Shown here piece after piece: positions 1 to 64,000 of a stretch of DNA of 64,000 bases. Source of the stretch: a virus. How positions within the stretch are numbered: the stretch's first letter is position 1; each line of letters begins with the position of its first letter. The stretch is from IMG/VR virus record IMGVR_UViG_3300034685_000200, positions 1 to 64,000 of that record; one strand, given 5' to 3'. Under the pieces are notes generated by a model, which was not told the origin of the DNA, did no database searches, and saw only the letters and a list, made by a program, of their open reading frames with translations. Position numbers and translations under genes: made by a program.

Positions 1-1
1 G

Positions 2-178
2 TTAAGAATCTCTGGATACTTTGATATGCGTTCATTAAGTGGAGAAAAAATTCACTCATCAGTTAAGTGGTCAAACCTAAAACTTTTAGAAAAAGCAAAA
101 ACACTAATATTAGAAAGGAGGGAACAGCGCATTCCTCTCCATCTTAAAGAAGATGGAGTCTCCTGCACTGGCTTATGA
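2..178 (+). CDS. 3' end of an unidentified gene (5' truncated by window edge)
   Basis: Frame 2 is open from the window edge to the TGA at 176-178, giving 58 residues rich in Leu, Lys and Arg. It ends in an ATGA-type overlap with the next start (ATG at 175), the arrangement most genes in this window use. No family is recognised. The start lies outside the window, so this is only a C-terminal fragment, and its coding status rests on the open frame and the overlap. Confidence 0.5.
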   Translation, partial: LRISGYFDMRSLSGEKIHSSVKWSNLKLLEKAKTLILERREQRIPLHLKEDGVSCTGL

Positions 179-363
179 TGAAATTTCCGACTTTAATCTT
201 TCACTGTAAAAAGTGCAACAACTTCAAATACTTTGAAACCATAACCATTGATGGTAAATCAGTATGGATTTGTAAATTGTGTAAAACAATAGCCGATAAA
301 ACAATTAAAATCGTGGAAAACGATAAGCCCACCGATAAAAACAGAATTATCATGAAAAAATAA
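175..363 (+). CDS. Small zinc-ribbon-like hypothetical protein
   Basis: A 62-residue protein with two CxxC knuckles (HCKKCNN near residue 10 and ICKLCKT near residue 33), spaced as in a minimal zinc ribbon. The C-terminal third is Lys-rich. The start could be ATG 175 or the adjacent ATG 178. The upstream gene ends at 178, so the two are translationally coupled. It ends at TAA, and a hairpin at 370-390 follows directly. Several such tiny zinc-ribbon proteins occur in this phage (9822, 28830, 50209, 58163). Function is unknown; nucleic-acid or protein binding is inferred from the knuckles only. Confidence 0.65.
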   Translation: MMKFPTLIFHCKKCNNFKYFETITIDGKSVWICKLCKTIADKTIKIVENDKPTDKNRIIMKK

Positions 364-369
364 AGGATT

Positions 370-390
370 GGGGGGCTTCCAGACCCCCCC
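370..390. terminator. Bidirectional hairpin between convergent genes
   Basis: GGGGGG (370-375) pairs with the C-run at 384-390 across an 8-nt loop. It sits in the 43-bp gap between the plus-strand gene ending at 363 and the minus-strand gene ending at 407. There is no long T-tract, so termination strength is uncertain. Confidence 0.5.
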
Positions 391-406
391 ATACATCGAT
401 GGTTGT

Positions 407-1924
407 TTATTTCTTTTTACGTGGACGACCCCGTTTTCCACTAGTCTTCTTTTTGGTTTTACTTAGTGGTTTTGTTTGTGAACCCACGACGGTGAATTCT
501 GCTCCTCCCACGTCTTTCAAAATTCCGGCGAGATCGTGTTTTTCATAAAGCTCTATCAAACGATCCCTGAACCGTTCATTCCAACGAGAATCGCAACATG
601 GGGCATATTGGAAAATGTGTTCCTCCTGAAGTGTGTCATAGCCAACATTTTTCACAAAATCTTCCAATTCACTCAACCATGTTTTATTTGGAATGCGATT
701 TCCACGCTTGTGATGATGTTCGCTCTTGAGATATTCAGAATAACGTTTTGCAATCCATGGACATACCTCGTAAGGATTTTTGAAATGGCTTACACACCCG
801 ACATAATTTGACCGATCACAAACAAATTCACAACCATCAAATAAAATATTCTCCGCAACTGTATACTTGTAATATTTACAACGCATTTCCATTGGAAATG
901 AAGAATAGATTCCCATACCTGGTGCTCGAATGCCTTCTCTGAAGTGATGCGCAGCCGTATCGGATGAAATAACATAATCAGAAATAGCAATTGTAAAGAA
1001 AAACTCATGAAGATTTTCAGTCTTTAAACACACAACGTCATCCAGTGGATTTTTAAAATACTCTTCATCGCTCTTTGTAAAGTTTCTAGGAAACACGATG
1101 AACTTGACCTTTTCAACACCATTCTCCTTCAAATAATCACGTAGTGTTTCAACGACATCCGATGGATTGAATGTTCTGATCCATGCACTTGCACGGTGAT
1201 TGATAAGAACCAAACGATATCCATCCTCTTTAAGTCCCAATAGTTGCCTCGGAACATCGGATTTTTCAAATCGCAACTGATCTAGCGATCGGGATATGGC
1301 TTCCCTTCTATCCACCAAATTCGGTCGCTTAATTTTTATTTCGTCGGGGAGTTTATCAAGATGTTGAAATTTATCGATTCCCATGCGCTCCCACTGCAAA
1401 TCGAACCAATTTTCTTCACTCTCCTCAATAACCCCCTCAAAAAACATCGACCGAACACTGCTTTTCTCAAAGATTCCCATCTCCTTGAAAGCCTTGTTCA
1501 CAGGTGTCCTGAAATAATAAATGGGCTTTACATACTCATCGTAGTAGGTAAAAACCGCACTGTAGCGGGCATCGGTAACAAAAAATGTTTTCAAGTTTTG
1601 ACCATAAACATTATTGTAAATTGTTTTACACAACGTCGGAATGTGACTCAAAGCAATAAGATCACCAATTCCACCCGTTCGAACAATCATCAGCGCTCGA
1701 TTGGGTTTAATTTGTGAATCGGGTTTATCAAACCTCATCAATGGATATTCCCGATCCAACTCGTTAACATATTCTAACAGTTCGGTTGGATTAACTTTTA
1801 CACTATCAATAAACTGTTTCAACACAAAATCTGAAAACACATAGTACCCATTATTTGCAATTTTGAGATTCTTTCCCTTTGCATCCGAAACCTAAAACGA
1901 CTTTTTGAACTTAACAACCTTCAT
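407..1924 (-). CDS. GT9-like (heptosyltransferase-type) glycosyltransferase, amber-interrupted
   Basis: A 505-codon gene if TAG at 1892-1894 (codon 11) is read through to the ATG at 1924, which has a G-rich Shine-Dalgarno; under the standard code it would have to start at a GTG. Near residue 80 it has the GT-B/GT9-type start MIVRTGGIGDLIALSHIP. Further on are a FVTDARYSAVF stretch and a C-terminal half with SSDTAAHHFREGIRAPGMGIY, matching the nucleotide-sugar end of ADP-heptose:LPS heptosyltransferases. The C-terminus is a basic tail with an AT-hook-like GRPRKKK, unusual for this family and suggestive of DNA association. It may act together with the two HldE-like genes at 54272 and 57117. The acceptor (LPS, virion or DNA) cannot be told from sequence. 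Confidence 0.7.
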
Positions 1925-2020
1925 TCTATACCCCCTTTTTAGAATATATAGTTCTTAAAAAATAAATATTGAGCATCCAAACTAATTTACAAAACACCCT
2001 ATTCAAACGAAAGGTGTCTT

Positions 2021-3817
2021 ATGGCAAAGATCTTGAAGAATATATATTTTAGACCTCACCTACGTGAAGGTAAATTTGTTTCCGGTTATCAGAAAATTGT
2101 TCCAATTGACCCGGAAAAAAGTATCCCTCATTGGGGTGATATGCAAAATGCTGTAAAGGAAGTATCCGAAGCATTAGAAGAGAACAACGTCGAAAAGGTA
2201 GAACAAGGAATTTTGAAACTTTACAAAATGGGAAAACGTCATTTCTGTGATGAACCGGCATTAAATGGAACGGGACTTCTAACACAATGTATAGAATCCA
2301 TAAATGAAACCGGATGGGGAGAATACATAAAAGATTCGACAACATTCTATAAAAAAATTGTTTCGGATAACTATGTTTCAAATCTATATAATAGGTCAGT
2401 GGAGTTGGAACGCATATTTAAAAATACCATCGATTCAAAAATTGAACGAATCAACAATTTTGTATTTCGTTTTTGGTAGGAAACATCTTATAACGAATCC
2501 GGTGATGAAATTGCTCAAATCATCAATGAAAAGATGTTTAAGCAGTTTAGACAAAGCATATCCAAACGAAACGACAAATTGAAAGAATTATTTGCAGATT
2601 TTACATCTTTTGAACCAGATTTCTTCAAAAATCTTGTTTTGTTTATACGTGAACAAAAAACGACGAAAAAACAATTTACGTCCAAAATTGGACCGATTCT
2701 TCTGTTGAGAACACTATTTAACAAACGCTTTGCCGACTCTGGATTAATCCAACCAATAAAACGCACACATATCAATGAAATCCAGGAATTTTTCATCTCC
2801 AATGGATGGAACATCAGTAGTGATCCGAGTAAGTGGCTAGGCAACATAAAAACCCAATTTGGCGAGGAACACCCGGTTGTTTCGATTCTTTCCAAGCTCC
2901 CCAAGGGCAAAGTCCTTCCAACTCTGGATTACATTGGAAAACATGGATGTATTCCAATCTTTTATACCGACCTTGATGAAAACGACGCTATCCACAAAAC
3001 AATTCACACATTTTCGTTGATTTTGTGGGACATTGTAGACCCGAGAAAGACAAAACATAAACGTCTTGTGTATGTAAGTGTGAATCCACTTGATTTTTTG
3101 TCAGCCAGCCATGATGGTTATCTGGATACGTGTATTGCACTTACCAAGGATGGAAACGTAAACGTCAATGAACACAACATCAACATACCACAAACATACT
3201 ACCTCGACGAGATTGGAGATTTTATTGTTTACATCGGAAATGAACGACCCAAAAATGGTCTATATAAGAAAACAGCTAGAATATTTCTAACTCTTCTCGA
3301 TGATGAGAAGATTACAAACTTCGATCACTGGAAGGTTTATGGTCAAGATGAACGTGATTTGACTTTTATAAAAAAACTACTGCAATATATGGATTCCAAA
3401 CAGATGCTTGTAGATCCTCAGAAAGTTGAACAAAATGTGTTAAATATAACAAACACTCATACACAAATGATCTCCAATAGTAAAATAGTACCAGATATTC
3501 AATTTCGATTGGATGTAATAAAGGAGGGTGTGCGAAATGGAAAAATTAAAGACATTGGAAGGCTCAAATCCATTGCAAAAAATCTAATTGAAGAAGATAC
3601 AATTGAAAAAGTCACAATGAAAGAGTTGAAAAGGGAGATTCCCACTTTGGTATCCAAGGCCAAGACGTTTACATACGAATCCCCAATCCACAAGATCCAT
3701 CGACAAGACGATTCCGTTATGCGAAACATCAAATCAGTTACAAATAAAATAAAATATAAAATCTACAAGGAATTTGAACACGTTGTTTCTGGACTTGGAG
3801 AAAACGACAATGGATAA
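2021..3817 (+). CDS. Large hypothetical protein, joined across one in-frame TAG
   Basis: A 598-residue protein made of two frames in the same phase separated only by TAG 2477-2479. The ATG at 2021 follows GAAAGGTG. The stop is TAA 3815-3817, overlapping the next ATG at 3810. No enzymatic motif is recognised. The central part (roughly residues 250-420) looks like a mixed alpha/beta domain, and the C-terminal 150 residues are charged and helical. It heads a plus-strand run of small unknown genes. A structural or head/tail assembly role is possible but not shown. Confidence 0.7.
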
Positions 3818-4157
3818 AATTGATACTACAATAGAAAACACACTATTTAATATAAATGGAATGCGTTTTGCGAGTGAAATCAAGGAACACCTATTGAAAA
3901 TGAATGATAAAACTGATATCCTGGAATTGTTGTTGTTTGTGGAAGAAGAAGTTCTAAAACTTTACCTAGAACCGGACAAAATCGCTATCTACTCGCAATC
4001 CATCTACAGTAGCAACCCATACTCGATTGGAGAAAGTGTATATAACATGTTGACATCGAGAATCGTAGTTGAGCACATTTCTAAAATATTTAACATATCA
4101 GATAAAAATCGAATAATTTCAATTATTAAAAATCCAGCTACCTATATGAGGGATTGA
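3810..4157 (+). CDS. Hypothetical protein
   Basis: A 115-residue acidic, helical protein starting at ATG 3810. It overlaps the last 8 bases of the preceding gene and ends at TGA 4155-4157, 3 bases before the next ATG. Tight coupling on both sides supports a real gene. No known domain is seen. Confidence 0.6.
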   Translation: MDKIDTTIENTLFNINGMRFASEIKEHLLKMNDKTDILELLLFVEEEVLKLYLEPDKIAIYSQSIYSSNPYSIGESVYNMLTSRIVVEHISKIFNISDKNRIISIIKNPATYMRD

Positions 4158-4160
4158 ACA

Positions 4161-4775
4161 ATGCAAAAAGAAACAAAGGCGATTATCCGGTTGCTATCCG
4201 CAACAAATGGAAGTAAAGAACTTACAACACGTATGAAGAATATTATAAACAAATCTTCATCATTAGAACAATTTTTTAATGAATATGAAAAGCTGTATAC
4301 AATATTAGACAATATACTCATGAAATATATTGATTAGAAAGAGCAACACCCAAATGAAAAACTGGAAAATGAAAATGTGTTTACAAATGAATATGTATCG
4401 TTTTTTATGGATATGAGTTCAGCAGACATTGTAACAAAACTATTGACATTTGAGGACAGCACGACTTATTTTGGTGATATATCTAACAATACATTATACT
4501 ACAAAATACCTATTGTTTTGATGTTCTATAATTTATTTACACCAAACATTCAAAAAAACATTGAAAAAATCAATGAAAAAACTATTGAAGCAGATATTTT
4601 TGAATTTATTAAACAAAAAAAGTTTCAAAAGATAATAAAAGATAGTGCAAGAGCCTAGAACAAAGATAAAGAGGATGAAGACGAGAAATAGGATATTACT
4701 AAACTGAACCGTTATATATTCTAGAAAATATATCCTCTTAGAAGGTCTTGGGTAAAAGCCTGGAAAAGATGGTAA
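4161..4775 (+). CDS. Hypothetical protein with four in-frame TAG codons
   Basis: ATG 4161 opens a frame that runs to TAA 4773-4775 (204 codons), crossing TAG at 4335, 4656, 4689 and 4722. Read through, it joins two open segments in the same phase and closes the gap between neighbours to 12 bp. The C-terminal section around the last three TAGs is strongly charged and polar (KDKEDEDEK), a context where glutamine would fit. No family is recognised. Short and AT-rich, so certainty about its start is moderate. Confidence 0.6.
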
Positions 4776-4787
4776 AGGAGAATAACG

Positions 4788-5033
4788 ATGAAAAAGGAGA
4801 TTGATGTTAAAAGTTTTATAACATTAAAGCAAATCATACCGAACAAGCTTCGTAAGTTCGGATCGGCAAAAGAATATGTCCCAGTAATCATTGAAGAAGA
4901 AAATGGAACGATCAGAAAAGCTCTTTTCACAAAAAAGGCAATCGAAGTTGCTATCGAAAGGGCAGAAAAAAATAGTGAGGATTTCATCGATGAATGGGAA
5001 AGCTTCTGGGACCGACTCTTCTCTTAGTTGTAA
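4788..5033 (+). CDS. Small hypothetical protein
   Basis: An 81-codon frame from ATG 4788 (Shine-Dalgarno AAAGGAG just upstream). It meets TAG at 5025-5027, then one Leu codon, then TAA at 5031-5033. The product is Lys/Glu-rich. It overlaps the following deaminase gene (start 4990) in another frame. The tandem TAG-TTG-TAA ending makes it one of the few genes where either stop gives nearly the same product. Confidence 0.55.
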
Positions 5034-5433
5034 TGACACAATTCGTGCGTTTTTGAGTAAGCACCAAACCAAAATTGAAATGGCCGTTCGTGAATCTCAA
5101 AAATCTAATCATCGTCATAAGTTGGGTGCCGTCATTTTTAAGGGTAAACGGATCATCAGTAATGGGTTCAACAAGACAACTTCCTGGAGAAGAAAACTCC
5201 ACCCAAAGTAGAAAAAATGGGACACCTCGATTCATGCCGAAGCGGATGCCATTCTAAATGCACGACACGATCTTAATGGATGTGAAATGGTTGTGGTAAG
5301 AGTTAACAAAAATGGAAGGTTTCTAAAGGCCAAACCATGTTTGTGGTGTATGAATTATATCTCCCACGTTGGGATTAAACGTGTTTACTACAGCATATCC
5401 AGTTATCCTTACATTGATGTTATCGAAATATAA
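4990..5433 (+). CDS. Cytidine/deoxycytidylate deaminase-like protein, amber-interrupted
   Basis: A 147-codon protein whose catalytic zinc site lies downstream of an in-frame TAG (5209-5211, codon 74): HAEADAIL supplies the His and catalytic Glu, and PCLWC supplies the two Cys ligands. Upstream of the TAG are the family's GAVIFKGKRIISNGFNK strand-loop and a LHPK segment aligned with the usual THP motif before the HAE site. Without read-through neither half is functional. Start ATG 4990 is preceded by GTGAGG. It ends at TAA 5431-5433. The likely substrate is dCMP or a related nucleotide; editing of RNA or DNA cannot be excluded. A second, uninterrupted deaminase is at 35505. Confidence 0.8.
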
Positions 5434-5451
5434 AAATGTAAGACTAATTAT

Positions 5452-5607
5452 ATGAGTAGAGAACTTTGGAAAATTAGGTTTTTATTGCATTATATTAGAA
5501 AAAACAAAGTACCTGGATATGTAACAAAAATAAAAGATGAAGAAACTGGAAATGAGTACCTTCAGATTAAAAAATCAGAAATAAAAACAAATAAAAAGGA
5601 GGATTAA
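5452..5607 (+). CDS. Small basic hypothetical protein
   Basis: A 51-residue Lys-rich frame between the deaminase and the lipoprotein. Start ATG 5452; TAA at 5605-5607. Its last codons contain the GGAGG that serves as Shine-Dalgarno for the lipoprotein gene at 5612, so the two are probably one transcript. No domain recognised. Confidence 0.45.
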   Translation: MSRELWKIRFLLHYIRKNKVPGYVTKIKDEETGNEYLQIKKSEIKTNKKED

Positions 5608-5611
5608 AAAA

Positions 5612-6097
5612 ATGTTTTACAAACTGTCAAAAATGAGTGTTATATTACTGTTGATCGCTTGTATTGCGCTCGCATTGGTGCCCACCGGGTGTAAGATGCG
5701 GGAAAACACAATTCCAGAAGGTTGTGAAAACAGCCTGATCTACACCAAGCTCGAAAACCCGATGTTGGTGGACTCCATCATGCAAATTGTAACCATTCAG
5801 GCCGTAAAAAAGAACGTTCTAACCGTTGAAAAGGTGGAAACCTTTCTCAACTCGCTGGAACTTCTGCTCGTGGATGACCAACTTACCTATAGCGATTTCT
5901 TCACCGTTCTCCAGGCCCATGTGAATGCTGTTACAGCCGCTTCAACGGAACTGGTGGTGGCCGCAAACGCACTCGACGCCATGTTTGTACCAACAACCAT
6001 CGATGCCTGTGATCTGAAACTGCTAAAAACCCACATTGAACATCAAAGAAATGCTTTGGAAGTTCTCAAGAAACAGCTAAAAGCCCAAGAGAATTAA
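5612..6097 (+). CDS. Phage-encoded lipoprotein
   Basis: A 161-residue protein with a classic type II signal peptide: basic start, hydrophobic core (VILLLIACIALALV) and lipobox ending in Cys near residue 27 (LVPTGC). The mature part is helical and predicted periplasm-facing. Codons are more G+C-rich than its neighbours, suggesting high expression. It has a strong AAGGAGG site. Phage lipoproteins usually act in superinfection exclusion or as outer-membrane spanins, but spanins are shorter and Pro-rich. Superinfection exclusion or envelope modification is therefore my inference. A perfect palindrome at 6109-6129 follows. Confidence 0.75.
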   Translation: MFYKLSKMSVILLLIACIALALVPTGCKMRENTIPEGCENSLIYTKLENPMLVDSIMQIVTIQAVKKNVLTVEKVETFLNSLELLLVDDQLTYSDFFTVLQAHVNAVTAASTELVVAANALDAMFVPTTIDACDLKLLKTHIEHQRNALEVLKKQLKAQEN

Positions 6098-6563
6098 ACG
6101 ACCCATCAGCGGGAGATTTAATCTCCCGCCCAACAAGGGAAACTGTCAATCCAAAAAGATGATCGTATTCGTGTTGAAACACAATGGCATCCATTCCATC
6201 AAGCCGTTCTTCAACCCACTCCACCAGATGATTCACCTTAGTCGTATACCCAACATGAACGCAATCAAAACGATCCACAAAGAAAAGCCTTCCTGGGTAC
6301 GAAAGACACCCCTCAATACCTCGCACTTTTCGATCGGATGTTGAAAGAATCGCAGGATTCATCACCACCTTCCAAACCCCGTTCGTACACATAACAAAAA
6401 TCCGCTTGTACACTCCGACCTGGGGAGCCGCCAAACCAATTCCATTTTGAGAATCACAAAATTCAATCATGTTTTTTCCAAAATCATACCACCAACAAAT
6501 TTCAAACTCATTAACAACAGGAGTCGTGATAAGTTCAATTTTTTCAGAATCAACGAGATGCAT
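6066..6563 (-). CDS. def: Peptide deformylase
   Basis: A 165-residue protein with all three deformylase motifs in order: GIGLAAPQVG (motif I), EGCLSYPG (motif II, metal-binding Cys) and QHEYDHL (motif III, HExxDH-type metal site). It removes the formyl group from nascent N-termini; phage versions are thought to support synthesis of phage or photosystem proteins during infection. Start chosen at ATG 6563, which follows the upstream stop at 6568-6570. An alternative in-frame ATG lies at 6602. The 3' end overlaps the convergent lipoprotein gene by 32 bp. Confidence 0.9.
   Translation of the reverse strand: MHLVDSEKIELITTPVVNEFEICWWYDFGKNMIEFCDSQNGIGLAAPQVGVYKRIFVMCTNGVWKVVMNPAILSTSDRKVRGIEGCLSYPGRLFFVDRFDCVHVGYTTKVNHLVEWVEERLDGMDAIVFQHEYDHLFGLTVSLVGREIKSPADGSFNSLGLLAVS
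6109..6129. terminator. Perfect hairpin after lipoprotein gene
   Basis: GCGGGAGAT-TTA-ATCTCCCGC, a 9-bp perfect stem with a 3-nt loop, 12 bp after the lipoprotein stop. It lies inside the 3' coding end of the convergent deformylase gene. There is no T-tract, so it may stabilise the mRNA end rather than terminate. Confidence 0.45.
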
Positions 6564-6567
6564 TTTG

Positions 6568-7248
6568 TTAAATTTCCGAGAAGAATAGGTAGGCGTAATC
6601 ATATACAAACCCCACAACGCTATCAATTTCTGATGCAGGCACGATATACTTAAGAGTCAAATCATTATTATCATAATAGGATCTACTAAGCAGAATCATA
6701 CTACCCGATACGCTGTTCATCAACACGGCGAACTGATCAACATACCGAAGTAGGAACTTATTATACTCCATTTGGGAACTAAATGGCAATAAGGAAATGG
6801 TATTATTTTCCCCCAATGAAAAAATTGTTGTATCTCCATTAACCGGCAATCGCAAAAAATGTCGATGAAGCTTGGATCTTCTACGCTTATTTAATGAATC
6901 GTCCGCAAAAAACGACTCATTGATCACTTGAAATGTATATGTATCGACAGTGGTATCTACAATAGTTGTAAGATCTGTTGCATCGTATACGTTGAATGTA
7001 AAAAGAAAAGTTGCATCTGTTGTAAAATCTATCGTTGATAATGAATACACATGATACAAAACATCTAATGTTGTATTTCCAATGATGGTGAGTGGTAATG
7101 TATTTATCAATTCGAAATACAATGAATTTGACGACAATTCATTATCGTTGACGAATTGTATATCTACCAACGTTATTGGATTTAGCCCGTTATTCTCAAT
7201 TGACATTAAATATTTAGTTAGGTGTCCATATACAGTCGTAATATCCAT
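6568..7248 (-). CDS. Hypothetical protein, possibly virion-associated
   Basis: A 226-residue, Thr/Asn/Asp-rich protein of mainly beta-strand character, typical of phage structural or tail-associated proteins. Start ATG 7248 follows AAGGAGAGG. It ends at TAA 6568-6570, directly before the deformylase start. No domain recognised. It shares a divergent promoter region (7249-7339) with the plus-strand gene at 7340. Confidence 0.6.
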   Translation of the reverse strand: MDITTVYGHLTKYLMSIENNGLNPITLVDIQFVNDNELSSNSLYFELINTLPLTIIGNTTLDVLYHVYSLSTIDFTTDATFLFTFNVYDATDLTTIVDTTVDTYTFQVINESFFADDSLNKRRRSKLHRHFLRLPVNGDTTIFSLGENNTISLLPFSSQMEYNKFLLRYVDQFAVLMNSVSGSMILLSRSYYDNNDLTLKYIVPASEIDSVVGFVYDYAYLFFSEI

Positions 7249-7339
7249 ATCCTCTCCTTGTTGAAACAAAAACGAAGTTTAATGTTTTACAAAAAAATTA
7301 GTGCACTAATTCAAAAAAACCATAGAGGACAATTAGCCA

Positions 7340-7756
7340 ATGGGAAAATTACAAAATTGGAAAATTGATCTTGTAAATTACAATAGTAAATACGTCGGTG
7401 ACGTAAAACTTTTGCTACCGGAACTGTAGAATAGACTTTCTGAAGACGAAATTAACCAAATCGCCGGTGGATGTGGTCCCAACAAATTGGGTGATAAATT
7501 TATACCCGACAAGATTCTTGGTCTTTGTGTCACCGACGCTTGTCGTGTCCACGATTTCATGTGGTTTTTTGCCGAAGATTTCGATGACAAAAAACTTTCT
7601 GACAAAGTTTTCCACACAAATCTTTTGTTGATCATTAACCAGAAAAGCAAGTATAAATAGATAAAAAGAATGCGTAATGTCATTGCACTAGGTTATTACT
7701 TGGCTGTCAAATACCTCGGCTCAATCGTATTTCTAGAATATAAATATCTTGATTAA
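7340..7756 (+). CDS. Phospholipase A2-like Cys/His protein with two in-frame TAGs
   Basis: A 138-codon frame crossing TAG at 7427 and 7658 and ending at TAA 7754-7756, 7 bp before the convergent gene. The core has GGCGP followed about 25 residues later by CVTDACRVHDF, resembling the Cys-rich CxxHD active-site helix of bacterial and phage PLA2-like proteins. The C-terminal end has a YYLAVKYLG motif also found in short phage proteins of this kind. No signal peptide is seen. Phospholipase function is a weak inference; the amber read-through is well supported, because both TAGs lie inside an otherwise continuous conserved-looking frame. Confidence 0.65.
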
Positions 7757-7763
7757 TGATATA

Positions 7764-8399
7764 TCAGTTAGACGAAAATAGATAAACGGCTTCAACATCA
7801 ATATCACGCATTTTCATTTCCTCAACCCAAGGCTTTACAATAACAGCCGTCCAAACATCTGTTAAGACGATCCACTTTCCACTCTTCAGTTTATCTATGT
7901 TCTTTTTAAAGGATTCATCCACTAAACGATTCAAATAGTCCACACGCTGGTGAGGTGGAATCTGCTTCAGTGCATCATCGTCCACCTTAACGAGATGGAC
8001 ATCCTCCATGGTTTTAAGGAGCTTCTTCAGACCATTTGAAATGTTTCGGTAAAAATCATCCGATGCGACAACCAAAATTTTGGATGACATGATCCATTTT
8101 GGATCACGCTTGTTCGTCAATACATGAGAAATATTTTCGGTAAGAAATTCGAGTTTTTTAGGGTCCTTCGTCTTGTGGTAGTCCTCAATTCGATCATAAA
8201 AATTGTTTATGAGTTCTCGATTTTTTTCAAGGTGGATTTCACCATCGTAGTCCGTTCTCACAAACCTTGAAAACACATTCCTGACCGTGTTTCTAGAATA
8301 ATAATAGAGACGTTTCACGCCTTTCTCATCGACACGTTCAACGCCATAAGGATCACGAATACGACGACCTGGACCTTTACGAATGTACTTTTTTGCCAT
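7764..8399 (-). CDS. Hypothetical protein
   Basis: A 211-residue charged protein with a basic N-terminus (KKYIRKGPGRRIRD) and a C-terminal part that reads as alternating beta-strand/helix (KILVVASDDF; WIVLTDVWTAVIV). Start ATG overlaps the TAA of the preceding gene (TAATG at 8399). Stop TGA. No family recognised. Confidence 0.65.
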   Translation of the reverse strand: MAKKYIRKGPGRRIRDPYGVERVDEKGVKRLYYYSRNTVRNVFSRFVRTDYDGEIHLEKNRELINNFYDRIEDYHKTKDPKKLEFLTENISHVLTNKRDPKWIMSSKILVVASDDFYRNISNGLKKLLKTMEDVHLVKVDDDALKQIPPHQRVDYLNRLVDESFKKNIDKLKSGKWIVLTDVWTAVIVKPWVEEMKMRDIDVEAVYLFSSN

Positions 8400-8734
8400 T
8401 AGACTATCTCCACCGCAAACGGGATCTTTAGTTTTTCAGCACTACTTCGTGCTTGATCAACGACTTCCTTCACATTGTCTGATTTATAGAAAATACAATA
8501 ATTTGCAAATTTTATAACAGATTGTAGCATGTTGGGATTGTATGCTTTAATGACCAAACCCCGATCTTTCAAGTAACCACGCAACCTTTCAACATTATTT
8601 GGACAAATAACCACAAACTGATTCATATCCATTTTATATTTTAACGACATACTTTTTAATATGTTTCCTATTGACTCGTTAATAACTGTAACGCTTGGAT
8701 CACAAAAGATAAGAACTTTTAACTTATTTTTCAT
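8399..8734 (-). CDS. Hypothetical protein with Rossmann-like pattern
   Basis: 111 residues with repeated beta-alpha units (LKVLIFCDPSVTVI; FVVICPNNVERLRGYL). Start ATG 8734 follows a G-run Shine-Dalgarno. It ends at TAA overlapping the next ATG. It is probably co-transcribed and functionally linked with 7764..8399. No catalytic motif is visible. Confidence 0.6.
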   Translation of the reverse strand: MKNKLKVLIFCDPSVTVINESIGNILKSMSLKYKMDMNQFVVICPNNVERLRGYLKDRGLVIKAYNPNMLQSVIKFANYCIFYKSDNVKEVVDQARSSAEKLKIPFAVEIV

Positions 8735-8785
8735 GATTTGTTTACCCCCCAAGGTGTTTCAATGAATTAGTTGACCATAAAAAAT

Positions 8786-8806
8786 GGGGAGATGTACTAT
8801 CTCCCC
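8786..8806 (-). terminator. Rho-independent terminator
   Basis: GGGGAGAT (8786-8793) and ATCTCCCC (8799-8806) form an 8-bp perfect stem with a 5-nt loop. On the minus strand it is followed by a T-run. It closes the short gene at 8845..9051. Confidence 0.8.
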
Positions 8807-8844
8807 ACATTCAATCATCAAAATGTAAGATAAATATAATGTAT

Positions 8845-9051
8845 TTACTTCGATGCCTCGACGGTAGCCTTTCTCCACTGTTTGAATAACTTTTCCAGGG
8901 TCAGTGTGGCCTTTCGGCTTCGCCTGCCAGCCGCCTTATTGTGCTTTTCGACGAACTTGTCCATCTCCAGGCGTAGATCATCCATCACCTTGTGGATTTC
9001 ATCATAGAGACCGTTAACATCATTCCTTTCAACCTGTGCGAAACCTTCCAT
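8845..9051 (-). CDS. Small basic/helical protein, likely highly expressed
   Basis: A 68-residue helical protein with an acidic first half and a basic second half (KHNKAAGRRSRKATLTLEK). Start ATG 9051 has a strong AAGGAGG site. Codons are G+C-rich compared with neighbours, and a strong terminator follows, so it is a single-gene transcript with probable high expression. It could be a small nucleic-acid-binding or virion protein; no homology is recognised. Confidence 0.65.
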   Translation of the reverse strand: MEGFAQVERNDVNGLYDEIHKVMDDLRLEMDKFVEKHNKAAGRRSRKATLTLEKLFKQWRKATVEASK

Positions 9052-9120
9052 TTGCAATCCTCCTTATTTTTTGTTGTTAATGAGTTGAATTTTTCAACTC
9101 GGACTCAATTTGTATATATT

Positions 9121-9822
9121 TTACGAAGCTTCGATAAGATAGTCGATTAGGGTCTTCACAAACGAACGAGTTACAATTTTTACAACGTCTGGATCATTGC
9201 ATTTCTCGTTGAAAAAAATAAAATCACAATCACTTTGTGTAATGTTATTTTCACTTTCGTGGGATGGGTTGAATGTTTCATTACTATCGTTAGTTATAAG
9301 ATAAACAACAACTCCACCATTGGACTTTATGAAAAATGTTTCATTCTTAAATCTCACGTCATCAAAAACAACTTGCTTGGAATCTGTTAGCTTAGCCGTT
9401 TCTTTCACCCAATAATCCATATCAACACAATGGCGGTACACATCCGTACCAACAAACTGCAACAGAAGTCTATACATATCATTGTATACATTAACATTAT
9501 TCATTTTTCTCTTAAAATCTATTATCTTTTCAACTGGTACACTAAAATTGTTCTTATCAATATGTTGGATTACTCGATAATAAAATTCATTTCTAATATA
9601 ATCGCTTACTGGAACAGTATTATGTTTGTATGTTTTTATATCAATACCAATAATCGAAGAAACGACGTTGCGTAACGGGGTGGCAAAGCTTTCGACTCTG
9701 TAGTTCTGATCAAGAACTGAATTTAGGTAGTTAACAACCCAATGAGAAACTGTTGTCTTACCAGATCCCATTTTACCAGCAAATCCGATAAGCCTGGGAA
9801 ATGTCGGATAATCAAGCCTCAT
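9121..9822 (-). CDS. Deoxynucleoside monophosphate kinase-like P-loop protein
   Basis: 233 residues. The N-terminal P-loop GFAGKMGSGKTTVSHW (about residues 10-25) and the layout resemble T4 gp1-type dNMP kinases and AAA_33-like phage kinases. VVFDDVRFKNE lies further on. It would phosphorylate dNMPs for the phage dNTP pool, alongside ThyX, the deaminases, dUTPase and NrdJ. Start ATG 9822 overlaps the TGA of the upstream gene by one base (TGATG). The ATG fits better than the in-frame TTG at 9825. Confidence 0.75.
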   Translation of the reverse strand: MRLDYPTFPRLIGFAGKMGSGKTTVSHWVVNYLNSVLDQNYRVESFATPLRNVVSSIIGIDIKTYKHNTVPVSDYIRNEFYYRVIQHIDKNNFSVPVEKIIDFKRKMNNVNVYNDMYRLLLQFVGTDVYRHCVDMDYWVKETAKLTDSKQVVFDDVRFKNETFFIKSNGGVVVYLITNDSNETFNPSHESENNITQSDCDFIFFNEKCNDPDVVKIVTRSFVKTLIDYLIEAS

Positions 9823-10040
9823 CAATGATCCTCTGTGTTATCTAACGTTTCCTAAACGAGAATTTCAACACCTTCCGTCGAAGAACAAAGTGGACAGCCT
9901 TTTAGCATACTCGAAATCACGCTCTCGTGGCTATCAACATCCTGTGTGAAGCAAAAATTGTTGCACTCTCGGCACATGTAATAAATGCGACATCTATAAC
10001 CCATTGAGATTGCAGTCTCTAGGTCGCTCATAGTTCTCAT
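9822..10040 (-). CDS. Small four-Cys zinc-binding protein, amber near C-terminus
   Basis: 72 codons from ATG 10040, which has a strong GGAGGAAATTC leader. It reads across TAG at 9852-9854 to TGA 9822-9824, which overlaps the kinase start as TGATG. That tight junction exists only if TAG is sense. Cys pairs CRIYYMCRECNNFC and CPLC suggest a zinc ribbon. Function unknown. Confidence 0.65.
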
Positions 10041-10710
10041 GAATTTCCTCCAAAAATAAAATATCTTGTTCCCTGTATTGGATTATTTGTTGCATCTTTA
10101 CCATATCATGAAAAATAAACATTTCATAAAATTTTGAAACATAACTTTTAACAAAATTAAATCCAGCAACATCAGCATAATATTCATTGCACTTTCGTTT
10201 ATATGTATAATGCCTATCAAACTTATTCACATAATTATAAGTATCTTCATATTCAACTCCATGAAGATACTTACGTAAACAACGCTCGTTATTTAAAATA
10301 ATATGACCAATTTCATGAATGAAGGTAATAAGATAATCAACGTTGTTCTCGTTAATGTAAACAATATAAGCTGGTTCTCCTGGATAAAAAGGTTTCACCG
10401 AACGAACAAAACCACACTCAAGATCTTCCGATGGAACACCCAAATGCTCAAAAATATTTTTATAATTGTTTAGAAGTTTCGAATTATAATAATGAACAAT
10501 AATACAATACCCACATTTGTTTTTAGTTAATTCTTTAGACAACCTCCACGCTACTTTTCGAATAAATCTTTTTTTATAATATGTACCAAAACGTGGAATA
10601 AGAAATCGTCGTGCGACGATTTCACGACAAGCATCAAATCGTCGCACGACAAAATACTTTATCTTATACCAAAACCTTAACGTAGCTATAACCAACTGCT
10701 TTACGCACAT
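9934..10710 (-). CDS. ImmA/IrrE-like zinc metallopeptidase
   Basis: About 258 codons. The motif HEIGHIIL (HExxH) lies in the middle, with a downstream NEYYADVAGFNF helix that likely supplies the third zinc ligand, as in COG2856 (ImmA/IrrE) peptidases. Such enzymes often cleave repressors or toxins; here the target is unknown. The stop is either TAG at 9994-9996 or, with read-through, TGA at 9934-9936, which would overlap the zinc-protein gene by 107 bp. Start could be ATG 10710 or ATG 10737. It overlaps the gene at 10664 on its 5' side. Confidence 0.7.
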
Positions 10711-11551
10711 CAGTTTTCTTTTCCCTATACAACACATTTATTTGAAACGTGTTGTTGACATATAGAAAACCACCAACCCCATCAGATCTATCCTCATATT
10801 CCTTGAGATTGCGAAGCCTGGTAACATTGAGTTTACCGTCCTCGGTTAAATAACTGCGTCGAATCAAAAACTCGCCTTGTCTGTCAAAGAAAATGTTGGA
10901 GTATTTGACGATGAAACTATAATCTTCCGTCTCAATCTTGTAAAGTCGTCGGTAATCAATGATTTCGTTGGACTTATCACTAAACAGATAATAGTTCAGT
11001 GCGTCGTACCACAAACTCTCATTTTCCCGATTAAACACGATCTTACCAGACTTCACATAAATGGGAAGCTAACTGTCTTCCGCCAATTGACCGAGCGTTA
11101 CAAACTTAAACCCTTCGACATTGTACGGAACATATCCAATATAATAACCACGGTCGTTGTAGATTTCATAATCTTTTTTGTTTTTGTTGGAAATCAAAAG
11201 AAAATACCGCTTATCCTTGCTCGTCATGGTTACAAATGGCATAGGTTGACCCGTTTGGAAATCTTTTGCCATGTAAACGTTACATAGAGCACTCCCATTC
11301 ACGAACCTGGATAAGAAAAATGTGCCGTTGCGACTCAACTCTTCAGCAACGTTTATATCTGGTAGATTGAGATTGAAATCATCATGGCTGAATTGAACAC
11401 CGCCATCCTTAAGGGATTTTGAAACACCAGTCAATTGATTTTCCAACCTGTGTCTTGAAATTGAGATAACACGATTTTCAGGTGATGCAGTTGCCGCCTG
11501 CTTCGGTGGAATGACCCAATTTACACAAGCCTTTCGTACTCTTGCACCCAT
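10664..11551 (-). CDS. Hypothetical protein joined across one TAG
   Basis: 295 codons. Two frames in the same phase meet at TAG 11069-11071; reading through gives one protein ending at TAA 10664-10666. Start ATG 11551 has an AGGAGG at the expected distance; the longer frame starting upstream at 11599 lacks a comparable site. The protein is beta-rich (YNDRGYYIGYVPYN; EDYSFIVKYSNIFF). No family recognised. It sits just downstream of the DnaB-like helicase gene. Confidence 0.7.
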
Positions 11552-11615
11552 TTCATCCTCCTTTAAACTGAAGTTTGTGGTTGTGAATAGAACTACCATT
11601 CATCATGTATATATT

Positions 11616-13223
11616 TTACCACATATCGACATCGAAATCAGAAGACGATTCCGCCGAATCCATGAGTTCCTTATCATCCTTTGTTAGAGCACCAATATAT
11701 GCGTATTGTGGCATGTATTTTCTCTGGATAACGGGTGAGCGATCCACTTGACAATATCGATGTTTTGAAAAATAGAATGTCATAATAGAAAATTGGTCAA
11801 GTCCAGAATCCTCCACGTCCATAAATGCTACAACATCTGAATTTTCGTATTTTCGAAGACTTTTACCAACATTGGAAGAATTAAGACGCCGAATGTCTTC
11901 CTTGGCGATCTTACACCCTTCCGAGTTGAGATGACTCACCGTAATTACCGGACAATCGAGATCAGCCGCCATCGCCTTGAGTTGGTCAATGATCTGACCA
12001 AGTTCCAAATGCTCGGCATAATTGGCCGTCTGCCGTGTGTCGCTTCTCATCTTGTCCACGAAGTCCACCAGAACCACAAACGGACGGCCATTCAAAACCT
12101 CGCACTTGTGCTGAATGATCCCACGTAGCGTATTGGACCCATAGAGACCCGGATTGAGATAGACCACTACCAATTTTCGTCCGATCTCCTGAATACGATT
12201 CCTCAGAACCTCTCGATCGACTTCACCCACATTCTGTTTAAGAACATCGTCGATCGTGTTTTGACAACCAAGGCGAAAATAGGCGTTTGAAAAAATTCTT
12301 GCCGCCGTTTCTTCCACAAGGTTTTCAAACGTAAAATAGAATATCAGTTCCGTTTCTTCGAAATGTTTTTTCTTATAATCCACCAGATATTCACCGGCGA
12401 TATTGGATAACAACATGGATTTTCCAATGCCGGAAGGACCGACAAACATATAGATACGCTTTCCCTGAAACAATTTCTGCTTTTGAAAGATGCTAATCGG
12501 ATAAATTGGATATTCAATGAGACGAATGTTATTATCTAGCGTGTTTTCATCAATGCAAAGCTCATCAAAATCAAGGACAAGGCTATTTTTAACCTTTAGT
12601 GATTCAACTTCGGCCATAACCGAGTTAAACGATTCGCCAGCCTTTTCGGGATTCATAATGGAATCACCGAATGATTCGACTACCAGATTGTTTATTCTGA
12701 GGAGATTGTAACAAACATACAATTGACGAAAAAACTGAAGAATAACTTCCAGGTCATTAAGATCAAAAAGTGGATTTTTTCCCTTCAAATCTGTGACCAA
12801 ATTATTTGAAAGTTCTTTGACATAATCAGCAAATTTTTCATTATTGATGAACAATTCATCATTTGCAACATATACATTGACCTGTTGAATCCGTGCTTTG
12901 AGAGTCTTATGTTTCCAGATAAACCTAATCAAATTATAGACTGCATTTCGATTATAAGGAAACACAATGTGGTGTGAAATAGTCTTTTCATAATCATTGA
13001 TATTGCAACGAAATTGGTATGCCGAATAATAAAGATCATCCCAGGGAAACTTGGTATCAAATTTAGGATCTTCAATATTCTCGACTGTAAACCTATTAAG
13101 ATGTTTTCTAAAAATATCGGATGATATTGCACAAGACTTATCATCATAAATAAACACAAACTTCAAAAGCATTTCAAAAAGATTGTCACCAACGGAATAT
13201 GTTTTGAGAATTGAATCGAGCAT
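11616..13223 (-). CDS. DnaB-like replicative DNA helicase
   Basis: 535 residues. The C-terminal RecA-fold domain carries Walker A VGPSGIGKSMLLSNIA, Walker B-type VVLVDFVDKM, and an H4-like ITVSHLNSEG preceding DIRRLNSSNVGKS, as in DnaB/T4 gp41 family helicases. The N-terminal 230 residues are divergent and helical. It would unwind the fork for the family B polymerase at 61329 and work with the primase at 17409. Start ATG 13223 is chosen for its GGGGG leader; ATG 13235 is an in-frame alternative. No TAG in 535 codons. Confidence 0.85.
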   Translation of the reverse strand: MLDSILKTYSVGDNLFEMLLKFVFIYDDKSCAISSDIFRKHLNRFTVENIEDPKFDTKFPWDDLYYSAYQFRCNINDYEKTISHHIVFPYNRNAVYNLIRFIWKHKTLKARIQQVNVYVANDELFINNEKFADYVKELSNNLVTDLKGKNPLFDLNDLEVILQFFRQLYVCYNLLRINNLVVESFGDSIMNPEKAGESFNSVMAEVESLKVKNSLVLDFDELCIDENTLDNNIRLIEYPIYPISIFQKQKLFQGKRIYMFVGPSGIGKSMLLSNIAGEYLVDYKKKHFEETELIFYFTFENLVEETAARIFSNAYFRLGCQNTIDDVLKQNVGEVDREVLRNRIQEIGRKLVVVYLNPGLYGSNTLRGIIQHKCEVLNGRPFVVLVDFVDKMRSDTRQTANYAEHLELGQIIDQLKAMAADLDCPVITVSHLNSEGCKIAKEDIRRLNSSNVGKSLRKYENSDVVAFMDVEDSGLDQFSIMTFYFSKHRYCQVDRSPVIQRKYMPQYAYIGALTKDDKELMDSAESSSDFDVDMW

Positions 13224-13249
13224 ATGTACCCCCATACAATTAAAAAAAG

Positions 13250-13975
13250 TTAAACAATAACACCCAAATCGATGACATGGGGAAACTTCTGCGAAGCTCC
13301 TCCATTTCCAATAAGCATAGCACCATCTACCGCCATTGTCAATGTTAAATCTTGAACATAGTCTGTTTCTATTTTATGACGAAACGTTTTTGGAATGACA
13401 TTCACTTTATATGTTAATGACCATTTCCCAAAAGGATCTCCAATAATGGGTACATTAAGATTTGGAAACATCAATTCAAATAATTCACCATTATTTATTT
13501 TATCGTAATATCCAATTACAGTATCGTCAAGGAAATTTGATAAATAAGACATTAAGAAATCATAGATAAGTGAATACTCTGGAGTTTCAATTTCACACCC
13601 ATTAAGTAATCCACTAAACGAAATGTTTATCTGAATAGCGTCTTGATAAATATTATAACTAAAAAATGTATAGTCACCCCTTTCATGAAGATAATAACGT
13701 TGACTAAACTTGAATGCATCAACAATGTTGATCTGCATCTCCTTTAGGCAAGGAAAGCTTGGTTCCAATAGATCAGTATAAATAGAAGAAGATCTAAAAT
13801 CACAATCCTAAAAAACAATCTTGTTTTCCTTCTGAAGAAGATAATAGTTTGACTCATATTTTACAATATCAAAAAACTGATTATCGATCGGATCTTTATA
13901 TGTATTGTCATACGAATAATCGTAAATCCACAAATTGTTACTAGGTTTCTGTAAATTGGATATCGAAATGCCCAT
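13250..13975 (-). CDS. Hypothetical protein, amber-interrupted, possibly structural
   Basis: 241 codons from ATG 13975 (GGAGA leader), crossing TAG at 13808-13810 (codon 56) and ending at TAA 13250-13252. It is aromatic- and Asn-rich with beta character (DYTFFSYNIYQDAIQINIS), typical of baseplate or tail components. Without read-through no good start exists for the longer second part. It faces the strong gene at 14083 across a divergent promoter region. Confidence 0.65.
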
Positions 13976-14006
13976 TGGACAATCTCCATAGATAACTAAT
14001 TTAACA

Positions 14007-14030
14007 GTGAGTCATAATATTTGTACTCAC
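14007..14030. promoter_or_regulatory. Inverted repeat in divergent promoter region
   Basis: GTGAGT (14007-14012) and ACTCAC (14025-14030) are perfect 6-bp arms around an AT-rich centre, in the 107-bp gap between divergent genes at 13975 (minus) and 14083 (plus). The position and symmetry suit an operator or regulatory hairpin. Confidence 0.4.
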
Positions 14031-14082
14031 ACATAATTAGTTGTTTAACAACAAGAACACTATCCACAAGGAGGAAATAAAA

Positions 14083-14847
14083 ATGGCTATTAGATTTGGT
14101 GGCTCATCCAGCGGTTTTACCGTTGTAAGCCCTACATTCGACACCAGAACGTTTGATTGCGGAACGGATTACAAGCTCTACATCAACCGAATTGACAAGC
14201 AATGCCGTGAAACAAAACAGATTAGTGACGCACTTTGTAAGCTCCAGGAAATCAACGAAAACATCATTAAGCCCCGATCTGGTGGAGATTGTGTGCAACG
14301 AGTCTCGGTGACTGTTACCGAAGTGCCATATCAACCTGTTCTCGAAGCACGAAACCCTTGTACCACCATCGACCTGCTTCCTGACGACGAACCACTTCTC
14401 AAGGTTGCCGACTCGACCTGCCAACCTGGTGTAAAGGCCCTTGAAATCACCCTGAGTGTATCCGGCTACGGCGACGGAACCGCCTTTATGCAGGATACAA
14501 CGATCATCGCCGATGCCATCGCAGATTTTACGGGAGTGCTAGATGAATTCGTTGGATGGGTAAATCGTGTAGATCGCTGGATCGTCGATTCCTTCGACTA
14601 CAACGCACCCATTAATGATTTCCATACCTTTGACCTATCAGTCCGTGGAACGATCGTTCCGACCGACTCAACCGATCGTATTGCCCTTGGTGGCTGTGTC
14701 GGAACCTCCAACACCTACCAGACCCGACTTTCTCTTGCCATGGATTTCCAAAGCGGTGTCGTCCGTCAGGAACGGATCGTTGTATTCACCGGCGAATTCG
14801 ATAGCATCACCGATGCCGTAAATAGTTTTGAAATCAACTGTACCTAA
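14083..14847 (+). CDS. Highly expressed probable virion protein
   Basis: 254 residues. Start ATG 14083 has a near-perfect AAGGAGGAAATAAAA leader; the upstream in-frame ATG has none. It is rich in Thr/Ser/Asp/Val and beta-strands, with G+C-biased codons. A strong terminator follows within 25 bp, so it is a single-gene, high-output unit isolated among minus-strand genes. These traits fit a major structural protein (tail tube, decoration or fibre), but no fold is recognised. Six or more Cys residues are unusual for a cytoplasmically assembled virion protein. Confidence 0.65.
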   Translation: MAIRFGGSSSGFTVVSPTFDTRTFDCGTDYKLYINRIDKQCRETKQISDALCKLQEINENIIKPRSGGDCVQRVSVTVTEVPYQPVLEARNPCTTIDLLPDDEPLLKVADSTCQPGVKALEITLSVSGYGDGTAFMQDTTIIADAIADFTGVLDEFVGWVNRVDRWIVDSFDYNAPINDFHTFDLSVRGTIVPTDSTDRIALGGCVGTSNTYQTRLSLAMDFQSGVVRQERIVVFTGEFDSITDAVNSFEINCT

Positions 14848-14871
14848 TGCGGTTCAATGAGTTAAACAACA

Positions 14872-14904
14872 AACCCGGACATTAACCTGTCCGGGTTTTT
14901 TTTT
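14872..14904 (+). terminator. Strong rho-independent terminator
   Basis: AACCCGGACA pairs with TGTCCGGGTT (10-bp stem, 6-nt loop), followed by nine T residues. It ends transcription of the structural-type gene at 14083, immediately before the opposite-strand tRNA. Confidence 0.95.
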
Positions 14905-14906
14905 CT

Positions 14907-14983
14907 TGGTGCTCCTGGGTGGATTTGAACCACCAACCTGACCCTTATAAGGGGTCTGCTCTAACCTACTGAGCTACAGGAGC
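14907..14983 (-). tRNA. tRNA-Ile (anticodon UAU) with encoded CCA
   Basis: A 77-nt cloverleaf on the minus strand. Acceptor GCTCCTG/CAGGAGC, D-arm GCTC/GAGC, anticodon stem GACCC/GGGTC with loop CTTATAA (anticodon TAT, reading AUA), T-arm with TTCAAAT, discriminator A and CCA encoded. It decodes the AUA codons common in this AT-rich phage, which bacteria normally read with a lysidine-modified CAU tRNA. It is not an amber suppressor. Confidence 0.95.
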
Positions 14984-14991
14984 ATCAAAAT

Positions 14992-15381
14992 TTATATATT
15001 TTGAGCAAGTTCCTGTGTTTCCAAACTCAAATCAACTGGCATAATATAAGTATTCCATGAATTGAACTTTGACAACAAATCTTTTGCAGTATAATACATA
15101 ACCAATTGAGCACCATCTTTAATAGTGTCGCCATTCAATTGAGCATAAACACTCTTAGACGGAATCAATAGTTGTAAATCAACATCTTTTGAACCAAAAT
15201 TGTTGGAAATAATTCGACAAGCTTCAATTATAGAAGCATACGTCACTTCTTCCTTGGTTTTATAAAAAGAAATTTCATCGTATCCTTGAATACATTTTCC
15301 GTGTTCACTCATGATTACATAACCAAACGCACCATCATTCTCATTGTCAACCGCTCCGTCAACAAATGCGTAAACGATCAT
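14992..15381 (-). CDS. RNase H-like fold protein
   Basis: 129 residues. It opens with YAFVDGAVDNENDGAFGYVI, the D-G-(x) strand-turn-strand of RNase HI-like (RVT_3) domains. An EEVTYASIIEACRII helix follows at the position of the catalytic Glu helix, and VDLSLETQELA lies at the end. An RNA:DNA hybrid nuclease role (primer removal) would suit the replication context, but not all catalytic acids can be assigned. Start ATG 15381 has AAAAGGAG. Stop TAA 14992-14994. Confidence 0.6.
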   Translation of the reverse strand: MIVYAFVDGAVDNENDGAFGYVIMSEHGKCIQGYDEISFYKTKEEVTYASIIEACRIISNNFGSKDVDLQLLIPSKSVYAQLNGDTIKDGAQLVMYYTAKDLLSKFNSWNTYIMPVDLSLETQELAQNI

Positions 15382-15420
15382 GACGAGACTCCTTTTTTTT
15401 TTTAGGATTAAAAAACAGCT

Positions 15421-15501
15421 TTACTTCTAAATTTTAACCAAAATCAACAAAGAGATAAAAATACATAAGTTGATTACAAAGATGGTATAATCCATAACCA
15501 T
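15421..15501 (-). CDS. Tiny single-pass membrane peptide
   Basis: A 26-codon frame in the 136-bp gap between the helicase and RNase H-like genes. It starts at ATG 15501 (or 15495) after AGGGGG, and has one hydrophobic span (YTIFVINLCIFISLLILV). It crosses TAG at 15427-15429 and ends at TAA 15421-15423. The ribosome site and hydrophobic span favour a real micro-protein, but length limits certainty. Confidence 0.35.
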
Positions 15502-15517
15502 CCCCCTAATAAAGATT

Positions 15518-17428
15518 TTAAAAGTTGACCACTTTCTTAATGTTCTTCTTCTTTTGTTCAATTTTATGAATCATGTTCATATCAATTGAATGTTCCTCCG
15601 CAACTAAATAGTACACATCAACGCTACGTGTTTGACCAATTCGAACACATCTCGCTTCACATTGGGCAATATTTGATGGAACCCAATCAAGTTCGCAGAA
15701 AACGACGACGTTTGCCGTGGTAAGCGTAAATCCAACGCCCCCAACAGTAATCGATCCAACAAAAAGTTTGACCGAAGGATCATTGTTGAAGCGATCAACA
15801 GCTTCTTGTTTTACATCGGCATTCATGCCGCCATAAACAAGCACACACGAATCTTTCCCAAAATGATCGACAATAGCTTCCAAAATCTCACGATGATGAC
15901 CGAAAACAACGACTTTCTCATGTTTAGTAAGAAGCTTTGACAAAAACTGAATTGTAAATGGAAGTTTGGCAAAACCGACGGCCTTGCGGATTTTTGCAAC
16001 GGTATCGATGTAAAGCTGATTTACAGGACTAACATTGTTGGCAAATTTGGAATACTCCGAAATCCCACGACCATTCCCACCGTGGCGCTTTACCTCATCC
16101 AAAACCTTCTCGTACTCACGCAAAAGCTCCAAACTGCTTTCATCCAGCTCCATGATCGGAACCACATACCGATTTACGTCAATAATCTCATCAAAGATGT
16201 CTGCTTGTGTGCGACGCATGAGCACCGTTGATTTGAGCTTAAACGCCAATTCCCGTTCGTTTGAAGAACCGCTCAAATCCAACACTTTTCGATTGTTAAA
16301 ACTGAGCAATTTGGCATCACAATACCGATAACCAAAATCATTTTTATTTCCAAAATCACGGAAACCCAAAAGCCGAACAAGGGCGTAAACCTCAATCGGA
16401 CGATTGAGAATCGGAGTTCCGGTCATAAGAAGTTTGTGGGGGATCTTTTTGGCAAATTTGGAAAGCGTTTTGAATCGCTTGGATTGCGTGCTTTTAAGGT
16501 TGTGGGCTTCGTCAACAATAAGAAAATCGAACGAAATCGCCGAAAGATCTTCTTCAAACTTACTCAGAAGATCAAAATTAATAATAACGATATCACCCGT
16601 TTGAAACGGTTTGGATGCCATCTGAACAGCAATTCGACGACGATGAACCAACCACTTCTTCAGTTCATTCAGCCAATTATTTTTTAAGGAATCAGGACAA
16701 ACAATGAGCACCTTTTTGTATCCATTATAATTGATAATGGATGTTGCACTGATCGTCTTTCCGGTGCCCATCTCATCGGCCAGAATCAGATTGTGACCCC
16801 GCTCGTTGAAGATCTCCACAACGGCCTTTTGGTGACCATAAAGAACGAGACCCTTGGGATGTGGAACATCGAGATCAGATTCCGTCTTCCCCGAACGCCG
16901 ATACTCGTAGACAAGGTGCTTCATACCATGGTGAGCCACTTCCCGAACATAGGGATCGACAAGAAGAACCCCGCTCTCAAACCGCTTCATTTCACGGCGA
17001 ACAAGTTCCAAAAAGTAGGGCCAGGTTGGACCGTAAATTCTATAGACCCGGTTGGCCTTATCCCATCGTCCTCCGAACGCCTTGATCACACCGTAGAGGC
17101 TCGATGAAATATCAGTTCCGTATTCCATCTTGAGAAACACCCCGTCGATGTTTCCCATGACGCTCTTGTTGATGTTGACGATGGGGCCAACCTTGACGTA
17201 TTCCATGAACAATCCTCTTGGGGAAAATTCATCTCCTACAAGAATGCAATTTACAATTTTCTTGTAACCAAAGCCATCACAAATAGACGGCATTGTGCAC
17301 ACACGATGAGGATACAAAACATGCGGAACATGCTCAACGGCATGACTACAATCATGACATTTTTTAGTCATTCCAGCGAACGCACACACAACTCTTATAT
17401 CACGACGATCAAGCAAATGCAAGCTCAT
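15518..17428 (-). CDS. SNF2-family (SMARCAL1/HARP-like) DNA helicase/translocase
   Basis: 636 residues. The N-terminus has Cys/His pairs (CHDCSH). A HARP-like region AFGGRWDKANRVYRIYGP follows near residue 125. Then come Walker A ADEMGTGKTISATS, motif II DEAHNLKS, motif III LLMTGTPI and motif VI QCEARCVRIGQTRSVDVYYL. These are the marks of SWI2/SNF2 ATPases that remodel branched DNA or anneal strands. Likely role: fork reversal or repair in phage replication. Start ATG 17428 overlaps the end of the primase gene (17409). No in-frame TAG. Confidence 0.85.
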   Translation of the reverse strand: MSLHLLDRRDIRVVCAFAGMTKKCHDCSHAVEHVPHVLYPHRVCTMPSICDGFGYKKIVNCILVGDEFSPRGLFMEYVKVGPIVNINKSVMGNIDGVFLKMEYGTDISSSLYGVIKAFGGRWDKANRVYRIYGPTWPYFLELVRREMKRFESGVLLVDPYVREVAHHGMKHLVYEYRRSGKTESDLDVPHPKGLVLYGHQKAVVEIFNERGHNLILADEMGTGKTISATSIINYNGYKKVLIVCPDSLKNNWLNELKKWLVHRRRIAVQMASKPFQTGDIVIINFDLLSKFEEDLSAISFDFLIVDEAHNLKSTQSKRFKTLSKFAKKIPHKLLMTGTPILNRPIEVYALVRLLGFRDFGNKNDFGYRYCDAKLLSFNNRKVLDLSGSSNERELAFKLKSTVLMRRTQADIFDEIIDVNRYVVPIMELDESSLELLREYEKVLDEVKRHGGNGRGISEYSKFANNVSPVNQLYIDTVAKIRKAVGFAKLPFTIQFLSKLLTKHEKVVVFGHHREILEAIVDHFGKDSCVLVYGGMNADVKQEAVDRFNNDPSVKLFVGSITVGGVGFTLTTANVVVFCELDWVPSNIAQCEARCVRIGQTRSVDVYYLVAEEHSIDMNMIHKIEQKKKNIKKVVNF

Positions 17429-18704
17429 TTTTCGACCCAAAAAAGATGAATTTCTTCATCTTATCCCATGTCATTTTAACATACTTTCCAGCACTCTTAA
17501 TCATTCGTCGAATTTCAGAAACAGACAACGGAGAATCACAAAGCAATGTATTGATTGAGTGAATAACATCCATAATAAGTGTTTCAGAGGCTTTAGCTTT
17601 TACCATGGAAATTGTTACAGCAAAAAGTCTCATATTTCGTGTGCCAACAGGAATCAAGCCATCCTTAGCAACAAGAGAAATGACCTTTCCGACAAATCGG
17701 CTTTTATTCCTCTCTTCAATGTTTGAATCGAGAACCTTAAAAATACCAGAAATGTACGTTCGTTGATCCATGCCACGAATTTCGGACTTGGCAATCGGAA
17801 GATACCGTGAATTCCTATATCCGTGTTTCCTACGATATCTCCTCACACGTTCCGTGGAAGTCTTCGGAGAATCGAAATTCGTCGATTCGATCTCAACAGC
17901 CTCCGATGCCGCCGTAAGATTCAATTCAGAATCGGAATCAAATTCATCTTCAGTCTCACCACCATTTTGGAACAACGATGAACTTCCATAAACAACTGAC
18001 TCAATTTCCTCCAGGGTACCATGGAATCCACCATGAATTTTATAGGTAAGCACCTTCTTTCCAGTCTTTGAGATCGACCCAGGGACACGAAATCCTTGTG
18101 TAATGGGGATGGTATCCAACTGTCCGCCGTAATAGGTGCTCAACCGTTCAATAAATAAGTTATGTACCTTTTCGGCTCTTCCAAACAAGGTTTTGTCCAT
18201 ATAGAGCTTCAATGGCTTAGAAAGCGCCCAATAGAGATGCAATCCACTCCCGGAAAATACCACGAACGTTGGCTTGGGCAACCCAATCGTTTCCCAGACG
18301 GAATCATCTCCGTTTTCGCCCAACAGTTTTTGAGACAATTCGACAAACTCTTCCTTTGTCTCACAAACCTTGGAATCCACATCCACAACAAGTGCATGAA
18401 TCGATCGTAGACGCTTTTTTGTCGTCTCTGTCCCAATTCCATAATGTTGTGGAAACCAAAGTAGATTCTTAATTCCACGTGAATTTTTTAATCGTTTATC
18501 CCCCTTTAGGTATGCTTTCATATCAGAAAGCGACTCAAAATAGCTCAGAATTTTGTTGTCATCGCCGATATATCGAAACACCATCCTCTTAAGGTTCATG
18601 TACTTTCCCATTTCAACAATACATGATTCCGTCCCATCAACGTTAAACAACGGCCTGGATGACCGAATCTTAAAGAATTTCTTAATATGCTTACGCAAAA
18701 CCAT
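17409..18704 (-). CDS. Archaeo-eukaryotic-type primase (AEP, RepB-like)
   Basis: 431 residues. ALVVDVDSK gives the metal-binding DxD. SGSGLHLYWALSKPL is the sGxGxH-type nucleotide-binding motif of AEP/PrimPol-like primases. GFRVPGSISKTGKKV follows, as in plasmid and phage RepB-like primases. The C-terminal 180 residues are a separate helical domain, perhaps for helicase contact. It lies between ThyX and the SNF2 helicase in one operon; ThyX ends at TGA 18707-18709, 3 bp before this start. Confidence 0.75.
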   Translation of the reverse strand: MVLRKHIKKFFKIRSSRPLFNVDGTESCIVEMGKYMNLKRMVFRYIGDDNKILSYFESLSDMKAYLKGDKRLKNSRGIKNLLWFPQHYGIGTETTKKRLRSIHALVVDVDSKVCETKEEFVELSQKLLGENGDDSVWETIGLPKPTFVVFSGSGLHLYWALSKPLKLYMDKTLFGRAEKVHNLFIERLSTYYGGQLDTIPITQGFRVPGSISKTGKKVLTYKIHGGFHGTLEEIESVVYGSSSLFQNGGETEDEFDSDSELNLTAASEAVEIESTNFDSPKTSTERVRRYRRKHGYRNSRYLPIAKSEIRGMDQRTYISGIFKVLDSNIEERNKSRFVGKVISLVAKDGLIPVGTRNMRLFAVTISMVKAKASETLIMDVIHSINTLLCDSPLSVSEIRRMIKSAGKYVKMTWDKMKKFIFFGSKNELAFA

Positions 18705-18706
18705 AA

Positions 18707-19723
18707 TCAAATAACCCCCTTATCAAAAAATTTCTTCAATTCAAATGCCAATTCCCGGACTTGCGGATGAGCACCCGAAGATGATCTCACTTTGATGAAA
18801 TGATCATAAGCGCTTTTCCGCCCCGTCATTGTCAATTGTGTTTTTAGTGCATGGGGAAGAATATTTCTTGCCCACTGAGGAGCGCTCTTAATGCAATCAT
18901 AAACCTCCACAGTATTCTCAAGAAGTTTCTCAACCTCTTCGTTTTCGGAAATCACGTCGTCTTCAATGAACTCAACGCCACGATTCCTATAATTCACATA
19001 TCGAGTGCTTTCCTGGCTGAACGTAAACGTCGTATGGCGGACAATCTCGTGGGATATTCCACGGTTGGTTACGACAAAAAAGGTATACTGGGGAATATCA
19101 TAATCAGAATAGCGATGTGCTTGTGTTTCTTCATCTACCGGGGTTATGGATGCGATTCCACTCTTATCGAAGTTTGGAATCAGCGTTGGAATTGTCTCAA
19201 TATAATTCGAAAGGAAATTTTCATTGCGGATATATTTATTGATGTTTTCCCATACAAAGGGATAATACTTTGCAAATGCTTCACACAAATCAACATAACA
19301 AAAACAACGATTTGATGCTCTATTTAGATACTCAACCCATGCTCTGATATTACCAGAAACAATAATATTAACATCATTGATTACAAATCTAAAATAAGAA
19401 GCCAATTGACCAAAGCTTACAATAAAATTAGTAAAGATAAACTTATATACGTCACGAGCATTTGTGTTTAACATCCGTCGAACAGCTTCAAAAAGTGCCG
19501 GTGAAATATTGCTAATATTAAACACAATATTTGAATGACCAAAAACACTCAAATGACCATTTTTACACAACATTTCAAAAAACTTCAAATGGCTTGTTTC
19601 ATTCATCTTGTCGTGACTCAAATAACAATGACGACCGCATTTTTCAATATGTGTTAGCAAATCAGTTTCACTCGAAGGACAAATACCGATGGGTTCAATC
19701 TTCTGATTCCTCCATTTTACCAT
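18707..19723 (-). CDS. thyX: Flavin-dependent thymidylate synthase ThyX
   Basis: 338 residues. The signature is EIVRHTTFTFSQESTRYVNY, a ThyX motif (RHRxxSxxxxSxRY class, with T in place of the third R). The C-terminal AYDHFIKVRSSSGAHPQVRELA holds the dUMP/FAD-binding end. It makes dTMP from dUMP using FAD and methylene-THF. It is longer than bacterial ThyX (about 220-250), with extra N-terminal helices. Start ATG 19723 has GGAGGTG. It overlaps the upstream gene (19695) by 29 bp. Confidence 0.9.
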   Translation of the reverse strand: MVKWRNQKIEPIGICPSSETDLLTHIEKCGRHCYLSHDKMNETSHLKFFEMLCKNGHLSVFGHSNIVFNISNISPALFEAVRRMLNTNARDVYKFIFTNFIVSFGQLASYFRFVINDVNIIVSGNIRAWVEYLNRASNRCFCYVDLCEAFAKYYPFVWENINKYIRNENFLSNYIETIPTLIPNFDKSGIASITPVDEETQAHRYSDYDIPQYTFFVVTNRGISHEIVRHTTFTFSQESTRYVNYRNRGVEFIEDDVISENEEVEKLLENTVEVYDCIKSAPQWARNILPHALKTQLTMTGRKSAYDHFIKVRSSSGAHPQVRELAFELKKFFDKGVI

Positions 19724-20315
19724 TCTTTTCACCTCCATTTGATTTGATTTTTGTTAGATTATAATCCTTTTTGATCTTTGATCCGTACTTATAAAATTCA
19801 CACTTCTTCTTTTTACATGCTGGGGTTACTCTATAAGAACATGAATTGATGTAGATTCTATACCCAGCTTTTTTACACCATATATATTTTTCCTCACCAT
19901 CGGGAACATCCTTCAAATCACTCAAAACAGATGAATAGATGCCGACGGTGTGGCCCTCACTTTGCGTATATTTTACATTTTGCACATCCCCGATGGTGGT
20001 GTCAAGCACTTCATCACTAGAATCAATCGTGTTTGTTGGAATATTTTGATTTTCTTGTTCTTTTGGTGTTTTCCGTTTTATCTTTCGAGTGGATTTCTTT
20101 TCTGATGATTTCAGTCTTCTCGCCTTTTTGCCATTTGTTTTTGGTTTAACATCCTCTTCTGCTTTTTCAATGAACTTTTTTGTTTTATTGCTCTTTTTCA
20201 ATTGTCCTTTATTTTTCTTCGATGGTGAAGTTCCTCTCGTTTTTTTTGGTCTCCCCAAGTTCAGACTCCCATGGATGGATTTTGCAATTGAAGCGAAATC
20301 GATGGTTGGATTCAT
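19695..20315 (-). CDS. Lys-rich low-complexity protein with C-terminal Cys cluster
   Basis: 206 residues from ATG 20315, chosen because CAAGGAG precedes it; the open frame extends to 20387 without a better site. The first 100 residues are low-complexity Lys/Ser/Thr. The C-terminal part (EEKYIWCKKAGYRIY; ACKKKKCEFYKYG) has four to five Cys suggestive of zinc binding. It is the first gene of the minus-strand replication operon, next to the non-coding repeat region. A DNA-binding role is plausible. Confidence 0.6.
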   Translation of the reverse strand: MNPTIDFASIAKSIHGSLNLGRPKKTRGTSPSKKNKGQLKKSNKTKKFIEKAEEDVKPKTNGKKARRLKSSEKKSTRKIKRKTPKEQENQNIPTNTIDSSDEVLDTTIGDVQNVKYTQSEGHTVGIYSSVLSDLKDVPDGEEKYIWCKKAGYRIYINSCSYRVTPACKKKKCEFYKYGSKIKKDYNLTKIKSNGGEKNGKMEESED

Positions 20316-20999
20316 ACCAACTCCTTGAATAATTATTGGCATTCTTACACAACAAAACTCGGACTTTGGTAGAGCATTGTATCTCATGGGTCGATAAATG
20401 TCAAGTCCAGGGACGAAGACCCTGTGGGGGGGGGGGGAGCTGAAAACGATTTCTAAGTTGTTGATTTTTCATTTAAAGTGTGGATCTTTCATGTCCCAGT
20501 TTTAAAAAGCTAAGTGGTTGATTTTTCTACCATCCGTTTCATGGCAAAATCCCCGAAAATCGGAAACACACCCTAGTTTTTTCAAGTACTTACAAAATCG
20601 AGTTTCAGTGAACTTCCATTTCAGACTAAGTGTTTGAATTTCCTGGATTCTATGTACCATTCGAACCCCCACATCTTGTAGTTAACCAATTGATTTTCTT
20701 CAATTTCTATCACCTTTGTGGGTTTCTTTCGGAAAATCGCCACCGAGGCTGGATAAGTAATTAAAATTATTGAATATCTAAGTTGCCTACATATAACACG
20801 AGGGGGGGGAAAGAAGTTTATTTTCTTTTTTACTATAGTTCATAATAGTTTTCTATTAGAAGATAGTTTACCATAGTTTATAAAATAAATCTGTTTTGAG
20901 TATAAAAGAAAATGGTTTGTAATAATTTACTTAAAGTTCATGATTGATTGGTTAGGGACACCCCGCCGCCGCCGAAGAGCAAAAAGGAGGATTAGCCAA
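20316..20999. other. Large non-coding region between divergent transcription blocks
   Basis: 684 bp with no convincing gene on either strand. It separates the minus-strand replication genes from the plus-strand block. It holds a G12 run at 20426-20437, a G-run near 20803-20811, degenerate repeats of about 57 bp (20453-20698), and AT-rich sequence with two similar TTACYATAGTT blocks near 20840-20880. Candidate roles are replication origin and divergent promoter. Confidence 0.6.
20453..20698 (+). repeat. Degenerate tandem repeat, about 57-bp period
   Basis: CTAAGTTGTTGATTTTTC at 20453, CTAAGTGGTTGATTTTTC at 20510 and CTAAGTGTTTGAATTTCC at 20626, with a looser copy GTTAACCAATTGATTTTC at 20681. 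Intervals are 57, 116 (two units) and 55 bp, and a weak copy starts near 20571. The rest of each unit is poorly conserved. Confidence 0.55.
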
Positions 21000-21758
21000 A
21001 TGATGACCAAATGTCCATTGTGTGATAAACATTTTTTGGAATGGAAAATCAGGAAAGAATTCTTGATCTGTTCCAATTGTAGAACGATTGTCAAAAAAGA
21101 AGTCCCCAAGTCATCAAGTGAAAAAAATTATAGCACACAAAGTGTGCGTTCTTTGAATAATGATAAAAAGCACTACGAAAAATTGAAAGAAACACTAAAT
21201 AAACGTGATTTTACATTTGTAAATTATCAAAAGGTATTTGCGTTTGGTGGTGGATTTCCAAAACTTGAATCATTTATTATTGATACGTCTTCCATCGTTG
21301 TATTTGACCTGAGCGCTACGGAATATGAGGGCAATATAAATAAATTTAGTGAAGTGTTTGATTACATAGATGAACTTCAGTTTGTTTCCGTTGATTTGCT
21401 GGATAGTTCAATTTCTGAGTACATCTTTTCAAATATAACACCCGATGGAACATATCTTTTTACTTTTGTTCATTTTTTGGAACATTTATCATTTGAAGAT
21501 ATATTAGAAGTTTTAAAGTGTTGTAGTTATTACAATAACTACGGTAACATTGATGTCTTGATATATGGCCCTAATGTGGACATGGCTAAAGATGAAAATT
21601 GGTATCACCTGAAAGATGTCAACCACATTACGTTTGTACGATCCGATACATTTGTAAATATTTTAAGACAATACGGATTTGAGAATATATTAACAACACA
21701 ATATTCCGATGATCTCCTTGTGTATGCACGAGAGTTTTTGAACTCTACTAATTTGTAA
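21000..21758 (+). CDS. Zinc ribbon plus SAM-dependent methyltransferase-like protein
   Basis: 252 residues. Residues 1-35 form a zinc ribbon (CPLC...CSNC). The rest resembles class I methyltransferases of the Methyltransf_23 kind: IVVFDLSATEY at the motif I position, a FVHFLEHLSFEDIL segment typical of motif IV-V, and NHITFVRSDTFVNILRQYGF near the end. The glycine-rich motif I is degenerate, so activity is doubtful. Start ATG 21000 (or 21003) follows AAAGGAGG; an ATG 60 bp upstream has no site. It is the first gene of the rightward block. Confidence 0.55.
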   Translation: MMTKCPLCDKHFLEWKIRKEFLICSNCRTIVKKEVPKSSSEKNYSTQSVRSLNNDKKHYEKLKETLNKRDFTFVNYQKVFAFGGGFPKLESFIIDTSSIVVFDLSATEYEGNINKFSEVFDYIDELQFVSVDLLDSSISEYIFSNITPDGTYLFTFVHFLEHLSFEDILEVLKCCSYYNNYGNIDVLIYGPNVDMAKDENWYHLKDVNHITFVRSDTFVNILRQYGFENILTTQYSDDLLVYAREFLNSTNL

Positions 21759-21784
21759 AACGCCCATTACGGGGAGAGAAAAAG

Positions 21785-22648
21785 ATGTTTAATCTTAACG
21801 ATCTTTATGACCAGATTTTATTTGAGACTCGTGTTACAATTTCGAGATCAGAATTTGAAAATCTGATGCGTTTGTATGTGCTTCCGTCTTTCAACAGGGA
21901 TTATCCACATGCTAGAACGGTCGCAATCAACTACAAACAACGATTTTACCCGTTACTGGACTTGACAGGATATGATAGCACGACTTTTTTGACACATGTT
22001 TTTCTGATTAAGCAGGATCGCAATATTCAACAAATCATGAAGTATGTATCTGAAATTCCTCAAGAAGGTGTTGTCTACATTTCAAACATCGAGTTGGTTC
22101 AACAAATTATGTGGTTTTCCCACAAGTCTAATAGCTATACAATCAACCCCGTTGTTTTGTTTGATGGGGAACGCAATACATACTTTTATGAATTAAATCC
22201 AGATGATAGATACATTCTGGTTTTTCTCGTCATGAATAATTTACAATTTAATTATGATGATCCTGGTAGCAGTCTGATCATGCCAAGTGATTTCAAGGCA
22301 CTAAAGGCGTATTCCATGTGGAAAATCACCGATTGGATGATTAACGGGCTTGACATGAGCACTATGGGGGTATTGGACGAGTTTCTTGGGACGGTTCTCA
22401 ATTCACTACGGAACACGGATCAGACGAATCTTTTGAATTCCGGTGTAAGTTCGGTGTCGTTTGGTGGTGAGATTTCCATTTCGTTTACCCAAGGGAGTAC
22501 CGTGATCGGAGCCTTGCAATAGGCCATTCCCACGGTCGCCAATGGATACAATAATGTGGTAAAGAACCTTCAAAACACGAGTAAAAAATACAAGCGTTTA
22601 TTCGATAGTGAACTTAAGAAACGATTCTTCTGGTTGTTCATTGTGTGA
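21785..22648 (+). CDS. Hypothetical virion/assembly protein, amber near 3' end
   Basis: 287 codons. Start ATG 21785 has a GGGGAGAG site. TAG at 22520-22522 is followed by 41 more sense codons to TGA 22646-22648, with similar codon use, leaving a normal 54-bp spacer to the next gene. The C-terminal extension is basic (SKKYKRLFDSELKKRF). It lies directly before the portal candidate, so a head or neck role is plausible. Confidence 0.65.
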
Positions 22649-22702
22649 TAAAATAAACACATAATATGCATATAAAAAATCCAAATAGGAGATGTTTTCA
22701 AT

Positions 22703-25051
22703 ATGGCAACTAGAAAAAAGGATACGACGGAAACGAAACGTGAGGCGGTAAAGAAGACAAAATCAACCTCTTCCACCTCGCCTAAAACAAAAAAAGACAC
22801 AAGAAAAACCAAAACGGATGACGTTAATACTAAAAAGAAAATTGTACAAGATGTCACCGATGAAATGAAGTCTCTTTTGGATGTCGATCCACGGCTCATT
22901 AGCGTTGCTATGGCAAACGTTTTGGGTAGTAGAGGGGGAGAAGAGTCTTTTGTAACTACGATTTCGAAGTCTATTATTCGATCATACAACACATATTCTG
23001 AAGTTATTAAGAATTATGTGTCGAAGGTTCCAGTTAGTTTTGTGTCACCAACACCGAACATAGCATCCATGGATAGCGCAAGAATTTCCAAGGAAGCCTC
23101 TCTCGATGGTAAAGGGAAGTACATTTTTGGAGAAATTAAATTTCAAAAGAATCAATTTGCAGAAAAGAAGATGGATCATCCCGATATCAAAGGGTATGAA
23201 TTTGTTGAATATCAGTATAATGTAAGTTCACTTGTTCAGTATTATACAAAAAGATTTCCAGATATTATCGAAATGTTTACTGTTTTTTCTGATATGTGTA
23301 TTCTCAAAAATAAAATTGATGTCGATATTGAATTCAATGATGATTTTATATATAAGTTCTTCGTGAAGCTTTTCAAAGATCGAGTTAGAAAACAGCAGGA
23401 GAAAAAACAAAAAGAATACGAAAAGAAGTTAAAGGAAGAATCTGAAAAACTTGATGATACAAGTGTTGATAGTCTATTCAGTGATTTTTCCTATTCGGAA
23501 GATTCAACATCGACAAGTGAACCCATGGATACGACGGGAAGTGATGAGGGGGTTCCAGGTCTTGGCTTACTCGAACAAGAGTTGAGTTCGACATCTTTCC
23601 GTCCTGTTTTCGATTCAGATGTTCATTTGAACGATCTTAAAGTGGAACTTTACGATGAAATCTATAAGGATGTGGAATCACAACTCAATCATCTTATCAG
23701 CGAAGTACAGGAGATTATTCGTGATCGTGTGGGCGCTTCGGTGATCAAAAAAATGAAATATGCCGTAAAGATTGCTGATCTTTATGGATATTCTGTTGTC
23801 ACGATTGATAAAAAGACACACACTATTCATGTTTATGATCCAACACAAATCAAGCTCTATAAACCCACAAATCCACAAAACAATGAGTTTATTTTCGCCG
23901 TTCGTACTAAGGATGATGAAATAAAGATTCTTAATAAGACTCACTACTGTTATCTATTTTCACTTGATCCAACGGTTATGATGCCCGTTCCAAATATCGT
24001 TAAAGCATCATGGTACTTATATTTGCTGGATTTGTTGGAAATTCTTATTGTAATGAATGATATTCTCAAAAGTAAGGCTGTAAATATTCTTCAAATTCCT
24101 GTATTTGATATGGATTATCAAACAAACGAAGAAGATAAAAACGTTCTTGACTCATTGTCAGTGATGAACATGATTATCAACAACATTGAAAGCAAGCTTG
24201 TTTTGGACTCAAATGTAATGTCACCCGGTGAAGATAATATCGAAAACACGGCGATGAATATTTTGAAAAATGTGGGCATGGCTGTGAGTTATGTACCGAA
24301 GTTGAGTCGTGATTCTAGGATTGAAAATGTGCGCCTCGATGTCCCCGATCAAAAATACGAAACACTTCATACGATGCTAATTGATAAGATTATGTCTACA
24401 TTTCGATTTCCCCGGTGGATGTCATCCAGTGGCTCGTCATTGTTGAGTCTAAAGCAACTCCCACGGGAAGTTGTGCAATTCGGAAATCTTATGTTTTCGT
24501 CTAGATTGAATTCAGCCGTTGGAGAGATTAAGTGTTGTGTGCAGTTTTATCTACATAGTATTTTGGCGGATGTGTCGATTTCTTATAGAGGATATCGCCG
24601 TTCCGTGAAACCGGAATTTGATAAAATTACAGTTCATATAGAAAATCTTATTGATGAATATCTTTTTGACAGAGAAAAAACAGAAAACATTCGTCAACTA
24701 AAAATCTCAAACATCATAACTCTCTTCACGACTGGAACACAACTCAATCCAAGATGGATTTTGAAACACGCTTATCCAGAGTATGATCCCGATGAAATCC
24801 TGGTAAATGAGGAGACGAATCTTAATGCTCTACAGGAAGAGATTATGGCGATTGTGTCCGAAGAGTTTATGTTGGAGGAAGATGCTTCATCGTCGGTTCC
24901 TGCCGAGAGCATTGGAAATGAAAGTGAGGGTGAAACGGATGCAAGCGGTGTTCTTGAAGATTTCAATAGTTCCAGACAATTTCTAGATTGGAAACGGATT
25001 GGGGACGTTGTTGGTCGAAGAATGAAGTTTGGCTTTACTATTGATGAATGA
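22703..25051 (+). CDS. Candidate portal / large structural protein
   Basis: 782 residues. It has a Lys/Thr-rich N-terminus, an acidic low-complexity insert (about residues 250-300), and a C-terminal half with the pattern of phage portal proteins: IADLYGYSVVTIDKKTHTI, a QIPVFDMDYQ strand, IMSTFRFPRWM and an acidic C-terminal tail. The size fits large-phage portals. The identification is by architecture and neighbourhood only; no terminase or major capsid gene is visible beside it. No TAG in 782 codons. Confidence 0.5.
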   Translation: MATRKKDTTETKREAVKKTKSTSSTSPKTKKDTRKTKTDDVNTKKKIVQDVTDEMKSLLDVDPRLISVAMANVLGSRGGEESFVTTISKSIIRSYNTYSEVIKNYVSKVPVSFVSPTPNIASMDSARISKEASLDGKGKYIFGEIKFQKNQFAEKKMDHPDIKGYEFVEYQYNVSSLVQYYTKRFPDIIEMFTVFSDMCILKNKIDVDIEFNDDFIYKFFVKLFKDRVRKQQEKKQKEYEKKLKEESEKLDDTSVDSLFSDFSYSEDSTSTSEPMDTTGSDEGVPGLGLLEQELSSTSFRPVFDSDVHLNDLKVELYDEIYKDVESQLNHLISEVQEIIRDRVGASVIKKMKYAVKIADLYGYSVVTIDKKTHTIHVYDPTQIKLYKPTNPQNNEFIFAVRTKDDEIKILNKTHYCYLFSLDPTVMMPVPNIVKASWYLYLLDLLEILIVMNDILKSKAVNILQIPVFDMDYQTNEEDKNVLDSLSVMNMIINNIESKLVLDSNVMSPGEDNIENTAMNILKNVGMAVSYVPKLSRDSRIENVRLDVPDQKYETLHTMLIDKIMSTFRFPRWMSSSGSSLLSLKQLPREVVQFGNLMFSSRLNSAVGEIKCCVQFYLHSILADVSISYRGYRRSVKPEFDKITVHIENLIDEYLFDREKTENIRQLKISNIITLFTTGTQLNPRWILKHAYPEYDPDEILVNEETNLNALQEEIMAIVSEEFMLEEDASSSVPAESIGNESEGETDASGVLEDFNSSRQFLDWKRIGDVVGRRMKFGFTIDE

Positions 25052-25066
25052 TGGAGGAATTTTGGA

Positions 25067-25699
25067 ATGATTGCATTGCGAGTACTTGGATCATTTTCTG
25101 GTCTTAAGCACGGGATGGATCGCTATAAGTCGTTGGTGTTGGATACTACGTCCAAACAGGATGTCGCCATATACGAGAGCATTTTTGGGTCTTTTTCGAA
25201 GTATGTGATATGGATAAATCGGTGGGGAAGAAAATTAATTCTTACATTTAATTTTAATAAATTTTTGTTTGATTTTGGTGTATTGGCTGGAAATGAGGCG
25301 GCATCTGAAGTTGTTATTGAAAATGTAAATGAAGAAGATGAGTTCATAAAGTACATTTCCCAAGTCAAGGAAATGATGGATGTTAAAGATCAACTAAAAA
25401 CTAAAAAACTTGATTATGCTGATGTTATTAAGTTATTTAGCGAGTACAACGTCTACGACTGTTTGCTGTTTAGGATTGGCAATAAACATTATACTGTTAT
25501 TCCTGAAGAACACTATGAAATTAAGGAAATTGATATAGACGTAAACGATGCAATTAAAGATGGTGTATATCTGGATATCTATAATTTGTCAATAAATGTT
25601 GCAGATAAGCCAAAAAATTCATTAGTTATTGTGAATAATGATCTAAAGCCATTTCCACTTTTACTTGAATACGATTATGTTACAGCAAAAAAATTATGA
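25067..25699 (+). CDS. Hypothetical protein
   Basis: 210 residues, 15 bp after the portal candidate, with GGAGGAATTTTGG before ATG 25067. Mixed alpha/beta, acidic. It ends at TGA 25697-25699, overlapping the next start as ATGA. It is likely in the same virion-assembly operon. Confidence 0.65.
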   Translation: MIALRVLGSFSGLKHGMDRYKSLVLDTTSKQDVAIYESIFGSFSKYVIWINRWGRKLILTFNFNKFLFDFGVLAGNEAASEVVIENVNEEDEFIKYISQVKEMMDVKDQLKTKKLDYADVIKLFSEYNVYDCLLFRIGNKHYTVIPEEHYEIKEIDIDVNDAIKDGVYLDIYNLSINVADKPKNSLVIVNNDLKPFPLLLEYDYVTAKKL

Positions 25700-26355
25700 T
25701 AAAAATATATGATGATTTACCTTCATTGCAGGTAATACCAAGTGATGCAACCTTTGTATATGATTTTACTTCGACGGTTCATAATTTTCGTATCGTGAAT
25801 TATCATCCCTATTCACGCAAGGAACTGATCGAGGGAACCCGGTGGTTGCATCGGACGAATCCATTTAGACCTGAGTTTTATCATCGGATTGCACGATTTG
25901 ATGTGTCGTCTCCATTGATTGGTGAATGGAACCTGATTCACGATCTTCATGGGCGTAGTAAGTGGCGTGTGCGTCAGTTGTTGTTTGGTAATGCACCAAT
26001 GATGGAACATGTAAGACAGTTTTATCTATTTTATGATTTTAGTTTGGTTCCCAACGAATTTCTTGATGTAAAATATACAATCATTGGGGATTTTGCCGTT
26101 GGTGGTGAGGTGAGGCAACGCCAATATGTGAAGGTTTTGGCGATGACGGAACTTTATTGGCGATTGTGTGTTTATATGATGAAAAATCATTACCGACAAG
26201 TTCCGAATTTTAAGGAAAATCCACCTGTTTTTATTCATGGTGAGTTAAAGATGACTCACGAAGATGATGTTTATTTGATTGATCCTGTTCTTGATTTAAA
26301 AGTTTGTGAGGAGTAGGATTTCAATAAGTTTTACAAAAATTTTTTCACTGGTTGA
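25696..26355 (+). CDS. Hypothetical protein, amber near 3' end
   Basis: 219 codons from ATG 25696 (ATGA overlap). TAG at 26314-26316 is followed by 12 sense codons and TGA 26353-26355. It is aromatic-rich (EFYHRIARFDVSS; MMKNHYRQVPNF). Virion association is inferred from position only. Confidence 0.6.
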
Positions 26356-26420
26356 GGAGCGTGAGTAATACACCAGGTTGGTGTAAATAGAAAACGTAAA
26401 AAATGAAAGGAGATGTGAAA

Positions 26421-26840
26421 ATGCCAATTGTTCAGAAAGTAAACGTCGATGAATTGACAAATGAAGAGCGTGAAAAACTGAATCTCATTCAAAGCGAGCT
26501 TGGAAGTGGTGTTGAGTATGTCATTTTAGGCCAAGAGACCTACGCCATTGGGGATTTTGCAATCAAGGACGCACTGGATTTTGCACCATTACAAGAAAAA
26601 TGGCGCAAAGTGATTGCGGATAGTCCCAATGCGACCATGGCCGATCTTCTACAATCAAGTGAGCACAATCTTATCCAAGACGTGTTGGAATTTCTTGGTA
26701 TTGACGTGGACCCATCGACGGTCACGATGAAACAATTTAAGTGGCTTATGTGGATTATTGCGAAGAAAAACTATATTTTTACCGAGCTACCTGATTCGCA
26801 TCTTGTAAATGTGTTTCATCCATTTTCAATTGTTCAATAA
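26421..26840 (+). CDS. Hypothetical protein
   Basis: 139 residues. Start ATG 26421 is preceded by AAAGGAGATG, which disfavours the in-frame ATG at 26403. Acidic and helical. The size, composition and location in a presumed structural operon are compatible with an assembly chaperone, though nothing specific is recognised. The palindrome ACACCA-GGT-TGGTGT lies upstream at about 26370-26384. Confidence 0.6.
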   Translation: MPIVQKVNVDELTNEEREKLNLIQSELGSGVEYVILGQETYAIGDFAIKDALDFAPLQEKWRKVIADSPNATMADLLQSSEHNLIQDVLEFLGIDVDPSTVTMKQFKWLMWIIAKKNYIFTELPDSHLVNVFHPFSIVQ

Positions 26841-26863
26841 TAGTTTATTGCATGGAGATGGCT

Positions 26864-27232
26864 ATGGTAAGTAAAACTCTTTCGATAAGTCGAAAGCTGT
26901 TTGTGTTGTTTAAACACATATGGCAAAATTATATTGTCAAATATCTTTTGCCTGTATCAGATCCAATGATTGCTACAGGTAGAATTGATGATATAATGAG
27001 GAATAGAATTTTAGAAGAATCAAATTATTTGCTACATACTTTTCCACACATATTTAAGGATGAAATGAGTGTTCTAAGAAATTATCATAGTATTATTATG
27101 GAACTTCTAGATGAAGAAGAGTCGGATGAAGCGATAATTAAAAAATCCTTGACAGACAAGAACAAACTGGTTAAGCTCAAGTCGCCCAAGAGGAGTGGTT
27201 CGCATACTCTAAAGATTAAAGCCATTGAATAA
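26864..27232 (+). CDS. Hypothetical protein
   Basis: 122 residues with a basic C-terminus (KLVKLKSPKRSGSHTLKIK). Start ATG 26864 follows GGAGATGGCT; the ATG at 26852 is an alternative. It follows 26421..26840 with a 23-bp gap, and the pair may be functionally linked. No domain recognised. Confidence 0.55.
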   Translation: MVSKTLSISRKLFVLFKHIWQNYIVKYLLPVSDPMIATGRIDDIMRNRILEESNYLLHTFPHIFKDEMSVLRNYHSIIMELLDEEESDEAIIKKSLTDKNKLVKLKSPKRSGSHTLKIKAIE

Positions 27233-27253
27233 TTGGCTTTTTGGAGGTGTTTG

Positions 27254-28837
27254 ATGAATATTAGGAAATTGTCAGTTTCTAATTTTATGATTTTCGATGG
27301 GGTTCGTGATTACGAACTTTCGAGAATCAATGTCATTACCGGGCGAAACGAGTCTGGTAAAAGCGTTTTGGCTGTTGATACCCTGAAATACATTTTCCAA
27401 AAACGAATCCGATTTCGTAAACTCCAAGACGTTGTAAACGTGAATATTCCAGACGGTGATGTGTTTGCATCGGTTGTATTGAATTTGGATCAGGGTGGAC
27501 AACTTGGGTTGAAAAGGTATGTCAACCACTCTAAATTTAAACAGAATATTGTTGTTGCGTTACTTAATGGAGATGGTAGTCCAGACAATGCACATCTTAT
27601 TCCCGATCTTGTTGATCTTTCTGGAGTAAAGCATCTAAAACTTAAGGATGCTCTAAAATCTCTCAATTGTGATTTGGAATTCTTTGATCTCATCAGCGTG
27701 TTCAATCCCATGAAGAACGTTATGCAGGAAAAGGGTGCTATATTGAACATGCTGAAGATGAGTTTTGATAATGTAATAAAGGTTTTTCGTAGTGTTTATT
27801 CTGATTTTGAAGCTAGTATTCAGTTGTTGAACAAGGATCTTGTTTCTATTGAACAAAAAATTATACAGGTTAAACGTGATTCGTTATCTGACGAGGAACA
27901 AGCTGAACTAAAAAAACAGTTGGAAGAACTCGAAAAACGCATTGAAAAGGGGCGTGGTTACGAGGAAGCGGCAAATAAAGCAATCTCGTCTCTCAATAAT
28001 GAAATTACGTCTCTTAGGGGGCGAGCGAAACAACACGAAACAGAAATCAAAAAATATCTTAAATTCAAGGAAACGGGGACTTGTTTTACGTGCGGTCGTC
28101 CGTTTGATGGGGATGCCTCGATCATCGAAAACGGGATTCGTTCCAATGAGTCCGTTATCAATGAATGTAGGGAGAAGATTGGAGAATTGTCGAAAAAACT
28201 TTCCGATGCAAATCAAAAGTATGAAGCGATTCGAAAACGTCTTTGGGAACTAATCCAAGAATCGAAGCAATTGAGTAGCCAATTATCCAAACGAACGGGT
28301 GAAATTGAGACACTGGAACGTCTTCTTGATGATAAGAAGCGTGAACTGCGTGAAACAGAAACGCAATTCCTTAGATTCAAGAAAATTTATGATAAAGTGT
28401 TCGATAAAGAAAACATTGAACGATATCAAAAGTATACAATTGCTCAATTTGAACAGCTATATACTGAAATTTATTCGTTGTTGACTGATGAACATATTGA
28501 TATTGAATTAAATCTTGGTAAATACGATGAACCCGTGTTTGATGGTATCTATTATAGCGGATTGAGCACGAGTAAGAAGCGTATTGTTGCCTTGACGATG
28601 ATGTTGTCATTGCATCTTACACGCAACATGCAATTTAAAACAATTGTGTTAGACGAATTCTTTGATGTGTTTGATCCGTACCGAAGCATTAAAGTAATTG
28701 ATGGTTTATTTGAAAATAGTTTGTTTGAAGCTCTACAATTCATTATTACTTCAAATAACGAAGCAATTGTTGAACATATTAGAAGTACTTATAACGAAAA
28801 TATGACGTTAATAAATTTGGTTGATAAAAATGACTGA
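27254..28837 (+). CDS. SbcC/Rad50/gp46-like recombination ATPase
   Basis: 527 residues. The N-terminal ATPase half has Walker A ITGRNESGKSVLAVD. Coiled coils flank a zinc hook CFTCGRPF near residue 280. The C-terminal half has a signature-like YYSGLSTSKKRIVALTMML and Walker B TIVLDEFFDVFDP. This is the Rad50/SbcC/T4 gp46 layout with short coiled coils. A partner nuclease (SbcD/gp47) is not seen in the window. It would process DNA ends for recombination-dependent replication. Start ATG 27254 has GGAGGTG. Confidence 0.85.
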   Translation: MNIRKLSVSNFMIFDGVRDYELSRINVITGRNESGKSVLAVDTLKYIFQKRIRFRKLQDVVNVNIPDGDVFASVVLNLDQGGQLGLKRYVNHSKFKQNIVVALLNGDGSPDNAHLIPDLVDLSGVKHLKLKDALKSLNCDLEFFDLISVFNPMKNVMQEKGAILNMLKMSFDNVIKVFRSVYSDFEASIQLLNKDLVSIEQKIIQVKRDSLSDEEQAELKKQLEELEKRIEKGRGYEEAANKAISSLNNEITSLRGRAKQHETEIKKYLKFKETGTCFTCGRPFDGDASIIENGIRSNESVINECREKIGELSKKLSDANQKYEAIRKRLWELIQESKQLSSQLSKRTGEIETLERLLDDKKRELRETETQFLRFKKIYDKVFDKENIERYQKYTIAQFEQLYTEIYSLLTDEHIDIELNLGKYDEPVFDGIYYSGLSTSKKRIVALTMMLSLHLTRNMQFKTIVLDEFFDVFDPYRSIKVIDGLFENSLFEALQFIITSNNEAIVEHIRSTYNENMTLINLVDKND

Positions 28838-29120
28838 TAGTAGCATTACATTACTAAATTGTCCTTTGTGTGATTCTAGTGATTTGACTTGTGTAGTATC
28901 CACGTAGTTTCAGATTTCAGTATGTTGTCTGAATTGTCATTTGCAAGGGCCACCCTCACCAAGTGAGAAGGGGTGTATTGATTGGTGGAATACGAGGGTG
29001 GATGGAACTGGGTGTGTGTTTTGTGGTGAGGATGATTTTCGCAATCTTGATTCAATGAGATGGATTTGTAGGTGTTGTTAGGCAAGTTTTGTTGATCGAA
29101 AAAATGAAGGGGGTAACTAA
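28830..29120 (+). CDS. Lar-like (restriction alleviation) zinc protein with two TAGs
   Basis: A 96-codon frame, start ATG 28830 overlapping the previous stop, end TAA 29118-29120, 3 bp before NrdJ. The order NCPLCDS - VCCLNC - GCIDWWNTR matches the Lar family (CPFCGS...C..C...A...WN.R). A second pair, CVFCGED and ICRCC, follows, so it may be a double zinc ribbon. TAG lies at 28905 (codon 26), inside the Lar core, and at 29079. Lar proteins antagonise type I restriction; that role here is inference. Confidence 0.65.
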
Positions 29121-29123
29121 ACG

Positions 29124-31610
29124 ATGTCGAATCTTGCGATTGATGCCACAACTGCCCATGGAATTTCCGTTGCCGAGTTTTTTAATCATGATCAGATGAA
29201 AATTGATATTTTCATTAATAAGTATGTTCCTGCAAATGATAGAACATCTTCTCCAGAAGAAATTGATATTGCTGAATTTTTTCATAAAATGTGCGCTAAT
29301 GTTGCTAGTGTTCGGGAAGAAAATGATGCAGATTTTTGGATTGAGCGCTGGAAAAGCGAGTTGCTTTCCGATAAATGGCGGCCTGGCGGTAGCATCATGT
29401 CCGGGATGCTTAGCAATGATCGAAAGGTGAGTCTGTTCAACTGCACGACGATTCCCATTGAGGGCGATTCACTAGAGGATATTTTTAAGTCGTTGTACTC
29501 GTGCTCCAAGGCCGCCGCCCATCGCCAAGGACTTGGTGTGGATTTTTCAAAACTTCGTGCCCGTGGGATGAACATTCGAAATAGCGCAGAGGTGAGTCAG
29601 GGTCCGGTCCACTGGATGCGTCTATTCAATCATATTGGGGATTCTGTTGGTCAATTGGGGCGTCGTCCTGCAATGCTTTTTTCTCTTCGTGTAGATCATC
29701 CCGATATTGAAGAATTCATTTCGTGCAAGGACGATCTCAACGAGATCAATAATGCCAATATTAGTGTTCAGATTACCGATGATTTTATGAAGGCTGTGGA
29801 GGCAGATGGTACGTTCGTTTGCAGGTTCGTCAATGAAGAGACTGGCGAATCCAAGGAGAAGATTGTTCGTGCACGTGATCTTTTATCAAAGATTTCCGAA
29901 CATGCTTGGAAAACTGGTGAACCTGGTGTCCAATTTATTGATCTTATGAAAAAAAATAGCATCCAAGAGGCACTTGAATATAAGATTATTTCAACGAATG
30001 CTTGTTCCGAAAAACCATTACCGCCTTATAGCATTTGTGGCTTGTTGAGTCTTAATATGGCTAAGGTTCCGCATATAAATCAAATCGATAAAATGAAAAA
30101 CTATCTCGAAAATATTTGTTATAGCGTTGTTAGGTTTATGGATAATGTAATTTCCTATGAAATCGAACATGAATATAAATCTCCATTGAAAGAACAAATG
30201 GAAATTATCAAAGATTTGCGTGAAGTTGGAATTGGTGTAACAAATATTCATCGATGGTTGTTTGATCAAAACATTATTTATGATAGCGATGAAGCTGTTC
30301 GAGCATTAGATGAATTTTTCAAGTGGTTTCGTTATTATCTGTTTCGTGCAACGATTCGTCTTGCAAGGGAACGTGGTTCGTGTAGGGCCTGGGATAATCT
30401 CCGAAGTAATGGTCAACTCTCTGCTCATATAACACCCTATCTTAGGGATGTGTTTTCCATGCATCCAGACATCGAACGTGATTATTATGCCATTGGTATT
30501 AGAAATGGTGCTTTGCTTTCGATTGCTCCAACGGGTTCAATTTCAATGACATTTGGTGATGATGTGTTGTCTTCTGGCATTGAGCCAGCGATTGGTTGGT
30601 ATTATTGGCGTCGCACTCGTGCTGTTAATAAAGGGAAGTGGGATTATTATTTTGTTGTTCCAAATACTGTGAAAAATATCCTTTTGGATCGTATTCCAAA
30701 AGATTCTATAGATTATGAATTGATTTCACAATTTCCTGGTTCTGTTCTAGACAATGACGGATCAATCGGCGAACGCTACGTTAAAGTTATTGAAAAATAT
30801 CTTGATATCAGTCGTCTTAAGAGTGTTTACAATGTTGATCCGTTTGTGAAGCTCCGACTGATCAGTACTGTTCAACGATACGTGGATGGTGCCATTTCTG
30901 TGACGTTTAATCTTCCTTCGGATACTGACGTGAATACCATTGAAAGTCTATATGCCGAGGCGCATAGGCTTGGTGTGAAAGCCGTCAGCGTTTTTCGTGA
31001 TGGGTCCCGTGAGGGCATTCTATTCATGGAGTTTCCCCATCGGGAACGAACATCTGGTTCAGTCACAATGATTGAGCCGACACGCCCGGATGATCTTCGA
31101 TTCGTTTTTGCTCCGAGAAGGCCGGTGGAATTGCCAGCGGAGGTGCACTATTTACTTCGTCACAATGTGGTTGTCGGGCTTTACAACGAAAAGCCGTATG
31201 AAATTTTCATTGTTGATATTGATGGTAAAAAGCTTCCATCTACTGGTTATGTGAAAAAAATTCGGAAGAATAGGAAAAAGCTCTATTACTTCTGTGATGA
31301 AGATGGTAATGAATTGGTATGTTTGAACGATTCTGAAGTTTCAAACGATGAAATTCAGGCTATCACAAGGTTGGTTAGTTCTAATCTTCGCCACGGAGTC
31401 CCCATTGATTTTATCTGCCAGCAGTTAAGTAAATGCGGTTCGTCTATCAGTTCGTATCCCAAAATGCTCAGTCGAGCGCTTAAAAAGTATAGGTTTCTTG
31501 TGCAACAACAAGTGAGTTCCGATGTTATTTGTCCCAATTGTGGAGAGCAATTGATCGAACACGATGGGTGTATTCAGTGTTTGGGTTGCGGATATGCTAA
31601 GTGTAGTTGA
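29124..31610 (+). CDS. nrdJ: Adenosylcobalamin-dependent (class II) ribonucleotide reductase NrdJ
   Basis: 828 residues. Family marks in order: LFNCTTIPI with the first active-site Cys, SEVSQ-type GPVHWMRLFNHIGDSVGQ, NACSEKPLPPYSICGLLSLNM with the active-site Asn-x-Cys-x-Glu, and PTGSISMTFGDD. The C-terminal CPNCGEQL...CLGCGYAKC tail carries the re-reducing cysteines. It converts NTPs or NDPs to dNTPs using vitamin B12, without oxygen dependence. Start ATG 29124 has GAAGGGGG. A terminator follows at 31645. Confidence 0.9.
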   Translation: MSNLAIDATTAHGISVAEFFNHDQMKIDIFINKYVPANDRTSSPEEIDIAEFFHKMCANVASVREENDADFWIERWKSELLSDKWRPGGSIMSGMLSNDRKVSLFNCTTIPIEGDSLEDIFKSLYSCSKAAAHRQGLGVDFSKLRARGMNIRNSAEVSQGPVHWMRLFNHIGDSVGQLGRRPAMLFSLRVDHPDIEEFISCKDDLNEINNANISVQITDDFMKAVEADGTFVCRFVNEETGESKEKIVRARDLLSKISEHAWKTGEPGVQFIDLMKKNSIQEALEYKIISTNACSEKPLPPYSICGLLSLNMAKVPHINQIDKMKNYLENICYSVVRFMDNVISYEIEHEYKSPLKEQMEIIKDLREVGIGVTNIHRWLFDQNIIYDSDEAVRALDEFFKWFRYYLFRATIRLARERGSCRAWDNLRSNGQLSAHITPYLRDVFSMHPDIERDYYAIGIRNGALLSIAPTGSISMTFGDDVLSSGIEPAIGWYYWRRTRAVNKGKWDYYFVVPNTVKNILLDRIPKDSIDYELISQFPGSVLDNDGSIGERYVKVIEKYLDISRLKSVYNVDPFVKLRLISTVQRYVDGAISVTFNLPSDTDVNTIESLYAEAHRLGVKAVSVFRDGSREGILFMEFPHRERTSGSVTMIEPTRPDDLRFVFAPRRPVELPAEVHYLLRHNVVVGLYNEKPYEIFIVDIDGKKLPSTGYVKKIRKNRKKLYYFCDEDGNELVCLNDSEVSNDEIQAITRLVSSNLRHGVPIDFICQQLSKCGSSISSYPKMLSRALKKYRFLVQQQVSSDVICPNCGEQLIEHDGCIQCLGCGYAKCS

Positions 31611-31644
31611 TCTATACTAATATATGTCTGTATTGTACTAGAAG

Positions 31645-31674
31645 CGCTGGGGAAATGCCTCGGCGTTTTTTTTT
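31645..31674 (+). terminator. Rho-independent terminator after nrdJ
   Basis: CGCTGGGG pairs with CCTCGGCG (8 bp with two G-U pairs) across loop AAATG, followed by nine T residues. Confidence 0.85.
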
Positions 31675-31699
31675 CTATTGTCATTATGTGTATTTTATA

Positions 31700-31728
31700 T
31701 TGACAGAATTGATTGATTTTGATAATAT
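31700..31728 (+). promoter_or_regulatory. Sigma-70-type promoter for the Trp-repeat cluster
   Basis: TTGACA (31700-31705), a 17-bp spacer, then TAATAT (31723-31728), 30 bp before the first Trp-repeat gene and just after the nrdJ terminator. Confidence 0.75.
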
Positions 31729-31758
31729 GTGTTTAAATGTATTTGTCGGAGGGTGTTT

Positions 31759-32613
31759 ATGGCGTTTAATTTTAAAGAATGGAATCCGAATCGGGTTAAT
31801 TACAAATATATTTCGTGGCAGTTGGCAAAGTTTTACCCGGACAAGTTTGAAATATGGTGGGACCGGGATCGTTTTAATTATGATGACGGCTATTTGGAGT
31901 TGATAGAGTATTGTTCTCATCATTTTGATATCTGGTGGAATCCAGATAAATTTAACTGGAAGTCATGGTCGGGCCATATTGCCAGATTTTGTCACGAACA
32001 TTTTCATAAATGGTGGGATGTGGAGAATTTTTGTTGGGTAAATGGATCGAGTTTGTTGGCGGAATATTGTTTTGGTTATTTTGATATCTGGTGGGACCCG
32101 GAGAAGTTCAATTGGAAAAAGGCATCCGGGAAACTCGCTCGGTTTTGTTCTGGTAAATTTCTTAAATGGTGGGACAAGGATAAATATAATTATGATAGTG
32201 ATTATGTTGATTTGATTTTGTATTGTTCTGAGTATTTTTATCATTGGTGGGACCCTAAAAGGATAAACGATAGTCATGTTAGATTTTTGGCTTTGGGGTG
32301 TCCAGATTATTTCGATGAATGGTGGAATCCACAATACATTATCTATGGCTATTCAGTGAAGAATTTAGCTAAATATTGTTCCAAACATTTTGATAAGTGG
32401 TATGATCCAAGAACACTCACTATTGAAGATACTGAATATCTGATTAAATATTGCTCTGAACATTTTGACAAGTGGTGGGATAAATCGAGGATTAGGTATA
32501 AGGAACATGCTCGTCTCTTAGCGAGATGCTGTAATGAGCATTTTGATAAATGGTATACTCGTCGCTCAAAGTATTGTAGGGAAGCCCTTGAAAAGATGAT
32601 CATCGAGGGATAA
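31759..32613 (+). CDS. Trp-rich tandem-repeat protein 1
   Basis: 284 residues built almost wholly of a unit of about 26 residues: F-D-x-W-W-[DN]-x-[ED]-[KR]-[FY]-N-W-x-x-x-S-x-x-L-A-x-[YF]-C. About ten units follow an N-terminal cap NFKEWNPNRVNYK and end with a conserved cap (WYTRRSKYCREALEKM). Trp is about 8.5% of residues. It looks like a helical solenoid whose WW pair would form a repeated surface or core. Start ATG 31759 has GGAGGGTG. First of four paralogues. No named family comes to mind; function unknown. Confidence 0.85.
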   Translation: MAFNFKEWNPNRVNYKYISWQLAKFYPDKFEIWWDRDRFNYDDGYLELIEYCSHHFDIWWNPDKFNWKSWSGHIARFCHEHFHKWWDVENFCWVNGSSLLAEYCFGYFDIWWDPEKFNWKKASGKLARFCSGKFLKWWDKDKYNYDSDYVDLILYCSEYFYHWWDPKRINDSHVRFLALGCPDYFDEWWNPQYIIYGYSVKNLAKYCSKHFDKWYDPRTLTIEDTEYLIKYCSEHFDKWWDKSRIRYKEHARLLARCCNEHFDKWYTRRSKYCREALEKMIIEG

Positions 32614-32615
32614 AC

Positions 32616-33395
32616 ATGAGAATTGATTTCGACAATTGGAGTCCAGAGATTTTCGATTGGAAGAGTAGGTCTTGGTTTTTAGCTCAAAATTATCCTAATT
32701 TAATTGATAAGTGGTGGAATTCTGAGAAATTCAATTGGAGGTCTGGTTCTTTTAATTTAGCTCAGTATTGTTATGAGTACTTTGATACTTGGTGGGACCC
32801 GGAGAAATTCAACTGGAATAGGTGTTCCGGTGTGTTGGCTCAATATTGTAAGAAACACATCAAAAAATGGTGGGACCCGGAGAAGTTCAATTGGACTAGA
32901 CACGGAGCGATACTTGTTTGTTATTGTTGTGAAGATTTTGATATTTGGTGGGATGCGGAAAGATTCAATTATAAAAGTGGTTCATGGGTGTTGGCGCAGT
33001 TTTGTTCCCATCGGTTTGATGATTGGTGGAATGCCGAAAGGTATAATTGGAAATCGTTTTCGGGGTTTTTGGCTCAGTTTTGTTGCGAGAATTTTGACAA
33101 GTGGTGGAACCCGGAAAAGTTTAATTTTAAAAAAGATTCCCGGTCTTTGATTCAATATTGTTCTAATCATTTCGATAAATGGTGGGACGCTAAGAGATTT
33201 ACACGTAGTAAAATGTCTGAGATTATAAAGTATTGCCCAGATCATTTTCCAAAGTGGTGGGACAAATCTAAAATCAGTTATACGGAACATGCAAAATTGT
33301 TGATGAAGTATTGCTACAAATACGTTGACGTTTGGTACTCGGATAGATCCACCCATTGCAGAGAAGCTTTGAAAATGTATGTTACTGAGGAATGA
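32616..33395 (+). CDS. Trp-rich tandem-repeat protein 2
   Basis: 259 residues, nine repeats of the same 26-residue unit (WWDPEKFNW core) with the N-cap DFDNWSPEIFDW and C-cap WYSDRSTHCREAL. Trp about 9.7%. Start ATG 32616 lies 2 bp after the previous stop. The end TGA overlaps the next gene's leader. The repeats are more regular than in copy 1, suggesting recent expansion or homogenisation. Confidence 0.85.
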   Translation: MRIDFDNWSPEIFDWKSRSWFLAQNYPNLIDKWWNSEKFNWRSGSFNLAQYCYEYFDTWWDPEKFNWNRCSGVLAQYCKKHIKKWWDPEKFNWTRHGAILVCYCCEDFDIWWDAERFNYKSGSWVLAQFCSHRFDDWWNAERYNWKSFSGFLAQFCCENFDKWWNPEKFNFKKDSRSLIQYCSNHFDKWWDAKRFTRSKMSEIIKYCPDHFPKWWDKSKISYTEHAKLLMKYCYKYVDVWYSDRSTHCREALKMYVTEE

Positions 33396-33397
33396 TT

Positions 33398-34096
33398 ATG
33401 TATATTGATTTTAATGATTGGAACCCAGAAGAGTTTGATTGGGAGAAGAATTCTCGGATTTTAGCTAGGTATTATTCCCATTGTTTTGATAAGTGGTGGG
33501 ATGCGAATCTGTATAACTGGGAGTATTCATGGTATCTTGTTAAATATTGTTATAATCATTTCGATATTTGGTGGGACACTGAAAAGTTTAATTGGAAAAA
33601 TGATGCCAGATTTTTACCTGAGTATTGCTACCAGCATTTTGAAAAATGGTGGGATGCTGAGAAATTTGAACTTGAAAGATGGTATTCTGTTCTTTTGGCT
33701 GAATATTGTTCCGATCATTTTGACATCTGGTGGGATGCCGAAAGATTTAATTGGGTTAATTCTTGGGCATTAGCGAAATACTGTTACAATCACTTCGATA
33801 AATGGTGGTGTGAGAAAAGATATGATTGGATAAATTGTTCATGGGCATTGGCAGAGTACGCTTTTGACAATTTTGATAAGTGGTGGAATCCAAAGCTATT
33901 TAATTGGCACGCTATTGATAGTTTAATTACATATTGTTCTAACCATTTCACTAAATGGTGGGACAGATCTAAAATTAACTATAAAGAACATGCTCAATTA
34001 TTAGTAAAACATTGTTATGAATACTTTGACGTGTGGTATTCGAGTAAATCGAAGTATTGTAGGGAAGCTGTAGCAAAGTACATTGCTTTGAAATAA
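33398..34096 (+). CDS. Trp-rich tandem-repeat protein 3
   Basis: 232 residues, eight repeats. The N-cap is DFNDWNPEEFDW and the C-cap WYSSKSKYCREAVAKY. Trp about 11%. Start is ATG 33398 (in frame with ATG 33392, which overlaps the previous TGA). Individual units vary most at the position after WW (WWCEKRYDW in one unit). Confidence 0.85.
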   Translation: MYIDFNDWNPEEFDWEKNSRILARYYSHCFDKWWDANLYNWEYSWYLVKYCYNHFDIWWDTEKFNWKNDARFLPEYCYQHFEKWWDAEKFELERWYSVLLAEYCSDHFDIWWDAERFNWVNSWALAKYCYNHFDKWWCEKRYDWINCSWALAEYAFDNFDKWWNPKLFNWHAIDSLITYCSNHFTKWWDRSKINYKEHAQLLVKHCYEYFDVWYSSKSKYCREAVAKYIALK

Positions 34097-34143
34097 TTAT
34101 GAACATTAAGATTGGGAATTGATCATTGTTGTTCATGATAAAA

Positions 34144-34178
34144 AAGAACTTGACGAGTTCTTAATTATATGATATTTT
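34144..34178 (+). promoter_or_regulatory. Hairpin overlapping a possible promoter
   Basis: AAGAACT (34144-34150) pairs with AGTTCTT (34156-34162). TTGACG (34150-34155), a 17-bp spacer and TATTTT (34173-34178) form a weak promoter that would drive the gene at 34207. The -35 is inside the hairpin loop, so the element may be regulated. Confidence 0.4.
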
Positions 34179-34206
34179 ATGTTTCGTGATAACAAAGGAG
34201 GGTGCA

Positions 34207-34632
34207 ATGAGTGTTAATTTGGTTGCAAGAACGAGGGATGGTGAAATTCAATTGTGGCAAACTCCCACCCAAATAACATATACCATTTTACCACCTTCTC
34301 TTGGTTTGACGAAAAAGGGTAGGGAGGCTCGTGAAGAGTCTTTGTCTCTTCTCTATTCAGCCCGTCCTTGGGAGCGTATGCATTATACCATGCTTTTGCG
34401 CTACCTTCTGAAGGTAAAACCAGATGATCCAGGTCTTCAGAAACATGCCAAGATCATTTTCAGCGAGCTTGGTCTGTTTGGTTAGGGTTCCAATTGGGAT
34501 CAAATTCTTCGTGGGAATCCTACAGAGAAGGAAGTTTCGGCCTTTGTTGAGGCCATAGCTCCAGAGTATCCGCCCGAAGCAGTGGATTTTGTGTTTGACT
34601 CTTATGGAATTCATCCCAAGACGGATGAGTGA
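34207..34632 (+). CDS. Hypothetical protein inserted in the Trp-repeat cluster, amber-interrupted
   Basis: 141 codons. Start ATG 34207 has AAAGGAGGGTGC. TAG at 34483-34485 is followed by 48 sense codons to TGA 34630-34632, which leaves the normal 5-bp gap to the fourth Trp-repeat gene. It lacks WW repeats, so it is a different protein lodged between paralogues 3 and 4. Both halves share codon style. Function unknown. Confidence 0.65.
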
Positions 34633-34637
34633 GAAAA

Positions 34638-35501
34638 ATGACCCTTAGTATTGATTTCAATAATTGGAATCCCGAAACGTTTAATTGGAAAGAAGATTCT
34701 GGAAGACTAGTTATTCTTCACTTTGACAAGTTTTTGCTTTGGTGGGATGCTGATAAATTCAATTGGAAAGAACATTCTGGGTTTTTAGCTCAGTATTGTT
34801 ACGGTTATTTTGATGTGTGGTGGGACGAAAACAAGTATAATTTTAATAACTTTTCGTGGGCTTTGGCAAAGTTTTGTCGTAACGACTTTTTAAAATGGTG
34901 GAATCCTGATAAATTTAATTGGATACAGGGATCGAGCTATTTAGCTCAATATTGTTTTGAATATTTTGATATATGGTGGGATGAAAATCGATACAATTGG
35001 AATAATTGTTCCAAGTACTTGGCAATGTATTGTTACAAAGAATTTCGGAAGTGGTGGAATCCAAATAAATTTCATTGGAGTCGTGATTCGATTTATTTGG
35101 CTAAGTGTTGTGCCGATAATTTTGATGATTGGTGGGACTCAGAAAGGTTTGATTGGAAGCGTGGTTCATCTTATTTAGCTGAATATTGTAACGCACATTT
35201 TGACAAATGGTGGAATCCAGATAAATTCAATTGGAAAAAAGATTCTGGATATTTACCTAAGTATTGCTCAGAGTATTTTGATGTTTGGTGGGATGGAGAG
35301 AAATTTAACTATCGACATGCTGGTAAATTGGCACAGTATAACTCTAAGCAGTTTCATAAGTGGTGGGACAAATCTAAGATAGATTATAAGTTACATAGTG
35401 AGGCGTTGGTTAAATATTGTAGTATATATGTTGATATTTGGTATAGTAACAAATCAAAGTATTGTGTAAATGCAGTTAAAAAAGTTATTTGGAGGTTTTA
35501 A
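34638..35501 (+). CDS. Trp-rich tandem-repeat protein 4
   Basis: 287 residues, ten repeats with N-cap DFNNWNPETFNW and C-cap WYSNKSKYCVNAVKK. Trp about 10%. Start ATG 34638 is chosen because it lies just after the preceding stop and in frame with the N-cap; a GTG at 34629 is upstream. The last unit before the cap (KWWDKSKIDYK) is nearly the same in all four proteins, so the C-terminal end is the most conserved and may be the functional or targeting part. Confidence 0.85.
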   Translation: MTLSIDFNNWNPETFNWKEDSGRLVILHFDKFLLWWDADKFNWKEHSGFLAQYCYGYFDVWWDENKYNFNNFSWALAKFCRNDFLKWWNPDKFNWIQGSSYLAQYCFEYFDIWWDENRYNWNNCSKYLAMYCYKEFRKWWNPNKFHWSRDSIYLAKCCADNFDDWWDSERFDWKRGSSYLAEYCNAHFDKWWNPDKFNWKKDSGYLPKYCSEYFDVWWDGEKFNYRHAGKLAQYNSKQFHKWWDKSKIDYKLHSEALVKYCSIYVDIWYSNKSKYCVNAVKKVIWRF

Positions 35502-35504
35502 TGT

Positions 35505-35954
35505 ATGGATTGGGATACATACTTTCTCGAAGTTGCAAAAGCAGTATCGATGAAATCGAAAGATCCGTCGTGTAAAGTTGGATCTATTATTGTTGGGCCG
35601 GATCGGGAGATTCGATCGACCGGGTGGAATGGATTTGCTCGTGGTGTGAATGATCTGCCTGAGCGCTATAATGATCGACAAACCAAATATAATCTTGTTG
35701 TTCATGCCGAGGTAAACGCCATATGTAATGCCGCAAGGTGTGGAACGCCGTTGGATGATTGCACGATGTATATCTGGCCGTTACCACCATGTAATGAATG
35801 TGCAAAGGCGATTATTCAAAGTGGCATTAAAGAAATCGTGTTTTGCGCCGATTGGTCAAATGAAAAATGGAAGTCGAGTTGGGAAATCAGTCGATTGATG
35901 TTTGATGAATGTGGTGTGCGGTATCGAATACTCGAATTTGAGGAGGTTACATGA
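35505..35954 (+). CDS. dCMP deaminase
   Basis: 149 residues, complete zinc-dependent deaminase: SKDPSCKVGSIIV near the start, VVHAEVNAI (His ligand and catalytic Glu) and PLPPCNECAKAII (two Cys ligands). This is the classic dCMP deaminase/ComE-like layout, making dUMP for ThyX. It ends in an ATGA overlap with the transglycosylase gene. No TAG, unlike the deaminase at 4990. Confidence 0.9.
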   Translation: MDWDTYFLEVAKAVSMKSKDPSCKVGSIIVGPDREIRSTGWNGFARGVNDLPERYNDRQTKYNLVVHAEVNAICNAARCGTPLDDCTMYIWPLPPCNECAKAIIQSGIKEIVFCADWSNEKWKSSWEISRLMFDECGVRYRILEFEEVT

Positions 35955-36625
35955 AGTACATTTCATACGTAGCATTTTGTGTCGGTTTGATGATTGGTTT
36001 TTTTGTATCTGATAAATATATAGTAAACAAACCCAACATAGAAGAAGAGGAAACCAACAATGAGGGAATTATTATTGATTATTTTCCGCCGCATTTTTTA
36101 CTACCTTCTCAAAATACCGGTGTAAATAAAAAATTAGTAAAAGATCATATTATACAATATATAGGGCATGAACGTGAAAAATATATTGACAAAGTTGTTG
36201 ATGTAGCGTATAAAGTTAGTGATTATCCAATTCTTCTAATATCAATTATGTATGTTGAGAGTCATTTTAATCCAAATGCTCATAGTAGTGTTGGAGCTTT
36301 CGGTTTATGCCAGATTTATTATGATGTTTGGAAAGATGAATTAAAGCAATTTGGAATTCGTAATCGTAAAGATTTATTGGATATTGAGAAAAACATCCGT
36401 GTTGGTAATTATATACTAACCAAACTCCTTAAAATGTATGATTATGATGTTATCAAAACATTAAGGCACTACAGTGGTAATGCCAATAGATATCCGCAAA
36501 AAGTGTTGTCTGTGTATGGAAGAATGATGTTCTACGCATCTTTGAAAAATAGTAGTAATGGTAATGTGTGTTATACAACAATAACCCAAACAAGAAAGGA
36601 GAGCTAGCATGTTGATTTTCAATGA
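35951..36625 (+). CDS. Lytic transglycosylase (SLT domain) with N-terminal membrane anchor
   Basis: 224 codons. Residues 3-20 form a signal-anchor (YISYVAFCVGLMIGFFV). The SLT catalytic part has MYVESHFNPNAHSSVGAFGL (catalytic Glu) and later a LRHYSGNANRYPQKVL loop. It cleaves peptidoglycan with anhydro-muropeptide release; the N-anchor suggests a role in lysis or DNA entry from the membrane. Apparent stop TAG at 36605-36607; read-through adds five residues to TGA 36623-36625, overlapping the next start. Confidence 0.85.
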
Positions 36626-36998
36626 GGATGGTTTCTTTTCGGTGGTTGTGAATCACAATAATGATGATGAAGTGTTGGTGCGTGCACGAGTTCGTGAGGA
36701 TATTGAAAGGTTTTGTGAATGTGCCGGTGTTGAAAAATCAAACATTATCGAAAATCGTGATTATGATTATCGTTATCGTGTGTTTGTAGATCGTAAAACT
36801 TTTCTTATCTATATGATTGGTGTTATTTCTTCTATGAATTATACCAATTTCAAAGCAAGAGCTTTTTCAATGGATGAAAATCCTAGATTGGGAAAGCTTA
36901 GGAGTCGATCCTATACGGTAGTTCATGCGGAAATGGAACGTCTGCAAAATATATATGTAAACGAAGACGAAAAATTAAACCGCCGTGTAGGTTGGTAA
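36609..36998 (+). CDS. Hypothetical protein
   Basis: 129 residues from ATG 36609, preceded by AAAGGAGAGC inside the transglycosylase end. Mixed alpha/beta, basic C-terminus. Ends TAA. Coupled with the transglycosylase, so an accessory lysis or regulatory role is possible; no motif recognised. Confidence 0.55.
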   Translation: MLIFNEDGFFSVVVNHNNDDEVLVRARVREDIERFCECAGVEKSNIIENRDYDYRYRVFVDRKTFLIYMIGVISSMNYTNFKARAFSMDENPRLGKLRSRSYTVVHAEMERLQNIYVNEDEKLNRRVGW

Positions 36999-37031
36999 AT
37001 AAAATTTTTTAGGTGAGTGCGAAAAGTGGGA

Positions 37032-37541
37032 ATGGAATCCGCCTCTTGTTCTGAAATCTCCGTTGGAAAAAAGAAATTCAGTAGAATTCATTACGAACAA
37101 TTTGACGCACCTGCAAAGAATGTGGGTGCGTCATTTTTTTGTCAATTCAAACGATATGATGTTATTGTACCAGACGAAGAACAATATCGTGATTTTGATA
37201 TTATGTTATATGATAAGGAAAATGATTGTTATATTCCGGTTGAAGTGGAAGTCAAAAATGTGTGGACTAAATATGGAGAATGGCAAGGTTAGGAAACTGT
37301 TGATGTGCCAGCTAGAAAACGCCATTGTAAAGCGGAAGTGTATGTCATGTTTAATTCCAGTTTGAATACGCTTTTGATTACAACGATGGATGTAATTAAG
37401 CAGTCAAATATCATTTTTAAAAACACTAAATATACAAAAAGGGAACCGTTTTTTTCGGTTCCCCTTTCGTGTTTTCGGATGTGGAAGCTGGTTGGTAATC
37501 AGTAGGTAAGAATATCTAGCGAATCGAAGGTTTCTGAATAA
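37032..37541 (+). CDS. PD-(D/E)XK-like nuclease-type protein with two TAGs
   Basis: 169 codons crossing TAG at 37290 and 37503 and ending at TAA 37539-37541. DFDIMLYDKENDCYIPVEVEVK is split by convention into D...E-x-E-V-K, the arrangement of a PD-(D/E)XK core. The part after the first TAG continues with VPARKRH, a VYVMFNSSLNTLLI strand and REPFFSVPL, which reads like the rest of the same fold. A hairpin (about 37441-37463) lies inside the coding end. Start ATG 37032 or GTG 37026. The 3' end overlaps the convergent TrpRS gene. Confidence 0.55.
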
Positions 37542-38725
37542 TTCCAATCTGAAAATATACTCGAATTTTTAATTCGATTTTTGGCCCACCAACTTCCTTC
37601 TTCGATGAGACTTTTGACGTTTGGTATGGCCCTAAATCGTGGTTTCAATGTGACCAACATGTGTTCCGCAATTTTACGTTTACAATCTAGGCATCCAATT
37701 TTTGCTGTTTCGCAAGCTGATTGAATTTCTTCAATCTGGTCTTTGTTTCCAAAGGCGATCCAGTGTGTGCTTAATGGACACTCGTGGAAGATTCCAGGTT
37801 CAGTTCGGCGTCTCGGATAAGTGATAAATCTATTGTAATATTCGTAAACTAGATCTTTTGCGGTCGTGAACCAATCGAGTAGAAGATAATTATTTAGAGA
37901 ACTCGACATTTTGCGTCCGTCGAATCCACAAAGGGGTCGGTCGCCTGAATAAACGGGTCGAAATCGCTTGATGCCAATGTTCCATCGATGTGTCAACATA
38001 TCGATGATTTCGTGGATTATTTGGACGTTGGGTTTCTGGTCGTCACCGACAATGAGTGTGTCGGGTTCGTAGAGGATCACATCAGCCGCCATGAGAAGAG
38101 GATAATGGGCTAGTCCCAGATTTCCATAAGAGATTTTGGTTACGTGATGGATTATTTCATTGATTGTCTTTTTATCAATTTTGCATTTTTCGAGTTGGTT
38201 GATGATACAGTTTGTTCCCAAGGGCGTTAGCCCACCAATCAGGATATCGGAATGAGAAAAGAAAACATCCACGATGCAATTTATCTCTTCTTCGTTTAAT
38301 GTCTGCTTATCGTTTAGGTAATCAATGAATTCATTCTTAAGTGCACTGACGTAAATTGGGTTTCTGAATAGAATTGCCGGTGTGGTTCCAGCGTTGATAA
38401 TCATGTTATGGAGTTCATAGTGTTTGTCTTTCATCTCATATTGGCTGATAAAAACAACATGTTCAGGGTCCAGGTTGACATAGCGAGAAATTGTCGTGAT
38501 ACATTGGATTGTGGTTTCTCGTGCGTCTTTCAACGCACGACCGGGGTGATGTTGTGAAGAAGTAAGGGTGTGTAGTTCAGCCGAAAAAATTATTGTTTTA
38601 AACTGATTTTCTAAAATTGGTTTGATAATGGAAAGATAGTGCCCAAGGTGCAAATTGGACGTTGGACGAAAGCCAACCATCGAAACGGAATAGTCGGTGG
38701 GGGTGAAACTCTCCATCAATCGCAT
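37499..38725 (-). CDS. trpS: Tryptophanyl-tRNA synthetase
   Basis: 408 residues. The class I signature PTSNLHLGHYL (HIGH) is near residue 23. Further family marks are LTSSQHHPGRA, HYPLLMAADVILYEPD and DDQKPNVQIIHEIID, and GRKMSSS is the KMSKS motif. It charges tRNA-Trp. Full length for TrpRS. Start ATG 38725 has AAAGGAG. No tRNA-Trp is in the window. A phage TrpRS is rare: it could serve the Trp-rich proteins nearby, replace a host enzyme lost in infection, or charge a phage suppressor tRNA. Confidence 0.9.
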   Translation of the reverse strand: MRLMESFTPTDYSVSMVGFRPTSNLHLGHYLSIIKPILENQFKTIIFSAELHTLTSSQHHPGRALKDARETTIQCITTISRYVNLDPEHVVFISQYEMKDKHYELHNMIINAGTTPAILFRNPIYVSALKNEFIDYLNDKQTLNEEEINCIVDVFFSHSDILIGGLTPLGTNCIINQLEKCKIDKKTINEIIHHVTKISYGNLGLAHYPLLMAADVILYEPDTLIVGDDQKPNVQIIHEIIDMLTHRWNIGIKRFRPVYSGDRPLCGFDGRKMSSSLNNYLLLDWFTTAKDLVYEYYNRFITYPRRRTEPGIFHECPLSTHWIAFGNKDQIEEIQSACETAKIGCLDCKRKIAEHMLVTLKPRFRAIPNVKSLIEEGSWWAKNRIKNSSIFSDWNYSETFDSLDILTY

Positions 38726-38842
38726 GTCTCCTTTCGTTGATTGGTGTTACTACATAGCTCCAAGAAGGTACTTCCCCTAATATAAAAAAGGTTCGCTTTA
38801 TTTGCAACAGGTAGATGACGATTTTCGTGAAAATTTTTCGTA

Positions 38843-39334
38843 TTAAGTGATCTGTTTTACTTTTACCTTCGTTTTATTTAGTTTTTTCGCATAGTTAGTT
38901 AGGTATTTTTTCCAATTCTTCTCGATATTCCCGATAGCATGTAGGTCTTTGATAAAGGGACGCCATGCCATCTCATAAAATTTCCGACTATTTTCTCTAG
39001 TGAAAAGGTCGGGTTTGTCGGTTTCCTGAAAATATAATTTTTCGAATGTTCGAAATACGTCGGGTGTCGAGAGAAACCGCAAGATGTCGTGAACCTCTCG
39101 TGTGTAGTCCGTAAGAATTCGATCTTCCTTGAATTTATGAATTTCTTCTTTACTAAAAAATTTTCCCTTCCCGTAAAGAACGTCGTCTCGGATTGGACCG
39201 AAGCCTTCTTCGAGAGTTTCCCAGAATTCTTTCATTGAGCGGCATTCGAATAATGTGAGTTTTATGTCGGTTGCCGCACCGCTGTGATTGAATTTGTAAA
39301 ATCGTTCTTTTGCCTAGTTTTTGTTAAACTTCAT
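38843..39334 (-). CDS. Hypothetical protein, amber at codon 7
   Basis: 163 codons. ATG 39334 (GGAGAGCC leader) opens the frame, TAG 39314-39316 is codon 7, and the stop is TAA 38843-38845. The internal Met at 39235 has no good ribosome site, so the longer form is preferred. Charged, helical (EIHKFKEDRILTDYTREV). It lies between TrpRS and the CCA enzyme gene set on the same strand. No domain recognised. Confidence 0.65.
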
Positions 39335-39347
39335 GTTGGCTCTCCAA

Positions 39348-39761
39348 TTAAGATTTGTAGAACTCTATTGTCATTTCGCAAAGATTCACGAGTTTTTCAA
39401 AGTTTTCTTTCTCGTCTTTCGCTAGTGTGTAATCTTCACTAAGCGAGTAGTAATGTAATAAATCTTCCTTGTTACATATATTATTTATTTTTACGATTTC
39501 AGTTGGAATTATTTCTGGAACTATTTCATAAATATTCGGTGTAGATGAAATGATGTTAATAGCTAGGTTTTCTGGCAAATATGTCAAGATCATTGATTTC
39601 AGTGTGTTTTTCAGGACCTCTTCTTTGATGTTGTGGTTTGAATAGGTATCTAACAACGAAAAATCGTCATCCATCAGTATCACACAAGCGTGGAGCATAC
39701 CGTTACTTTTTTTTACTATGTTGATGAAAAGATTCGCTTTTTCGTTTATGCTATCTTTCAT
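39348..39761 (-). CDS. Hypothetical protein
   Basis: 137 residues, start overlapping the stop of the CCA enzyme gene (ATGA at 39758-39761). Ends TAA. Mixed alpha/beta, acidic. Co-transcribed with the CCA enzyme, TrpRS and 38843..39334, so it may belong to a translation-related operon. Confidence 0.6.
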   Translation of the reverse strand: MKDSINEKANLFINIVKKSNGMLHACVILMDDDFSLLDTYSNHNIKEEVLKNTLKSMILTYLPENLAINIISSTPNIYEIVPEIIPTEIVKINNICNKEDLLHYYSLSEDYTLAKDEKENFEKLVNLCEMTIEFYKS

Positions 39762-41266
39762 AAATCAAATTTCCTCTTAATTTGGTTAAGTATTTCCTCT
39801 TTGGTTCTATTTGGATCTTCCAAGGTCAATTCGTTTGCAAAATCGAGAATTTCCTTGAAAATTTTTCCGGGTTTAAGTTTGAGTTCGTTTATGAGTGTGT
39901 GGCCCGTAATTATTGGTTTCAAAAATTTATCTTTTTCTGAATTTACCTCATCAATTAAAATCCGTATATTTTCAATCTTTTCCTTACTAAATTTAATCTC
40001 TTCCGGCGTTTTGTTCAAGTTTGAGATTGTGTCTGCGTGAAAAAGCTCGATGAGATTGGGCAAATCTTCTTCACCGAATTGTTGAATCAGTTTTCGAGCG
40101 CCCTTTGGGGTGGTCGGTTTGTTCATGTGGTAGCGAATGAATTTCGATACATATTCTATCTCTTTAGTAGAGAATTTCAAGCTTTTTAGAATTTCAGTTG
40201 CAACAGAAACTCCAATTTTTTCGTGATTATAGAAGGAGCGGTTTTCGGGGTCGTATGTGCTTGGTTTCCCAATGTCGTGTAGGTAAGCGGCCAGTTTTGC
40301 CAGAGATTCATTGGGATCGTTGGGGATTCGTGGGGTGAAATTGTCTCCCACCAACATAGCATGGGTGAACACATCTTCCCCGTGGTGTGGACCACCGTCG
40401 TGTTTTACGGACTTGGCTAGTGGTGGGAACAGGTATTCCAACATACCGAACGCATGTAAATCCCTGAAAAATCCAGACGCCCGTTGTGTGGCGCTCATGG
40501 ACTTTAAAATCTCTTCTCGGATTCGTTCTTTAGATACATTTTCCTTTACCATTTGGACCACTGATGGGTCTTTAAGAGCCGAAATCGTTTCGGGTGCATA
40601 TTTTCCATCCAATTTAAGACGAAATCGAATGGCCCGGTAGAACCGCAAAGGATCTTCCCGGAGTCGATCACGTGGATCGCCTACAAATCGAATAACTTTG
40701 TTTTCAATATCTGAAATTCCATTGTGTGGATCGACGATTTCCCCCGTTTTGCAATTGATGGCAATGGCGTTGATGGAAAGATCTCTTCTATCCAGGTCTT
40801 CTTGGATTGTTGTGGCATATTTTACGGTAAATTGCTTTCTATCTCCGGTTGGTTCTCCAATTTCCTTTCTGAATGTACTTACTTCAATCTCAGAATCATT
40901 TATTTTTACTCGGACTGTTGGAAATACATTTCCCGTTAATTTTGCTTTGTCTTCACCAAAAATTTTTATGATTTCTTCTGGTTTTAAATCAGTTGCTAAA
41001 TCAAAATCCTTTGGTTTTTTGCCGAGAAATAAATCTCTTACAGCACCACCAACAAGATATACCTTATCGGAATGTTCAAGTAGTGTGTCAACTATCAAAC
41101 GTTCGTCTTTGTTTAATCCTATTCGATTAAGATTGATGTTTTTTTGTTTATTTGCTAACTTGTAAAAATGTTGACGATAAACTTCAGTTTTACCATCATT
41201 TATGCGGATGACCGATTGTGGTGTTTTTATTAGTTTTGGGTTGTTCTTTCGCTTTTTTATTTTCAT
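39758..41266 (-). CDS. cca: CCA-adding tRNA nucleotidyltransferase with HD domain
   Basis: 502 residues. Class II nucleotidyltransferase head: LVGGAVRDLFLGKKPKDFDLATD (GG and DxD). Neck signatures are EDLDRRDLSINAIA and GDPRDRLREDPLRFYRAIRF. An HD domain with LAAYLHDIGKPSTYDPENR follows. It repairs or adds the 3' CCA of tRNAs without a template. The phage tRNA-Ile already encodes CCA, so it may maintain host tRNAs, protect against tRNA-cleaving defences, or act as a poly(A) polymerase-like enzyme. The extra N-terminal 60 residues are basic. Confidence 0.9.
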   Translation of the reverse strand: MKIKKRKNNPKLIKTPQSVIRINDGKTEVYRQHFYKLANKQKNINLNRIGLNKDERLIVDTLLEHSDKVYLVGGAVRDLFLGKKPKDFDLATDLKPEEIIKIFGEDKAKLTGNVFPTVRVKINDSEIEVSTFRKEIGEPTGDRKQFTVKYATTIQEDLDRRDLSINAIAINCKTGEIVDPHNGISDIENKVIRFVGDPRDRLREDPLRFYRAIRFRLKLDGKYAPETISALKDPSVVQMVKENVSKERIREEILKSMSATQRASGFFRDLHAFGMLEYLFPPLAKSVKHDGGPHHGEDVFTHAMLVGDNFTPRIPNDPNESLAKLAAYLHDIGKPSTYDPENRSFYNHEKIGVSVATEILKSLKFSTKEIEYVSKFIRYHMNKPTTPKGARKLIQQFGEEDLPNLIELFHADTISNLNKTPEEIKFSKEKIENIRILIDEVNSEKDKFLKPIITGHTLINELKLKPGKIFKEILDFANELTLEDPNRTKEEILNQIKRKFDL

Positions 41267-41375
41267 CCTTCAATACTCGCTGATAGAATTTTATAAGAAA
41301 TTAGTTAGCTTAACGACATTGTAAAAGATTAGAAGCAATGTGCAATAAAAAAACAGACGTTACGAAAAAAAGTTG

Positions 41376-41404
41376 TTGACAGAATGATTCAAAAAAAGTA
41401 TATT
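41376..41404 (+). promoter_or_regulatory. Sigma-70-type promoter for the MoxR gene
   Basis: TTGACA (41376-41381), a 17-bp spacer and TATATT (41399-41404), 50 bp before ATG 41454. A small hairpin GGGTT-GGTGATT-AACCC follows at about 41419-41435 in the leader. Confidence 0.75.
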
Positions 41405-41453
41405 TTCGGAAACTGGACGGGTTGGTGATTAACCCAAAACATAGGAGGGTGTG

Positions 41454-42497
41454 ATGAAGATTTCGGACATCAAGGTGGTCATTAAGAAATCGCTTGAAAA
41501 CGGATTTCGTCGTCCTTTGTATATGTGGGGGCCTCCTGGTATCGGAAAGAGCACGCTTATCAAGCAGGTCGCCGATGAACTTGGTGTCGGATTCATTGAT
41601 TTCCGCCTTATCTACTACGATACGGTGGACATGCGTGGCATTCCGTTTCCTGCTGTCGTGGAAGAGGATCGCCTTCGCAATCTCAATTCCATGGATGAAT
41701 ACATTCCCGTTTCGTCTGTAAAGACGGTGTGGTTTCAGCCTTCGATTCTTCCCCACGATGGTCGTGGTATTCTCTTTCTCGATGAGCTGAACGCCGCCGA
41801 ACCCGATATCCAAAAGGTTGCGCTTCAGCTTGCATTGGATCGCAAAATTGATAATTATCGACTTCCCGATGGTTGGGTTGTGGTTGCGGCTGGAAACAGA
41901 AGCGAAGATCGTGCGTATACCTACGATTTGAGTGCTCCACTCGCCAATCGGTTCATCCACATCAACGTTGACGTTGACGTGGAATCGTGGATCAAGTGGG
42001 CCGAAAACAACAACATTCATCCCTATGTGATTGCCTATGTTTCCAAGCAACGGCACCATCTTTTCCAGTTTAATCCCGATTCGGATGCGGTTACGTTCGC
42101 AACGCCCAGAACATGGGAATATGTAAGTGATATTGTTTATTCCTTTACCGGTTCTGTTCGAGACGAGTTGATTATTGGAACGGTTGGTGACGGTGTTGGT
42201 ATTGAATTTTTGAATTTTATTAAGATGTTTGAAAAGTTTCCTGATATTGATGATATTTTGAATGATCCTGAAGGAACTCCAGTTCCAGAAGAACATGATA
42301 TTCGTCATGCTGTTTGCAATTCTTTGATCAATGTTGTGAATGGTGAGAATATCGGAAAGATCAAGAAGTATGTTGAACGTTTCGGTGATGAATATGAAAT
42401 CGCATTCATTAGGATGATTGCAGAGGTAAAGCCAGCCCTTCTTGAAACGAGTGAAATGGCGCTGTGGGCTGTAAAGTTTGCAAAGTATCTTAATTAA
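41454..42497 (+). CDS. MoxR-family AAA+ ATPase
   Basis: 347 residues. Walker A is MWGPPGIGKSTLIKQVA, Walker B ILFLDELNAAEPDIQ, sensor 1 VVAAGNRSED, and an arginine-finger-type SAPLANRFIHI lies after it. This is the MoxR/RavA-like chaperone ATPase group, usually paired with a VWA-domain protein such as the one at 43610. Together they probably assemble or remodel a metalloprotein or virion complex. Start ATG 41454 has GGAGGGTG. Confidence 0.85.
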   Translation: MKISDIKVVIKKSLENGFRRPLYMWGPPGIGKSTLIKQVADELGVGFIDFRLIYYDTVDMRGIPFPAVVEEDRLRNLNSMDEYIPVSSVKTVWFQPSILPHDGRGILFLDELNAAEPDIQKVALQLALDRKIDNYRLPDGWVVVAAGNRSEDRAYTYDLSAPLANRFIHINVDVDVESWIKWAENNNIHPYVIAYVSKQRHHLFQFNPDSDAVTFATPRTWEYVSDIVYSFTGSVRDELIIGTVGDGVGIEFLNFIKMFEKFPDIDDILNDPEGTPVPEEHDIRHAVCNSLINVVNGENIGKIKKYVERFGDEYEIAFIRMIAEVKPALLETSEMALWAVKFAKYLN

Positions 42498-42510
42498 AAC
42501 AATGATTGAT

Positions 42511-42577
42511 CAAGTGGAAAATCAAAAGATTAATGATTGATTTTCCACTTGACATTAAACAATGATTCTGGTATAAA
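42511..42577 (+). promoter_or_regulatory. 14-bp inverted repeat overlapping a sigma-70-type promoter
   Basis: CAAGTGGAAAATCA (42511-42524) and TGATTTTCCACTTG (42538-42551) are perfect inverted arms. The right arm runs into the -35 TTGACA (42549-42554), followed by a 17-bp spacer and TATAAA (42572-42577). It may be an operator or a terminator/attenuator for the gene at 42632. Confidence 0.7.
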
Positions 42578-42631
42578 AGAATCACAATAAGGGGTTGGTG
42601 AATTAAACAATTAAACATAGGAGGAGAAGAA

Positions 42632-43513
42632 ATGGAAGCTATCGCCATGAAGATTGAAGATAATAAGAATGACATTTGTGAAAAGGCCGTGGTGGTTGAT
42701 CTCACAATTTCCTGTTGGGTGGGAAAAACCACTGATGTTCGTGGAAATGACGCCGTTTCCTCGACCTATGGTGTGAAGGAGACCCGTGGAAACTATGTGA
42801 AGTTTCTGGTTCCCAAGGAGAGGCTGAACGAGCTTAAAAAGCTTGAACAAAGGCTTCGTAATATGCATCGGAAAAACACACTTCCTTGGGGGGATCGTGG
42901 GGAACGTCTTCTTCCGACGAAGAATTATTTCCGATACATGGAAAAAATCGAGAAGGCCCGTTCCGAGTGGGAAAAGGCGGTGGACAAGTTTATTGATGAG
43001 TATAACGATCTTGTGGAGCAGAGCCGGGTTGAATTGGGTCACCTTTTTAACCCCAATGACTATCCTTCCGAGAGCGAAATTCGATCCTATTTCGGAATTT
43101 CCATCGATGTGTTTCCCATTCCCACCACCGATTTTCGAGTAAGTCTTGGTGGTGAGGAAGTGGAGAGGATGCGGAATCGCCTCGAACAGTTGCTTCAGAA
43201 GCGTTTTGAGGCGGCCAGCAAGGATCTTGTGATCCGCATGATGAATGTGGTGAAAAAGATCAAGGATCGTTTGACCGATCCCGAGGCCGAAAGGTTTCGC
43301 AAGAGCATGTTTGAGGCGGCAAACGATATTGTTGAAATTGTGGAATCCCTTAACGTGTCGGATGATCCCGAGCTTAATCGTCTTGCCACGGAAATTCGGG
43401 ATGTCTTTGGTGGTGTGAATGTAGATGAAATCAAAGAAAATCCCGACACCAAGAAGAAGGTCGCCGAAGATGCGGCGAAGATTCTCGAAAAAATTAAGAA
43501 GTACATGAATTAA
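42632..43513 (+). CDS. Coiled-coil protein between MoxR and VWA genes
   Basis: 293 residues, highly charged and helical (KEKRLNELKKLEQRLRNM-type stretches), with G+C-rich codons suggesting high expression. It has its own promoter upstream and a strong terminator downstream. Start ATG 42632 has GGAGGAG. In MoxR-VWA systems a third, substrate- or adaptor-type protein is common, and this may be it. No domain recognised. Confidence 0.7.
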   Translation: MEAIAMKIEDNKNDICEKAVVVDLTISCWVGKTTDVRGNDAVSSTYGVKETRGNYVKFLVPKERLNELKKLEQRLRNMHRKNTLPWGDRGERLLPTKNYFRYMEKIEKARSEWEKAVDKFIDEYNDLVEQSRVELGHLFNPNDYPSESEIRSYFGISIDVFPIPTTDFRVSLGGEEVERMRNRLEQLLQKRFEAASKDLVIRMMNVVKKIKDRLTDPEAERFRKSMFEAANDIVEIVESLNVSDDPELNRLATEIRDVFGGVNVDEIKENPDTKKKVAEDAAKILEKIKKYMN

Positions 43514-43521
43514 GAACCTTC

Positions 43522-43550
43522 GGGGATGGTTCACAACCATCCCCTTTTTT
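43522..43550 (+). terminator. Strong rho-independent terminator
   Basis: GGGGATGGTT pairs with AACCATCCCC (10-bp perfect stem, loop CAC), followed by TTTTTT. Confidence 0.95.
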
Positions 43551-43551
43551 A

Positions 43552-43599
43552 TTGACTTGTTGCTTGTTTTGTGATATATATTTATTACAAACAAGCAAC
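43552..43599 (+). promoter_or_regulatory. Promoter flanked by an 11-bp inverted repeat
   Basis: TTGACT (43552-43557), a 17-bp spacer and TATATA (43575-43580). Arms GTTGCTTGTTT (43559-43569) and AAACAAGCAAC (43589-43599) surround the -10 box, a classic operator position. It drives the gene at 43610. Confidence 0.7.
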
Positions 43600-43609
43600 G
43601 GAGGGTGAA

Positions 43610-44797
43610 ATGATCAACAAGAAAGAACAAGAACGATTGAGAAACATTAAGGCAAGATTCGTTCTCGTAGATCCTTTCTTTGCTAATCTTCTCAATAAGC
43701 TTGTTATTTTCCCTACTAGTGAAATAAAGACGGCGGCAACGGATGGTCAATTTTTGGCCTACAATCCTGATTTTTTTGATGAATTAAGCGTTCCAGAACA
43801 AGTGTTTGTGTTTGCCCATGAGGTGATGCATTGTGCGATGTTGCATCATCTGAGAATAGGTAGCCGTGAAAAAGAAACATGGAACACGGCGGCAGATTAT
43901 GTTGTGAATGGCATTTTGGTTTCCAATCATTCGCTTGTTAAGGGTGCATTGTTCGACAGTCGTTTTCATGGAATGAGCGCCGAAGAAGTTTACGAATTGT
44001 TGTTGCAGGAAGAAGATAAGGCCGAGCAAAATGGTTCTTCCGGTTCCAATGCCGAATCGGGTTCGGGTGGTGGCGGTGCTCCCGATGATCTCTACTCCCC
44101 CGGGACGCTTCCCGTTCCAGAAGAACTTCGGAATTCTGTCGGTGAAAAAAATGAAAACGAACAGGAAATTGAATGGCGTTCTACCGTTGAAAGCCTTCGA
44201 CAAAGCCTTGGTGGAACGTTGGCTGGAACAAGAGCCGGTCATTTTTTGCGAGAATTCGACAAGGTTTTCAATCCGAGTGTGGATTATAGGAAGATCTTGA
44301 ATCAGTTTTTAACGACGTGCCTTTCTAAAACCACGTCGTGGAAGAAGACCAAAAAACGTCTTCGTGCTCATGGCATTGTCCTTCCTGGGAAGGCTCGTCA
44401 AAAGGAAGCGCTGGATGTTGCCGTGATTGTGGACACGAGTGGTAGTATTTCACGGGATATGATTTCTCAAATCAACCGTGATTTGGAAGAGATTCGGGCG
44501 AAATTTGAAGCTACCATTCATTTTATTACGGTGGATTTCGCCGTTCATGATTATTTCGTCGTGAAGCCTCACGATAAAATTGAACTCACGTATCGTGGCG
44601 GTGGTGGAACGAGTTTTGTTCCTGGATTCAATCTTCTCCAAAGAGAACGTGTTTTACCCAAGGTGTGTCTCTATTATACCGATGGGTATTGCAATACGTT
44701 TCCCCAATCGGTTCCGAGGTTCCCGGTACTTTGGATGCTCACGATAAGAAATAATTGGTTTAAGCCACCATTTGGCAAAATCATCAAGATGGTTTAA
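43610..44797 (+). CDS. Metallopeptidase-like / VWA-domain protein (DUF2201-type)
   Basis: 395 residues. N-terminal half: FVFAHEVMHCAMLHH (HExxH-like) and NTAADYVVNGILV, as in DUF2201. A low-complexity linker follows (Ser/Gly-rich, residues 140-175). The C-terminal half is a VWA-like domain with VIVDTSGSIS (MIDAS-type DxSxS). It pairs with the MoxR ATPase at 41454. Start ATG 43610 has GGAGGGTG, preferred over the upstream frame opening. Confidence 0.8.
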   Translation: MINKKEQERLRNIKARFVLVDPFFANLLNKLVIFPTSEIKTAATDGQFLAYNPDFFDELSVPEQVFVFAHEVMHCAMLHHLRIGSREKETWNTAADYVVNGILVSNHSLVKGALFDSRFHGMSAEEVYELLLQEEDKAEQNGSSGSNAESGSGGGGAPDDLYSPGTLPVPEELRNSVGEKNENEQEIEWRSTVESLRQSLGGTLAGTRAGHFLREFDKVFNPSVDYRKILNQFLTTCLSKTTSWKKTKKRLRAHGIVLPGKARQKEALDVAVIVDTSGSISRDMISQINRDLEEIRAKFEATIHFITVDFAVHDYFVVKPHDKIELTYRGGGGTSFVPGFNLLQRERVLPKVCLYYTDGYCNTFPQSVPRFPVLWMLTIRNNWFKPPFGKIIKMV

Positions 44798-44804
44798 ATG
44801 AGAA

Positions 44805-44831
44805 GGGCGGTCAGTGAGACCGCCCATTTTT
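44805..44831. terminator. Bidirectional terminator
   Basis: GGGCGGTC pairs with GACCGCCC (8 bp, loop AGTGA), with a short T-run on the plus side. It sits between the convergent VWA gene (ends 44797) and the giant structural gene (ends 44833). Confidence 0.85.
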
Positions 44832-44832
44832 G

Positions 44833-47800
44833 TTAGGTTGTTATGATGATATTTTTTCGCTTGTACGCTTTAATGATGTTTTCTTCTCCAATGAGTCCCT
44901 TCAATGCAATTGTTTTCTATATTGTTGATTCACCAATATTGAATAGAATGTTTATTCCTGTGTCATATTTTCCAAGAAATCGTTGATCCCCACCGAAAAG
45001 AATTCTGAAAGTGTATCGAACTCCTTCTGGTATAAGAACAGGTCCAATAAGATGGGGTACAATAGAGTAAAGTCCACTAAAATCGTTCAAAAAGCTTATC
45101 TCCATTGTTGCATCGACGTTGCTAAAGTTTGTGACATGCAAAACTTTCATTGTTTTGATAAACGGTTTTGTGACAAGAATAAGCTCACTTGCATTGATGT
45201 CAAATTCATAATAGTTTTCTGAGGTAACTTGCCACGAAATGGGTATTTTTTTCAATACGATTCGACGTTTATGCGTCTTCTTGTCATAAACGGAATACCA
45301 GACAAATAGTTGATCAAAATATATGTTTTCTGAATATGATCTTGGATTGAGTGTTATATAAACGCTTGTTTTCTGTGAGAAAGGCTCTTGACTGTATTTT
45401 ATTTTAATATAGTTTTTCATGTAGTTATCAATTTTCTAAATGCTAATGATCTTATCGGATGATTTGTTATTGAGTGTTAATTCGTATGTTCTAAAACGAC
45501 TTCTGGTTGGATGTACATAACCAAGGAAAATATAGGTATCAAGATCAACTGGGTCGTCTTCCAAAACGACTTGAGCACGTAACAGTGTTGACAGATACTT
45601 TGGTGCATTTCTGAATAGCTGGGTCGAATCATCGAAAATTTGCCACTGGTCAACAACCGGTTCATTGGTTTCGATGTGAGCATACGACGTGTTCAGACCG
45701 TATGATTGGCTGTAGAATCGTACCGGTACGTGAAGGGATGTTTTCGGTTTTACAATCTTATTAAATGACAAACGTTCTGCAATTTCTCCAGTTCTTGGAT
45801 CGAGAAGCTTGAAATGTTGAGCATCATTTCCGAAAGTGTAAACTGAATTTATTTTTCCAATAACATCACCGATATTTTTAATAATAATTGATTTTTCTTC
45901 AATTTTCCCGATGGGTACATCTCCAAAATCGACAATTCTACTTTCTTCATCTAGAACAAAATATGGTTTGTTATTTACAAAAGAGTTAAATTCGATGTCA
46001 ACAGTTCGGATTGAATTACCGATTTTTAAGTATAATGTATGAAAGTTCACCCCAATGCGACGTGGAATAATTCGTAAAACAAGTTTTACAGTTTCATTGG
46101 GTTGAAGTTTATAAGGTTTATTTAGGACTTTCCAATGATGATAAAGAAGATTAAGATATTCATTTTCTGGAAATTCAACCATTTCAACAACCAACATCGA
46201 ATCATTTGCCATGGGTAAGCTCGTGATATCCAATGGAAACGGATTTGGATTTGTAATGGAGATGGCAACAGAATATGTTTCGTCAATGGGAATGTATTTA
46301 AGGTTGATGTAATCTGGATCGATTACAACGTTACCAATGTTTTCGAGGATGGAACGTTCATCAATTTTTTCCCATTCGAAAGTAAAAGTGTAATCAGATC
46401 CTAAGAAGCGAATAATGATTTCCCCGTTACCAAGTGTCGGATCAACTATTGAAATTTGATACGTGTCTGGTGAATCGGGGCCGATTGAGTGTGTTTTGAT
46501 CGTGAAATTGTCGTGTCGCTGAATTGTTAAAAGATTCATATAATCGGTTTGAACAATCATAGTTCCTGGTTTGTTTCCTACAATTTCACCTAATTTTACT
46601 TTGTAAAGGAATTTATCCAAAAACTTCTTTGGTTTATCTTCTTTTGGTGGTATTATTTCTTCATTTTCACCTTTAAGTTCTTGTAAAAATTTATCTACAT
46701 CGCTTAGCGTTTCATATGTTGAAATGGTGCGTGGGAAGCTGTATTCAAATACATTTTTAAGTGTTTCATTAAACATAAATGTAACTTTTGCGTTGATTTT
46801 GGTAAACTATTCTAAATTGATTGGTCGAATACTTCCTGTATTTGGAATTATTCTATTTTCAGTATAGTCAAGACCATTTGTTACGTAGTGTGTATTTTCT
46901 GACGTTGGAATCCAACTAAAGCCGAGTTTTTTTGCCGTTTTGTATGTTGAGAGGATGTCATCAAAAAATTCGTTGAAATAGAGCCAGTGAATTCGATAGG
47001 TGGTTTTGTTGAGTGGTGCGGTATGACACCGGGTGATGAGATCAGAAATGCTCCCGATGTTTGTCTCACCTTCTGGAATAGGAAGAATCATCGGGTATGC
47101 GACGATGCCGTATTGTCCAGGTTTGACGATGGGCGCTGGTAGATTCGTAGAAGGATCTTCGCTCATCCGTGCCAGTGTTTTTACAAAGTCGTTGGGATAT
47201 GTCACTGGGTCGCTTGATTCTTCGTGGTAGGTGGAAAACTAGTAATTAAAATTAGGTGGAAAGTATTTATATACATCATCATCTGGAATTGCCAGTGGCA
47301 AATCACCGTTATGAATTTCATTGGAAAATGGCTACTGCCACATAATGTTCTTGGGATGATACTTTTGTTTTCCTTCTTTCCAGTCGAGGTATTTTGAAAT
47401 AATGCCATTTGTGCTCCACGTGATGTAATAATGAAGATCTTCATTGAATGTTAGCTTGATTGCATATGGTATTTCAATAAATTGTGATAGGTAATGACTT
47501 AATATGTTTCTATTCAGTCTGACAACAACGAAAATTGAACCCGTTTCACCAGGAGTTAGTGTTCCAGTTGAAACAATGTCGATTCGTTTAATCATGGATT
47601 GATAAAATTCTTTGTTGTTTGTTATGGTGTCGAGGCCAACGAAGAATGATGGAAATGCTGTTTTGAATTGTTCTTGATATGGGTATATTGTAGGCAAAAA
47701 CCATTTCGCTTCAGTAAGTTGCAAATATGTGTTTCCTTCATTGAATACGTCAATTTTGTGGATTGCAACGATGTCGGTTACATTATTTGTTTGTGTTAGA

Positions 47801-49446
47801 AGGATGTCACCACTTCCATCGTCAAGAATTTCAAAGTTCGTTATTCTAAAAGATTCAACAATTTCATCAGAAAGATGAAGTGTTGTAACTTTATTGACCA
47901 CCCATTGTGTGTTGTCGTAGGTGAAGTCACCATTTTCATTGGTTTTCTAGAGTTCAATCGTGTAGTCTGTCGATAGTAGGTTAATGGGAATATTTGGGTC
48001 GATGCTTCCACCAAAATAAGATGTCCAATCATAACTTAACATTTTCTGAATAAAAGAATCTTTGAAATCATGAAAAATAAAATTCCTACTTGTTATGTTT
48101 ACTGGGCGATGATATATAAAGCTTATCTCAAAGTCGGTTGTATCGAGAATATCACTAAACAAAATAGAATGATCTGCATGAATGATTTTGTAACCATATT
48201 GTGTTGTATTGTCAGGTTTAGGTACATAACCAGTAGGAACCAAAGTTGTAAATGTATAAGTATTTTCCTTAATTTGTGAGCTAATATCATAGTTTATGTT
48301 TACATCTTCTATATAAGGTGTTAAGTTGCTGATTCCGCTTGATCGAATGTGTTGTCCCACATATTCCTTTAGACTTTGGTTGTCTGTTACAGTAGTTTGG
48401 TATCCATTGATATTTAGAATGGTCGTAATAACGTCAAAAATACACCATTCAGAGCCGAACCAAGGTATTCTGATCTGCATAGTAAGTAAATCGAGTTTTT
48501 GTCGTTGTTCTGTTATGTCCGTTCCGGTATAGACTTCAACTGAATTCTTCTAATTTTCAAACATTTGTGATGCTTCATCATATCCGCAATTTTTTTTGTT
48601 TTCTAAAATACCAGAAATATATGAAATTCTTTGAATATTAAACTTCATTTTTGATTTGAGTGAATAGTTGTCTTCAAGTGTGAGGAGCGCCCAAATGAAA
48701 TCTCCAGGAAGATGGGGTTTGAAGGTTGCTCTCTATTTTTCGAGTTCAGAGATGTCTTCTGGATTCTAAATGGACTGAATTAATGAATTGAATTCTTGTG
48801 ATGAGCGATCTGTAAAATCAATCAATGCTTGATTAAGGATGCGGCTTGCTTGTGATTGTTTATGGATTCCTATACTAAGGTTAATGATTTCGTCGAAATC
48901 CGTTACACCGGATTCGTACCAATCTTTTGCTTCGATGTAGTTTTCAAACTGGCTAAATGAAGAAATTCCACGAATGTCAGGCACTCTTATCGCAAAATCG
49001 ATTTCGTAAAGGGTGGTGTTATCTGTATAAGCGACAAATGCCAAATCGTTATCGATTAACCAATCAATATCATCAAGTGTATCAATAGTCACGTACAATA
49101 GAAAGGACCTGGTTTGGTCAATTTCAACGGTGAATGGGAATTGTGCGTTCGTGTGCTAGTTTATCGTATTTGGAAGTTTTCGTGATACCAATCGATATAC
49201 TTTTGTTTTCATAAAAGATTTATTGACAATACTAACTTCGTATGGTAGTATGATGGCGTGTGATAGTTTTTCGTTGACTTGTAGTAAGTCAAAGTCTTGG
49301 GGGTTGATGGTAATTTGGAACTTGTCAGTATTTTGGTAAAAAATTGGCGTATCTTGATTGAGAGACTGGAGTATTGTATTATATGCTTTTACAAAGTCTT
49401 TATTTGATAGGATATCAAGATTCATGGATGAGTTTTGTGAAAACAT
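44833..49446 (-). CDS. 1,537-codon structural protein with ten in-frame TAG codons and ASH/Hydin-like domains
   Basis: One phase is open from ATG 49446 (GGAGA leader) to TAA 44833-44835 apart from TAGs at 49156, 48766, 48733, 48550, 47947, 47332, 47239, 46807, 45436 and 44917 (lowest base of each). All segments lie in the same frame with continuous codon style, and no segment after a TAG has a good ribosome site. The protein is beta-rich and Asn/Thr/Phe/Tyr-rich. Around 45900-45970 it has VDFGDVPIGKIEEKSIIIKN, a recognisable ASPM/SPD-2/Hydin (ASH)-type Ig strand pattern, and a second similar domain precedes it. It is probably a baseplate, tail or fibre-type virion component. Under the standard code it would look like eight or more fragments. 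Confidence 0.85.
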
Positions 49447-49505
49447 ATTTTGTCTCCGGTGTTAAAAATTTATTTTGAAAAATTAGTAGGGGGAGGCTTA
49501 ATTTA

Positions 49506-50231
49506 ATGTATGATCTGGAAAGTATCATAAAAAAAGATAATTATCGACTATTATGTGATGCGGGTGCAGAATTGGAAAAATATTTTAAAACGGTTATCCG
49601 GTTAGATGATCAATTTGTCTATGCCATTGGTGAGGTTCCCATGTGCATTGTGGCTCATGTGGACACGGTGCGAGATCCTGGAGTTCCTGTTAATCTTAAG
49701 TGGAAAAATGGCGTCGTTCGAAATGAAAATGGTATTCTTGGGTCGGATGATCGAGCTGGTGTGTATGCCATATTTCAGATTCTTTCGAAGTGCAAATGGC
49801 GTCCGAGCGTTCTTTTGACCAACTACGAAGAATGTGGTGGATTGGGAATGAAGACGTTCGTTGAATCGGGGCATTGGGTTGGGAGAGACAGGCTATTTAT
49901 TGCCCTTGACCGGATGGCGTGTGATCAGTATGTTTTCTATGGCAGAATTTCTAGGGATGTGATGCTATATGTGGAGCGCTTTGGGTATGATAGACACATA
50001 GGAACATTTTCCGATGTGTTGTATTTGACTAGATACTATGGTGTTCCCCATGTAAATCTTTCCATTGGTTATTACAATCAACATACGAAAAATGAAATTT
50101 TGGTTGTTAGTCACATGGAGAAAAATATTAATCGTGTAATCAAAATGATTGAAAATCCAATTTCAAAAAATTATACTGATCCACTTTTTTATCTAAAGGG
50201 GTGTGTGTATGGAAAATACCGGGTGTCGTGA
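49506..50231 (+). CDS. M20/M42-like zinc peptidase
   Basis: 241 residues. Metal ligands are in family order: CIVAHVDTVRD (H and D), GSDDRAGVYA (bridging Asp), NYEECGGLG (Glu pair), ALDRMACDQ (Asp) and YYNQHTKNE (final His). This matches aminopeptidase or deacetylase folds of M20/M28/M42 but is short, lacking a dimerisation insert. The substrate is unknown; possibilities are peptide or cell-wall fragment hydrolysis or signal inactivation. Start ATG 49506 has GGGGGAGG. Confidence 0.75.
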   Translation: MYDLESIIKKDNYRLLCDAGAELEKYFKTVIRLDDQFVYAIGEVPMCIVAHVDTVRDPGVPVNLKWKNGVVRNENGILGSDDRAGVYAIFQILSKCKWRPSVLLTNYEECGGLGMKTFVESGHWVGRDRLFIALDRMACDQYVFYGRISRDVMLYVERFGYDRHIGTFSDVLYLTRYYGVPHVNLSIGYYNQHTKNEILVVSHMEKNINRVIKMIENPISKNYTDPLFYLKGCVYGKYRVS

Positions 50232-50463
50232 TTGTGGAGATTTGAATGTTGTTTTCGAATCTCCGTTTGGTGGTGAAATGTTGTGTACTCAATGTGCAAG
50301 ACGTGAGATCGTTGGTGTTATGAGTGATTGGGATGATGAGACTTGGACAGAAATCGACAGAAAATTGAAGGAAATGGGTGTAGAGGTTGAGTTGGAAAAG
50401 ATTGTATCGACACTAGTTTATTTATTTATATCAAAACAATTGGATATTACCTTGTATATGTAA
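50209..50463 (+). CDS. Small zinc-ribbon protein
   Basis: 84 residues. CRDC and CTQC knuckles about 20 residues apart form a zinc ribbon, followed by an acidic helix. Start ATG 50209 (AAAGGGG leader) overlaps the peptidase end. TAA stop. Function unknown. Confidence 0.6.
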   Translation: MENTGCRDCGDLNVVFESPFGGEMLCTQCARREIVGVMSDWDDETWTEIDRKLKEMGVEVELEKIVSTLVYLFISKQLDITLYM

Positions 50464-50483
50464 CTTATTTGAAAGGAAAATGA

Positions 50484-51965
50484 ATGAGCATTCAAAATTC
50501 ACATATTCGGATGATAGGGATTAAGGATTATTGCGCCGTCTTAATTTATAATGATTTCCCGGATGTTGAACTTTATACTCCCAGTGAAATATATGTATTT
50601 GTTCCAAGAACGGGAATGTGGCATCGTGGTCGTCTCCAAGAACCGTATCTACATTATGGTATTATTATGGAAGATGTTGTTGATCTTCCAGAAGAGGATG
50701 ATGTTGTACTACGTTTGTTGATGCAAGAATTATATAGTCATAATGGGAAAGTGGTATTCGGTGCGATAACGTTTAGTTCTGGTTATTTTAAGCCATATAT
50801 TGAGAAGTTTGGGAATACTCATATTGCATTTATGTCTTTTATTAAGGAAAGTATTAGGATTGAAATATTTTCTTCGGTTGAGGAATTTGATAGAAGGTAT
50901 TTGGAATCTCTTCAATGGTATGCGAGTTTTAAGCCAACAAAAGATGTTTGTCATGGATATCAGTTTACACGATATTTTTACGATAGGCTTCCGAAGCTTA
51001 ATCGGGATAAGATAGTTGATGCAGTTTTTAATAATGAACTGAAAATTGAAGATAAAATTGAACGAGTAACTTATGAGTACGTAAATAGCGTATTTGGGTT
51101 CATTAGATTAGCCGGTCCGAATGTTGTTTTAAGTGATATGGTTGTTTCGTTGTATACAGAAATTGTATTGTTACTAAAAGGTGGAATTTATAAAATCGAC
51201 GAGTCTTTATTCCCGTATTTATTTTCGACCGATTGTGAACTGGAATGGAAATACATTACATTTCCAAACGAGGTCATGGTATTGGATTACGGGAACACAA
51301 ATGTAAATATGGATGTTGTGGATGAGCTTGATCCAGATGACCCTTTTTGGATTGGTCACGATTTATCCAGGGTGACACCCGATGAACATTACGAGTTTCG
51401 TGGCGTGTTGGTGAGTCGTCTTGAAGATTATCTTCATCTCGTGCTTTATGGTATTGAGTACACTACAAACGAAGAAATGTATAAATTTTACAATATTAGG
51501 ATTTCTGATAATCAGAAACCTAGTGATACACTCAGAGATGCTGAAGCTCGTGTTGGGAGGAGAATGTCGAAGGATGTTTTAAATTTAGTATTGTCTACTG
51601 TTCTTTACATAAATCTTTACCCCGAACTTGCTGTGCATCGGAAAGAGTATACAGAGCTTGAAAAACAAATCCTACAAACCAAGAAACCGAAAAAGATGCG
51701 TTCACTAGAAAAGCGCCGAAGTTATGTACGCAATTACATATATATTAAGCCTAGTTCTGGTGTCCGTCGTATATCCAATTTGCCTTCCGGGTCTGGTTTT
51801 GGTAGGAAGTTGAACAAGCTGGTAAGTGTTCGGGGTCATTTTAGGCGACAAGCTCATGGACCAAGGATGGCACTGCGAAAGACAATATGGATTGAACCAC
51901 ATTTTAGGGGTTTAAAGTATTTTACAAGTGAGTCTAAAGACTTAAAACCATATAAGGTTAAATAA
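50484..51965 (+). CDS. Hypothetical protein with C-terminal GHxR-type basic motif
   Basis: 493 residues; start ATG 50484 follows GAAAGGA; TAA stop. The C-terminal 80 residues hold VRGHFRRQAHGPRMALRK and IWIEPHFRG, a short basic motif that recurs in unrelated phage and mobile-element proteins (GHWRNQ/WIEPH type). The rest shows no known domain. No TAG. It may be a nucleic-acid-binding protein. Confidence 0.65.
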   Translation: MSIQNSHIRMIGIKDYCAVLIYNDFPDVELYTPSEIYVFVPRTGMWHRGRLQEPYLHYGIIMEDVVDLPEEDDVVLRLLMQELYSHNGKVVFGAITFSSGYFKPYIEKFGNTHIAFMSFIKESIRIEIFSSVEEFDRRYLESLQWYASFKPTKDVCHGYQFTRYFYDRLPKLNRDKIVDAVFNNELKIEDKIERVTYEYVNSVFGFIRLAGPNVVLSDMVVSLYTEIVLLLKGGIYKIDESLFPYLFSTDCELEWKYITFPNEVMVLDYGNTNVNMDVVDELDPDDPFWIGHDLSRVTPDEHYEFRGVLVSRLEDYLHLVLYGIEYTTNEEMYKFYNIRISDNQKPSDTLRDAEARVGRRMSKDVLNLVLSTVLYINLYPELAVHRKEYTELEKQILQTKKPKKMRSLEKRRSYVRNYIYIKPSSGVRRISNLPSGSGFGRKLNKLVSVRGHFRRQAHGPRMALRKTIWIEPHFRGLKYFTSESKDLKPYKVK

Positions 51966-52073
51966 AGAAAAAAAATGCTTGATCGCTATATCAAGATGAT
52001 TTATTGTTATTCCCGTAGAGTGGTGGTCAGTTTTAAACTTCAGAAGCCAAAATAAGATGTGGGAGGTGTAACC

Positions 52074-52721
52074 ATGGAAAACAAGATGATGGAACTTGCT
52101 GTTAATCTCATTAAGGATCGTCGGGATTATCCCAACATGTCTCCCAGGGAAATCTTGGAAGAAGTTCGGAAAACCTACCTTGGGATCATGAAACTTAACA
52201 AGATGGATGAGGGCGAAATCGAAAAATTCGATATCGATCGACTGTTTGCCCCACAAATTGAAGAAGTGGAAGAAAAGATTTCACCCGAGAACAGTATCCA
52301 GAAGGACAAGGTGATTTGTCTCGAATGTGGTAAAGAATTTAAGCAACTCACATTCATACACCTTCGTGAGCACGGTTTGACCCCCAAGGAATACAAAGCC
52401 AAGTGGGGATTTGGAAAGCGCCAGCCCCTTTCGTGTCTTGAGGTGAGCAAGCGCCGATCGAAGCTTGCCAAGGAGCGTGGGCTTCCCGAAAATCTTCGGA
52501 AGTATCAGGCTAGCAGACGGAAAAGCGAAGATAAGGTTGCCGTTGGTGGTGCAGAACCGGTCGTGGATGCGGTGACGAGCGTTGGCAAGCAGGCCGTTGC
52601 TGTTGATTTAACGAAGGAGACAAAAAAGGATACGAAGGACGAAAAGAAGAAAGATTAGGTTTTTACCACCGCCTACAAAAAACCCGGCCTCGATAGAGTG
52701 ACCGGGTTTTTTATTGTTTAA
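52074..52721 (+). CDS. MucR/Ros-type zinc-finger regulator
   Basis: About 194 residues to TAG 52656-52658, or 215 codons to TAA 52719-52721. The core ICLECGKEFKQLTFIHLREH and LTPKEYKAKWGFGKRQPL, then RRSKLAKERGLPE, is the MucR/Ros single zinc finger (CxxC...H...H) with its flanking helix. It is typical of alphaproteobacterial regulators and their phages. Start ATG 52074 has GGGAGGTG. It likely controls phage or host transcription. The terminator at 52677 lies downstream of the TAG but inside the read-through frame, so here TAG may be a real stop. Confidence 0.85.
52677..52712 (+). terminator. Rho-independent terminator
   Basis: AACCCGG pairs with CCGGGTT, extended by A:T pairs, with a T-run at the end. 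It terminates the MucR-like gene. Confidence 0.85.
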
Positions 52722-52807
52722 TAGCTTTGATTTTTTGGTTAGTCTTAATCAATTCCATTTCATCCCTTTGAAAATCTAATTTTCCAATCAAAATTTAAAA
52801 AATCTTC

Positions 52808-52840
52808 TTGACATACTTATCAAGTTATGATAAATCATAA
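52808..52840 (+). promoter_or_regulatory. Promoter with palindromic operator
   Basis: TTGACA (52808-52813), a 17-bp spacer and TAAATC (52831-52836). TTATGAT-AA-ATCATAA (52825-52840) is a 7-bp perfect palindrome lying over the -10 box. Likely regulator binding site for the gene at 52883. Confidence 0.55.
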
Positions 52841-52882
52841 CTAACGATAAGGGTTGGATGACTCAAACATAGGGGGGCAATC

Positions 52883-53581
52883 ATGGAAAAGCGTTTTATT
52901 TTCATTGATGTAGAAAATGTAAAGAATGAGATCGAGTAGATTCTTGACACTGTAGAACGTGGTAATCGGTGTCGTCTCATTGAACGTTGGGTACTGTTTA
53001 AATACATTCCCATGATTGAAGAAAATAAGTATGGCTACATCTATTCGGATGGAGGCCATGTTGGAAACAGCTATAAATATTTGGCTAAAACCACATATCT
53101 TACTGTTTCTTGGTATACTGAAAAACAGAAAAAATATGTTCGAATTGTGGCTGAAAGAGATAAAGCAAAGATAAGAAGAAATGATTGGACCAAAACCGAA
53201 TGTAATGTAAATGATCGGGATTTGGCCTATAGAAATACATTTCCTGAAAAGTATGTTGTATGGAGAGATAGGAATTTTAAGAAAAGGTTGAGAAATTTTA
53301 CCAATTGTTCGATTCCCGAGGGATTCTATATCACGTAGGTTGTTAAGGAATCGAACCTTGCGGTTGTCAAAATGGTGGATTCCGAGGATTGGCAAAAAAG
53401 AACGGAAAGGGTGTTCTTGTTCACACCCGATGGATGTTTTGAACTTTCCAAATATTTGTTTTACAAAAAAACCGACGTTTGGAAAATATTGCGGACGATG
53501 GGTGTTAAGCTTCCGATCCGCCTAAAGGATCGCAAATGGGATGACGACATGAGAATGCAATTTTTGAAGCTTATGGTTTGA
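52883..53581 (+). CDS. Hypothetical protein with two in-frame TAGs
   Basis: 232 codons. ATG 52883 has AGGGGGGC. TAGs lie at 52937 (codon 19) and 53336. TGA 53579-53581. The middle is Lys/Arg/Tyr-rich (TEKQKKYVRIVAERDK). A terminator follows directly, so it is a single-gene unit. Function unknown; basic character suggests nucleic-acid binding. Confidence 0.65.
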
Positions 53582-53592
53582 TTAACTAAAAG

Positions 53593-53619
53593 AGGCTCGG
53601 CTTCGGTCGAGCCTTTTTT
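53593..53619 (+). terminator. Rho-independent terminator
   Basis: AGGCTCG pairs with CGAGCCT (7 bp, 8-nt loop), followed by TTTTTT. Confidence 0.9.
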
Positions 53620-53656
53620 ATAAAATATATGAATCAAAAAATTCGGAGGTTTTGCA

Positions 53657-54265
53657 ATGAAGTGCTACATCGGAATTGATCCTTCAATCACATCTACGGC
53701 CATGACCGTATAGACAGAAGACGGCATAACGAGATCCTGGGTCGTGGTTCCGACACAAAGGATGGCAGATCGATGTGAGCGTGGTACAATAACCCCGATA
53801 TTTATTGATCGTAAAGCAATTGGTAATGATATTTTATACTATTATGAAGTTGTAAAAACATTTTCAAATTTTATTGAACGGTATGATTATGATGACCTTT
53901 TGATTGAAGATTATGCTTTTAGGGCTGTTGGAAAAGTTTTTTCGATAGGTGAATTCGTTGGTATTTTAAAACTGGTTTTGACGAGGCAGATGAACACTTT
54001 TTGTGTTGTATCACCAACTATGGTGAAAAAAGCAATTTATAAGGGTAATGCCAAGAAGGAGGAACTGTTTAGAGTCTTTTGTGATATGGTTGATTCATCT
54101 AAGATAATTGTTTCAAATGAATGGTACGACGATGTTTTGTCTATATATAATGATGTTAATGGTGGTGGTGATAAATTAAAGTCTCCGCTTTCCGATATAT
54201 TGGATTCTTTTTATATAGCATATTTTAGAAATATTACTGAATCTAAAAAAACTAACCGGAGGTAA
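53657..54265 (+). CDS. RuvC-like Holliday junction resolvase, amber at codon 19
   Basis: 202 codons from ATG 53657 (CGGAGG leader). IGIDPSITSTAMTV supplies the first catalytic Asp, LLIEDYAFRAVGK the catalytic Glu, and LSDILDSFYIAYF the last acidic helix, as in RuvC/RNase H-fold resolvases. PTMVKKAIYKGNAKKEEL is the usual PxxVKKxxxGxGxAxK-type loop. TAG at 53711-53713 lies in the first strand-turn; without it the first catalytic Asp is lost. It would resolve branched replication intermediates. Confidence 0.8.
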
Positions 54266-54271
54266 TGTCTA

Positions 54272-54790
54272 ATGTTTGGGTGTTCGTGTGATTTGTATCC
54301 CGATGGTAATTGTAAGTTATATAATGATTCATTGAAATCATTAAAGCGAATTATGAATGTTTCTCAATTACTAAAAGAACGTGGTAAGAAGATTGGGATT
54401 ACAAATGGATGTTTTGATATTTTACATCCCGGTCATGTTAATTTTTTGAAGAACGCAAATCTGCGTGTTGACTATCTTGTTGTTTGCTTGAACACTTCCA
54501 CTTCAATTAAGAAACTGAAAGGTGATCGTAGACCTATTAACACTTGCCAAGATCGTTATGATGTGTTATCTTCTATAATATATGTTAATGATGTTCTTTT
54601 GTTTAATGAAGAAAGCGAGCTTGAAAAAATAGTTCAGGTAATAAAACCAACATATCTATTTAAGTCTAGTGAATATGTTGGAAAAGATGTTACTGGTAGC
54701 TTATTTACAGATGTTGTTTATATTGAGCACATTCATAAATATTCAACAACTGACGTTATCAATCGTATCGTTAAATCATTTAATACTTAA
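54272..54790 (+). CDS. HldE-type nucleotidyltransferase (ADP-heptose/CTP transferase domain)
   Basis: 172 residues. GITNGCFDILHPGHVNFLKNA is the cytidylyl/adenylyltransferase HxGH site, and VVCLNTSTSIKKLKGDRRP then ISTTD-type KYSTTDVINRIV follow. This is the C-terminal half of HldE (heptose-1-phosphate adenylyltransferase). The kinase half is a separate gene at 57117. Start ATG 54272 has GGAGG. It contributes to activated heptose (or related sugar-nucleotide) synthesis. Confidence 0.85.
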   Translation: MFGCSCDLYPDGNCKLYNDSLKSLKRIMNVSQLLKERGKKIGITNGCFDILHPGHVNFLKNANLRVDYLVVCLNTSTSIKKLKGDRRPINTCQDRYDVLSSIIYVNDVLLFNEESELEKIVQVIKPTYLFKSSEYVGKDVTGSLFTDVVYIEHIHKYSTTDVINRIVKSFNT

Positions 54791-54913
54791 TTTAAACTTT
54801 TTCTTTGATTTTTTGAGCTTGCGACAAATCTTTTTCTTTTTTGATTTTTTACTTGACTCGTCGATGAGAGTCTGCTAATCTATGTCAACACGAGGGAGTT
54901 TCTTTTTGCCCAT
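54776..54913 (-). CDS. Small Lys-rich protein, amber-interrupted, opposite strand
   Basis: 45 codons from ATG 54913 (AAAGGAG leader) to TGA 54776-54778, crossing TAG at 54875-54877 (codon 13). Over a third of residues are Lys (SKKSKKKKICRKLKKSKK). It fills the 181-bp gap between the HldE-like and RecA genes on the opposite strand and overlaps the HldE-like end by 15 bp. Basic composition suggests nucleic-acid binding. Evidence is the ribosome site and the gap; no homology. Confidence 0.45.
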
Positions 54914-54971
54914 CGAAAGGATTCTCCTTTGTTTTTATTGTTTTTTAATTAGTTTTTTACTGGAGGATTAA

Positions 54972-56273
54972 ATGGCTAGAAGAAAAAGGGAGGCCGTAAT
55001 GGAAGATCAAATGATTATTGAAAACGAACGGAAAGAGATCAATGAAGATTCTGGAACGATTGATTTCAATTCTATTCTTGAAAAAATGAATAATGAATTG
55101 GAATCGATGTACAAAGATGTTGCAAGTCTCTCGTTGAGTGATGACGGAGAGGAAAAGCATCTATTTAAAACAGGAAATCCGTATCTTGATTTGGTTCTTT
55201 GTGGTGGAATACCAAAGAATCGAATGACCTATCTTTGGGGGGTTCCCGGGAGTGGAAAAACAACGCTCTCTTTTCAAATTGCGAGTTCTATCTTCAGGCA
55301 ATCTGTTTTGAATGGGGAACAAGATCGTTACATCTTCTTGTTTCTTGATTCGGAAGAGGGCGTTGCCACGGAATGGTTGAAGCGAATCAAAATCGTTCTT
55401 CCATTTCAAAAGCCAATCATTCCCAACACAATTGAGGATATCCCTGCAATTTTGGATATCGTAAAGAAAAAGTTTCCTCAAAAGGAGCTTGTTGTCATTT
55501 GGGATAGTGTGGCCGCCACACCGCCCAAAATGGTTACTGGTCGTGGTGATACGGCACGTGCTGTTTCGAGTATGCTTCGTGATCTTCAATTTTCGTCTCT
55601 TGGGATGACGTTCTTTGTGATTAATCAATATCGGGAAAAGCAGGATATGTTTGCACCACCTGAACCACCCGGTGGGAATTTTCTTCGGCACAAGAGTCAT
55701 TTGACTCTTTATGGTAAGAGTCTTAGTAAATCGAAATTTTTTACAAAACGGCCCGATGCGGCAAGAAGTGTTTTGTGGACGATTCAAAAGGCTCGGGATG
55801 CATTTGTTGGTGTTGATTTTCGATTGGAGATGACGCAGTTTTCTGGCTTTGATGCGATTTTGAGTAATATTATGATGCTTAAGGATCTGGGTATTCTGGA
55901 AAAGAAACGTGGACCTTATAAACTATCTATTCCCAAAACGTTGGTGATAAAATACACCGAAATTGATGGCAACGAAAAAGAAGAAACACTGGATATGGAC
56001 GATTTTATGGAAGAAAATGTTTCTTCGTCGGAGGAACTTAAGTTCGATTCACTTGTTGACCTTTACAATTTCTTTTTAACCAACGATTCTATTCCGTTTT
56101 GGAAGGTTATGGTGAAATGTGGTGCAGTAATGATGTTTAGGCAACACATTTTTTCTGATTCGGATTACATTGAATTCATAAAAAGACTTTACAACGATAT
56201 TAAAATATGTTATTTTGACGGTACGAAAAAGTTGGTGGATGTTCTACCGACTTACATTAGGTTTAACGGATAA
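54972..56273 (+). CDS. recA: RecA/UvsX-like recombinase
   Basis: 433 residues. Walker A GVPGSGKTTLSF is near residue 89, Walker B VVIWDSVAATPP near 180, and the L1/L2 region TFFVINQYREKQDMFAPPEP near 220. This is the RecA/UvsX fold, with an extended N-terminal helical region. It drives strand exchange in recombination-dependent replication and works with the SSB-like protein next door. Start ATG 54972 has ACTGGAGG. No TAG. Confidence 0.9.
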   Translation: MARRKREAVMEDQMIIENERKEINEDSGTIDFNSILEKMNNELESMYKDVASLSLSDDGEEKHLFKTGNPYLDLVLCGGIPKNRMTYLWGVPGSGKTTLSFQIASSIFRQSVLNGEQDRYIFLFLDSEEGVATEWLKRIKIVLPFQKPIIPNTIEDIPAILDIVKKKFPQKELVVIWDSVAATPPKMVTGRGDTARAVSSMLRDLQFSSLGMTFFVINQYREKQDMFAPPEPPGGNFLRHKSHLTLYGKSLSKSKFFTKRPDAARSVLWTIQKARDAFVGVDFRLEMTQFSGFDAILSNIMMLKDLGILEKKRGPYKLSIPKTLVIKYTEIDGNEKEETLDMDDFMEENVSSSEELKFDSLVDLYNFFLTNDSIPFWKVMVKCGAVMMFRQHIFSDSDYIEFIKRLYNDIKICYFDGTKKLVDVLPTYIRFNG

Positions 56274-56294
56274 ACAAAAAAAGGGGGGTTAATC

Positions 56295-57065
56295 ATGGCG
56301 TACACAAACGGAAAAAACGACAACAACAATTTTATTAACTTCGAAAACAGCTTTGGTGTTTATCGTCCCAAGGCGGCGATGTATGTTGGGGTGAGCTATT
56401 TTTCGAAGGGGTATCAGAGTAACCCCGTGTTTGTGATCCAGTTTGCCCATGTTAATGAGGGGTCTTCGGGGGATAATCGCACCTACGATTGGAAGCGGGA
56501 GAATACCTATTATTTCACAGCGTATAATACCATTTGGGAGTTCGCTTATCGTTGGCGGAAGTGGTGTCAGATTTTGGGTGCACTTAAGAAGAATAAGGTC
56601 GATAATGACGAAATTTCGGCCAAGTACAAGTCGATTGCTGATGAGCAGAAGTTCAGCAATCCCAAGAAGCGAACGATGATCTATATCATGCCTGGGTGTT
56701 ATCAGGGAAAGTATTATCTCCGTGTAACATTCAGTGGGCAGATCACGGTATCCGTTACGGACGCCGAAGCGAACATGATCGCCGATTATGTGGAAAATTT
56801 TTTGGCGTCCTACCACCAGAATTGCCTGATCCATCGGATCATGGGCATGGTTTATCGGGCAAGTGGTCCCGGATTGGCTCCACAAAACCAGCTCAAAAAC
56901 GGCTATCAGTCCGCCGATGAGCTTCCGAGCCGTAGGGCTGGCGCAGTAGCAAGTGCCAAACCCGAGGTAACTGGTGGGGCGTCGAATGAAGAATTTAACG
57001 ACGTTGATTTTGCAACAGATGAGTCTGACTTTGTTGCGAATGATGAATTTACTGTGGAGTTTTGA
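56295..57065 (+). CDS. Probable single-stranded DNA-binding protein
   Basis: 256 residues. It lies between RecA and the HldE-like kinase, has G+C-rich codons and GGGGGG leader, and ends with an acidic/aromatic tail (DDFVANDEFTVEF-like), the hallmark of SSB C-termini that recruit partners. The body has a beta-rich, aromatic-rich core (YFTAYNTIWEFAYRW) consistent with an OB-like fold. It is not a recognisable standard SSB, so the call rests on neighbourhood and tail. Confidence 0.55.
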   Translation: MAYTNGKNDNNNFINFENSFGVYRPKAAMYVGVSYFSKGYQSNPVFVIQFAHVNEGSSGDNRTYDWKRENTYYFTAYNTIWEFAYRWRKWCQILGALKKNKVDNDEISAKYKSIADEQKFSNPKKRTMIYIMPGCYQGKYYLRVTFSGQITVSVTDAEANMIADYVENFLASYHQNCLIHRIMGMVYRASGPGLAPQNQLKNGYQSADELPSRRAGAVASAKPEVTGGASNEEFNDVDFATDESDFVANDEFTVEF

Positions 57066-57069
57066 GTTT

Positions 57070-57104
57070 GAGATGGGGGAAACACCATCTCTCTTTTTTT
57101 TTTT
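57070..57104 (+). terminator. Rho-independent terminator
   Basis: GAGATGG pairs with CCATCTC (7 bp, 8-nt loop), followed by ten or more T residues. It ends the SSB-like transcript before the HldE-like kinase. Confidence 0.9.
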
Positions 57105-57116
57105 AGGAGGAATGCA

Positions 57117-58166
57117 ATGATCTAGAAGTCTGTTCCTAGTAACGTTAGGTTCCATGTGATTGGGGATGTGATTTTAGACCGATTTTTTGACTGCATTGTT
57201 TTTCGAGACAATTTGGAATTGCCAAGTAATCAAATTGTTGATGTTTGTTCTATGGAAACAAGATATGGTGGATCAACAAATGTTGCGAATATTTTAGGTA
57301 CTTTTTGCCCCAATCGAGTTGATTTTTATTCATTATTGACAAAAAATGATTCAAGTTTAATTAATGGTGTTCCAAAACAATTTACACTTAATGCTATTAT
57401 TGCGGATTTTATAGAAAAACAAAGCATTCCAGTAAAAGATCGTTTTATTGAACAAGATACGAAAAGATACATTACACGAATTGATTATGATAAATGTTTT
57501 TCAGAGTTTAATGGGTATCCTGATTATTTGTACGATGAATTGTTGACCATGATGCAACAAAATATGAGTAGATCGTATTATAATGTGCTTGTTATTCCAG
57601 ATTATGCAAAGGGATTCATATCTGATTATTTTATCAGCAGAATAAAAACGGATCTAACTGGATGTTACGATAGCGTTGTTGTAAATTGTCGTCCAAGTGT
57701 GATACGTAGATATATTGAGTGGTGTAACCATTTGACGTGTAACATGAAAGAATTTACGAAACTATGTAAAATGTATTCTGTTAATGACAGTAAAATCTAT
57801 AACCGAATGAAATATCTTTCGTTAATATTGCATTTGGATTCCATTATTGTTACAAATGGGTCGAGGGGGTTGTATGGATATTCTACGCACGGACACGGTT
57901 TTTGTGTTGGTGTTCCCCATTATGTCGAATCGCTGGGACAAACGGTTGTCGGTGCGGGGGATGTGATCCTATCATCGTATGCATTTATGGGTGGCGCATA
58001 CAAGTTTGAGTTTTGTAGCAATTCCGATGAGTTTTTAAATGTTTTAAAAATATTGTCATATTTAGGTTGGTTGAAGGTAAAAACGCAATCGAATATGCCT
58101 TCCCTTGACTCAATTAAAAGATATGGTAAACTTATTGATACAATCGAGTGTGAGGTTTTGAGATGA
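57117..58166 (+). CDS. HldE-type heptose-7-phosphate kinase (PfkB family), amber at codon 3
   Basis: 349 codons. ATG 57117 (AGGAGG leader), TAG 57123-57125 as codon 3, TGA 58164-58166. Family marks: VIGDVILDRF (PfkB/HldE start), RYGGSTNVANIL (sugar-binding GG), VLVIPDYAKGFIS, VNCRPS and TVVGAGDVILSSYAF (GAGD catalytic motif). Complements the nucleotidyltransferase at 54272, so the bifunctional HldE is split into two genes with RecA and SSB between them. The stop at codon 3 makes it strictly dependent on amber decoding. Confidence 0.85.
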
Positions 58167-58492
58167 AAAAAGATAAAGCTTATCTTGATAACTTTTAGTG
58201 TGTTAGATGTCGTTCATTAACAAAATTGGACGTAGAAACGGTGTTAGGGGGTGATTCAGTGACGTGTAAAAGATGTAATTCGAGTTTGGTTCGTAAGCGT
58301 CAGATAGCACTACTTGAGAGTCATATATTTGAAACAGATGAGTTTAGGTGTAATTGGGATAAAGATTGCAAGCAGGTAAATTGCGTTGCGAAGGGATCTC
58401 AATATATCCCACAAATTATTCTTTTGGATGGAAAATGGTATTGCTGTGATTACGTTGATGAAAATTGTCTTGTACTTGCTGAATCCAATTGA
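58163..58492 (+). CDS. Four-Cys zinc-ribbon protein, amber at codon 12
   Basis: 109 codons. ATG 58163 overlaps the kinase stop (ATGA). TAG 58196-58198 is codon 12, directly before CVRCRS; the second knuckle is CKRCNS. Further Cys (CKQVNC; YCCD) suggest a second zinc site. TGA stop, followed by dUTPase. Function unknown. Confidence 0.65.
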
Positions 58493-58507
58493 AAGGAGAT
58501 TTTAATA

Positions 58508-59056
58508 ATGAAAACCATCTGTAATTGTAAGGGTATTGACAATTTGACTCTTGGGATTTATAAGATTTTTGAAGATGTTGAAATTCCTGGATATGCAACA
58601 CTTGGAAGTTGCTGTTTTGATCTCCGAGCGTATCTTAGGGTTGAGACGGTTGTGGGGTATTCACCACAAAATGAAAAAGAAATTATTGAAATCGAGGAAG
58701 AATCTGTTATCATTAAACCGTTCCACAGGGTGCTTATTCCCACCGGGATGAAGTTCCATATTCCGGTTGGGCATTCCATGAGAATCCACCCACGGTCTGG
58801 AATGGCACTCAAAAATGGATTGATTCTGGCGAATTGTGAGGGTGTTATTGATTACGACTATCCAGAACAAACGTTTGTTTTGGCGATGAATGTGAGTAAT
58901 ATTCCCGTAAAGATTTCTCATGGGGAACGAATCGCACAGGCTGAAATTGTTCCCATGATTCGGGTAGATTTCAGTGTGCTAACAGAGGATGTGAGTCAAT
59001 ATGATGATCAATACAGCACAAGAACTTCGGGACTTGGTTCTACCGGAACGAAATGA
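58508..59056 (+). CDS. dut: dUTPase
   Basis: 182 residues. Trimeric dUTPase motifs: GSCCFDLRAY (motif 1), HPRSGMALKNGL (motif 2), NCEGVIDYDY (motif 3), GERIAQAEI (motif 4) and a C-terminal STRTSGLGSTG arm (motif 5). It hydrolyses dUTP to dUMP, the ThyX substrate. Start ATG 58508 has GAAAGGAG. The end overlaps the next gene by 53 bp. Confidence 0.92.
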   Translation: MKTICNCKGIDNLTLGIYKIFEDVEIPGYATLGSCCFDLRAYLRVETVVGYSPQNEKEIIEIEEESVIIKPFHRVLIPTGMKFHIPVGHSMRIHPRSGMALKNGLILANCEGVIDYDYPEQTFVLAMNVSNIPVKISHGERIAQAEIVPMIRVDFSVLTEDVSQYDDQYSTRTSGLGSTGTK

Positions 59057-60239
59057 TTCTAGGAAAGGGTGGACATTGCCGAGAATCGCCGAGCGCCTTT
59101 CTGGTGTTGACTCGTTTTACCGGGTGGCGGATCTAACACCGCTTTACCCTAGCAATGTGTTCAAAAAACGGGTCAAGAAATCAATAAGTTATTCTGAGAT
59201 GAATACATTCGATCAGTGTATTATGAAGTATGCGCTTTCCTATGTGCTTGGTCAGTGGTTTTTTACTATAAGTGAGGAAATTTTTACTGGTAAGGTTGTT
59301 CATAAGTTTCTCGAAGATGTTATTATCAATTATAATAATAACTCCGAACCAGGAGTTTTTGATCGAAAACTATTTATTGATATTGTTCATGAAGTTCATC
59401 GTGGCTATGCCAAGATATTTGAACCGAGCGAATATTCTAACCCAAATGAGATGGTAAAGGAAATCATCTCCGTTTTCTTTCCATCGTATTCTGTTCGCTA
59501 TGATCTGGTTTATTCGGATGTGGAGTTACTTCGGTCGTTTCTTCCGAGGATGAACTGTTTTACCGATTATTATGCCATTGACAACGGTGTTCGGGAAGGT
59601 ACTCGGATGCTCGGTGGATTTCTCACAAAAATTTGTGGAAATCACCACGGTTTTGAGTTGGTCCCTGAATTTCGTTTTGAATTGAATATTTCCAATGGTG
59701 TGAAATTTGTTGGTATTTCGGATCTTGTGGTAAAGTATCCTGACCATGTTCATATCCTGGACTATAAATTGGGAAATCCAAATTACCTTAACTGGCAGCA
59801 GTTGTTCTACTATAGTCTCGGATTTCCGAACGTTCCGGTTACTAAATATCTTCTCGTGGTTAAAGAAGGTAAGGTTCGGGTCAATCCAAAGCAGGTGAAC
59901 CGCAATATCGTCATTGACCGTTTGCATACGTATGTTAATAGAATAACTTCATTTTTCGAATTCTATGATAAGCATCGAACGTCGCTCCAGAAACAATATA
60001 ATTTGTTGTATTCTAAAACGCTTAAAGATTCGAACGAGAACAATTACTACTATGTTCCGATGGTCTTGATGTCGGGTATGTTTAAGGTGATGCACCTTCT
60101 GTTTTCACGGGAAAGCATTAAGTACCCTTCCGGTGATACGATGTTGTGTGGGTGGTGTCCGTATTTTTCGTTTTGCCGATTCAATGATTTTTCTGAATCT
60201 GCGGACTTTTCGGACATAGGAGGCGAACTTGAAGTGTAA
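59004..60239 (+). CDS. Cas4/RecB-like PD-(D/E)XK nuclease
   Basis: 411 residues. SYSEMNTFDQCIMKYAL opens the fold (first Cys), GKVVHKFLEDVI is the H-x-x-L-E segment, then GISDLVVKYPDHVHILDYKLG (D...D-Y-K catalytic pair), and CGWCPYFSFC supplies the C-terminal Cys cluster for a Fe-S site. This is the AddB/Cas4/PDDEXK_1 layout, with a larger N-terminal region than Cas4. Likely DNA end processing for recombination. Start ATG 59004 within the dUTPase end. TAA stop overlapping the next start. Confidence 0.8.
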   Translation: MINTAQELRDLVLPERNDSRKGWTLPRIAERLSGVDSFYRVADLTPLYPSNVFKKRVKKSISYSEMNTFDQCIMKYALSYVLGQWFFTISEEIFTGKVVHKFLEDVIINYNNNSEPGVFDRKLFIDIVHEVHRGYAKIFEPSEYSNPNEMVKEIISVFFPSYSVRYDLVYSDVELLRSFLPRMNCFTDYYAIDNGVREGTRMLGGFLTKICGNHHGFELVPEFRFELNISNGVKFVGISDLVVKYPDHVHILDYKLGNPNYLNWQQLFYYSLGFPNVPVTKYLLVVKEGKVRVNPKQVNRNIVIDRLHTYVNRITSFFEFYDKHRTSLQKQYNLLYSKTLKDSNENNYYYVPMVLMSGMFKVMHLLFSRESIKYPSGDTMLCGWCPYFSFCRFNDFSESADFSDIGGELEV

Positions 60240-61323
60240 CTACAAACCGATTATTGAGACCTTTGTTCAGTCGGTCGGAGTTGACTATTTGCGTAACATG
60301 GGCAGTTTCGAAACTGCCCTTGATTTTATTTTTAATAACATAAAACATTACACATCTGGAAACGAAAGTAGTCTAAAAAATTCAATTTATTATTATTTAC
60401 GCAATTATTGTACTGTTGATGATGAAAAAAATAGTGTATATAAGTCGTTTAATTTTGATCGTAGAATAAAAGTGTTCGATATTATTGAGGATCGGTTTGT
60501 TAACAATTTGACGTGGTATCGTGATTTGTTTAGTGGTTTGATTCCAGAGTCTAAAGATTCATCCAACACAATTCTGTTGTTCAAGGGAAACCCAAGGTTG
60601 ACCATGGTGTTGAATATCGTCAGGACGAGGGAGTTAAGCGCACTTTGTAAATGTCAAAATGGTTTTTCATATGCAAAACCCAGCAAGTGGTTTTACGATA
60701 CTTAGGGTTGTTTTGTAAATTTCTATAACAGACTTGACACATTGTCTAATTTGATTTTATCTAATTCTAATGAATTCGATGAATTTATCAAGACGGCGAC
60801 AGCTTATCGTTCAATGTTAATGTCTGGTAAATATAATATTCATAAATTCAAGTCTTTTATTGATGTTTATGGTATTCCATATATAAAGAAGCTGGAAAAT
60901 GAAAAGCTTACAATTCCGTTGGGTACAATAACTACTATATCATTTGTATTGTATGTGATTGGAAATAAAATTCGTCAATCAATAGATAATAAGTCTTTTA
61001 TGGACTTCATTATAAAAGATATCTCAAGTCATTATGTTGTATTAAATGGTATTGAAATCAGTGTTTGGTTGAAATATAGAAATATCATACATGATTTTTT
61101 AAGTACTGAATACTATTTTGATATTTTGGAATACATTTTTACTTATGCAAAATGTCTTGACATGTTCGTCGATATGATGTACGATAATGGGGATAAGGAG
61201 AAGGCGTTTGGGGTGTTGATGTTGCTAATCCGGTTTCGGAATATTTTAAATTCAAATGTCAAGCGATATTATCAGAGTGTGGTGTCAACGAATATCAAAA
61301 ACATTCCGATATCGGGAGTATAA
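60229..61323 (+). CDS. Hypothetical protein joined across one TAG
   Basis: 364 codons; TTG 60229 start with AGGAGG at the right distance, overlapping the nuclease stop. TAG at 60703-60705 joins two frames of the same phase to TAA 61321-61323. Rich in Ile/Phe/Tyr/Asn and helical. Between the Cas4-like nuclease and the polymerase, so a replication accessory function is possible. No domain recognised. Confidence 0.65.
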
Positions 61324-61328
61324 TCTTG

Positions 61329-63488
61329 ATGCAACAAGAAATGAGCTTGTCTGATATTTTGGATTTGATTAAGCGTGGGGAAGAGAAGGGGTATGTTCTT
61401 CTAAATGCTTATTATGTTGGAAAACAATGTGTTTTGCATTTCGTAAATAAGGAAACGAAGCATGTTGTTTCAAAGCGGGTTTCTATTAAGGTCCCGGTGT
61501 ATAGGTATAGCATTGATAATCTGAAAACAGAGAGCAACAAATTTCAAGCTTTGTATCTTCAGTATGCAAAGCGATGTGAAAAAATCGAAGTCCATCCGAT
61601 GCACCTTTCCACCATTGGCGATGTCAAATCATATTCTGCCGTTGCCAATACAGAATTTCATCCCACTCGGTATCTTACCTACAATACGTTTCGTTCAGAA
61701 TACCACATCAAGACACTTCCCGTGACGCTTGCCGATCGAAATGATGTACGGGTGTGTGTGTTCGATATCGAGATGTTTCCCGATGACGGTTCGTTTCCTG
61801 ATCCCGGGAAGGCAAAATATCCCATCGATTTGGCAACAATCTTCGATTGCGAGACGAAGACGGCAAATGTGTTTTATCTCCGTGATCGGGTGGAGTTCAC
61901 ATCTCATGACGAGATTATGGAAAAAATTAAGAATCACGTTTCTGGTCGTGTGAATTCCAGTGACTTTGAAGATCTTCGGATTGTTTATAATGTTTACGAT
62001 GAAGAAAGTTCGATGTTGGTTGATATTTTAAAGTGTTTGCGGCAATTTGCGATTGTTACTGGATGGAATGTTAATAACTTTGACCTTCAATATCTTATCA
62101 ATAGGTGTGAAAAGAATAGTATTAAAATTGAATATTATACAACGTTTGATGGATTTGAAAAGTGTTATGTATTTTCACATGGGTTTTCAATTGATTACAT
62201 GAATCTTTATAAGTTTATTGTATCGAAAAATATGCCAAGTATGAAGCTTGATTATATTGCAAATGCTGTACTTGGTGTAAATAAAATTGAAAGCGATACA
62301 TTTCTTGATATTGCATATAATATCGTTGACTGTTTTCTTATTTATTTGATGGATCAAAATCTTAATCTTATTGATGTTATGTTTGAGTTTCATAAGAATG
62401 GTGCCGTATTGCATGTTTTTAATGTAAAGAACATACTTGAACCATATTTTATGAAATTTGGTAAAGCTAATGGTATTGTGTTTATTGCTTCAAAGTTTAC
62501 AAACTATTATAACTATTATTTCAATGAAGTATATAAGGCTGTTAATGCAGATTTTTATGGTTTGGAGAAGAAAGATTTGAAGATATATTTCTATAAGAAT
62601 ATTGTCAATTTCTTGAAAAATCATATCACATCTCTTGATGAAAATGATGTTTCTGAAGATAATACAAACAGTGACAACGATGATTCCGATGATGATTCAA
62701 GTGATACGAAGGTATATAGCATTCAGACTTTGCTTGGTCAGATTCGACGTGGGAAGATCAAGGAGGATCAACGGAAAAAGTTCCTGGATGCTCACCAGGT
62801 GACCACATCTTGTCACAATCGACTTAGTGAAGGTGAGGATGAATGGGATTGGGTGCGTAAAGTGATCGCCCCCAACATCCATTCAATTCGTTCTTATGGT
62901 GGTGCTTACAATAAGAGTTTTATTGGTGTTTCCGAAAAACTCATCGACCTTGATTTTTTCTCTATGTACCCGACAATTATGTATGGTCTTAACATCAGTG
63001 TTGAGACGGCCAGGTTTATCACTCCCATTCGAGAAACCATCGATTATCTCTATAATGGTTTCGATGAGCCAAGAGATGATCGACGTGTCGTTGTCTATGA
63101 TTTTGTAAAAGATCGTTTTTTAAATGTATCCGCTTCCAAAGTGTATCGTGGTATTTTCCGTTCTGGGAAATACACAATTGCTAATATAGGGATTATATAC
63201 GATAAGAAGCCTGGATTTATTGCAAAGATGTGTGAGCGATTGTTGACAATTCGTGCGGAGTATAAAAAGAAAAAGGCCGAAGCGACAGATCCGATAGAAA
63301 AAAGAAAGTATCATATTTATCAGTTGTTTTATAAAATTTATGCGAATTCGATTTACGGATATTTTGGATATTCATTTGGAGTTTTGTTTAATCGACTGCT
63401 TGTTTCGTGTGTCACGTCAACGGGGCGTATGGAGATTTTGTACGCCAACAAGTACATCAACGAGGTTTTTCAGAAGAATGGTTGGTAA
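61329..63488 (+). CDS. Family B DNA polymerase, N-terminal two thirds (no motif C)
   Basis: 719 residues. Exonuclease motifs: VCVFDIEMFP (Exo I), TGWNVNNFDLQYL (Exo II) and DIAYNIVDCFLIYL (Exo III). Polymerase motif A is DLDFFSMYPTIMYG (about residue 541) and motif B is YKIYANSIYGYFGY (about residue 670). The gene stops at TAA 63486-63488 just after the helix that precedes the YGDTDS motif C, which is absent. The acidic insert near residues 440-460 is unusual. The catalytic C-terminus must come from another gene beyond the window. No TAG in 719 codons. Confidence 0.9.
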   Translation: MQQEMSLSDILDLIKRGEEKGYVLLNAYYVGKQCVLHFVNKETKHVVSKRVSIKVPVYRYSIDNLKTESNKFQALYLQYAKRCEKIEVHPMHLSTIGDVKSYSAVANTEFHPTRYLTYNTFRSEYHIKTLPVTLADRNDVRVCVFDIEMFPDDGSFPDPGKAKYPIDLATIFDCETKTANVFYLRDRVEFTSHDEIMEKIKNHVSGRVNSSDFEDLRIVYNVYDEESSMLVDILKCLRQFAIVTGWNVNNFDLQYLINRCEKNSIKIEYYTTFDGFEKCYVFSHGFSIDYMNLYKFIVSKNMPSMKLDYIANAVLGVNKIESDTFLDIAYNIVDCFLIYLMDQNLNLIDVMFEFHKNGAVLHVFNVKNILEPYFMKFGKANGIVFIASKFTNYYNYYFNEVYKAVNADFYGLEKKDLKIYFYKNIVNFLKNHITSLDENDVSEDNTNSDNDDSDDDSSDTKVYSIQTLLGQIRRGKIKEDQRKKFLDAHQVTTSCHNRLSEGEDEWDWVRKVIAPNIHSIRSYGGAYNKSFIGVSEKLIDLDFFSMYPTIMYGLNISVETARFITPIRETIDYLYNGFDEPRDDRRVVVYDFVKDRFLNVSASKVYRGIFRSGKYTIANIGIIYDKKPGFIAKMCERLLTIRAEYKKKKAEATDPIEKRKYHIYQLFYKIYANSIYGYFGYSFGVLFNRLLVSCVTSTGRMEILYANKYINEVFQKNGW

Positions 63489-63528
63489 TATCCAGTAAAA
63501 TATAAACAACTCCAAGGAGGACTAAATT

Positions 63529-64000
63529 ATGGGAAATCGTGCAGATCGTCAGGAGTATTACATCAATAATGTCGTATTTGGTGAATTTGGCGGGGAGATT
63601 GAAACGGGTGATAACCCCACAAAAAGCAAACACATCTTGGATTCCACGGTGTTTGATTTTATGTATGATCCCAATTCCAAGAAGAAAAGTATTCAATCCA
63701 TTAAGCAAGATCTCAAAATAAATGAAGAAGATTATTGGTATTATATCGACACTGTATTGTACGATTTGTAGATGCGATGGAATAAGCAGAATCATGTCCA
63801 CCTTGGATTTACATTGCGTGATGTTATTCTCGGCGATGGTGATGAAATTCAGCCAATCAAACTGACTTACAAATTTATTGTTGATGATTTTGATAAAGAC
63901 CTTTGTGGTAATTACCGTGAAATTTTGAAACACGGATTCATTCCTGGATATGATCGTGTTCAAAGTTCTGATTCAATCTATTCGTTTTTGTGCAACTTTA
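63529..64000 (+). CDS. Hypothetical protein after the split polymerase (truncated by window edge)
   Basis: Open from ATG 63529 (AAGGAGG leader) to the window end, crossing TAG 63769-63771. At least 157 codons. It has no homing-endonuclease motif (LAGLIDADG, GIY-YIG or HNH) and no polymerase motif C, so it does not itself explain the polymerase split. Function unknown. Confidence 0.55.

Follow-up and report, generated by a model that had tools for sequence, protein, structure and literature searches.

What is the function of four tryptophan-rich repeat genes found between the ribonucleotide reductase and dCMP deaminase genes of an uncultured virus? The window analysed here is a 64,000-nucleotide stretch, positions 1-64000 in the record of an uncultured virus, which has 126,535 bases. 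Ribonucleotide reductase, dCMP deaminase, family B DNA polymerase, a DnaB-like helicase, a UvsX-like recombinase and a tRNA nucleotidyltransferase make up a gene set of large-phage type. A search with one Pfam model for terminase gave no match in the record, which may therefore be incomplete.

Four tryptophan-rich repeat genes

An earlier note on this DNA had described four paralogues sharing a repeat built around a Trp-Trp pair, and the four plus-strand open reading frames, with 37 units in total, bear this out (Table 1). Twenty-five of the units are 26 residues long, seven have 25 residues, one has 27, and the remaining four are 23-residue terminal caps. Full units follow the consensus F-D-x-W-W-[DN]-P-E-K-F-N-W-K-x-x-S-x-x-L-A-x-Y-C-x-x-H, in which both tryptophans of the WW pair are invariant (25/25 full units), while Leu19 and Cys23 are each conserved in 24 of the 25. 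The tryptophan content, put at 8-11% and called far above normal in the earlier note, was measured at 8.5, 9.7, 11.2 and 10.1% for proteins A, B, C and D, counts whose probability against a 1.4% background is between 4e-12 and 2e-16.

The C-terminal cap (..W-Y-[ST]-x-[KR]-S-[KT]-[YH]-C..), which had been noticed before, is indeed common to all the paralogues, and they also have in common a conserved N-terminal cap, F-x-x-W-x-P-x-x-[FV]-[DN]-[WY]. The C-terminal cap and the penultimate unit are the best-conserved regions; at the penultimate unit the paralogues are 60% identical, whereas pairs of units in general average 42%. The description of the genes as tandem holds for A-C, which are contiguous or overlapping (the 33392 start of gene C overlaps the stop of gene B), but not for D, which comes about 540 bp later, after an unrelated 99-residue reading frame.

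Table 1. Features of the window discussed in the text
Feature	Coordinates	Strand	Remarks
Trp-rich repeat protein A	31759..32613	+	284 aa; 10 FxxWW units and N-cap; alternative GTG start at 31729
Trp-rich repeat protein B	32616..33395	+	259 aa; 9 units; modelled with AlphaFold2 as a solenoid with two helices per unit, pLDDT 92.2
Trp-rich repeat protein C	33392..34096	+	232-234 aa; 8 units; ATG at 33392 or 33398
ORF between C and D	34186..34485	+	99 aa; unrelated; without family match
Trp-rich repeat protein D	34638..35501	+	about 287 aa; 10 units; GTG start at 34629 possible
TrpRS-like gene	37499..38725	-	2 kb from the Trp-rich genes
MoxR-type AAA+ ATPase, candidate partner	41451..42497	+	348 aa; PF00004 7e-9; MoxR profile 2.2e-31
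Protein between the MoxR and VWA genes	42632..43513	+	293 aa; weak DUF3150 similarity, below cut-off
DUF2201 protein, candidate partner	43571..44797	+	PF13203 7.6e-39; PF09967 5.9e-23

The TrpRS-like gene close to the Trp-rich genes was considered as a supplier of tryptophan for these proteins. TrpRS was found in none of the 10 other Trp-rich viral records searched, and the link is thus probably a coincidence.

A repeat family without a name

The earlier note did not recognise the repeat as a named family, and profile searches led to the same result. No Pfam match over cut-off was obtained for the Trp-rich proteins, HEAT, ARM, TPR, PPR, PUF and other known alpha-solenoids included; PHROGs, NCBIfam and PADLOC gave no match worth keeping, and no family match was found in the PDB by profile. 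Pfam matches to Plasmodium RESA and to OYE-like proteins fell below cut-off and were set aside as chance. Among isolated phages (INPHARED, about 50,000 phage records, tblastn) no credible relative was present, the matches to S-CAM7 being at the level of chance (E 0.5).

Relatives were, however, recovered from uncultured viruses and from genome collections. Eight further IMG/VR viral lineages carry the family: G001 (L009), G002 (L016), G003 (L017), G004 and its near-copies (L018), G007 (L021), G008 (L022), G010 (L024) and G404. G008 and G010 have at least 10 copies each, as against four in the window. The phage expansions are housed in accessory regions of small genes without known function, and the L018 and L021 genes lie in metabolic or replication neighbourhoods, as in the window. 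In the genome collections the family was found in Desulfobacterales, in other desulfobacterial MAGs and in one archaeal MAG, and on bacterial chromosomes the gene is single-copy. Profile-profile comparison (hhalign) joined the window set to the bacterial set at E 4e-36 and to the G008 set at E 1e-28. Judged by the sequence searches made, this appears to be a new, undescribed repeat family common to phages and bacteria.

The repeats are predicted to form an alpha-solenoid

Prediction with AlphaFold2, run on protein B together with four relatives, gave an all-helical solenoid at high confidence (pLDDT 92.2, pTM 0.82), in which each unit contributes an 11-residue and a 7-residue helix and a capping helix closes the chain end. 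The guess of a solenoid made from the regular period is thereby upheld: the model is confident (pLDDT 92), shows no disorder and has two helices per unit. A bacterial relative was modelled with the same fold (pLDDT 87). To judge by the repeat pattern, the core is most likely formed by the invariant Trp, Phe, Leu and Cys residues, with the variable positions facing outward. Foldseek searches of the PDB with the protein B model and with the bacterial model returned no significant match, none falling below E 0.03. The best structural match in BFVD was an entomopoxvirus 'tryptophan repeat' protein (E 0.097, probability 0.89), which is not significant and serves as a lead only.

In bacteria the solenoid gene heads a three-gene block

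The bacterial relatives stand in a constant order, in which the Trp-rich solenoid gene is followed by a gene for a DUF2201 zincin-VWA protein and then by one for a MoxR AAA+ ATPase. This order was seen in all 10 readable genomes (G011-G013, G015-G018, G070, G083 and G292), although in G016 a contig break falls within the block. G311, an eleventh contig, stops inside the gene itself and was left uncounted. The bacterial DUF2201 protein has a zincin-like N-terminus with HExxH and a VWA C-terminus with MIDAS, and both motifs are conserved. Flanking genes differ between genomes and look chromosomal (by sequence, they include uvrA, dnaK-like and type II secretion genes), so the blocks are not copies of one provirus.

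In 389 genomes of one class, strong matches to the Trp-rich (< 1e-10) and VWA (< 1e-80) profiles coincided in exactly eight genomes, the next VWA match being at 2e-10; the Fisher p-value of about 7e-16 for this co-occurrence ignores species relatedness. The adjacency of the Trp-rich, VWA and MoxR genes is an observation independent of any correction for relatedness.

MoxR/VWA pairs in the phages

A MoxR/VWA pair is also present in the window. Its DUF2201 protein has a putative N-terminal zinc metallopeptidase (HEVMH) and a C-terminal VWA domain, with HExxH and MIDAS both seen in the translation. The two genes, adjacent in bacteria, are here separated by one gene (41451-44797). They share their strand with the Trp-rich genes, at a distance of 6-9 kb. 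Across the phages, Trp-rich and MoxR/VWA genes are 2-40 kb apart and not adjacent, and in some phages the MoxR/VWA genes adjoin tail genes.

In a tree of MoxR proteins, 15 of the 16 Trp-rich-linked rows fell into one supported clade (97/93), in which the bacterial rows formed one supported subgroup beside the phage rows. The exception is the window MoxR, which sits outside this linked clade on a long branch among generic phage and bacterial rows; likewise, the window VWA-zincin scores only 57 bits, as against 200-940 in the linked set. Five viral lineages, G001-G004 and G404, combine Trp-rich genes with a MoxR/VWA pair of the linked clade, G404 being the one new Trp-rich carrier among 50 viral records found through MoxR/VWA. 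Trp-rich genes were thus carried by five of the 10 viral lineages of the linked clade, and by none of the 41 viral records with other MoxR/VWA types. In the other five linked-clade lineages the gene was undetected on contigs of 15-55 kb, a length at which a missing gene is no proof of absence. G008 and G010 had no MoxR/VWA pair in 120-129 kb. Taken as a partnership between the Trp-rich protein and the MoxR-VWA machine, the association is well supported in the relatives, and it is plausible in the window virus, to which the clade evidence does not extend; that the partners touch physically is something we infer from the genes.

C-terminal tails shared with other phage proteins

The ends of the Trp-rich proteins drew attention in several relatives. 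In G008, a K-M-x-x-H-L-like tail is found on 32 of 244 called genes, compared with 3 of 1,915 internal 16-mers (Fisher 4e-28), and in G003 F-K-I-E-H-D-I-like tails end 9 of 57 genes, compared with 1 of 602; since the tail patterns were picked after inspecting the genes, such p-values overstate the case. A pattern-free comparison, which escapes this flaw, gave 370 similar C-terminal pairs versus 46 internal pairs in G008, 110 versus 24 in G010 and 28 versus 24 in the window virus, true paralogues included.

The G008 carriers include Trp-rich genes, DUF4116 repeat genes and several proteins that are dissimilar once the tail is removed. Related tails occur on small genes of G002, G001 and G404, the G001 Trp-rich protein has AIMFKLE near its end, and G010 has a tail of its own. 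The Trp-rich tail of G003 and of some others is no more than similar to those of the small genes. Because some of these genes are paralogues, common descent accounts for part of the sharing. For G008 the idea that the tail is a DNA element, for example a recombination site or a ribosome site, was rejected: synonymous codons vary freely at the conserved residues, which argues for selection on the protein. Codon use in the G003 tails is tighter, and selection there may act at either level. An address tag was likewise rejected for the C-termini of the window proteins, which no gene of the virus beyond the four paralogues shares.

For the phages whose proteins carry such tails, a speculative and rather unlikely proposal is an address-tag system. 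In it, a lineage-specific C-terminal tail would mark the Trp-rich and DUF4116 solenoids along with many small proteins unrelated to them, and a single receptor would recognise it; in some lineages this receptor would be the MoxR/VWA-zincin machine. A single ATP-driven device would then receive, remodel or cleave a whole accessory battery of proteins, the Trp-rich solenoid serving as the arm dedicated to it. The solenoid-VWA-MoxR core of the system is a chromosomal operon in sulfate-reducing bacteria. If the tails are an address signal, they would offer a sequence handle on which small phage proteins of unknown function cooperate.

What the solenoids may do

Solenoids usually bind other proteins. 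With the solenoid as the first gene of a MoxR-VWA operon, the simplest reading is that it serves as the client-binding adaptor arm of a MoxR-VWA remodelling machine. A target, whether a protein or a complex, would be gripped by the solenoid surface, the conserved C-terminal end of the solenoid would dock on the VWA partner, ATP hydrolysis by the MoxR ring would remodel the client, and the zincin domain might cleave it; the window virus would use the same arrangement. In known MoxR-VWA pairs, the substrate is captured via the VWA domain and remodelled with ATP, the two proteins acting as chaperone and co-chaperone (PMC7159879). Since the role is deduced and the window pair belongs to another clade, we favour the adaptor reading only tentatively and give it somewhat less than an even chance. 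As to the partner, the earlier note had suggested a variable one, such as a receptor of the host or a protein of its defence. None of the results favours this, and the single-copy bacterial relatives, which stand beside VWA-zincin and MoxR ATPase genes, argue for a partner machine instead. The varying unit counts on which that suggestion drew are real among the paralogues, but they are also normal for solenoids.

The phage copies might nevertheless act alone, as host-takeover or counter-defence solenoids that sequester host proteins, vary in an arms race and have no need of MoxR/VWA. The expansion of paralogues in accessory regions, four here and far more in G008 and G010, the missing pair in those two genomes, and interior units less conserved than the C-terminal unit are what such proteins would look like; single-copy, syntenic bacterial orthologues kept with MoxR/VWA do not resemble an arms-race protein, and the position of the window genes between ribonucleotide reductase and dCMP deaminase and the lack of a PADLOC match count against it too, so that we regard this reading as somewhat unlikely. 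Quite unlikely, in our estimate, is that the Trp-rich proteins belong to the virion or are injected, either as capsid cargo sorted by the C-terminal end or as tail-assembly scaffolds served by the MoxR/VWA chaperone. A tail common to Trp-rich and unrelated proteins in the relatives is what a cargo signal would give, MoxR/VWA genes adjoin tail genes in some phages, and a role of MoxR-VWA in jumbo phage virion assembly has been proposed (PMC7824862); against this stand the metabolic and replication neighbourhoods of the genes in the window, L018 and L021, the window virus having no shared tail, and bacterial homologues that have no virion.

An operon with a MoxR chaperone is a common arrangement for dedicated clients, and the Trp-rich protein could accordingly be a substrate matured by MoxR/VWA, for example a solenoid in need of help with folding or with joining a complex. 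A compact fold is, however, predicted with high confidence without a partner, and phages without the pair keep many Trp-rich copies, which makes a substrate role improbable. On the adaptor reading, by comparison, a third partner not listed before would be added to the MoxR-VWA machines, for which most clients are unknown, and the compact three-gene block of the bacterial version makes that partnership directly testable by co-expression.

Comparison with known systems

The nearest counterparts are the MoxR-vWA ternary systems, of which VMAP, iSTAND, FtsH and beta-propeller types have been described (Kaur et al. 2020, PMC7159879). As in those systems, a MoxR AAA+/VWA pair has a dedicated adjacent third component, the Trp-rich gene lying directly upstream of the VWA gene in ten bacterial genomes, and deltaproteobacteria are among the carriers. 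In contrast, a Trp-rich alpha-solenoid takes the place of the third component, the VWA domain is fused to an N-terminal DUF2201 zincin rather than to C-terminal effectors, and no effector genes were seen. The Trp-rich and VWA proteins gave no match to VMAP-C or to the variable effector domains, and the system was not classed as VMAP.

A MoxR/metallopeptidase-vWA pair of group 2.2 jumbo phages has been proposed as a virion-assembly chaperone (Iyer et al. 2021, PMC7824862). It has the same two-protein architecture, the window pair being of this general kind, and the portions of that account consulted do not mention a Trp-rich third component. By the MoxR tree, the linked clade is separate from generic MoxR types.

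Two repeat families invite comparison. DUF4116 repeats (PF13475), found in giant viruses and phages, are likewise short repeats in tandem viral genes, and in G008 they end in the same C-terminal tail as the Trp-rich proteins; unlike the latter, they have units of about 22 residues with a different motif, and homology was rejected, since the Trp-rich proteins have no PF13475 match and hhalign finds no profile-profile similarity. The entomopoxvirus tryptophan repeat family, compared by fold only, has a similar name and a weak fold match and belongs to a different kind of virus. Thus, while the MoxR-VWA machine is of a known kind, the searches made suggest that its third component and the repeat family are new.

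Other genes in the window and in its relatives

A TrpRS-like gene lies 2 kb from the Trp-rich genes of the window. A search of ten other viral records with Trp-rich genes found none. The family B DNA polymerase ORF of the window covers the Pfam profile only in part, and is possibly split or interrupted.

Features in the window and in other stretches of DNA (L numbers)
Feature	Location	Strand	Match
TrpRS-like gene	window 37499-38725	-	NCBIfam tryptophan--tRNA ligase models, 1e-30, all under cut-off
Family B DNA polymerase ORF, 720 aa	window 61326-63488	+	Pfam polymerase
Five tandem DUF4116 repeat genes, phage G008	L193:10268-12177	-
Eleven tandem genes, ~95 aa each, phage G003	L017:4558-7958
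Long Trp-rich repeat proteins of 472 aa and 435 aa	L030:545-3254
TnpB/IS605 OrfB-like gene	L010:4236-5477
TnpB/IS605 OrfB-like gene	L011:14312-15382
DUF2325 gene / AraC-type HTH gene	L094:8436-9713; L029:2186-3573	-;

In the uncultured phage G008, the five DUF4116 genes differ in unit number and share their C-terminal tail with the Trp-rich genes. All eleven tandem genes of phage G003 end in an FKIEHDIA-like tail, and many of them have no detectable similarity to each other. The two TnpB/IS605 OrfB-like genes, on L010 and L011, belong to the same virus. The short contig L030 was binned as a Thermoplasmata archaeon, and could be viral rather than archaeal. In bacteria, genes for a DUF2325 protein and an AraC-type HTH protein often lie ahead of the Trp-rich operon.
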